Shown here piece by piece: positions 1 through 27,090 of a stretch of 27,090 bases of DNA; within the stretch, counting starts at the first letter, position 1; the number at the start of each line of letters is the position of its first letter. The notes beneath the pieces are model-generated. The model ran no database searches. It saw nothing but the letters and a program-made list of their open reading frames with translations, and was not told the DNA's origin. The DNA comes from a virus, in IMG/VR virus record IMGVR_UViG_3300000117_000186, positions 9-27,098 of that record. One strand, given 5' to 3'. A program made the position numbers and the translations under genes.

Positions 1-254
1 ATGCAAAAGTTAAAGCATGGAATGACGCAAGTGGAGATAGAAAACTTGTAGAAATTAAAAAAATGCGATTAGAAAAATTAATTGAAACAGATTACCTTGC
101 TATGTCAGACAATGTATTAAGTGATGATATGAAAAATTTTAGAAAAAAAATGAGAGATATACCTCAAGACTTTACAACAGAAAGTCAATACGATTTATTA
201 TTAGCAAGAGATAGTGACGGAAACTTAACACATTCAATTTGGAGTAAACCATAA
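1..254 (+). CDS. C-terminal end of a tail-fibre-assembly-like protein (partial)
   Basis: The frame is open from base 3 at the window edge through the stop at 252-254, so the ATG at 63 is internal and this is the 3' end of a longer gene. The visible 83 residues are charged and helical. A segment around ETDYLAMSD and a later RKKMRDIPQDF resemble the C-terminal end of phage tail-fibre assembly or chaperone-like proteins (ETDWW...D...YRQALRDIP pattern). This is pattern memory, not a search. The stop overlaps the next start (TAATG), so the two genes are translationally coupled. The following gene is fibre-like, which supports a tail role. Alternatively it is the end of a large tail protein that carries such a domain. 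Confidence 0.55.
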   Translation, partial: AKVKAWNDASGDRKLVEIKKMRLEKLIETDYLAMSDNVLSDDMKNFRKKMRDIPQDFTTESQYDLLLARDSDGNLTHSIWSKP

Positions 255-832
255 TGGCACAGACACTTATAAATAATTTATCTTATTCAACACTAGATGC
301 TACTAAACTTTCTGGTAATCTTCCTGCAATAAGTGGTGCAAGTTTAACTGGTGTAGGTGGTTTAACAGAAGTAGACACTTGGAGATTAACTACAACTTTT
401 ACAGGCAATGATGATTGGTCTAATATGGAAAGAGTAGATACAGATGCGTCTGGTCATGTTGGAACAGGTTTATCTAATTCTGGAGCTATATTTTCTTTTC
501 CAAGTACAGGATATTATTTATTACAGGTACAAGCAAATTTTTATAAATCAGGTACTGCACAAAGATTAGTAGGAACAGAAATATATTTTACTACAAATAA
601 TTCTTCATATACTTCAGTTGGTTGGTCAAGAGCAACATTGGCTGATGAAACTAGTTCATCAGATAATAATTACATGAGTGTTTCACAAGATAAATTATTT
701 GACATAACAGACATAGGTAATCAAAAATTTAAAATATATTCTTTAACAAATGGTGATAGTGGAGTTCATACTAAAGGTGATACTAATGACCATATATCTG
801 GTTTTACAATAATGAAATTGGCTAACACATGA
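254..832 (+). CDS. Small tail-fibre / receptor-binding-like protein
   Basis: The 192-aa product begins with a short helical segment followed by LPAISGASLTGVGG, a motif typical of phage tail-fibre shafts and trimerisation regions. The remainder (about residues 45-192) is rich in Ser, Thr, Gly, Asn and aromatics with alternating beta patterns (FSFPSTGYYLLQVQANF), as in C1q-like or other jelly-roll fibre tips. FPSTGYYLLQV is especially close to the C1q-like consensus. It probably sits distally in the tail and contacts the host surface. It overlaps the preceding gene by one base and the following 15-codon ORF by ATGA. The exact receptor is unknown. Confidence 0.6.
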   Translation: MAQTLINNLSYSTLDATKLSGNLPAISGASLTGVGGLTEVDTWRLTTTFTGNDDWSNMERVDTDASGHVGTGLSNSGAIFSFPSTGYYLLQVQANFYKSGTAQRLVGTEIYFTTNNSSYTSVGWSRATLADETSSSDNNYMSVSQDKLFDITDIGNQKFKIYSLTNGDSGVHTKGDTNDHISGFTIMKLANT

Positions 833-876
833 TTAATCCTTGTTGCGAAGATGGAAAGTGTACTTGTGGTAAATGA
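829..876 (+). CDS. 15-aa cysteine-rich micropeptide
   Basis: This tiny ORF starts in an ATGA overlap with the upstream stop and ends in another ATGA overlap with the downstream start at 873. Such double coupling is hard to explain unless it is translated. The peptide, MINPCCEDGKCTCGK, has four cysteines in a C-C-x5-C-x-C pattern, like a metal- or thiol-binding tail. The C-terminal end of the 41-aa protein at 1508 carries a similar cluster (KCKCGCGKC). No separate ribosome binding site is seen, so translation would rely on coupling. Function unknown. Confidence 0.5.
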   Translation: MINPCCEDGKCTCGK

Positions 877-1109
877 CTACGCTAGATATAAATTCAAAAA
901 ACCTAGTTATAATTTTAGGGTTACTAGGTGGCTTAATAGGTAACGTCTTTTTTGTAGGAAAACTTTTTAATGAGTTTGAATTACTAAAAGATGATGTTGT
1001 TACAGTACAAGAAAATCAAAATGTACTAACTTTAAAACAAGAAATACTTGAGCTTAATTATAAAATTAAAAGCCTACGTTTAGAAATTGATGGAGATTAT
1101 CGTGAGTGA
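873..1109 (+). CDS. Small membrane-anchored coiled-coil protein
   Basis: The 78-aa product has one N-terminal membrane segment (about residues 10-30, NLVIILGLLGGLIGNVFFVG) followed by a charged heptad-like helix to the C-terminus (KQEILELNYKIKSLRLEI). This topology recalls small spanin or holin accessory proteins, and the neighbours (coiled-coil plus TM protein, holin-like protein) fit a lysis cassette. It starts in an ATGA overlap with the micropeptide, and its end overlaps the next gene by 8 bp (GTGAGTGA). I do not recognise a family. Confidence 0.6.
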   Translation: MTTLDINSKNLVIILGLLGGLIGNVFFVGKLFNEFELLKDDVVTVQENQNVLTLKQEILELNYKIKSLRLEIDGDYRE

Positions 1110-1302
1110 TTGGGAAACACAAATAGCTGACATTAAAAAATCTTTAGATGAGATAAAGACAGAAGTTAAAGAGAATAGGTCAGCTATACAATCGCTCAAA
1201 CAAGAATTAGCAACAGGCAAAGGCAGTATCAAAGCAGTTATGTGGATTGGTGGTGTAGTCGGTGCAATGTGGACAATAATGAAAATTTTAAAGATAGGAT
1301 AA
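1102..1302 (+). CDS. XhlA-like coiled-coil plus C-terminal TM protein
   Basis: The GTG at 1102 has a GGAG six bases upstream and overlaps the previous stop, so I prefer it to TTG 1087 or ATG 1090. The 66-aa product is an amphipathic charged coiled coil (DIKKSLDEIKTEVKENRSAI) followed by a glycine-rich C-terminal membrane segment (AVMWIGGVVGAMWTIMKIL). This is the layout of the XhlA/hemolysin-type lysis accessory proteins, which work with a holin and lysin at the inner membrane. The similarity is architectural; no catalytic residues are expected. Confidence 0.6.
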   Translation: MSDWETQIADIKKSLDEIKTEVKENRSAIQSLKQELATGKGSIKAVMWIGGVVGAMWTIMKILKIG

Positions 1303-1305
1303 TAA

Positions 1306-1455
1306 ATGGGGAAAGGATTATACGCAAATATTCATGCAAAAAGAGCAAGAATTAAATCTGGTAGTGGAGAAACAATGAGAAAACCGGGAACTAAAGGTTC
1401 TCCAACTGCTGCAAATTTTAAAAGAGCAGCTAAAACTGCAAAGAAGAAAGGGTAA
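1306..1455 (+). CDS. 49-aa basic conserved phage protein (MGKGLYANIHAKR type)
   Basis: Starts with ATG 1306 after an AGGATA ribosome binding site. The product is very basic and rich in Lys, Arg, Gly, Ala and Thr. It begins MGKGLYANIHAKRARIKSG and continues with MRKPGTKGSPTAANFKRAAK. I know this N-terminal signature from many unrelated marine phage genomes, where it is a small conserved protein of unknown function. The charge suggests nucleic-acid binding. It is packed two bases before the next ORF in the pre-terminase microprotein run. Confidence 0.65.
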   Translation: MGKGLYANIHAKRARIKSGSGETMRKPGTKGSPTAANFKRAAKTAKKKG

Positions 1456-1456
1456 T

Positions 1457-1507
1457 ATGCCAAAAAAACCTAAACCAAAACCTAAACCAAAACCTAAAGG
1501 GTACTAA
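1457..1507 (+). CDS. 16-aa Lys-Pro repeat micropeptide
   Basis: ATG 1457 follows a good AGAAAGGG ribosome binding site. The product is MPKKPKPKPKPKPKGY. The DNA alternates CCT AAA and CCA AAA, so the peptide repeat is preserved while the proline codon varies; this argues weakly for selection on protein rather than simple slippage. The stop is followed directly by the ATG of the next ORF (TAAATG), whose AAAGGG ribosome binding site lies in this ORF's last codons. A polybasic proline-rich peptide could bind RNA, DNA or membrane; no function is known to me. Confidence 0.5.
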   Translation: MPKKPKPKPKPKPKGY

Positions 1508-1633
1508 ATGAAAACAGAACAAATAGGAAGTTTACTAATGAATGATATTTCAGCGTTAAACTTAATCATATTAGTAGTCTTACTATTTTTAGTAAGAAAA
1601 AATAAATGTAAATGTGGGTGTGGTAAATGCTAA
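1508..1633 (+). CDS. 41-aa membrane protein with Cys-rich tail
   Basis: The ORF starts with ATG 1508, immediately after the preceding stop, and ends inside the next gene (7 bp overlap). Residues about 18-30 form one hydrophobic helix (LNLIILVVLLFLV), followed by a basic stretch and the tail KNKCKCGCGKC with four closely spaced cysteines. The positive residues place the tail on the cytoplasmic side. The clustered cysteines could bind metal. It may be a small holin, anti-holin or metal-sensing peptide, but that is inference. It is too short for most gene callers. Confidence 0.5.
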   Translation: MKTEQIGSLLMNDISALNLIILVVLLFLVRKNKCKCGCGKC

Positions 1634-2010
1634 ATTTACTTTTAGGGCCAGTCGTTGACATTGTTTCTACAAGCGTAAAAGGTTTTGTAGACACAAAGAA
1701 AGCAAAGGCTGAACAAAAAGTAACAGAGATAAAAGCTAAAACTTCCCTAATGGAAGCTCAAATAAAGGGTGAGGCTGAATGGGACTTAGAAGCAATTAAA
1801 GGTTCAAAGGATTCGTGGAAAGACGAATACTTAACTATTGTTTTCTCACTTCCATTAATTTTGTGTTTTATACCTTTTACAGTTACTTATGTAGAAAGAG
1901 GGTTTGAAGCTCTTTCAAAAACGCCTGATTGGTATTTTTACAGTTTAGGATTAATTGTGAGTGCGTCTTTTGGAATTAAGGGTGCAACTAAATTATTTAA
2001 AAAGAAATAG
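1627..2010 (+). CDS. Holin-like membrane protein (3TM GTA-holin type)
   Basis: The 127-aa product has a weakly hydrophobic N-terminus (MLNLLLGPVVDIVS), a charged helical middle (about 20-65) and two clear membrane segments near 74-92 (YLTIVFSLPLILCFIPFTV) and 103-118. Features such as SWKDEYLTIVFSLPLIL, a GF..LS.TP.WY stretch and a final FGIKGATKLFKKK match my recollection of the three-TM holins found in gene transfer agents and marine phages. It would form inner-membrane lesions that let the lysin at 4071 reach or activate at the wall. The neighbouring small TM proteins support a lysis block. Confidence 0.65.
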   Translation: MLNLLLGPVVDIVSTSVKGFVDTKKAKAEQKVTEIKAKTSLMEAQIKGEAEWDLEAIKGSKDSWKDEYLTIVFSLPLILCFIPFTVTYVERGFEALSKTPDWYFYSLGLIVSASFGIKGATKLFKKK

Positions 2011-2018
2011 GAGAACAA

Positions 2019-2138
2019 ATGCAAAATTTTTTAGACGAGTTTAAATACTCTTGGAGTAATTTTTCAAGAACATTTAAGTTATTTATTTATGGAGTAGCAG
2101 CAATACTCTTAATTGTATTATGGAATAGCATATTTTAG
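2019..2138 (+). CDS. 39-aa single-TM protein
   Basis: ATG 2019 follows TAGGAGA. The product has an amphipathic aromatic N-terminus (MQNFLDEFKYSWSNF) and one hydrophobic helix at about residues 22-37 (LFIYGVAAILLIVLW). The stop shares its last base with the GTG start of the small terminase gene, so the genes are coupled. It is probably a lysis accessory protein (pinholin or antiholin-like) by position. No family recognised. Confidence 0.5.
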   Translation: MQNFLDEFKYSWSNFSRTFKLFIYGVAAILLIVLWNSIF

Positions 2139-2365
2139 TGGCTAATTCATTCGAAGCTAAAAGCAAAATCCTTCCGACACTTTTAGTAGACAAAGCCTAT
2201 GAGTATCTCACTAGTGGTGATAAACTTACTGCTAGTGAACTCAAGGTTTGTTTGGAAGTTTGTAAAACATTTGGTGTAGAAATAGAAAAAGAAACACCTA
2301 AAAATATAACAGAAGATTTACCGTTTGATGAAGAAGAAAACACCAGTTATGGTGGGACGCACTAA
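2138..2365 (+). CDS. terS: Terminase small subunit (T7 gp18-like)
   Basis: The product is 75 aa, starting at GTG 2138 that overlaps the previous stop. It contains LLVDKAYEYLTSGDKLTASELKVCLEVC, the helical DNA-recognition region of small terminase subunits in T7-like phages, and an acidic C-terminus. T7 gp18 is 89 aa and lies directly before gp19, as here. It overlaps the large subunit gene by 38 bp. It would recognise concatemer DNA and load the large subunit for packaging. No strong ribosome binding site is seen before the GTG, which suggests coupling. Confidence 0.8.
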   Translation: MANSFEAKSKILPTLLVDKAYEYLTSGDKLTASELKVCLEVCKTFGVEIEKETPKNITEDLPFDEEENTSYGGTH

Positions 2366-4034
2366 AACAAAAGAAAAGGAAATTGAGCCACAGTTAAAAA
2401 ACTTTAAAAACTTTTTATACCTTGCATGGAAACATCTTAATCTTCCTGACCCCACCCCAATACAATATGACATTGCAGACTACCTACAGAATGGTTCTAA
2501 ACGATTAGTTATAGAAGCTTTTCGTGGAGTAGGTAAATCTTGGATTACATCTGCATTCGTATGTCACCAATTATTATTAAATCCTCAAAGAAACATACTT
2601 GTTGTTTCAGCATCTAAAAATCGTGCCGATGATTTTAGTACCTTTACACAAAGACTAATAGGTGAAATGCCTATACTAAAACATTTAGCACCTAGAGATG
2701 ACCAAAGACATTCTAAAGTAAGTTTTGATGTAGCCCCGGCAAGAGCCTCTCACGCTCCTTCCGTTAAATCATTAGGCGTTACATCGCAGCTAACTGGGTC
2801 AAGAGCAGATTTAATTATTGCCGATGACGTTGAGTCAGCAAACAATTCTCAAACACAACTAATGAGAGACAGGCTTAGTGAAACTATTAAAGAGTTTGAC
2901 GCAATTATAAAGCCTGAAGTAGGGCGTATTGTGTTCCTTGGAACTCCACAAACTGAAATGTCGTTATATAACAACTTAGAAGAACGTGGGTTTAAAACTA
3001 GAATATGGACTGCATTATACCCTAATAAAATACAAAAGGTTAACTTAGGTGATAAACTTGCACCTAAAATATTAGAACAATTAGCAGAAGATAAAAAATT
3101 AGAAGGTAAACCTACAGACCCTAAAAGATTTGACGAAGTAGACCTAATGGAACGTCAAGCGTCTTATGGTCGTAGTGGTTTTGCTCTTCAATTTATGCTT
3201 GATACAACATTAAGTGATTTAGAAAAATACCCTCTTAAATTAAATGATTTAATATGCGTATCTGGTGTAGAGTCTTGGAAAGAAGCACCGGCAAAGATAC
3301 AATGGGCTGGTGGTATTGAACAAATTAAAGCTATAGACAGTGAATTACCAAATGTAGGACTTAAAGGTGACTATTGGGTAGCCCCAATGCACATGAGTAA
3401 CGAATATGCTCCATTTGAAGGTTCTGTTATGTCTATTGACCCTTCAGGACGTGGACAAGACAGAACAGGCTATGCAATAGTTAAAATGTTGCATGGTGTT
3501 CTGTATTTAACCGCTGCTGGTGGATTAAAAGGTGGATATAGTGACCAAACTCTAGAACGATTAAGTCAAATGGCAAAAGATAATGACGTCAACTATGTTG
3601 TTATCGAAAGTAACTTTGGTGACGGTATGGCTACACAATTATTAAAGCCTATAATGTCTAGAATACACCCTTGTAGCATTGAAGAGGTAAGACACTCTAA
3701 ACAGAAGGAATTACGTATTATAGACACTCTAGAGCCTGTTATGAACCAGCATAGGCTAGTTATTAGCCAAGAATTAGTCAAAGAAGACTTTAGAGATGAA
3801 GTAGACCACCAATTGTTTAAACAAATGACTAGAATAACAAAAGATAAAGGTTCTTTAAGGCATGATGACGCTTTAGACGCATTATCTATTGCTGTAGGTT
3901 ATTGGGTAGAAAGAATGGATAGAGACCAAGTATTAGCCTTTAATGAGCATAAGAATGACCTTTTACAGAAAGATTTAGATAGATTTATGGAAAATGCTCT
4001 CGGTAGAAAGCACCAAGATACAAGGTGGTTTTAA
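2328..4034 (+). CDS. terL: Terminase large subunit (T7 gp19-like, DNA maturase B)
   Basis: The 568-aa product is close in length to T7 gp19 (586). The ATPase half shows Walker A FRGVGKSW with Lys70, a VVSASKNRADDFS segment, QLTGSRADLIIADDVES as Walker B (Asp166/Asp167) and the coupling motif GTPQTEMSLY. The nuclease half has SIDPSGRGQDRTGY (Asp371), VVIESNFGDGM (Glu427) and HDDALDALS (Asp513 to Asp517), the expected RNase H-like metal ligands. It packages DNA into proheads and cuts concatemers. ATG 2328 is chosen; ATG 2349 is a possible later start. The gene ends one base before the phage promoter at 4035, much as T7 gene 19 is followed by the right-end promoter phiOR. Confidence 0.95.
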   Translation: MKKKTPVMVGRTKTKEKEIEPQLKNFKNFLYLAWKHLNLPDPTPIQYDIADYLQNGSKRLVIEAFRGVGKSWITSAFVCHQLLLNPQRNILVVSASKNRADDFSTFTQRLIGEMPILKHLAPRDDQRHSKVSFDVAPARASHAPSVKSLGVTSQLTGSRADLIIADDVESANNSQTQLMRDRLSETIKEFDAIIKPEVGRIVFLGTPQTEMSLYNNLEERGFKTRIWTALYPNKIQKVNLGDKLAPKILEQLAEDKKLEGKPTDPKRFDEVDLMERQASYGRSGFALQFMLDTTLSDLEKYPLKLNDLICVSGVESWKEAPAKIQWAGGIEQIKAIDSELPNVGLKGDYWVAPMHMSNEYAPFEGSVMSIDPSGRGQDRTGYAIVKMLHGVLYLTAAGGLKGGYSDQTLERLSQMAKDNDVNYVVIESNFGDGMATQLLKPIMSRIHPCSIEEVRHSKQKELRIIDTLEPVMNQHRLVISQELVKEDFRDEVDHQLFKQMTRITKDKGSLRHDDALDALSIAVGYWVERMDRDQVLAFNEHKNDLLQKDLDRFMENALGRKHQDTRWF

Positions 4035-4055
4035 TAGTACCCCTATATGAACCAA
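4035..4055 (+). promoter_or_regulatory. Candidate phage RNA polymerase promoter P1 (right end)
   Basis: TAGTACCCCTATATGAACCA recurs at 11146 and 13656, with a variant at 23041, each time just upstream of a gene block and on the coding strand. The TATAT-G junction is analogous to the TATA-GGG of T7 promoters, placing the start near G4049. The start region AACC-AAGAGGGG-GGTT could form a short 5' hairpin on the transcript. Position after terL matches T7 phiOR. Confidence 0.75.
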
Positions 4056-4070
4056 GAGGGGGGTTACCCA

Positions 4071-4541
4071 ATGAGATATATAGTGTTAGTTATAGGTATA
4101 CTATGGAGTACTATAGTATACTCTAGTAGTGTTAAAGAGAAGTTCATAGATAGAGTAGAAGGGTGTATACAAGCAATTGACCACCGGGACATACCCATTA
4201 AACTAATTATAGGAACAGCAGCATTAGAAAGTGGATGGGGTACTAGTAGATTTGCTAAAGAAGGTAATAACTTATTTGGTATCAGGACATTTAAGTCCCA
4301 CGTACCACAATTAAAACCTTTAAAAAACCCTAATGCTAACTTTGGTGTAAAGGTATATAACGATGTATGCGAGTCAGTTAAAGACTACATAGACGTTATT
4401 GAGACTCACCATAATTATGTCAAATTCCGGGTATTAAAGTCTCAAGGTGTTTCCTTAGATGTCTTAGTGCATAACCTTGGTGGTTACGCAGAGAACAGTA
4501 GGTACACTATATTGTTAACCAAGGTGATTGGAAGCTTATGA
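4071..4541 (+). CDS. Endolysin: glucosaminidase/Bax-type muramidase with N-terminal signal
   Basis: I start at ATG 4071, which follows a strong AGAGGGGGG; the ATG at 4047 lies inside the phage promoter and is spurious. The 156-aa product begins with a hydrophobic segment (MRYIVLVIGILWSTIVYSSS), a Sec signal or signal-anchor. Residues 45-156 match the glucosaminidase fold: IIGTAALESGWGTSRFA with the likely catalytic Glu53, NNLFGIRTF, and GGYAENSRYT near the end. It should cut the glycan strands of peptidoglycan in the periplasm. An exported or signal-arrest-release lysin fits the holin-like genes upstream. It belongs to the P1 transcript. Confidence 0.8.
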   Translation: MRYIVLVIGILWSTIVYSSSVKEKFIDRVEGCIQAIDHRDIPIKLIIGTAALESGWGTSRFAKEGNNLFGIRTFKSHVPQLKPLKNPNANFGVKVYNDVCESVKDYIDVIETHHNYVKFRVLKSQGVSLDVLVHNLGGYAENSRYTILLTKVIGSL

Positions 4542-4633
4542 TTACAGAGTTACTTATCTTTTATATCTTACCCTATTATCTGATAAAGAGATTAATACGT
4601 ATGTGCATGAATAAATTCAGTAAAAAAATCTGA
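4538..4633 (+). CDS. 31-aa membrane micropeptide
   Basis: ATG 4538 overlaps the lysin stop as ATGA. The product MITELLIFYILPYYLIKRLI plus a basic tail has one short hydrophobic helix and six or more positive residues after it. Coupling to a lysin gene suggests a small lysis accessory protein. It is the last gene before the long non-coding stretch, and its stop abuts the inverted repeat at 4633. Confidence 0.45.
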   Translation: MITELLIFYILPYYLIKRLIRMCMNKFSKKI

Positions 4634-4653
4634 GACCCTATCATATTAAGAAG

Positions 4654-4684
4654 AAGAGCCAGTTTCCCCATAGGCTCTTTTAAA
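4654..4684 (+). terminator. Rho-independent terminator after the lysis genes
   Basis: AAGAGCC (4654-4660) pairs with GGCTCTT (4673-4679) over a 12-nt loop and runs into TTTTAAAA. It follows the last structural/lysis gene by 21 bp and should stop the late transcript. Confidence 0.75.
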
Positions 4685-4721
4685 ATCTCAATAAATTCCT
4701 TATAAATCAAGCTTTCTTAAT

Positions 4722-4782
4722 CGGTTATTGTAACCGTTGGGTAGTTTTAGCCAACTTTTAGTTTTATTTTGGCTTTTTGTTT
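4722..4782 (+). terminator. Second terminator with a competing hairpin
   Basis: CGGTTA-TTG-TAACCG (4722-4736) is followed by AGCCAA (4749-4754) pairing with TTGGCT (4769-4774) and TTTTGTTTT. The segment GTTGG (4736-4740) can pair instead with CCAAC (4751-4755), using the same CCAA bases, so two mutually exclusive folds exist, as in attenuators. Only the stems are seen; regulation is inference. Confidence 0.55.
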
Positions 4783-4804
4783 TAGATAGGGTCTATTTTT
4801 TTTT

Positions 4805-5266
4805 CAAATCAGTTCTAAACAATCTCATAGTATACCTATAAATTGGCTTATGGCCTCGGCTTAGTGTGATTAATCAACAAACATATTAAAACGCACTGAC
4901 ACCCAAAAAAAGCACCATTAAACGCATTTAAATGATTTGGGTTAGTCTATGACTTATAAAAAATATAAATGTCATAATGAATTAATCTTTTATTAAATTA
5001 AATGCAAATATGGGTTGATTAAATAAATTAAATGTTTACATAAAATATTAATTAGTTTGTTTTGTCTTTTCACCACTAATTAAAATAAGCATATAAAAAA
5101 GACGCTGAAAAGCTGAATTGTATTTGGTCAAGCATGGCAAGGGCAAACGGTAACTTTAAAGCGATACTAATAGTTTGTCATTCAGAAATAACGCTTAATA
5201 AATATGTACTTTATTATTTATTTATTATCTGAAACAATTTTTTGAAATTGTGTGAGAGTGACTGAA
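4805..5266. other. Gene-free stretch at the presumed genome-end junction
   Basis: No ORF with a credible start is seen. The stretch holds several AT-rich hairpins: ATGAC/GTCAT with an inner TTATA/TATAA (4949-4975), TTAATTAGT/ACTAATTAA (5048-5083), and CAATTT/AAATTG (5235-5250). A short direct repeat AAATTAAATG occurs at about 4995 and 5026. In T7-like genomes early genes follow the left end and terminase/lysis genes precede the right end, so the direct terminal repeat probably lies here. I cannot define its limits because a circularised or concatemeric assembly shows it only once. Confidence 0.5.
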
Positions 5267-5295
5267 TTGATGTGAATACAATTAAAATATATATT
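5267..5295 (+). promoter_or_regulatory. Sigma70-type early promoter
   Basis: TTGATG (5267-5272), a 17-bp spacer and TATATT (5290-5295) form a good host-type promoter about 52 bp before the first early gene. Transcription would begin inside the left arm of the inverted repeat at 5298-5318, so the repeat may act as an operator. It would play the role of the T7 A1-A3 early promoters. Confidence 0.6.
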
Positions 5296-5347
5296 TTGGT
5301 ACTTTGTTAATAGGCTAGTCTTTTTAAAAAACTATGAAAGGTTAACT

Positions 5348-5587
5348 ATGAAACAAAACACTTTAAAAAATGATAAGTATGAGATTGTTTTAAATAACTA
5401 TTTAAGGGCAATTGGTAACGATTATAAAAATAATTATTATAAAATAAAAGTTTATAGATTGTTTAAAGATAACACTAGACGTTTTGAAGGTGTGATTGAT
5501 GTTACAAATAATAACATTAATCAATTTTTAACATCGTTTAAACACAATTTAGTTAATTTCAAATTGACTCATTATTATACGGTTTAA
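5348..5587 (+). CDS. Hypothetical early protein, module A gene 1
   Basis: The 79-aa basic product starts after GAAAGG at the usual distance. Upstream is a leader shared with the genes at 5878 and 6616 (AAAAAACTATGAAAGGTT then ACTATG). It contains YKIKVYRLFKDNTRRFEGVI and many Asn, Lys and Tyr residues with no membrane segment. I recognise no family. Being the first gene after the early promoter, it may be a host-takeover protein; that is inference from position only. Confidence 0.7.
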   Translation: MKQNTLKNDKYEIVLNNYLRAIGNDYKNNYYKIKVYRLFKDNTRRFEGVIDVTNNNINQFLTSFKHNLVNFKLTHYYTV

Positions 5588-5589
5588 TT

Positions 5590-5772
5590 ATGTTAGATGT
5601 ATTAAGTAATTTAGAAAATTTAACATCATCAATTAATAAAACTAATGTTAATTATGAAAAAGCCAATATTTTATTAATGCAAATCACTGAAACAGATAAA
5701 GACAATAATTTTCTTTATTCTAGAGAAGAAATGATAAAACGCATTGATAACTATTTTAATAAAATTAAATAA
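5590..5772 (+). CDS. Hypothetical early protein, module A gene 2
   Basis: The 60-aa product is largely helical (LDVLSNLENLTSSINKTNVN) and mildly acidic at the centre with a basic end. It begins two bases after the preceding stop, without a strong ribosome binding site, so it is probably coupled. It lies inside the IR1-bounded segment. Function unknown. Confidence 0.6.
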   Translation: MLDVLSNLENLTSSINKTNVNYEKANILLMQITETDKDNNFLYSREEMIKRIDNYFNKIK

Positions 5773-5877
5773 ACACGGCTGAAGCTGTGGTCTAGCCTAT
5801 TAACTAAGTACCTTAATATATTTGTTTATTGTTTAAGCCTTCAATGGTTTTTTTAAAAACTATGAAAGGTTACAACT

Positions 5878-6591
5878 ATGAAAAAATTAGATTTTACAAA
5901 GTCTAAAAAACTTTTAAATATTGATAACAATGCTAAGACAATCAAAGGGCAAAAATACGGTTATATGACCGCTATTTTATATTTAGCACCTTCAAATCTT
6001 AGCGGTTTTAATGTTTGTCCAATGGCAAGTAATGGCTGTAAAAAAGCTTGTTTAAATACAAGCGGTCACGGTGCATTTTCAAATGTGCAATTGGGACGAA
6101 TAAATAAAACTAGGTGGTTTATTCAAGATAGAGAAAGTTTTTTAAATCAGTTAATAAAAGAAATAAAACTATTTATTAAAAATGCTGAAAGTAAAAATTT
6201 AATTCCTTGCATTCGTTTAAATGGTACGTCAGATATTGCATTTGAAAATTATAATATCATTCAACAATTTCCAACAGTTCAATTTTATGATTATACAAAA
6301 ATTTATAAAAGGGCGTTGAAATTTGTTAACGGTCAAATGCCTTCAAATTATTATCTTACGTATTCATTAAATGAGGACAACAGAATAGAAGCTTTTGATA
6401 TTTTAAAATTAGGTGGCAATATATCGGCTGTATTTCGTAAATACTTGCCCAAAACTTTTAAAGGGTTTAATGTTTTAAATGCTGATGAGAGTGACCTAAG
6501 ATTTAAAGATATTAAAAACTCTATTTGTGGTTTGATTGCAAAGGGAAAAGCTAAAACAGATTATAGCGGTTTTGTTTTAGATACTAATTAA
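5878..6591 (+). CDS. GP88-family protein of unknown function
   Basis: The 237-aa product matches the phage GP88 family (first named from mycobacteriophage) by memory of its motifs: NVCPMASNGCKKACLNTSG (Cys47, Cys54, Cys58), a RINKTRWFIQDRESFL stretch, IPCIRLNGTSDIAFE, FPTVQFYDYTK, YYLTYSLNEDN and a C-terminal DLRFKD...GLIAKGKA. The clustered cysteines suggest a metal or Fe-S site. The order of motifs recalls the Gp37/Gp68-like (DUF5131) proteins, but enzymatic activity is unproven. It has a GAAAGG ribosome binding site in the shared early leader and lies inside the IR2 module. Confidence 0.75.
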   Translation: MKKLDFTKSKKLLNIDNNAKTIKGQKYGYMTAILYLAPSNLSGFNVCPMASNGCKKACLNTSGHGAFSNVQLGRINKTRWFIQDRESFLNQLIKEIKLFIKNAESKNLIPCIRLNGTSDIAFENYNIIQQFPTVQFYDYTKIYKRALKFVNGQMPSNYYLTYSLNEDNRIEAFDILKLGGNISAVFRKYLPKTFKGFNVLNADESDLRFKDIKNSICGLIAKGKAKTDYSGFVLDTN

Positions 6592-6615
6592 AAAAACTAA
6601 TGAAAGGTTTAAACT

Positions 6616-6846
6616 ATGAAATTAAGAAAATTAATTAAATTACTTTATGATACTAAAACTATTCCTTGCGATATTATAGATTGGGTTAATGAGGAAATTT
6701 ACTCAAGCACAGCAAAAGAAAATATTATTATCGGTGACATGGATTTAATTCACTATGTAAGGTCAACTAATAAAACTTTACGTGAAAATAATGACACTGA
6801 AAACGCAAGAAAATTATTTAATATAAAAAACATATTGAATAATTAA
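6616..6846 (+). CDS. Hypothetical early protein, module B gene 2
   Basis: The 76-aa product starts after AATGAAAGGTTTAAACTATG, the third copy of the early leader. It is helical and mixed-charge (MKLRKLIKLLYDTKTIPCDI ... NDTENARKLFNIKNILNN). No membrane segment or known motif is seen. It ends 17 bp before the right arm of IR2. Function unknown. Confidence 0.65.
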   Translation: MKLRKLIKLLYDTKTIPCDIIDWVNEEIYSSTAKENIIIGDMDLIHYVRSTNKTLRENNDTENARKLFNIKNILNN

Positions 6847-6863
6847 CAATCATAAAAAACTAT

Positions 6864-6946
6864 TTGAAGGCTTAAACAATAAACAAAAACTAAATAATAT
6901 TTTTATTTAATATTGTTTATTGATTAAGTTTTGAAAAAGACTTAAT
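6864..6946 (+). repeat. Long AT-rich stem-loops after module B
   Basis: The right arm of IR2 can pair with the third arm copy (to about 6936), giving a stem of roughly 21 bp with two G-T wobbles and few mismatches. An overlapping alternative is ATTAAGT-tttgaaaaag-ACTTAAT just downstream. A reversed copy of the early leader (CCTTTCATAGT) follows near 6949-6959. These may serve as processing or termination signals. Confidence 0.5.
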
Positions 6947-6963
6947 TCCTTTCATAGTACAAA

Positions 6964-7037
6964 GGGGCGAGGGGCGAAAACTTTTCGCTCCTTTTTTTAT
7001 TGTGAAGGGGCGAGGGGCGATTGCGAGGGGCGATTGC
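6964..7037 (+). repeat. Cluster of five GGGGCGA repeats
   Basis: GGGGCGA occurs at 6964, 6971, 7007, 7014 and 7027. The last part is a 13-bp tandem, GAGGGGCGATTGC, at 7012-7024 and 7025-7037. Such G-runs stand out in this AT-rich genome. A smaller cluster is at 9147-9160. They could be protein-binding iterons or form G-quadruplex structures. Confidence 0.7.
6971..6998 (+). terminator. Rho-independent terminator before the methyltransferase
   Basis: GGGGCGAA (6971-6978) pairs with TTCGCTCC (6984-6991) through one G-T wobble and is followed by seven T. It separates module B from the methyltransferase gene and reuses one of the GGGGCGA repeats as its 5' arm. Confidence 0.7.
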
Positions 7038-7063
7038 TTTTCTCAAATACGAAAGGGTAAACT

Positions 7064-8071
7064 ATGAATGTACTGTCATTATTTGACGGTATGTCTTGTG
7101 GTCAGTTAGCACTTAAAAGAAGTGGTATTACAGTTGACAAGTATTATGCAAGTGAAATTGATAAGTATGCAATTTCTATTGCTAAGAAAAACTTTCCAAA
7201 TACTATTCATTTAGGTGATGTGACTAAAATAGACATATCCAAATTAGACCGTATTGATATGATTATAGGGGGTTCTCCTTGTCAATCATTTAGCAATGCG
7301 TCTATGACTAAACTAAACTTTGAAGACCCAAGAGGAAAACTATTTTTTGAATTTGTAAAATTAGTTCAAGAATTAAAACCTAAATATTTCCTTCTTGAAA
7401 ATGTTAAAATGAAAAAGGAATGGCAAGATGTTATTTCGTTTCATTTAGGTGTTGAACCAATTGAGATTAATTCTAGTCTTGTATCGGCTCAACATAGACG
7501 AAGGTTATATTGGACTAATATACCAAATATAACTGTTCCAAAAGATAAAGGAATTATGCTTAAAGATATTCTTGAGTATGGCTTTGTTGATAGGGACAAA
7601 TCATATTGTATAGACGCTAATTATAGTCATGGGATTAATCCGTTACAGTATGTAAAAAAATCTAGAAGACAAATCGTTACTACGGAAAAAGGTTTAGACT
7701 TTGTTAAAAAAGTTAGGGCTAGTAAAAACGGTTTAATTCAAGTTGGTATTGCTAAAGACATCAACGGACATGATAGTTTAAAGCGTGTTTATTCTGAGGA
7801 AGGAAAAGCACCTACTGTTAATGCTCATGGTGGTGGCAATACTGAACCTAAAGTTGCTACTAATTTTAATCCTAAAGAATACGGTTTAGAACGTAGCGAT
7901 TGGCGTAAGTTAACACCACTTGAATGTGAGCGATTGCAAACTGTTGATGATAACTACACCGAAGGCGTAAGCAATTCACAAAGATACAAAATGATTGGCA
8001 ACGGTTGGACTGTTGACGTTATTAAACATATCTTTGAAAGTATTCCTAATGAATATAGGAAGGTTGCTTAA
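7064..8071 (+). CDS. dcm: DNA (cytosine-5) methyltransferase
   Basis: The 335-aa product shows the ordered C5-methyltransferase motifs: SAM-binding VLSLFDGMSCGQLAL (motif I), ASEIDKYAI (II), GGSPCQSFS with catalytic Cys73 (IV), FLLENVKM with Glu112 (VI), SAQHRRRLYW (VIII), a target-recognition region at about 200-265 and MIGNGWTVDVI (X). No restriction endonuclease gene is beside it, so it probably protects phage DNA from host restriction or alters gene expression. The target sequence cannot be read from the protein. GAAAGGG stands before the ATG, and the stop overlaps the next start as TAATG. Confidence 0.92.
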   Translation: MNVLSLFDGMSCGQLALKRSGITVDKYYASEIDKYAISIAKKNFPNTIHLGDVTKIDISKLDRIDMIIGGSPCQSFSNASMTKLNFEDPRGKLFFEFVKLVQELKPKYFLLENVKMKKEWQDVISFHLGVEPIEINSSLVSAQHRRRLYWTNIPNITVPKDKGIMLKDILEYGFVDRDKSYCIDANYSHGINPLQYVKKSRRQIVTTEKGLDFVKKVRASKNGLIQVGIAKDINGHDSLKRVYSEEGKAPTVNAHGGGNTEPKVATNFNPKEYGLERSDWRKLTPLECERLQTVDDNYTEGVSNSQRYKMIGNGWTVDVIKHIFESIPNEYRKVA

Positions 8072-8394
8072 TGAATGAATTTCAAAAACGCTTAGTAAAA
8101 AATAATAATGGCAAAAGAGGTGGTTATATTTTTTATGGTGTACCTAATGACGAAGAGGGGCAGTTGTTTATGTCCCTTTTCAAAAAATACTTAAATAAAG
8201 ATTTCTCCTATACTAGACGGTATAGGGGAAAAGGTTCTTGGAACCATTCTATATCTAAAGAGGACGCTGACAGTTTTGTCATCTATATGGATATAAAAGA
8301 GGACAAGAAATTGCAGAATGAAAACATCGAACTAAAACGAAAGTTTTGGAAAATTGAAGATGTTTTAAAACCTACTACGGAAGGAAACTTATGA
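8071..8394 (+). CDS. Hypothetical protein (RGKGSW-HSISKEDAD)
   Basis: The 107-aa product is coupled to the methyltransferase (TAATG) and to the next gene (ATGA). It has a glycine/basic N-terminus (NNNGKRGGYIFYGVPNDE), then YRGKGSWNHSISKEDADSFV, which reads like a compact alpha/beta domain, and a charged C-terminal helix. I do not recognise the family. Tight coupling suggests it is expressed with the methyltransferase and may be an accessory or counter-defence factor; that is inference. Confidence 0.7.
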   Translation: MNEFQKRLVKNNNGKRGGYIFYGVPNDEEGQLFMSLFKKYLNKDFSYTRRYRGKGSWNHSISKEDADSFVIYMDIKEDKKLQNENIELKRKFWKIEDVLKPTTEGNL

Positions 8395-8708
8395 GTTCTA
8401 AAATGGACGTAGTAAATGATTTTACTTTTATTAGTTTTGGTAATTATTGGGACAAATTAAGTAAATCATTCGAAGGCACAGATAAAAAAGAAATTGCTGA
8501 AATGATTATCTGTGCTTGGTGTTTTGAGGTTAGCAATGAAGGTTATAAGTATGAAAAACTTTTAGATATAATTTTTAATGGTTTAAAAACTTATCATCAA
8601 GTTGAGATAAAAAATTCTCAAAACAATTTAAAAGAGTTAAGAAATAAAATTGAAAGCGATAGAATGACAATTGCTTTCGGTAACACTACTACGAAAGGAA
8701 AACTATGA
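8391..8708 (+). CDS. Hypothetical protein
   Basis: The 105-aa product begins in an ATGA overlap with a CGGAAGGAAA ribosome binding site inside the upstream gene. It is mainly helical: an aromatic N-terminus (FTFISFGNYWDKLSKSF), a middle with two cysteines (MIICAWCFEV) and a coiled-coil-like end (KNSQNNLKELRNKIESDRM). No known motif. It belongs to the four-gene overlapping run after the methyltransferase. Confidence 0.65.
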   Translation: MSSKMDVVNDFTFISFGNYWDKLSKSFEGTDKKEIAEMIICAWCFEVSNEGYKYEKLLDIIFNGLKTYHQVEIKNSQNNLKELRNKIESDRMTIAFGNTTTKGKL

Positions 8709-8914
8709 GTGTATATGTAAGAGAATATAAAATTAAACTTTTTGACCATGATTGGAACGAAAAGAAAAAGAAATCTGTATTAGTTCAAAGTGGTGAATTA
8801 AATTCATCAAGTTCTATTCAGTGGAAAAAACTAGAGGAAATTGTTGAAGGTTTAGAAGACGGTCACCATTTCCATGATGTTAAAGTTACTGTTGAATTAA
8901 GCAGTGACCACTAA
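8705..8914 (+). CDS. Hypothetical small protein
   Basis: The 69-aa product starts in an ATGA overlap after CGAAAGGAAAACT. It is charged, with alternating beta-like N-terminal residues (VYVREYKIKLFDHDW), a Ser-rich centre and a DGHHFHDVKVTVEL end. No family recognised. The next ORF starts inside its last codons. Confidence 0.6.
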   Translation: MSVYVREYKIKLFDHDWNEKKKKSVLVQSGELNSSSSIQWKKLEEIVEGLEDGHHFHDVKVTVELSSDH

Positions 8915-9080
8915 TAAAAATCTATTTACTGATTGCCTAGTCGAATACAAAAAGGCTAGGCAATTACAATATGACCATGAATGGTATGGCAATCATTCTG
9001 AAGCTTTATTTTGGCAATCAAGAGCCGAACATTTTAAGGAACTATTAGATAGGGGCGAAACAAAAGAGCCTAATTTTTAG
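8904..9080 (+). CDS. 58-aa helical protein with GTG start
   Basis: From GTG 8904, overlapping the previous gene by 11 bp, a clean frame runs to TAG 9080. The product (VTTNKNLFTDCLVEYKKARQ ... ALFWQSRAEHFKELLDRGET) is a charged amphipathic helical protein. There is no obvious ribosome binding site, so it would rely on coupling. Codon use and composition match the neighbours. No ATG lies in the frame, so it is easily missed. Function unknown. Confidence 0.5.
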   Translation: MTTNKNLFTDCLVEYKKARQLQYDHEWYGNHSEALFWQSRAEHFKELLDRGETKEPNF

Positions 9081-9260
9081 GGGGTACTAAGGGTCGACTA
9101 AGACCCTTAAACCTCTTGTATGCTCAATTATGAGACAGTTTTGAAGGGGGCGAGGGGCGAAATTATCCACTCATTCTTGGAATTAATGCAAATTCGCATA
9201 TTTACGAGGGGCGTATTGTATGCGACAAATTAACGTATGTTAATTAATAACAATTTAAAG
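9081..9260. other. Non-coding stretch with palindromes and GGGGCGA repeats
   Basis: It holds a perfect 8-bp hairpin TAAGGGTC-gactaa-GACCCTTA (9088-9109) without a T-tract, tandem GGGGCGA at 9147-9160 and GGGGCG at 9208, and two dyads: ATGC-AAATTC-GCAT (9186-9199) and ATTAACGTATGTTAAT (9229-9244, 6-bp arms). The dyads are candidate operators for the MarR-like regulator encoded downstream. Confidence 0.45.
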
Positions 9261-9438
9261 GGGGTGAATATTAATGACAATTAAAAATGAAAAATGGTTA
9301 CAAAAAAATCTTGCTGAGTTAATTCGTAGTAGGTTTTCTTATTGGTCAAGTGCTACTAGCATGATAACGAGTATGAGTCTTGGAACGCAAAAAGGATTTT
9401 TTACTGACCAAATTAATGCACCGGGCAAACCAACATAG
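9261..9438 (+). other. Possible small ORF interrupted at an A-run
   Basis: AAAGGGGGTGAATATTAATG gives a strong ribosome binding site and ATG 9275. In the printed frame translation stops after about 15 codons. The neighbouring frame is open to TAG 9438 and encodes protein-like sequence (WLQKNLAELIRSRFSYW...). One additional A in the A-rich run at 9283-9294 would join them into about 54 codons. It could be a decayed gene, a slippage site or a sequencing error; I cannot tell which. Confidence 0.3.
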
Positions 9439-9446
9439 GAGTCAAA

Positions 9447-9575
9447 ATGTATTTAAACATTTTATTGTTTAAAATCTATATCGAGTCTTGGAAAACTTGG
9501 TCTTCATTTAAAATAGTGAAAAAAAATAATGAATACATTATTGACTTTGGTTATTTGCGAATATTCGTTATATAA
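9447..9575 (+). CDS. 42-aa hypothetical protein
   Basis: ATG 9447 follows TAGGAGTCAAA, a good ribosome binding site. The product, beginning MYLNILLFKIYIESWKTWSS, is hydrophobic and aromatic at the N-terminus, basic in the middle and ends YLRIFVI. It may associate with the membrane. Its 3' end overlaps the CGAATATTCG palindrome at 9558. Function unknown. Confidence 0.4.
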   Translation: MYLNILLFKIYIESWKTWSSFKIVKKNNEYIIDFGYLRIFVI

Positions 9576-9576
9576 C
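9541..9576 (+). promoter_or_regulatory. Possible regulator promoter with internal operator
   Basis: TTGACT (9541) or TTGGTT (9547) with TATAAC (9571-9576; 18-bp spacer from TTGGTT) could form a host-type promoter about 77 bp before the regulator start. The perfect 10-bp palindrome CGAATATTCG (9558-9567) lies between the boxes, where a bound repressor would block RNA polymerase. The promoter match is only moderate. Confidence 0.35.
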
Positions 9577-9652
9577 TGTCCGATACTTGGTTACTGTTAG
9601 TTTATTAATTTACAGCAGTATAAAGGTTCATAAATTAGACAAGGAAGTAGAA

Positions 9653-9979
9653 ATGAATGTAAATGCTATTAAACTTTTGAATGCAATAGAAGAATTTCGG
9701 AAGTTTGACGCTGATATACAAAGTCAAACTATCGCAGTTTTTCTTTATGTAGGCTTACACGCTAAAAGCGAGGGTGTGCCAATGACCGTTATAGCTGAAA
9801 AATTAGCTATGGCTCAATCAAGCGTTAGCAGAAATGTTAGTTTACTCTCAAAGTATTCTTGGAGACAAAAAGAAGGATTAAATTTTTTAGTCGCTGAAGA
9901 AGACCCATTTGAGCGTAGACGAAAGTTAGTTAAATTAACTAACAGAGGAAAGAGATTGTATGAGACTATCTCTCAATAA
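9653..9979 (+). CDS. MarR-like winged-helix transcriptional regulator
   Basis: I choose ATG 9653, preceded by AAGGAAG, over the TTG at 9587. The 108-aa product has a helical N-terminus (INAIEEFRKFDADIQSQTIAV-like), a helix-turn-helix at about 40-65 (MTVIAEKLAMAQSSVSRNVS) and a wing ending DPFERRRKLVKLTNRGKRL, the classic MarR signature D-x-RR-K-x-x-LT-x-x-G. MarR proteins bind short palindromes as dimers and repress nearby genes. Position directly before the integrase suggests a role in the lysis-lysogeny choice. The gene ends 20 bp inside the integrase ORF. Confidence 0.75.
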   Translation: MNVNAIKLLNAIEEFRKFDADIQSQTIAVFLYVGLHAKSEGVPMTVIAEKLAMAQSSVSRNVSLLSKYSWRQKEGLNFLVAEEDPFERRRKLVKLTNRGKRLYETISQ

Positions 9980-10922
9980 CACTTTAACATATTTGAAAGG
10001 GGGTGAATTAGTAGGTATGAGACACAATCCAAAAGAACTTGGGCAAGTCTTTAAGCAAGTTAAATCTTTGCAATGGGATAATGGCAAAGATGATGTTGTT
10101 GTAGGACGAGCCAAGTATATTGTTGAATATTTTGGTGAAGACTTTTTTATCAATGACATTGATGAAGGGGCGATAGACGGTCTAATGGCTGACTTAAATA
10201 AAAAGAATATAAGTAACGCCACTAAGAATAGATACTTGTCTGCTCTGAGTACTATGATAACTTTTTGTCAAAGACGTTATAGTATATATAAATTAGAGCG
10301 AAGACCTTTCATAAATTGGTATAAAGAACCAAAGCATGAGTTAAGATATGTAACTGAAGCTGAAGAGCAGCAGATTATTAAAATTCTTAATTCTTGGGAA
10401 TTGCATTACAGAGACGATAGAGATTTTTATATTCTCTTATTAGATACTGGAATGCGATTGAATGAGTTGAGGACTCTCCGAGTAAAAGATTGTTTTAAAG
10501 GCTATATAACTTTGTATGACACTAAAAACAATCAACCTAGGGGCGTACCTTTAACTTCTAGGAGTCAAGAAATAGTCAATCGTTTTACAGAAAATAAAAA
10601 TCCTAACGAATGCTTATTTCAACATTTTGCTTTTTGGAGACCTGACACTACGTTTAGGAAACTTCGAAAAGCAATGGGTCTTGAAGGGGATAAAAGATTT
10701 ACCCTTCATAGCTTTAGACGAACATTGGCGTGTAGACTTCTAAATAAAGAAGTACCTCACAAAGTTGTTCAACAATGGCTAGGACATTCTGATGTTAGAA
10801 TGGTGGAGCGATACGCAACAGTACTTAGTACTACACTGTCTAAATTTGTGAATGTTTTAGAGAAATCCACTAATGGGTTAGAGCCAACGGATATGCAAAA
10901 ACCGTTGGGTAAAAATCACTAG
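9960..10922 (+). CDS. int: Tyrosine-family site-specific integrase
   Basis: The 320-aa product has a SAM-like core-binding domain (about 45-115, SNATKNRYLSALSTM) and a complete catalytic domain: Arg166 in LDTGMRLNEL, Lys189 in DTKNNQ, His250-x-x-Arg253 in TLHSFRRTL, His276 in WLGHSD and nucleophile Tyr285 in VERYATV. It would integrate the genome at the tRNA-derived attP just downstream. ATG 9960 has AGAGGAAAGAG before it; ATG 10017 after GGGGGTGA is a credible shorter start. The 3' end contains hairpins (10864-10879, and CCAACGG/CCGTTGG at 10884-10908), which could tune mRNA stability. Confidence 0.93.
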   Translation: MRLSLNNTLTYLKGGELVGMRHNPKELGQVFKQVKSLQWDNGKDDVVVGRAKYIVEYFGEDFFINDIDEGAIDGLMADLNKKNISNATKNRYLSALSTMITFCQRRYSIYKLERRPFINWYKEPKHELRYVTEAEEQQIIKILNSWELHYRDDRDFYILLLDTGMRLNELRTLRVKDCFKGYITLYDTKNNQPRGVPLTSRSQEIVNRFTENKNPNECLFQHFAFWRPDTTFRKLRKAMGLEGDKRFTLHSFRRTLACRLLNKEVPHKVVQQWLGHSDVRMVERYATVLSTTLSKFVNVLEKSTNGLEPTDMQKPLGKNH

Positions 10923-10938
10923 TGGGTTAATTTTTTTT
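10884..10938 (+). terminator. Hairpins and T-tract at the end of int
   Basis: CCAACGG (10884-10890) pairs with CCGTTGG (10902-10908) over 11 nt. A weaker CAC-TA-GTG based stem (10917-10924) is followed by eight T (10931-10938). The strong stem is too far from the T-run for a textbook terminator, so the exact stop signal is uncertain. Confidence 0.4.
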
Positions 10939-10955
10939 GGATTTGTTGTTAGTTT

Positions 10956-10961
10956 TACTAT
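10956..10961 (+). promoter_or_regulatory. Possible -10 box supplying a promoter for the rebuilt tRNA
   Basis: TACTAT stands 24 bp before the 5' end of the tRNA-like core, with only T-rich sequence at -35. After integration this phage DNA would lie upstream of the reconstituted host tRNA and would need to drive it. The box is weak on its own. Confidence 0.3.
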
Positions 10962-10984
10962 AGAACCATGGGAATGATAACCAA

Positions 10985-11026
10985 GGAGAGATGGGTGAGT
11001 GGCTTAAACCACAGGTTTGCTAAACC
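10985..11026 (+). other. attP: attP core: 5' half of a tRNA-Ser(GCU)-like sequence
   Basis: These 42 bases read as acceptor strand GGAGAGA, T8, D-arm GGT...ACC with GAGTGGCTTAA loop, anticodon stem CAGGT, loop TTGCTAA (anticodon GCT at 11019-11021) and the first three bases ACC of the 3' anticodon stem. After that, pairing fails (AT instead of TG) and no T-arm follows, so it is not a whole tRNA gene. Integrases of this family recombine at tRNA genes, and cyanophage P-SSP7 of the same group is known to carry a tRNA match next to int. The crossover should lie in the anticodon region. Confidence 0.8.
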
Positions 11027-11037
11027 ATTTCTTCTTA

Positions 11038-11069
11038 CAATCCACCATAGGATTGATTAGGCATTTTTT
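11038..11069 (+). terminator. Terminator-like hairpin between attP and RNA polymerase
   Basis: CAATCC (11038-11043) and GGATTG (11050-11055) form a stem over ACCATA, and six T follow at 11064-11069 after an 8-base gap. TAGG/CCTA around the T-run gives a second small stem. In a prophage it could stop read-through from the host tRNA promoter into the polymerase gene. Confidence 0.45.
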
Positions 11070-11126
11070 CCTAGTTTTACGGTAACTAACAACAATCCAA
11101 AAGTACATTAAACTTAGGTACTGAAC

Positions 11127-11142
11127 AATCCACTTATGGATT
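11127..11142 (+). repeat. AATCCA-TGGATT hairpin abutting promoter P2
   Basis: AATCCA-CTTA-TGGATT is one of a family of similar hairpins (also at 10864-10879, 11038-11055 and 13638-13653). Here and at 13638 the hairpin directly precedes a phage promoter. Confidence 0.6.
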
Positions 11143-11145
11143 AAT

Positions 11146-11166
11146 TAGTACCCCTATATGAACCAA
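11146..11166 (+). promoter_or_regulatory. Candidate phage RNA polymerase promoter P2
   Basis: TAGTACCCCTATATGAACCA, identical to P1, 35 bp before the start codon of the RNA polymerase gene. The early transcript again begins with AACC-AAGGG-GGTT, a potential 5' hairpin. Confidence 0.78.
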
Positions 11167-11201
11167 GGGGGTTACTAACGCCCTCTATAGAAGGAGTATA
11201 A

Positions 11202-13634
11202 ATGTTACCATTTGAATATTTAAGGGAACAATTAGAACTAGAAAAAGACATGAGAGAACGAGGTATTAATCGTTTTAACAAAAGGGTCACTGACCACAAA
11301 CAAAGGGGCGAGGAGAGTTTTGCTAACTATGGAAAGACCCTATTAGCAAATTCAATACAGCCTTTATCAGACGCCATACATAAGTACGTAGAAGAGGGTG
11401 AACAGACAAAGGGGGTAGTACCTATAGCTAGGAAGCTTTTAGGTCTCATAGAGCCTAATATTGCTGCATTAGTCACTGCTAAATCAGTTATTAATTCTAT
11501 CACTATTTCCCGGAAGTTAACAAGTGCAGCAATTAATGTTGCAAGTAAAATAGAAGACGAGACGGCACTACGATTATTTGAGGAGTCAAATCCTGAACAC
11601 TATGGAATTGTTAAAGCTGACCTAGATAAGAGGTCATTTGGTTATCAATATAAAAGAAGGAAGCTTAGAGAGTCAGCCCAAAAAAATAATATTGAGTGGA
11701 CTCAATGGACTAGGGGCGAAAAGGTACACGTAGGTTACAAGCTAATAGAACTTATGTGTGTCTCAACTGGGCTATCTAAAATTGAAATGTTGCCTAAAAG
11801 AAAACGCCTTGAAAGAACTTTATTAGCAACAGATGAAACATTACGTTGGATTAATAGTCGTAATGATTTCTTAGAGGTTCTGGCCCCAGAATACTTTCCA
11901 ACAATAGTACCACCTAGAATGTGGGAAGAAGGAAAGGCTCAAGGTGGTGGCTATTACTCAAGACATATAAAACCCTTGGCATTAGTAAAATATCATAATC
12001 GAAAAAACCTAAAGAATTTAGAAGATGTGAAAATGCCGATTGTTTATAAGGCAGTTAACGCACAACAAAATACACCATATAAAATTAATCATTTTATTTT
12101 TAATGTTTTAAAGAAAGCATGGGATAAAAATATATCTATTGGTGGTTTACCTAAAGCAGAGTTAGAAGAGATACCTTCTAAACCACATGACATTGAAACA
12201 AATGCCGAGGCTAGGAAAAAGTATAGACAAGAAGCTGTTATAGTTCACACAGAAAATGCTAGACAAAAATCTAAAAGATTATTGTTTGCTAAAGTTATGT
12301 GGATTGCTGAAATGTTTTTAGATAAAGTTTTTTACCATTGCCATACATTAGATTTTAGGTCACGTTGTTACCAAGTTACAAATTATCTCAACGGACAAGG
12401 AGTTGACTTTGCAAAAGCATTACATCTTTTTGGAACTGGTAAAAAAATTACCGAAGAAAATAATGGGGCGTATTGGTTAGCAGTTACCGGGGCTGGACTT
12501 TATGGAATTGACAAAGTTACAAGAGACGAGCAAGTGCAATGGGTCAATGAAAACTTTGATGTCTTTAAAGAAATGCAAGAAGACCCATACACAAATAGAG
12601 AATGGGAAAAAGCTGATAAGCCTTTTCAATTCTTAGCTTGGTGTAATGAATGGGTGCAGTTTCAAGAACATGGTTACGGATATGAAAGTAGTTTTATCTG
12701 TTCTCAAGACGGTTCATGTAATGGTATTCAACACTACGCAGCAATTCTAAAACATAGAGGTACTGCTGAAGCTGTTAATCTAAGTAACAGTGACGTTCCA
12801 CAAGATGTTTATACAGTTGTTAAAGACAAAGGTATTGAAAATTTAAAGAACATGACTGACAGTCCATTTGCAAAACTTTGGCTAGACTATGGAGTTAAAC
12901 GCTCAACAGTTAAGCGTCCTATTATGACAAGTCCTTATGGCTCTACTAGATATTCTTGTAGTGATTTTGTTGATGAAAATTTAGTCAAAAGAAAAGACGC
13001 TGGAGAGGAACACCCATTTGGAAGTGGTAAGTTAGCTTTTGAAGCGTGTTCGTTTATGGCTGGAGTAATATGGGACAGCATGGGTGAGGTTTTATCAGCA
13101 CCAAGGCAAGGAATGGATTATCTTAAAAAGAGTGCAAGTATTCTTGCTAAGAATGGTCACCCTATTGTTTGGTATAATCCTGTAGGATTTCCTGTCATAC
13201 AAGATTACCCGGAATTTAAGTCAATGAGAGTTAAGACAAAACTTTTTGGTGAAGTAATTAAACCAAGAATAAATGTTGAAACAGAAAAACTATCAGTACT
13301 TAAAGCGAGTAACGGACTTCCACCTAACTTTATCCATGCACAAGATTCAGCACACATGATGTTAACTGTTTCTAACGCTTACGATAAAGGTCTTACACAT
13401 TTTTGTAATGTGCATGATAGTTTTGGTACACTTGCTGCTGACAGCCAAGTACTTGCTGAAACAATAAGAGAGTCGTTTGTTGAAATGTATTCAAAGAGTT
13501 GTCCCTTGGAAGATTTTAAGGAAACAATTAAGCCAATACTAAATGACAAACAAAAAAGTAAACTTCCTGAAGTTCCTGAAAAAGGTGACTTCAATATTGA
13601 GGAAGTTTTAAAGAGCGAATTTTTCTTCGCTTAA
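11202..13634 (+). CDS. T7-like single-subunit DNA-directed RNA polymerase
   Basis: The 810-aa product (T7: 883) has the T7 landmarks: LDFRSRCYQVTNYLNGQGVD, SQDGSCNGIQHY with catalytic Asp503 (T7 Asp537), RSTVKRPIMTSPYG with Lys571 and Tyr579 (T7 Lys631/Tyr639), PPNFIHAQDSAHM and VHDSFGT with catalytic Asp739 (T7 Asp812). The C-terminus EFFFA resembles the aromatic foot FAFA of T7. The start follows AGAAGGAG. It would transcribe the middle and late genes from the repeated TAGTACCC promoters. It has its own such promoter (P2) and hairpins before it, so it is probably autocatalytic once triggered. It lies just beyond attP. Confidence 0.97.
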   Translation: MLPFEYLREQLELEKDMRERGINRFNKRVTDHKQRGEESFANYGKTLLANSIQPLSDAIHKYVEEGEQTKGVVPIARKLLGLIEPNIAALVTAKSVINSITISRKLTSAAINVASKIEDETALRLFEESNPEHYGIVKADLDKRSFGYQYKRRKLRESAQKNNIEWTQWTRGEKVHVGYKLIELMCVSTGLSKIEMLPKRKRLERTLLATDETLRWINSRNDFLEVLAPEYFPTIVPPRMWEEGKAQGGGYYSRHIKPLALVKYHNRKNLKNLEDVKMPIVYKAVNAQQNTPYKINHFIFNVLKKAWDKNISIGGLPKAELEEIPSKPHDIETNAEARKKYRQEAVIVHTENARQKSKRLLFAKVMWIAEMFLDKVFYHCHTLDFRSRCYQVTNYLNGQGVDFAKALHLFGTGKKITEENNGAYWLAVTGAGLYGIDKVTRDEQVQWVNENFDVFKEMQEDPYTNREWEKADKPFQFLAWCNEWVQFQEHGYGYESSFICSQDGSCNGIQHYAAILKHRGTAEAVNLSNSDVPQDVYTVVKDKGIENLKNMTDSPFAKLWLDYGVKRSTVKRPIMTSPYGSTRYSCSDFVDENLVKRKDAGEEHPFGSGKLAFEACSFMAGVIWDSMGEVLSAPRQGMDYLKKSASILAKNGHPIVWYNPVGFPVIQDYPEFKSMRVKTKLFGEVIKPRINVETEKLSVLKASNGLPPNFIHAQDSAHMMLTVSNAYDKGLTHFCNVHDSFGTLAADSQVLAETIRESFVEMYSKSCPLEDFKETIKPILNDKQKSKLPEVPEKGDFNIEEVLKSEFFFA

Positions 13635-13637
13635 TAC

Positions 13638-13653
13638 AATCCACTAGTGGGTT
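13638..13653 (+). terminator. Hairpin between RNA polymerase gene and promoter P3
   Basis: AATCCAC-TA-GTGGGTT forms a 7-bp stem with one wobble immediately after the polymerase stop, overlapping the start of the P3 element. No T-tract follows, so it may pause or process RNA rather than terminate. Confidence 0.45.
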
Positions 13654-13655
13654 AA

Positions 13656-13676
13656 TAGTACCCCTATATGAACCAA
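13656..13676 (+). promoter_or_regulatory. Candidate phage RNA polymerase promoter P3 (replication genes)
   Basis: A third exact copy of TAGTACCCCTATATGAACCA, 12 bp before the 33-aa ORF that leads into SSB. It should drive SSB, endonuclease I and possibly genes beyond the terminator at 14826. Confidence 0.78.
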
Positions 13677-13687
13677 AGGAGTTAACT

Positions 13688-13789
13688 ATGGTTAAAGAAG
13701 AATACAGAAATTTGCCACTTGATGTGGCAGTTGACATGATGAACAGAGGGTTCATCTTGGAAGAAATAGAAGAGGACGAAAATGCCTAA
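13688..13789 (+). CDS. 33-aa acidic microprotein
   Basis: ATG 13688 follows AAAGGAG. The product, MVKEEYRNLPLDVAVDMMNR and then GFILEEIEEDENA, is acidic and likely helical. Its last codons overlap the SSB start by 8 bp. It is the first gene of the P3 transcript. In T7 the equivalent region has small inhibitors and unknown proteins, but I see no match. Confidence 0.55.
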   Translation: MVKEEYRNLPLDVAVDMMNRGFILEEIEEDENA

Positions 13790-14399
13790 AATAAATTATA
13801 CTAAAATTGTAACACCGTCAGGTATTGCACAATACCCTTGGCTTCATGCTCCTGATACTAAGTTTAGTGAAGTAGGTGACTACCGAACTAATTTAATTAT
13901 TAGTAAAGATGAAGCTAAAGATTTAATTTCTAAAATTAATACAGTCATTGAGGAAGCTGTTACTCTTGGAAAAGAGAAGAGCAAAGGGAAACAAGTTAAA
14001 CAAGCAGACCCACCATATTTTGATGAGGTTGATGATGACGGTAACCCTACCGGAAATGTTATCTTTAAATTTAAATGTAAAGCAAAGATAACTACAAAGA
14101 CTGGTGAAACATTTCCTAATAAACCAGTTGTTGTAGACGCAAAAGGAAAGCCAATTCAAAATGTAAATATTTGGGGTGGTTCAGAAATTAAAGTTAGTGC
14201 TGAATTAATTCCATACTTTACATCAATGGTAGGGGCTGGAGTTTCTATGCGTCTAAAAGCTGCTCAAGTACTTAAATTAGTTGAAGGTAATAATTCTTCT
14301 TTCGGATTTAAAGAAGAGGAAGGCTACCAACACGCTCCCACAGTGGAAGAATTTGAGGAAAGACATGAGGAAAAGGTATCAGACGAAGAGGACTTCTAA
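13782..14399 (+). CDS. ssb: Single-stranded DNA-binding protein (T7 gp2.5-like)
   Basis: The 205-aa product has the OB-fold pattern of the gp2.5/DUF2815 group: TPSGIAQYPWLHAPDTKF at the N-terminus, a YRTNLIIS strand, VIFKFKCKAKI, NIWGGSEIKVSAELIPYF and GAGVSMRLKAAQVLKL. It ends in an acidic tail closing with SDEEDF; the terminal Phe on an acidic tail is the gp2.5 hallmark used to contact polymerase and helicase. It coats replication-fork ssDNA. The endonuclease I gene starts within its last 35 bases. Confidence 0.85.
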   Translation: MPKINYTKIVTPSGIAQYPWLHAPDTKFSEVGDYRTNLIISKDEAKDLISKINTVIEEAVTLGKEKSKGKQVKQADPPYFDEVDDDGNPTGNVIFKFKCKAKITTKTGETFPNKPVVVDAKGKPIQNVNIWGGSEIKVSAELIPYFTSMVGAGVSMRLKAAQVLKLVEGNNSSFGFKEEEGYQHAPTVEEFEERHEEKVSDEEDF

Positions 14400-14775
14400 A
14401 TACCGTTCAGGATTAGAAGTGCAAATTGCTGAACAATTAATTTCCGAACACGTTGACTTTGAATATGAAAGTAAAGTCATCAAATATACCAAACCCCAAA
14501 AGGTGCATAGATACACACCAGATTTTATCTTAGAGAAAAAGAAAGGTGGTATCATGCACATAGAGGGTAAAGGAAGATTTTTAACAGCAGATAAACAAAA
14601 GACTTTATTAGTAAAAGAACAATATCCTAAACTTGATTTACGATTTGTCTTTTCTAATTCTAAGACAAAGATTTCTAAAAAATCAAAAACTACTTACGCC
14701 ATGTGGTGTGAGAAACATGGTTTTAAATACGCAGACAAATTTATTCCGAAGGAGTGGCTAAATGAAATAAAGTAG
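14365..14775 (+). CDS. Endonuclease I, Holliday junction resolvase (T7 gp3-like)
   Basis: I start at ATG 14365, which has GAGGAAA upstream and aligns with the T7 start, rather than at the TTG 14281. The 136-aa product shows KYRSGLEVQIAEQL (Glu18), HRYTPDFIL (Asp53) and HIEGKGRF (Glu67, Lys69), the four catalytic residues of T7 endonuclease I, followed by LRFVFSNSKTKI and CEKHGFKYADKFIPKEWL. It resolves branched phage DNA and helps degrade host DNA. It overlaps the SSB gene and ends before the terminator at 14826. Confidence 0.93.
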   Translation: MRKRYQTKRTSKYRSGLEVQIAEQLISEHVDFEYESKVIKYTKPQKVHRYTPDFILEKKKGGIMHIEGKGRFLTADKQKTLLVKEQYPKLDLRFVFSNSKTKISKKSKTTYAMWCEKHGFKYADKFIPKEWLNEIK

Positions 14776-14825
14776 TATATAAGATTTGAGAGGCGTTACT
14801 TTTCATAGGGTAACCCTTTCGTAGT

Positions 14826-14861
14826 GCCGACTTGGATACCCTCTGAGTCGGCTTTATTTTT
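14826..14861 (+). terminator. Rho-independent terminator after endonuclease I
   Basis: GCCGACT (14826-14832) pairs with AGTCGGC (14846-14852) over 13 nt and is followed by TTTATTTTT. A small palindrome AGGGTAACCCT (14807-14817) precedes it. It would reduce transcription into the replication genes. Confidence 0.8.
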
Positions 14862-14888
14862 ACCCAAAAAATTTTTAAGGATTATGCA

Positions 14889-16472
14889 ATGGAAGAAAGC
14901 GATTTTCTTTACCATGCACCTTGCTCTGAATGTGGCTCAAAAGATAACGTAGCTGTTTATTCAGATAACCACGGACATTGTTTTGGTTGTGGTCAATATT
15001 ATTCTAACTACAACAACGAGGACAAGCCATTGAAAGAAGTTAATTCTGATTTAGTATCAGGTGAAACAAGGCCATTAGTTAAACGTAAAATAAATAAAGA
15101 AACAGTTAATAAATTTAATTACAAAATTGGTAAGTATAATAATGCTACTGTTCAAATTGCAAACTACTACGACAAAAATAACACATTAGTTGCACAGAAA
15201 TTACGTTACCCAAATAAATCTTTTCAATGGATAGGGGATAGCAAACAAGCTGTACTCTTTGGACAAAACTTATGGCGTGATGGTGGTAAGCAAGTGTGTG
15301 TAGTTGAAGGCGAGATAGACGCAATGAGTTTATCTCAAATACAAAATAATAGATGGGCTGTAGTATCTGTTAAGACTGGCAGCCAAGGTGCTAAAAAAGA
15401 TTTACAACAACAATTAGAATGGCTTGAGAAATTTGAAAAAATTATTCTTATGTTTGATAATGATGAAGCTGGTAAAAAAGCATCAGAGGATTGCTCTAAA
15501 TTATTTACACCAAACAAATGTAGAATAGCAACACTACCACGTAAAGACCCTAACGAGATGTTAGTAGCCGGGGAAACAAAACAATTAATAGATTGTATGT
15601 GGGGTGCTAAAGAGTATCGACCTGATGGAATAATTTCTGGCCAAGATATTTTTGAAACATTGGTAAAGGAAGATGACACAGAAACAATTCCATATCCATT
15701 TGAGTGCTTGAATAAAAAAACACTTGGAATGAGAAGAAGAGAATTAATAACTGTAACTTCAGGAACAGGACAAGGTAAGTCTCAATTGTGTAGGCAAATT
15801 GCTCATCACTTAATTAAGCAAGGTGAGAGTGTTGGTTACATTGCCTTAGAGGAAAGCGTTAAGCGTACTGCTCTAGGTATTATGGGAATAGATTTACAAA
15901 AACCATTACACTTAACAAAAGAAGGGGTCAGTGAAGATGACTTTAGAAATAGTTTTAGTTCAACAGTGGGTAGTGGTTTACTTTATTTATATGATAGTTT
16001 TGGAAGTACCGAGTCTGAGAATCTCTTATCCAAAATTCGTTATCTTGCTAAAGGTCTTGGTGTACGGTGGGTTATTCTTGACCATCTTTCAATTGTCATT
16101 TCTGGTTTAGAAAGTTTAGACGAAAGAAAATTAATTGATGTCACAATGACTAAGCTTAGAACCTTAGTTGAAGAGACAGGTATAGGATTAATTTTAGTTT
16201 CACATTTAAGAAGACCAGAAGGTAACAAAGGATACGAGGACGGAGTACAAACTTCTCTTAATTCTTTGAGAGGTAGTCATGCTATCAGTCAACTTAGTGA
16301 TGGCGTTATATCTTTAGAGAGAAATCAAAATGATGAAGAAAAGAAAAATTATACAACAGTTAGAGTATTAAAGAATAGACATAACGGTGACACAGGAAAA
16401 TGTGGAACACTATTCTTTGATGATGAAACTTCTTGTTTAATTGAAACAACGGAGTCAGCTAATGACTTCTGA
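14889..16472 (+). CDS. Primase-helicase (T7 gp4-like)
   Basis: The 527-aa product (T7 gp4A: 566) carries all parts of the bifunctional protein. There is an N-terminal zinc finger (Cys12, Cys15, Cys31, Cys34) and a TOPRIM primase domain with VVEGEIDAM (Glu140) and LMFDNDEAG (Asp190, Asp192). The C-terminal RecA-like helicase has TSGTGQGKSQ with Lys297 as Walker A, RWVILDHLSIV as Walker B and SHLRRPEG as the sensing motif. It unwinds the fork as a hexamer and makes RNA primers. The acidic end (ETTESANDF, terminal Phe) matches the T7 helicase tail that touches the polymerase. The next ORF starts inside its last codons. Confidence 0.96.
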   Translation: MEESDFLYHAPCSECGSKDNVAVYSDNHGHCFGCGQYYSNYNNEDKPLKEVNSDLVSGETRPLVKRKINKETVNKFNYKIGKYNNATVQIANYYDKNNTLVAQKLRYPNKSFQWIGDSKQAVLFGQNLWRDGGKQVCVVEGEIDAMSLSQIQNNRWAVVSVKTGSQGAKKDLQQQLEWLEKFEKIILMFDNDEAGKKASEDCSKLFTPNKCRIATLPRKDPNEMLVAGETKQLIDCMWGAKEYRPDGIISGQDIFETLVKEDDTETIPYPFECLNKKTLGMRRRELITVTSGTGQGKSQLCRQIAHHLIKQGESVGYIALEESVKRTALGIMGIDLQKPLHLTKEGVSEDDFRNSFSSTVGSGLLYLYDSFGSTESENLLSKIRYLAKGLGVRWVILDHLSIVISGLESLDERKLIDVTMTKLRTLVEETGIGLILVSHLRRPEGNKGYEDGVQTSLNSLRGSHAISQLSDGVISLERNQNDEEKKNYTTVRVLKNRHNGDTGKCGTLFFDDETSCLIETTESANDF

Positions 16473-16659
16473 GTATTGGACTGTAACAGAAGAGATTTCT
16501 AATGCTATTAAATTTACAAAAGCTAATCCATTTATTGAAGTAACAATACAAGTACCAAATTTAGCAACAAAACTTTCAGCCGATTTAACATTGAATGAAT
16601 TATCAATTATGGAAGAGGCAGCGACTAGAGTTGTAGTTGAGATTGCTACGGTTCATTAA
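16462..16659 (+). CDS. Hypothetical 65-aa protein
   Basis: ATG 16462 overlaps the helicase end by 11 bp, with GGAG upstream. The product is a small alpha/beta protein (YWTVTEEISNAIKFTKANPF, then IEVTIQVPNLATKLSADLT). Its stop overlaps the next start (TAATG). No family recognised. Its place between helicase and polymerase suggests a replication accessory. Confidence 0.6.
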   Translation: MTSEYWTVTEEISNAIKFTKANPFIEVTIQVPNLATKLSADLTLNELSIMEEAATRVVVEIATVH

Positions 16660-16778
16660 TGGAAATTTGGGAAGCTTGGTTACTTGCAATGGTAACAATA
16701 AACACAGTTCAAAATGTAATAGTATTTTTTGTAGGAAGGAAATTTAAGCGTGAAAAAAAGACAAATAAAACTACCTAG
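16659..16778 (+). CDS. 39-aa single-TM microprotein
   Basis: The ORF starts in a TAATG overlap and ends 29 bp inside the next gene. The product MEIWEAWLLAMVTINTVQNV plus IVFFVGRKF has one membrane helix and a very basic tail (KRE KKTNKTT). Overlaps on both sides favour translation. Membrane microproteins beside replication genes recur in this window (also 21952). Function unknown. Confidence 0.5.
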   Translation: MEIWEAWLLAMVTINTVQNVIVFFVGRKFKREKKTNKTT

Positions 16779-17043
16779 CATACCATTTAACTATGGGTTC
16801 TATGTTGCTTATTGGAAAGACATTGAGTCAGACCCTTCATGGAAAGAAATGTCAGAAGCATTGAAATCTAAGCCATGTGTTTGTGTTAGCACAGGTTGGC
16901 TTATAAAAAAAGATGAAGATGTTCATATTCTAATGAGTGATTTTAATTATAAAAAAGATAACACTTTAGGTGACGCAGGTTCTTCTACGGTCATTCCTTC
17001 TTGTAACATTATTAAATTAGTAAAGGTAAATTTGAATGTCTAG
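16750..17043 (+). CDS. Hypothetical 97-aa protein
   Basis: GTG 16750 has AGGAAGGAAA upstream. The product has a basic N-terminus (KKRQIKLPSIPFNYGFYVAY), a WKDIESDPSWKEM helix, and strands CVCVSTGWLIKKDEDVHILM. It looks like a compact soluble alpha/beta domain. It overlaps the polymerase start by 8 bp. I recall similar small proteins before polA in marine T7-like phages but no function. Confidence 0.65.
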   Translation: MKKRQIKLPSIPFNYGFYVAYWKDIESDPSWKEMSEALKSKPCVCVSTGWLIKKDEDVHILMSDFNYKKDNTLGDAGSSTVIPSCNIIKLVKVNLNV

Positions 17044-18754
17044 TTATGTATTTGATATAGAAACAAACGGATTACTTGATGATGTGTCACAGCTTCATTG
17101 TCTTGTCTTAAAAGACATAGATACAAATGAAATTACATCATACACTAGAGACAATTGGTGGGAAGGGACAAACAAATTAGAAAAAGCTGAAACTATAATT
17201 GGACATAATATTATTAAGTATGACATTCCAGCATTAGAAAAACTTTTTCAATTTAAAACTAAAGCTAAAGTATTTGATACTCTAGTAGCAACACGCCTAA
17301 TTTGGTCAGACTTAATGGAGTCAGACATGACTAGAGTCCATACAAAAGATTTTCCAAGGCAATTAGTCAACAAGCACAGCTTAAAAGCATGGGGAGTTAG
17401 ACTAGGAAATTATAAACAACAGATTGAAACTGATTGGTCAGAGTATAATGAAGAAATGCTTGAGTATTGTATTCAAGATGTAGAAGTTACTTATACTTTA
17501 TACCGAAAAATTTTGGAGCAAAAATATTCAGAGCAATCATTAGAACTTGAACACGCTGTAACTGATTTAATAGGTAGGCAAGAAAGATATGGCATAATGT
17601 TTGATAAAGAAAAAGCAACAGCCTTGTATTCTGAATTGTCTAGTGAAAGAGAAAACATTAGAAAAGAAATGGAAGAAACTTTTTTACCTATAACTATTAA
17701 AAGAGTTTCTGAAAAAACAGGTAAGCAATTAAAAGATAAAGTCATTGAGTTTAATCCTTCAAGCAGACAACACATTGCTAATAGATTGCAAACTAAATAC
17801 GATTGGAAACCAAAAGAGTTTACTCCTGATGGTAAACCAAAAGTAGATGATAAAGTTTTAAATAGTTTAGATTATCCTGAAGCTAAATTATTAGCACGTT
17901 ATTTCTTATTAGAAAAACGCATTGGTATGTTAGCAGAAGGCAGTAATGCTTATTTAAAATTAGAAAAGAATGGACGCTTACACGGTACAGTTAATACAAA
18001 CAATGCTGTTACCGGGAGAGCGACTGCAAGTAGACCTAACTTACAACAAGTCCCGGCTGTTAACATTCCTTATGGAAAACAGTTTAGAGAATTGTTTACT
18101 GTACCACCTACTAAATCTTTAGTTGGGATTGACGTTTCAGGATTAGAGTTACGCCTACTTGGACACTATATAGCAAAGTTTGATAATGGTAAGTATGCTG
18201 ACATTGTAGTCAATGGTGACATACATACTACAAATCAAAAACTAGCTGGACTAGATACAAGAGACGCAAGTAAGCGTTTTCTGTATGCTTGGCTTTACGG
18301 CGCTGGAGTGGCAAAGATAGCAGAGGTTACTGGTAAATCAAATCGTGACGCAGCTAGAGTAAGAAAACAATTTCTTAATAGGCTACCAGCATTAAGTAAA
18401 TTAATTGAGCAAGTTAAACAAGTTGCAGAGCGTGGCTATTTACTTGGTCTTGATAAAAGAAAAGTTAAAGTAAGAAATCAACACAGTGCATTGAATACTT
18501 TATTACAAAGTGCTGGTGCTATTGTTTGTAAACAATGGCTAGTTGAATTTGATAAAGCTGTTAGTCATATCAAAGGTGTTCAACAATTGTTGTGGGTACA
18601 TGATGAGATACAAGTTGAATGTGATAAAGACAAAGCAGAAGAAGTAGGAAAGTTAGCTGTCGAATGTATTAAACGAACTGGCGAACATTTCAAATTAAGA
18701 GTGCCATTAACTGGCGAATATAAAATCTCAAATAATTGGAGTGGAACGCATTAA
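17036..18754 (+). CDS. polA: DNA polymerase, family A (T7 gp5-like)
   Basis: The 572-aa product (T7 gp5: 704) has the exonuclease motifs FDIETNG (Asp7, Glu9), GHNIIKYDIPAL and YCIQDVEVTYTLY, then polymerase motif A GIDVSGLELR (Asp366), motif B around SKRFLYAWLYGAG and motif C WVHDEIQVE (Asp523). Tyr417 stands where T7 has Tyr526 and E. coli Pol I has Phe762. Between EETF (thumb) and IEFNPSSRQHI only about 20 residues are present, whereas T7 has its roughly 75-residue thioredoxin-binding loop there; so this enzyme seems to lack that processivity insert. It replicates the phage genome with the primase-helicase and SSB. Confidence 0.96.
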   Translation: MSSYVFDIETNGLLDDVSQLHCLVLKDIDTNEITSYTRDNWWEGTNKLEKAETIIGHNIIKYDIPALEKLFQFKTKAKVFDTLVATRLIWSDLMESDMTRVHTKDFPRQLVNKHSLKAWGVRLGNYKQQIETDWSEYNEEMLEYCIQDVEVTYTLYRKILEQKYSEQSLELEHAVTDLIGRQERYGIMFDKEKATALYSELSSERENIRKEMEETFLPITIKRVSEKTGKQLKDKVIEFNPSSRQHIANRLQTKYDWKPKEFTPDGKPKVDDKVLNSLDYPEAKLLARYFLLEKRIGMLAEGSNAYLKLEKNGRLHGTVNTNNAVTGRATASRPNLQQVPAVNIPYGKQFRELFTVPPTKSLVGIDVSGLELRLLGHYIAKFDNGKYADIVVNGDIHTTNQKLAGLDTRDASKRFLYAWLYGAGVAKIAEVTGKSNRDAARVRKQFLNRLPALSKLIEQVKQVAERGYLLGLDKRKVKVRNQHSALNTLLQSAGAIVCKQWLVEFDKAVSHIKGVQQLLWVHDEIQVECDKDKAEEVGKLAVECIKRTGEHFKLRVPLTGEYKISNNWSGTH

Positions 18755-19131
18755 TGAAAAATACAAAATTTGATTTAGACTTAAAGTATGGTCAAGAGAG
18801 AGAACAAAAAGTTGCAGCTTTATTAGACCAAGATAAAAATAAAATAGAAGTTAAAACTGAAAGGGATTGGTGGGCTAAGACTGGTAACATAGCTATTGAA
18901 ATAGAAAACTATGGTAAACCTAGTGGCTTACATAAAACCGAGGCTGACTATTGGGTACATATATTATCAATTGGAAAAGAAGATTATTGTAAACTAATAT
19001 TTGATGTACCTAAACTGAAAAAGATTGCAGAAAAATTTAAAGATAATTTTAAAATGATTGGTGATAACCATGCAAGTAAGTGCATTCTTATTCCCTTATC
19101 TGAATTGTTTCAGAAAAAAAATTTAACATAA
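18754..19131 (+). CDS. PD-(D/E)XK-like nuclease-fold protein
   Basis: ATG 18754, one base inside the polymerase stop (TTAATG), is the likely start; TTG/ATG positions upstream lie in polA. The 125-aa product has KYGQEREQKVAALL (helix with Glu), Asp25, then KIEVKTERDWW (Glu32-x-Lys34), TGNIAIEIENYGKPSGL and KTEADYWVHIL. This motif set is common to a small phage family near polA that I associate with PD-(D/E)XK nucleases. A role in DNA processing or host DNA breakdown is inferred, not shown. Confidence 0.65.
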   Translation: MKNTKFDLDLKYGQEREQKVAALLDQDKNKIEVKTERDWWAKTGNIAIEIENYGKPSGLHKTEADYWVHILSIGKEDYCKLIFDVPKLKKIAEKFKDNFKMIGDNHASKCILIPLSELFQKKNLT

Positions 19132-19150
19132 CCTATCCACTGGAGGATTG

Positions 19151-19894
19151 ATGAAAAGAAGATTACTAATTGACGGTGATATACTTGCATACAAATCTGC
19201 TACTATGGCAGAGGTAGATACCAATTGGGGAGAGGGGTTATGGACACTCCACGCAGATGAAAATTATGCAAAGAGTTTACTGTATACAGAAATTGAAAAT
19301 CTAAAAGAAAACTTAGAGACAAACAATATAACTATAGCTTTAACTGACTCTAAGAATTTTAGAAAAGATGTATTACCTAGCTATAAGGATAATCGTAAAA
19401 GCAAACGTAAGCCTTTAGTATTAGGAGCATTGCGAGAACATTTAAAGGAAGAGTATAATGCTATAGTCCTTCCTAATCTAGAAGCAGATGATGTTCTTGG
19501 TATACTTGCCACTGAGCCAAACAAAGGTGAGCAAAGAATTATATGTTCTTTGGATAAAGACCTAATGCAAATACCTTCATACATTTCTAAGGACGGAAAA
19601 AATATAGTCCTAAGAAAAAAGAATGAATGTGATTGGTGGCATTTAATACAGACTCTAACTGGGGACAGCATTGATGGATTTACTGGCTGTCCCACAGTTG
19701 GAATAAAAACTGCTGAAAAAATTTTAACGGATAAAGCAATGTCCGTAAAAGATATGTGGCAGCTAGTGGTTAAGACTTATGAAAAAAATAATCTAACTGA
19801 AGCTGACGCATTGCAACAAGCACAAGTAGCAAGAATATTAAGACATGGTGAATACAATAAAACAACAGGAGAGATAAACTTATGGAAGATTTAA
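19151..19894 (+). CDS. 5'-3' exonuclease (T7 gp6-like, FEN family)
   Basis: The start ATG 19151 follows GGAGGA. The 247-aa product has RRLLIDGDILAYKSA (first metal-binding Asp), DSKNFRKDVLPSYKDNRK (arch-base Arg/Lys), LPNLEADDVLG (Glu-Ala-Asp-Asp), ICSLDKDLMQIP and TGDSIDGFTGCPTVGIKTA (helix-hairpin-helix and last metal site). These are the complete flap-endonuclease motifs. It removes RNA primers and recycles host DNA into nucleotides, which suits the RNR genes nearby. It overlaps the next gene by 13 bp. Confidence 0.93.
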   Translation: MKRRLLIDGDILAYKSATMAEVDTNWGEGLWTLHADENYAKSLLYTEIENLKENLETNNITIALTDSKNFRKDVLPSYKDNRKSKRKPLVLGALREHLKEEYNAIVLPNLEADDVLGILATEPNKGEQRIICSLDKDLMQIPSYISKDGKNIVLRKKNECDWWHLIQTLTGDSIDGFTGCPTVGIKTAEKILTDKAMSVKDMWQLVVKTYEKNNLTEADALQQAQVARILRHGEYNKTTGEINLWKI

Positions 19895-20187
19895 AAACCA
19901 CAAAAGATTTTTTAGACAAAGCTAAAGAGTTAGTGGCTGGTGACCGTGCTAAAGAGTACGGTGACAAGTATCTTAACCACATGAACATCGCAAATTTTTG
20001 GACAATCTATTTACAAAGAAGAATTAGTCCACACGATGTAGCAGTAATGATGAACCTATTAAAAGTTGCAAGGACAATGTTAGGTAACAGAACTGATGAT
20101 ACTTATGTGGACGCCTCGGCTTATATGGCAATCGCCGGGGAATGCGAAAAGAAAGAAAGAGAAACAACACAACAACAAAAGGACTAA
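19882..20187 (+). CDS. DUF6378-family protein
   Basis: The 101-aa product matches the pattern of DUF6378: GDRAKEYGDKYLNHMNIANFW, YLQRRISPHDVAVMM, LLKVARTMLGNRTDDTYVDA and a final IAGECE. The family is widespread in phages, often beside nucleotide-metabolism genes, with no known function to me. The H-D and E/D residues could bind a nucleotide or metal. Start overlaps the exonuclease gene; GGAGAG precedes the ATG. The C-terminus is rich in Lys, Glu and Gln. Confidence 0.8.
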   Translation: MEDLKTTKDFLDKAKELVAGDRAKEYGDKYLNHMNIANFWTIYLQRRISPHDVAVMMNLLKVARTMLGNRTDDTYVDASAYMAIAGECEKKERETTQQQKD

Positions 20188-20194
20188 AATAAAC

Positions 20195-21952
20195 ATGGAC
20201 TATAGCAAAGATACATTACTAACCGAGGCTGGATTAAAAATATTAAAAGATAGATACTTAACTGATGAGGAGAAAAGTCCTCAAGAAGCATTCATGCGAG
20301 TATCAAAAGCTTTTTCAGATAATGATGAAATGGCTAATAGAATTTATAGTTATGTGTCGAACCTATGGTTCATGTTTGCAACACCTATCTTAACAAATGG
20401 TGGAACTAAAAAAGGAATGCCTATCTCATGCTTTTTAAATTACGTACCAGATAGCAGAGAAGGTTTAACAAAACATTACACAGAGAACGCTTGGTTAGCA
20501 ACAGTAGGTGGTGGCATTGGTGGTTATTGGGGTGACGTTAGAAGTGATGGAACATCTACTTCTGGTGGCTCAACATCTACTGGTTCAATTCCATTCATGC
20601 ACGTAGTTGATTCAGAAATGTTAGCGTTCTCTCAAGGTAAAACGAGAAGAGGAAGTTATGCAAGTTACCAAGATATTTCACACCCTGAGATTGAAGAATT
20701 TTTGGAAATACGTAAGCCGAGTGGTGGGGACATTCATCGTAAGTGTCTTAACCTTCATCACGGTATTAATGTTTCTGATAAGTTTATGTCTCTTATTGAT
20801 GAGTGTACTAATAATCCTAACGCCAATGATAGTTGGGAACTCATTGACCCTCATACTAAAAAAGTTGTACGTACCGTTAGTGCTAGAAAATTATGGCAAA
20901 AAATTCTTGAGACTAGGGTTGCCACTGGTGAACCTTACCTTGCCTTTATTGACACTATACAAAAGCATTTGCCTGTCAGTCAAAAGGGACTTGGATTAAA
21001 AGTACATCATTCTAATTTATGTAGTGAAATTACTTTACCTACAAATGAAGACCGTACAGCAGTGTGTTGTCTTTCTAGTTTAAACTTAGAAAAGTTTGAT
21101 GATTGGAGAGATAACAAACAATTCATACCAGACGTTGTAAGATTTTTAGATAACGTATTAACATTCTTTATTGAGAATGCTCCTGATGAATTAGAACGTG
21201 CTAAGTATTCTGCAATGAGAGAACGTAGTATTGGTTTAGGTACTATGGGTTTTCATTCATACTTACAACATAGAAATATTCCTTTTGCTAGTGTGTTAGC
21301 TAAGACTACTAACAAAGCTATCTTTAAACAAATTAAAGAAGAAGCAGAAAAAGAGTCAGAATGGTTAGCAAAAGAAAGAGGTGAAGCTCCTGACATGGAA
21401 GGAACTGGAAAAAGGTTTGCACATATTTTAGCAATTGCACCGAATGCAAGTAGTAGTATTATTTGTGGTGAGACTAGTCCTTCTATTGAGCCATTAAGAG
21501 CAAATGCTTTTACACAGAAAACAATGAGTGGCACACACTTTATTAAAAACAAACATTTACAAAAGCTATTACAGAAAAAAGGAATAGATAATGATGAAGT
21601 TTGGAAAAGCATTGTTGCTAACAGAGGTTCTGTATATCATTTAGATGAATTAACTGAGTGGGAGCAAGATGTCTTTGCTACTGCTATTGAGATTGACCAA
21701 AGATGGATAATTGATTTAGCTGCTGACAGACAAAAAGAAATTTGTCAGTCACAAAGTTTAAACATATTTGTTCCGGCAGATGTAAACATAAAAGAATTAC
21801 ATTTATTACATCTATCAGCTTGGAAAAAAGGAATTAAAACACTTTACTATTGTCGTTCAGAGGCAATCAGAAGAGCAGAAATATTATCAACAAAAATAGA
21901 AAGGGTAGTTAGACCAGATTCAGAAGAAGAATGTCTAGCTTGTCAAGCATAA
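20195..21952 (+). CDS. nrdA: Class I ribonucleotide reductase, alpha subunit
   Basis: ATG 20195, seven bases after the preceding stop, is the start; earlier starts fall in the DUF6378 gene. The 585-aa product has GMPISCFLN (Cys79, redox), NLCSEITLP (Asn274, Cys276, Glu278 of the active site), CCLSSLNLE (Cys292, redox partner), a LYYCRSE pair of radical-transfer tyrosines and a C-terminal CLACQA thiol pair. It reduces ribonucleotides to deoxyribonucleotides with NrdB. It is shorter than the usual 750 or so residues and has no N-terminal ATP-cone, so allosteric dATP shut-off is probably lost. The next ORF overlaps its stop (TAATG). Confidence 0.95.
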   Translation: MDYSKDTLLTEAGLKILKDRYLTDEEKSPQEAFMRVSKAFSDNDEMANRIYSYVSNLWFMFATPILTNGGTKKGMPISCFLNYVPDSREGLTKHYTENAWLATVGGGIGGYWGDVRSDGTSTSGGSTSTGSIPFMHVVDSEMLAFSQGKTRRGSYASYQDISHPEIEEFLEIRKPSGGDIHRKCLNLHHGINVSDKFMSLIDECTNNPNANDSWELIDPHTKKVVRTVSARKLWQKILETRVATGEPYLAFIDTIQKHLPVSQKGLGLKVHHSNLCSEITLPTNEDRTAVCCLSSLNLEKFDDWRDNKQFIPDVVRFLDNVLTFFIENAPDELERAKYSAMRERSIGLGTMGFHSYLQHRNIPFASVLAKTTNKAIFKQIKEEAEKESEWLAKERGEAPDMEGTGKRFAHILAIAPNASSSIICGETSPSIEPLRANAFTQKTMSGTHFIKNKHLQKLLQKKGIDNDEVWKSIVANRGSVYHLDELTEWEQDVFATAIEIDQRWIIDLAADRQKEICQSQSLNIFVPADVNIKELHLLHLSAWKKGIKTLYYCRSEAIRRAEILSTKIERVVRPDSEEECLACQA

Positions 21953-22092
21953 TGAAAGAATATAAATCTTTAGACGGACAAAAACAATCGGTGCTATGGA
22001 CTGTTTATCATACAGTCCTAGCTGTAGAGTTAGCAATAATAATAGTGATAGAAGCCTTAGAGTTATTTGATTGGTGGGGGTGGTTTGTATGA
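21952..22092 (+). CDS. 46-aa single-TM protein between nrdA and nrdB
   Basis: The ORF overlaps the nrdA stop (TAATG) and the nrdB start (ATGA), so all three are coupled. The product has a hydrophilic start (MKEYKSLDGQKQ), a membrane helix at about 17-38 (VYHTVLAVELAIIIVIEAL) and an aromatic end (FDWWGWFV). A membrane protein inside an RNR operon is unusual; it might tether or be unrelated cargo. No glutaredoxin motif (CPxC) is present, so it is not the redoxin often found here. Confidence 0.55.
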   Translation: MKEYKSLDGQKQSVLWTVYHTVLAVELAIIIVIEALELFDWWGWFV

Positions 22093-23039
22093 GTTTATTA
22101 AAAGAGAGAAGTTATTATAAACCATTCCAATACCCTTGGGCTTTTGAAGCTTATGATATGCAACAGAAAATGCACTGGTTACCTAGTGAAGTATCTCTTG
22201 CAGAAGATGTGAGAGATTGGAATGAACGATTAACTTGTGAAGAAAAAAATTTAATAACACAGATATTAAAATTTTTTACTCAAGGTGATGTGGATATAGC
22301 ACAAGCTTATCTAGATAATTATATTCCTAAATTTAAACCACCAGAAATAAGAATGATGTTATCTGCTATTGCTACAAGTGAAGCAAATCATGCACATAGT
22401 TATTCATTACTAAATGATACTATTGGTTTACCTGACAATGAGTACAAAGCTTTTCAAGAATATAAGGCTATGGCTGATAAACATGATTACTTGTTTAATA
22501 ATAAAGGTGAGGGTGTAGAAGGATTGGCTAGAGAACTAGCTGTATTTTCTGCATTTGGTGAAGGCTTACAATTGTTTGCGTCTTTTATAATGCTGCTAAA
22601 CTTTCAACGATTTGGTAAAATGAAAGGTATGTGTCAGATAGTTACATGGAGCATACGTGATGAAAGTCACCATGTAGAAAATATGATTAAACTTTTTCAT
22701 TCTTTAATTGATGAAAATAAACATATTTGGAATGATGACTTTAAGAAAACTTTGTATGATATTTGTAGAGACATGGTAATGTTAGAAGATAAGTTTATTG
22801 ACTTAGCTTTTGAACAAGGTGGAGTAGAAGGCTTAGAACCAGACCAAGTTAAACAATATATAAGACACATTGCAGATAGAAGATTACTACAATTAGGTTT
22901 AAAACCTAACTTTGCAGTTAAAGATAACCCTCTACCTTGGCTTGATTGGATATTAAATGGAGTGGAACACACTAATTTCTTTGAGAACAGGGCCACAGAG
23001 TATTCAAAAGGCAGCATGACTGGTGATTTATGGGGGTAA
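22089..23039 (+). CDS. nrdB: Class I ribonucleotide reductase, beta subunit
   Basis: I start at ATG 22089, which follows a G-rich ribosome binding site; the GTG/ATG positions before it lie in the membrane ORF. The 316-aa product has the di-iron ligands in order: Asp67 (FFTQGDVD), Glu98 and His101 (SEANHAHSYS), Glu158 (FGEGLQ), Glu192 and His195 (RDESHH). Tyr105 is at the radical position, so it is a tyrosyl-radical type enzyme. The FF-x-x-x-D and Y-S-L-L context is closer to eukaryote-type R2 than to E. coli NrdB. It supplies the radical to NrdA. The phage promoter P4 follows its stop by one base. Confidence 0.95.
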   Translation: MSLLKERSYYKPFQYPWAFEAYDMQQKMHWLPSEVSLAEDVRDWNERLTCEEKNLITQILKFFTQGDVDIAQAYLDNYIPKFKPPEIRMMLSAIATSEANHAHSYSLLNDTIGLPDNEYKAFQEYKAMADKHDYLFNNKGEGVEGLARELAVFSAFGEGLQLFASFIMLLNFQRFGKMKGMCQIVTWSIRDESHHVENMIKLFHSLIDENKHIWNDDFKKTLYDICRDMVMLEDKFIDLAFEQGGVEGLEPDQVKQYIRHIADRRLLQLGLKPNFAVKDNPLPWLDWILNGVEHTNFFENRATEYSKGSMTGDLWG

Positions 23040-23040
23040 T

Positions 23041-23061
23041 TAGTACCCATATATGAAGGAA
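23041..23061 (+). promoter_or_regulatory. Candidate phage RNA polymerase promoter P4 (structural genes)
   Basis: TAGTACCCATATATGAAGGA differs from P1-P3 at only three positions (C to A in the core, CC to GG after the start). It lies after nrdB and 6 bp before the first late gene. The changed start region doubles as the ribosome binding site (GAAGGAAA). Confidence 0.7.
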
Positions 23062-23066
23062 ATTAT

Positions 23067-23270
23067 ATGGAAAACCCTTTGGAAGACATTCAATTACCTT
23101 ACACTGTAGAAGATTTGGTTAAAACTTTAGATAAAGTTTATCCTAATCAAGCCCCTGACATCAAAGACGAAGACAGAGTTGTTTGGTTTAAGGCTGGCCA
23201 ACGTAGTGTAGTCAATTGGTTAATTGAATTAAAGAAACGTAACGAAAACAATTTATTAGGAGACGGATAG
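23067..23270 (+). CDS. Hypothetical 67-aa protein before the head genes
   Basis: The start follows GAAGGAAATTAT of promoter P4. The product is acidic at first and helical: YTVEDLVKTLDKVYPNQAPD, then DRVVWFKAGQRSVVNWLIEL. Similar small proteins with an AGQRSVV-type motif precede the connector gene in many T7-like phages, by my recollection. Role in virion or assembly is possible. It ends one base before the next start. Confidence 0.65.
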   Translation: MENPLEDIQLPYTVEDLVKTLDKVYPNQAPDIKDEDRVVWFKAGQRSVVNWLIELKKRNENNLLGDG

Positions 23271-23271
23271 T

Positions 23272-23466
23272 ATGTGCATGGGAAGCAATAGACCAACACA
23301 ATCAGTACGTCCTGACCCTCATTTAAAGTTTGTCGATGGAAATATTAAAGACCCTAAAGACGAAATGGGAGAAGGCTTTGAAAACCCAGAGCCTTCTAAT
23401 AAAATTAAAACAACAGATAAATCAAAGGTAGAGTTAGAAACAGACCTAACAATACCAAGTTATTAA
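23272..23466 (+). CDS. MCMG small protein, paralogue 1
   Basis: The 64-aa hydrophilic product starts MCMGSNRPTQ and ends KVELETDLTIPSY. GGAGACGG is upstream. The next gene encodes a protein with the same design (MC-F-G start, TDLNIP near the end), so the pair looks duplicated. By position it corresponds to the T7 gp7.3 region, a small virion/tail-assembly protein before the connector. The role is inferred. Confidence 0.6.
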   Translation: MCMGSNRPTQSVRPDPHLKFVDGNIKDPKDEMGEGFENPEPSNKIKTTDKSKVELETDLTIPSY

Positions 23467-23477
23467 AGGAGAAAGAT

Positions 23478-23681
23478 ATGTGTTTTGGAGGCGGAGGCGG
23501 ACAGCAACAGCAAACTACTACTCAACCTGTCCAATCAGTAGCAACACCAGATGAAATGGCACCAGAAATCGAATTAGCTTCAGAAGATAATTTAGAAATA
23601 GCTAAAAAGAAAAAAGATAAAGATGGTACTATTAGTCTACAGACTGACTTAAACATTCCGGGTAACACCCCACAAGTATAG
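23478..23681 (+). CDS. MCFG small protein, paralogue 2
   Basis: The 67-aa product starts MCFGGGGGQQQQTTTQPVQS, has an acidic middle (DEMAPEIELASEDNLEI), a lysine run (AKKKKDKDG) and ends LQTDLNIPGNTPQV. AAAGGAG precedes the ATG. The shared MC-x-G start and TDL-x-IP end with the previous gene indicate a common origin. Gly/Gln-rich small proteins before the connector are typical of marine podoviruses. Possible tail or ejection component. Confidence 0.65.
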   Translation: MCFGGGGGQQQQTTTQPVQSVATPDEMAPEIELASEDNLEIAKKKKDKDGTISLQTDLNIPGNTPQV

Positions 23682-23688
23682 GAATTAA

Positions 23689-25263
23689 ATGGCTGATGAT
23701 ATGATTAACTACAATCTTGTAGATACAGCACAAAGCCGATATGACAGACTAACCGAGGATAGAGAACATTATCTTAACAGAGGTAGACAATGTTCTGAAT
23801 TAACTATTCCAACATTAATACCAGAAAATTCTTTTACACCTTCTCAAGACTTTTACAGTCCTTTTCAATCAGTAGGTAGCAGAGGTGTTAACAACCTTGC
23901 TTCAAAATTACTCCTACTATTACTTCCCCCCAACCAACCATTTTTTAGATTAGCGATAGAAGGCAAAGCTAAACAACAAGTTGATGAACAACCACAGCTT
24001 AAAACTACTATTGAAAAATCATTAGCAAAAATTGAACGTGAAGTTATGTCAAAGATTGAAGCTCTTGCTTTACGTGTTCCAATATTTGAAGCTATAAAAC
24101 AATTAATTGTTGGTGGAAATGTTTTATGTCACATACCAAAACAAGGCACAATGCGTGTCTTTCCTTTAAATCAATTTGTATGTAAGCGTGACGGTGAAGG
24201 AAATATTTTAGAAATAGTTGTAAAAGAAAGTATATCAATTTTATCTCTTGATGAAGATGTAAGACAATTAGTTTTGCAAAAGATGAGTAAAGAAGATTAC
24301 AAATCTGAAACTAATTGTGATTTATATACACACGTTTATAAACTAAACGATAAGAAATTTTATGTATGTCAAGAAGTCCACGGTATAAAAATACCTTCTT
24401 CTATTGGTGAACACAATGCAGACCAATTACCTTGGTTAGCTTTAAGAATGATTAGAGTTGATGGTGAAGATTATGGACGTTCTTATGTAGAAGAATACAT
24501 TGGTGATTTAAAATCATTAGAAGGTTTATCTCAAGCAATGGTAGAGTCTAGTGCTGCTAGTGCTAAAATGGTTTTCATGGTTAAACCAAATTCTACAACA
24601 AAGAAGAGAGACATAGCAGTATCACGTAACGGTGATATTATTACAGGAAACAAAGATGATGTTTCTGTATTACAAGCAGAAAAGTTTTACGATTTACAAA
24701 CAGTAGACAAAGCTATTGGACGTTTAGAAGAAAGATTACAATATGCTTTCTTATTAAACACAGCAATACAAAGACAAGCTGAACGTGTCACTGCTCAAGA
24801 GATACGTTATATGGCTAACGAATTAGAAACTGCAATGGGTGGTATCTATTCTTTATTATCACAAGAATTACAATTACCATTAGTTCAGTTACTAATGATG
24901 AGAATGGGAAGTAAGAATGAAATTCCAAAACTTCCTAAAGGTTCTGTAAGACCTACAATCATCACTGGTGTTGAAGCATTAGGAAGAGGAAATGACTTAC
25001 AGAAATTATCAGAGTTTGTTGGACAAGTAGCACAACTTGCACAGATATATCCTCAAGCTGTTAACTTATTAAACGTAGGTGACTTAGTTGAAAGATTAGC
25101 AACAGGACATGGAATTGAAACAGAAGGTTTAATTAAATCTCCTGAACAATTACAGCAAGAACAAATGCAACAACAACAAATGCAAATGCAACAACAGATG
25201 ATGGACACAGCACAAGATGTTGCTCCAAAAGTTGCAGACAACGTAACAAAACCACAAGGATAG
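23689..25263 (+). CDS. Head-tail connector / portal protein (T7 gp8-like)
   Basis: The 524-aa product matches T7 gp8 in length (536) and motifs: RYDRLTEDREHYLNRGRQCSELTIP, SVGSRGVNNLASKLLLLLLPP, a GEDYGRSYVEEYIGDLKSLE stretch and AERVTAQEIRYMANELETAMGG. It ends in a Gln/Met-rich low-complexity tail (about 485-510). Twelve copies form the vertex through which DNA is packaged by TerS/TerL and ejected. The scaffold gene begins one base after its stop. Confidence 0.94.
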   Translation: MADDMINYNLVDTAQSRYDRLTEDREHYLNRGRQCSELTIPTLIPENSFTPSQDFYSPFQSVGSRGVNNLASKLLLLLLPPNQPFFRLAIEGKAKQQVDEQPQLKTTIEKSLAKIEREVMSKIEALALRVPIFEAIKQLIVGGNVLCHIPKQGTMRVFPLNQFVCKRDGEGNILEIVVKESISILSLDEDVRQLVLQKMSKEDYKSETNCDLYTHVYKLNDKKFYVCQEVHGIKIPSSIGEHNADQLPWLALRMIRVDGEDYGRSYVEEYIGDLKSLEGLSQAMVESSAASAKMVFMVKPNSTTKKRDIAVSRNGDIITGNKDDVSVLQAEKFYDLQTVDKAIGRLEERLQYAFLLNTAIQRQAERVTAQEIRYMANELETAMGGIYSLLSQELQLPLVQLLMMRMGSKNEIPKLPKGSVRPTIITGVEALGRGNDLQKLSEFVGQVAQLAQIYPQAVNLLNVGDLVERLATGHGIETEGLIKSPEQLQQEQMQQQQMQMQQQMMDTAQDVAPKVADNVTKPQG

Positions 25264-25264
25264 A

Positions 25265-25999
25265 ATGGTAGAAAAAGTAGAAATAAATGAAGGTGTAACA
25301 ACATCAGAAAAACCAGAAGAGGTGGCTCAACCAGAGAGACCAGAATGGTTACCTGAAAAATTTGGTACGCCTGAAGATATGGCTAAAGCTTATGGTGAGT
25401 TAGAAACTAAATTAGGTGAACCTAAACTTAAAGAAGAAGCAAAAGAAGAACCTAAGAAAGCAGATGACTTATCAATAGATAAAGCTGAACAAGCTGTTGA
25501 AAGTGCTGGTCTTGATATGACTAACTTACAACAACAATATAACGAGAACGGACAGTTAGATGAAAGTTCTTATGAGTCCTTACAAAAGGCTGGTATTCCA
25601 AAAGATTACGTAGACGCTTTTATAAAAGGACAAGAAGCAATCGCTCAACAAACTTCTAATTCAATTAAGCAAGAAGTGGGTGGAGCAGAGGCATATAAAA
25701 GTATGACAGAATGGGCTAGTGATAATTTAACTGAAGCTGAACAAACTGCATATAATAAAGCTGTTAACAGTGGTGACATTGAACAAACTAGATTAGCTGT
25801 TCAAGGTCTTAATGCACGTTATAAATCTGCTGAAGGTAGTGACCCTAAATTACAAACAGGTCAAAACCCAAGTATGTCTAATGCGTCAGGTTATCGTTCA
25901 TGGGCTGAAGTAACAGCAGCAATGAATGACACACGATATGCAAATGACTCAGCATATAGAAATGACGTACAAGCTAAATTAAAAGTTAGCAATTTATAG
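25265..25999 (+). CDS. Capsid assembly scaffolding protein (T7 gp9-like)
   Basis: The 244-aa product is acidic, helical and rich in Glu, Lys and Gln, as scaffolds are. It has PERPEWLPEKFGTPEDMAKAY at about 18-40, the conserved marker of T7-like scaffolds, then KAGIPKDYVDAFIKGQE and a C-terminal RSWAEVTAAMNDTRYANDSA, where the capsid-binding region lies. It directs prohead assembly and exits before maturation. Gene order connector-scaffold-capsid is that of T7. Confidence 0.92.
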   Translation: MVEKVEINEGVTTSEKPEEVAQPERPEWLPEKFGTPEDMAKAYGELETKLGEPKLKEEAKEEPKKADDLSIDKAEQAVESAGLDMTNLQQQYNENGQLDESSYESLQKAGIPKDYVDAFIKGQEAIAQQTSNSIKQEVGGAEAYKSMTEWASDNLTEAEQTAYNKAVNSGDIEQTRLAVQGLNARYKSAEGSDPKLQTGQNPSMSNASGYRSWAEVTAAMNDTRYANDSAYRNDVQAKLKVSNL

Positions 26000-26002
26000 T
26001 CG

Positions 26003-26053
26003 CACTTCAAATAATTTGAGGTGACTGCCAAACATAATTAAGTCTAATGACTT
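26003..26053 (+). repeat. Two hairpins between scaffold and capsid genes
   Basis: CACTTCAAA-TAA-TTTGAGGTG (26003-26023, one G-T wobble) and AAGTC-TAAT-GACTT (26040-26053) follow the scaffold stop. Neither has a T-tract. They may protect or process the abundant capsid mRNA. No phage promoter element is found in this 138-bp gap. Confidence 0.55.
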
Positions 26054-26137
26054 GACCTCTTTGCGAAGGGACAATCTTGATTATGAAACTGAAAGATATG
26101 TAAGGCGATTTAACAATCTAAACTAAAGGAGATTATT

Positions 26138-27090
26138 ATGACAGCAGCAACACCAGTATCGGTGGGCAAAGTCAACGCTTCTGGTAGTGAAGATGCCTTG
26201 TTTCTCAAAGTCTTTTCAGGCGAAGTTCTTACTGCGTTTGAACAGTCAACAGTTACTAACGGTGCTGATATGGTACGTTCCATATCTTCTGGCAAGTCGG
26301 CAACATTTCCCGTCATGGGGAGAGTTAGTGCGAGTTACCACACACCGGGGGCAGAAATCACAGGAAGTGACGTAAACCACAACGAAAAAGTAATTACTAT
26401 AAACGATTTATTAATATCTAGTGTATTTTTATCTAACCTAGAGGAAGCTAAAAACCATTGGGATGTCAGGTCGGCTTATAGTACAGAAATTGGACGTGCA
26501 TTAGCATTCCAAAAAGACAAACACGTTCTACAAACTATTGGACAAGCAGCTCAAGGGTCAGCTAACGTAGGTGACTCAGGGTACGCATCTGGTACTGTAT
26601 TAACAAACGCTTCAATCGCAAGTGCAACTGCGGCAACTGCTGCAAATGCAATGATTGATTCTTTGTTCGATGCAGCAAAACAACTAGACGCTAACTATGT
26701 TCCAAAAGAAGGTAGAAAAGCATTTATCAGACTTGAAGAGTACTATAAATTAGCTAACGCTACAAATGCAGTCAATGTTGACTTCAGTGGTGGGGCTAAT
26801 GGTGGTGTTAAAGACGGTAAAGTATTGAAGATAGCTGGAATTGAATTAGTTCCAACTCCTCACTTTGTTGCTTCTAACATTACTACTGCTCTTCCTTCCG
26901 CTGGTTCAGCCACTCAAGGTGCGTCTAAACCACAAGCAGTAAACCTTACAAACTATGTATGTTTAGTGTCTCACCCATCAGCAGCCGGTACGGTTAAGCT
27001 TATGGATTTGGCTTCCGAAATGGAATATGACATGAGACGCCAAGGAACATTAATGGTAAGTAAGTACGCAATGGGTCATGGAGTTCTGAG
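26138..27090 (+). CDS. Major capsid protein (T7 gp10-like), 3' end outside the window
   Basis: ATG 26138 follows AAAGGAG. The 317 visible residues match T7 gp10: ALFLKVFSGEVLTAFEQSTV, MVRSISSGKSATFPVMGR, HNEKVITINDLLI, and HWDVRSAYSTEIGRALA. It is the HK97-fold shell protein of the icosahedral head. The frame is still open at the window edge, so the end, and any frameshifted longer form as in T7 gp10B, cannot be judged. Confidence 0.95.
   Translation, partial: MTAATPVSVGKVNASGSEDALFLKVFSGEVLTAFEQSTVTNGADMVRSISSGKSATFPVMGRVSASYHTPGAEITGSDVNHNEKVITINDLLISSVFLSNLEEAKNHWDVRSAYSTEIGRALAFQKDKHVLQTIGQAAQGSANVGDSGYASGTVLTNASIASATAATAANAMIDSLFDAAKQLDANYVPKEGRKAFIRLEEYYKLANATNAVNVDFSGGANGGVKDGKVLKIAGIELVPTPHFVASNITTALPSAGSATQGASKPQAVNLTNYVCLVSHPSAAGTVKLMDLASEMEYDMRRQGTLMVSKYAMGHGVL

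Follow-up and report, generated by a model that had tools for sequence, protein, structure and literature searches.

A tRNA-Ser(GCT) 5' half as the core of a T7-like pelagiphage attachment site, and upstream replacement at the same tRNA gene in SAR11

The analysed window is a DNA stretch of 27,090 nucleotides, nearly the whole of a 27,098-base virus record. By its sequence, the region between the integrase and RNA polymerase genes of this window holds the attP of a pelagiphage of temperate type (Autographiviridae). We are confident of the overall reading, in which the phage is T7-like, the attP core is the 5' half of tRNA-Ser(GCT), strands would be exchanged in the anticodon loop, the rebuilt tRNA would be transcribed from phage DNA, and the turnover of such elements would replace the DNA upstream of the host gene. 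As an attP it belongs to a known kind but takes a rare form. We did not find tRNA-Ser(GCT) reported as an integration target in the accessible literature, and its use as such appears to be new.

The phage and its attachment site

The window holds a T7-like gene set with RNA polymerase (RNAP), ssb protein, primase/helicase, DNA polymerase, ribonucleotide reductase and head-tail connector. The T7-like RNAP, primase/helicase and DNA polymerase, together with an integrase gene (int) and a regulator upstream of RNAP, place it among the integrase-bearing T7-like pelagiphages (Autographiviridae). Its nearest annotated relatives are Pelagibacter phages of the same family, with identical gene order. 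The tyrosine recombinase gene adjoins the attP, with 12 bp between the integrase end and the left arm, and the whole attP fits within the 279 bases that separate int from RNAP. In the integrase, the catalytic residues R166, K189, H250, R253 and H276 are invariant, and Y285 is invariant in A1.

9587..9979, + strand: transcriptional regulator (phrog_9665), counterpart of the MarR family-annotated genes in HTVC120P/134P/309P
9960..10922, + strand: tyrosine integrase, 320 aa (PF00589, 97 bits)
10935..10954, + strand: left inverted arm (P side), candidate integrase arm site by inverted-repeat score; overlaps the -35/spacer of a candidate promoter
10985..11026, + strand: attP core, nucleotides 1-42 of SAR11 tRNA-Ser(GCT), exact match in 79 SAR11 stretches
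11017..11023, + strand: probable 7-bp overlap (crossover) TTGCTAA, corresponding to the anticodon loop; anticodon GCT at 11019-11021
11084..11102, - strand: right inverted arm (P' side), candidate integrase arm site on the same basis as the left arm
11202..13634, + strand: T7-like RNA polymerase (phrog_414, E 4.9e-243), in an order shared with relatives

The core sequence occurs only once in the window. In 77 of the 79 SAR11 stretches that match it, ARAGORN found full tRNA-Ser(gct) genes of 92 nt, while the same program found no complete tRNA in the window. An exact match of 10985-11026 in a marine host had been named beforehand as a check, and the SAR11 tRNA-Ser(GCT) genes provide it. Identity begins at mature-tRNA nucleotide 1, with the host leader absent. 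It ends three bases into the 3' anticodon stem, just where the original prediction had placed the end of the core; the host then continues with TGCGAAGG and the window with ATTTCTTC. The same prediction had read the 42 bp as a tRNA-Ser(GCU) 5' half because of its fold. The assignment stands by exact identity; the tRNA-half-like fold does not carry it, since a 45-nt piece alone gave z = -0.71 as against z = -4.0 for the full host gene. The core is therefore identified by sequence identity and not by folding. An exact match to this tRNA further identifies the host of this uncultured phage as SAR11.

Because the core holds nucleotides 1-42 only, it differs from a canonical 3'-half attP, and by its geometry the element DNA would sit upstream of the rebuilt tRNA. 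The earlier statement that tRNA-targeting phages usually carry the 3' half, and only rarely the 5' half, is in line with the literature (PMC10865867, PMC8371274). Mycobacteriophage attP cores include the tRNA 3' half (PMC10865867), and in bacteria the rebuilt tRNA remains on its original promoter with very few exceptions (PMC8371274). In the host loci that we translated (genes read from sequence), tRNA-Ser(GCT) is followed directly by dapA and smpB. Each of 77 genomes has one full tRNA-Ser(GCT), and five carry extra 5' halves (≤3 mismatches).

The two arms are inverted copies of each other that differ by one inserted base (TTTTGGATTTGTTGTTAGTT and TTTTGGA-TTGTTGTTAGTT in the local alignment). 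None of 2000 dinucleotide shuffles of the region reached the score of this pair, which is the top such pair window-wide. The arms had been described as centred about 1.5 bp from the anticodon centre, and we measured a midpoint of 11018.5 against 11020. The symmetry stressed at that point is present in all 22 relatives measured. The midpoint precedes the anticodon centre by 1 to 1.5 bp in every tRNA-Ser/tRNA-Arg type and by 3 bp in the Cys-like types. When left and right arms were cross-compared between phages, a phage's own pair was mostly favoured, with exceptions. Since all arms share ancestry, this co-variation is modest evidence only, and the geometry of the arms is the stronger point.

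The attP and attL versions are identical at least to GCTAA, and several differ directly after it, such as L090 (GCTAATCC) and the attL of the occupied site L123 (GCTAATTACT). Divergence at this position puts the exchange of strands no later than the end of the anticodon loop. The natural reading of the crossover region is a 7-bp overlap TTGCTAA, which we consider probable.

Could the 42 bp be no attP at all but a tRNA fragment that has decayed or has a regulatory role, such as a tRNA-derived RNA or a decoy? Such a fragment could be transcribed, and integration of the window phage was unseen in 110 genomes. However, the 42 bp adjoin int and are flanked by symmetric arms, and in relatives a different tRNA contributes the 5' half found in this position. 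We give this explanation hardly any credence.

Related phages and the question of stable integration

The HTVC019P-type/Foussvirus pelagiphages (HTVC120P, HTVC134P, HTVC309P, S46-C10 and Bylgja; Autographiviridae) resemble the window phage in the order MarR-like regulator-integrase-attP-RNAP, in the symmetric arms and in having a tRNA 5' half as core. The integrase-attP-RNAP part of this order is common to HTVC120P/134P/309P, Bylgja and the IMG/VR relatives. They differ from the window phage in the core, which is tRNA-Arg(TCT) or a reverse tRNA-Cys-like sequence, and in the integrase, which is 57-58% or 35% identical. The tRNA-Arg(TCT) 5' half stands at the same place in all five named phages and in nearly all IMG/VR relatives that keep an attP, and in 5 SAR11 genomes it completes to a full tRNA-Arg(TCT) gene. 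Integration as such is known in the family to which the window phage belongs.

HTVC201P and HTVC121P (L087, L089) have an apparent tRNA-Cys 5' half in reverse orientation between int and RNAP, so that integration would leave the prophage inverted with respect to the tRNA. The inferred half of HTVC201P/121P was absent from 110 SAR11 genomes (≤3 mismatches). Integration at tRNA-Cys is reported for a relative, HTVC022P, in PMC12753301, which cites Zhao 2019. In L119, L120, L121 and L122, int lies directly beside RNAP and the whole attP region is gone; these are perhaps phages that turned obligately lytic. The attP core of L098 is degenerate. The other relatives keep a complete 5' half, with L098 and HTVC019P as the only clear exceptions.

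The 42 bp of tRNA-Ser also lie next to an integrase gene in two IMG/VR contigs (L091, 4696-4737; L092, 321-362). BLASTP found no significant similarity between the integrase of L091/L092 and that of the window, so tRNA-Ser serves as a target for integrases that are unrelated or only very distantly related. Judged from these sequences, this is convergent use of one target.

Among 110 Pelagibacteraceae genomes we found no prophage with an integrase of the window-phage family, only distant integrases. This absence fits a reading in which the site is used transiently, through rare integration in an essentially lytic infection, and the supply of a promoter to a lysogen is irrelevant. The T7-like cyanophages offer a precedent. 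P-SSP7 and S-TIP37 resemble the window phage in being T7-like and in having an integrase followed by a tRNA-matching attP, and differ in host and in tRNA (tRNA-Leu). Their integration is proven and requires both integrase and attP, and they integrate without stable lysogeny (PMC8776855), so the integration of the window phage could be rare or transient as well. HTVC022P is mostly lytic (PMC12753301), and the close relatives L119-L122 retain int after loss of the attP. On the other hand, recombination should need the anticodon stem-loop only, whereas the match begins exactly at mature nucleotide 1, as is expected if the rebuilt tRNA must work. The retention of the complete 5' half by nearly all relatives likewise argues against a transient site. 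We regard such use as possible, though somewhat doubtful.

Occupied sites and upstream turnover in SAR11

Five SAR11 genomes had occupied tRNA-Ser(GCT) sites, all with elements other than the window phage (two satellite-like elements and three islands). In 5/5 the orphan 5' half lay upstream of the full tRNA and shared its strand, at a spacing of 2.2 to 10.9 kb, with the rebuilt tRNA at the far end in each. A search for mobile-element junctions at this tRNA had been proposed, and it returned the predicted 5'-half geometry in these 5 genomes. An intact integrase directly follows attL in two sites, and one site holds an integrase remnant. The satellite-like elements L123 (G025:C7; 10.9 kb) and L127 (G001:C13; 7.4 kb) have a 333-aa integrase directly after attL and also encode an excisionase-like protein and a primase; their integrases are 70% identical to each other. 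The island L124 (G005:C7) has a truncated integrase, and its orphan half carries two mismatches; L125 (G003:C2) and L126 are small islands without integrase. We also observed transporter/cell-surface-like genes or three pilin-like genes in the islands L124 and L125. The tRNA-Ser site may be a SAR11 hypervariable region.

Since attL retains the old upstream DNA, the replacement can be read directly at these sites. In 4/5 the attL upstream matched the upstream of an intact gene in another genome (40-58 of 58 bases), and the attR upstream differed. In L126 the attL upstream scores 58/58 against the DNA before the intact tRNA-Ser of L065, and the attR upstream belongs to another family. L123, L124 and L125 follow the same pattern; the attL upstream of L127 matched no other genome compared. 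We also compared host upstreams with the phage P arm and obtained a best score of 17/58, against a 99% shuffle level of 15 and over 77 comparisons, with none convincing.

The same replacement is visible across the population. We compared the 58 bases from -70 to -13 before tRNA-Ser(GCT) in 77 genomes, and they fell into about 18 families. When the families were placed on a dapA-smpB tree built from 69 loci, their label changed 39 times, where shuffled labels gave a mean of 41 and the minimum possible is 17. This near-random scatter was unchanged at three other clustering thresholds. Control tRNAs were tested in 30 of these genomes. Related upstream pairs made up 100% for both tRNA-Pro(TGG) and tRNA-His(GTG), and 17-29% for tRNA-Ser(GCT). 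The better control is tRNA-Pro, because the tRNA-His upstream partly overlaps an open frame. Close relatives (94-98% in dapA) often had nothing in common upstream of tRNA-Ser and nearly everything upstream of tRNA-Pro; G018 and G056 (98% in dapA), for example, score 9/58 at the former and 50/58 at the latter.

Homologous recombination or general island turnover could also make the DNA upstream of tRNA-Ser(GCT) hypervariable without any 5'-half integration. Hypervariable regions with RNA genes at their borders are known in SAR11 (PMC2217521), the clade recombines much (PMC7542561), and some islands at the site (L125, L126) have no integrase. However, the breakpoint is sharp at the 5' side of the tRNA, and nothing comparable was seen at tRNA-Pro. 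Moreover, five genomes kept the orphan 5' half that site-specific integration should leave behind, and in two of them an integrase lies beside attL. We therefore think this explanation unlikely. The DNA upstream of tRNA-Ser(GCT) is swapped very often, apparently by mobile elements of 5'-half design, whose turnover is the likely reason for the frequent replacement.

Predicted course of integration and the promoters around attP

In the proposed mechanism, the integrase would bind both inverted arms and exchange strands inside the 7-bp anticodon loop. At one end, the integrated phage would have the host promoter, the orphan 5' half, the P' arm and the RNAP gene; at the other, the integrase, the P arm and the rebuilt complete tRNA-Ser. 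The expected attL reads host upstream, 5' half, ATTTCTTCTTACAATCC, and the expected attR reads P arm, full tRNA-Ser. Since the phage supplies the 5' half, the rebuilt single-copy tRNA would stand behind phage DNA and be transcribed from there. The archaeal plasmid pTN3 behaves in the way that we infer for the window phage (PMC5495485). In pTN3-like elements (tRNA-Leu) the rebuilt tRNA is likewise parted from its original promoter (PMC5495485, PMC8371274); these elements are archaeal, and their suicidal integrase is split on integration, whereas the int of the window stays whole. Mycobacteriophages with tRNA attP (3' half, 30-45 bp) and tRNA-dependent lysogeny phages also recombine the anticodon-loop region and rebuild or replace the tRNA (PMC10865867). 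They use the 3' half, which keeps the host promoter, or a whole tRNA gene, in contrast to the 5' half only of the window phage.

Several candidate control elements surround the attP.

10864..10880, + strand: dyad AATCCA-N4-TGGRTT, operator-like (1)
10913..10929, + strand: operator-like dyad (2), weaker
10936..10964, + strand: weak promoter-like TTTGGA-17-TATAGA, best match in the arm (7/12), candidate
11039..11054, + strand: operator-like dyad (3)
11127..11142, + strand: operator-like dyad (4), directly before the repeat at 11145; present in L142
11145..11166, + strand: 22-bp intergenic repeat TWAGTACCCCTATATGAACCAA before RNAP, candidate phage-RNAP promoter

The candidate TTTGGA-17-TATAGA, which would drive the rebuilt tRNA, ends 20 nt before the tRNA start, and the L090 version has TATAAA. 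Scans of 10800-11300, left arm included, for consensus sigma-70 promoters and for terminators found nothing. The promoter scan says little, because by simple hexamer counting the real host tRNA upstreams also scored no better than shuffles. The motif ACTATAG at 10957 was considered as a T7-like promoter and dropped, as it did not recur systematically before genes.

The 22-bp repeat is probably the own promoter of the phage T7-like RNA polymerase. It has 4 copies in the window (4034-4055, 11145-11166, 13655-13676 and 23040-23061), all on the + strand and each just before a gene, and 0 in shuffles. Near-identical copies precede RNAP and ssb in HTVC120P and HTVC309P.

Dyads of the form AATCCA-N4-TGGATT occur at 10864, 11039, 11127 and 13638 (after RNAP), with the weaker one at 10913. 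The window has other weaker hits, and shuffles also give about six at the loose threshold, so the support for the dyads lies in their clustering and recurrence: the near-perfect ones cluster around the attP and are found again in L142, while HTVC120P and HTVC309P have partial matches. They are candidate operators of the MarR-like regulator or candidate excision-factor sites.

As the attP separates int from RNAP, integration would alter what stands upstream of RNAP, and the RNAP gene would come to sit behind the host tRNA promoter. We tentatively propose that integration may be a two-way promoter exchange. The single-copy tRNA-Ser(GCT) would pass to promoters from successive elements (T7-like phages, satellites and islands with unrelated integrases), the phage RNAP gene would fall under the host tRNA promoter, and phage control would be rewired, the crossover being flanked on either side by operator-like dyads.

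The rare 5'-half mode is common to an entire group of marine phages, and elements unrelated to them use it at this tRNA in a bacterium that is among the most abundant in the ocean. There, the promoter region before an apparently single-copy tRNA gene turns over almost independently of the gene that follows. It can now be tested directly whether mobile elements control how an essential host tRNA is expressed, and whether integration places a phage polymerase gene under a host tRNA promoter.
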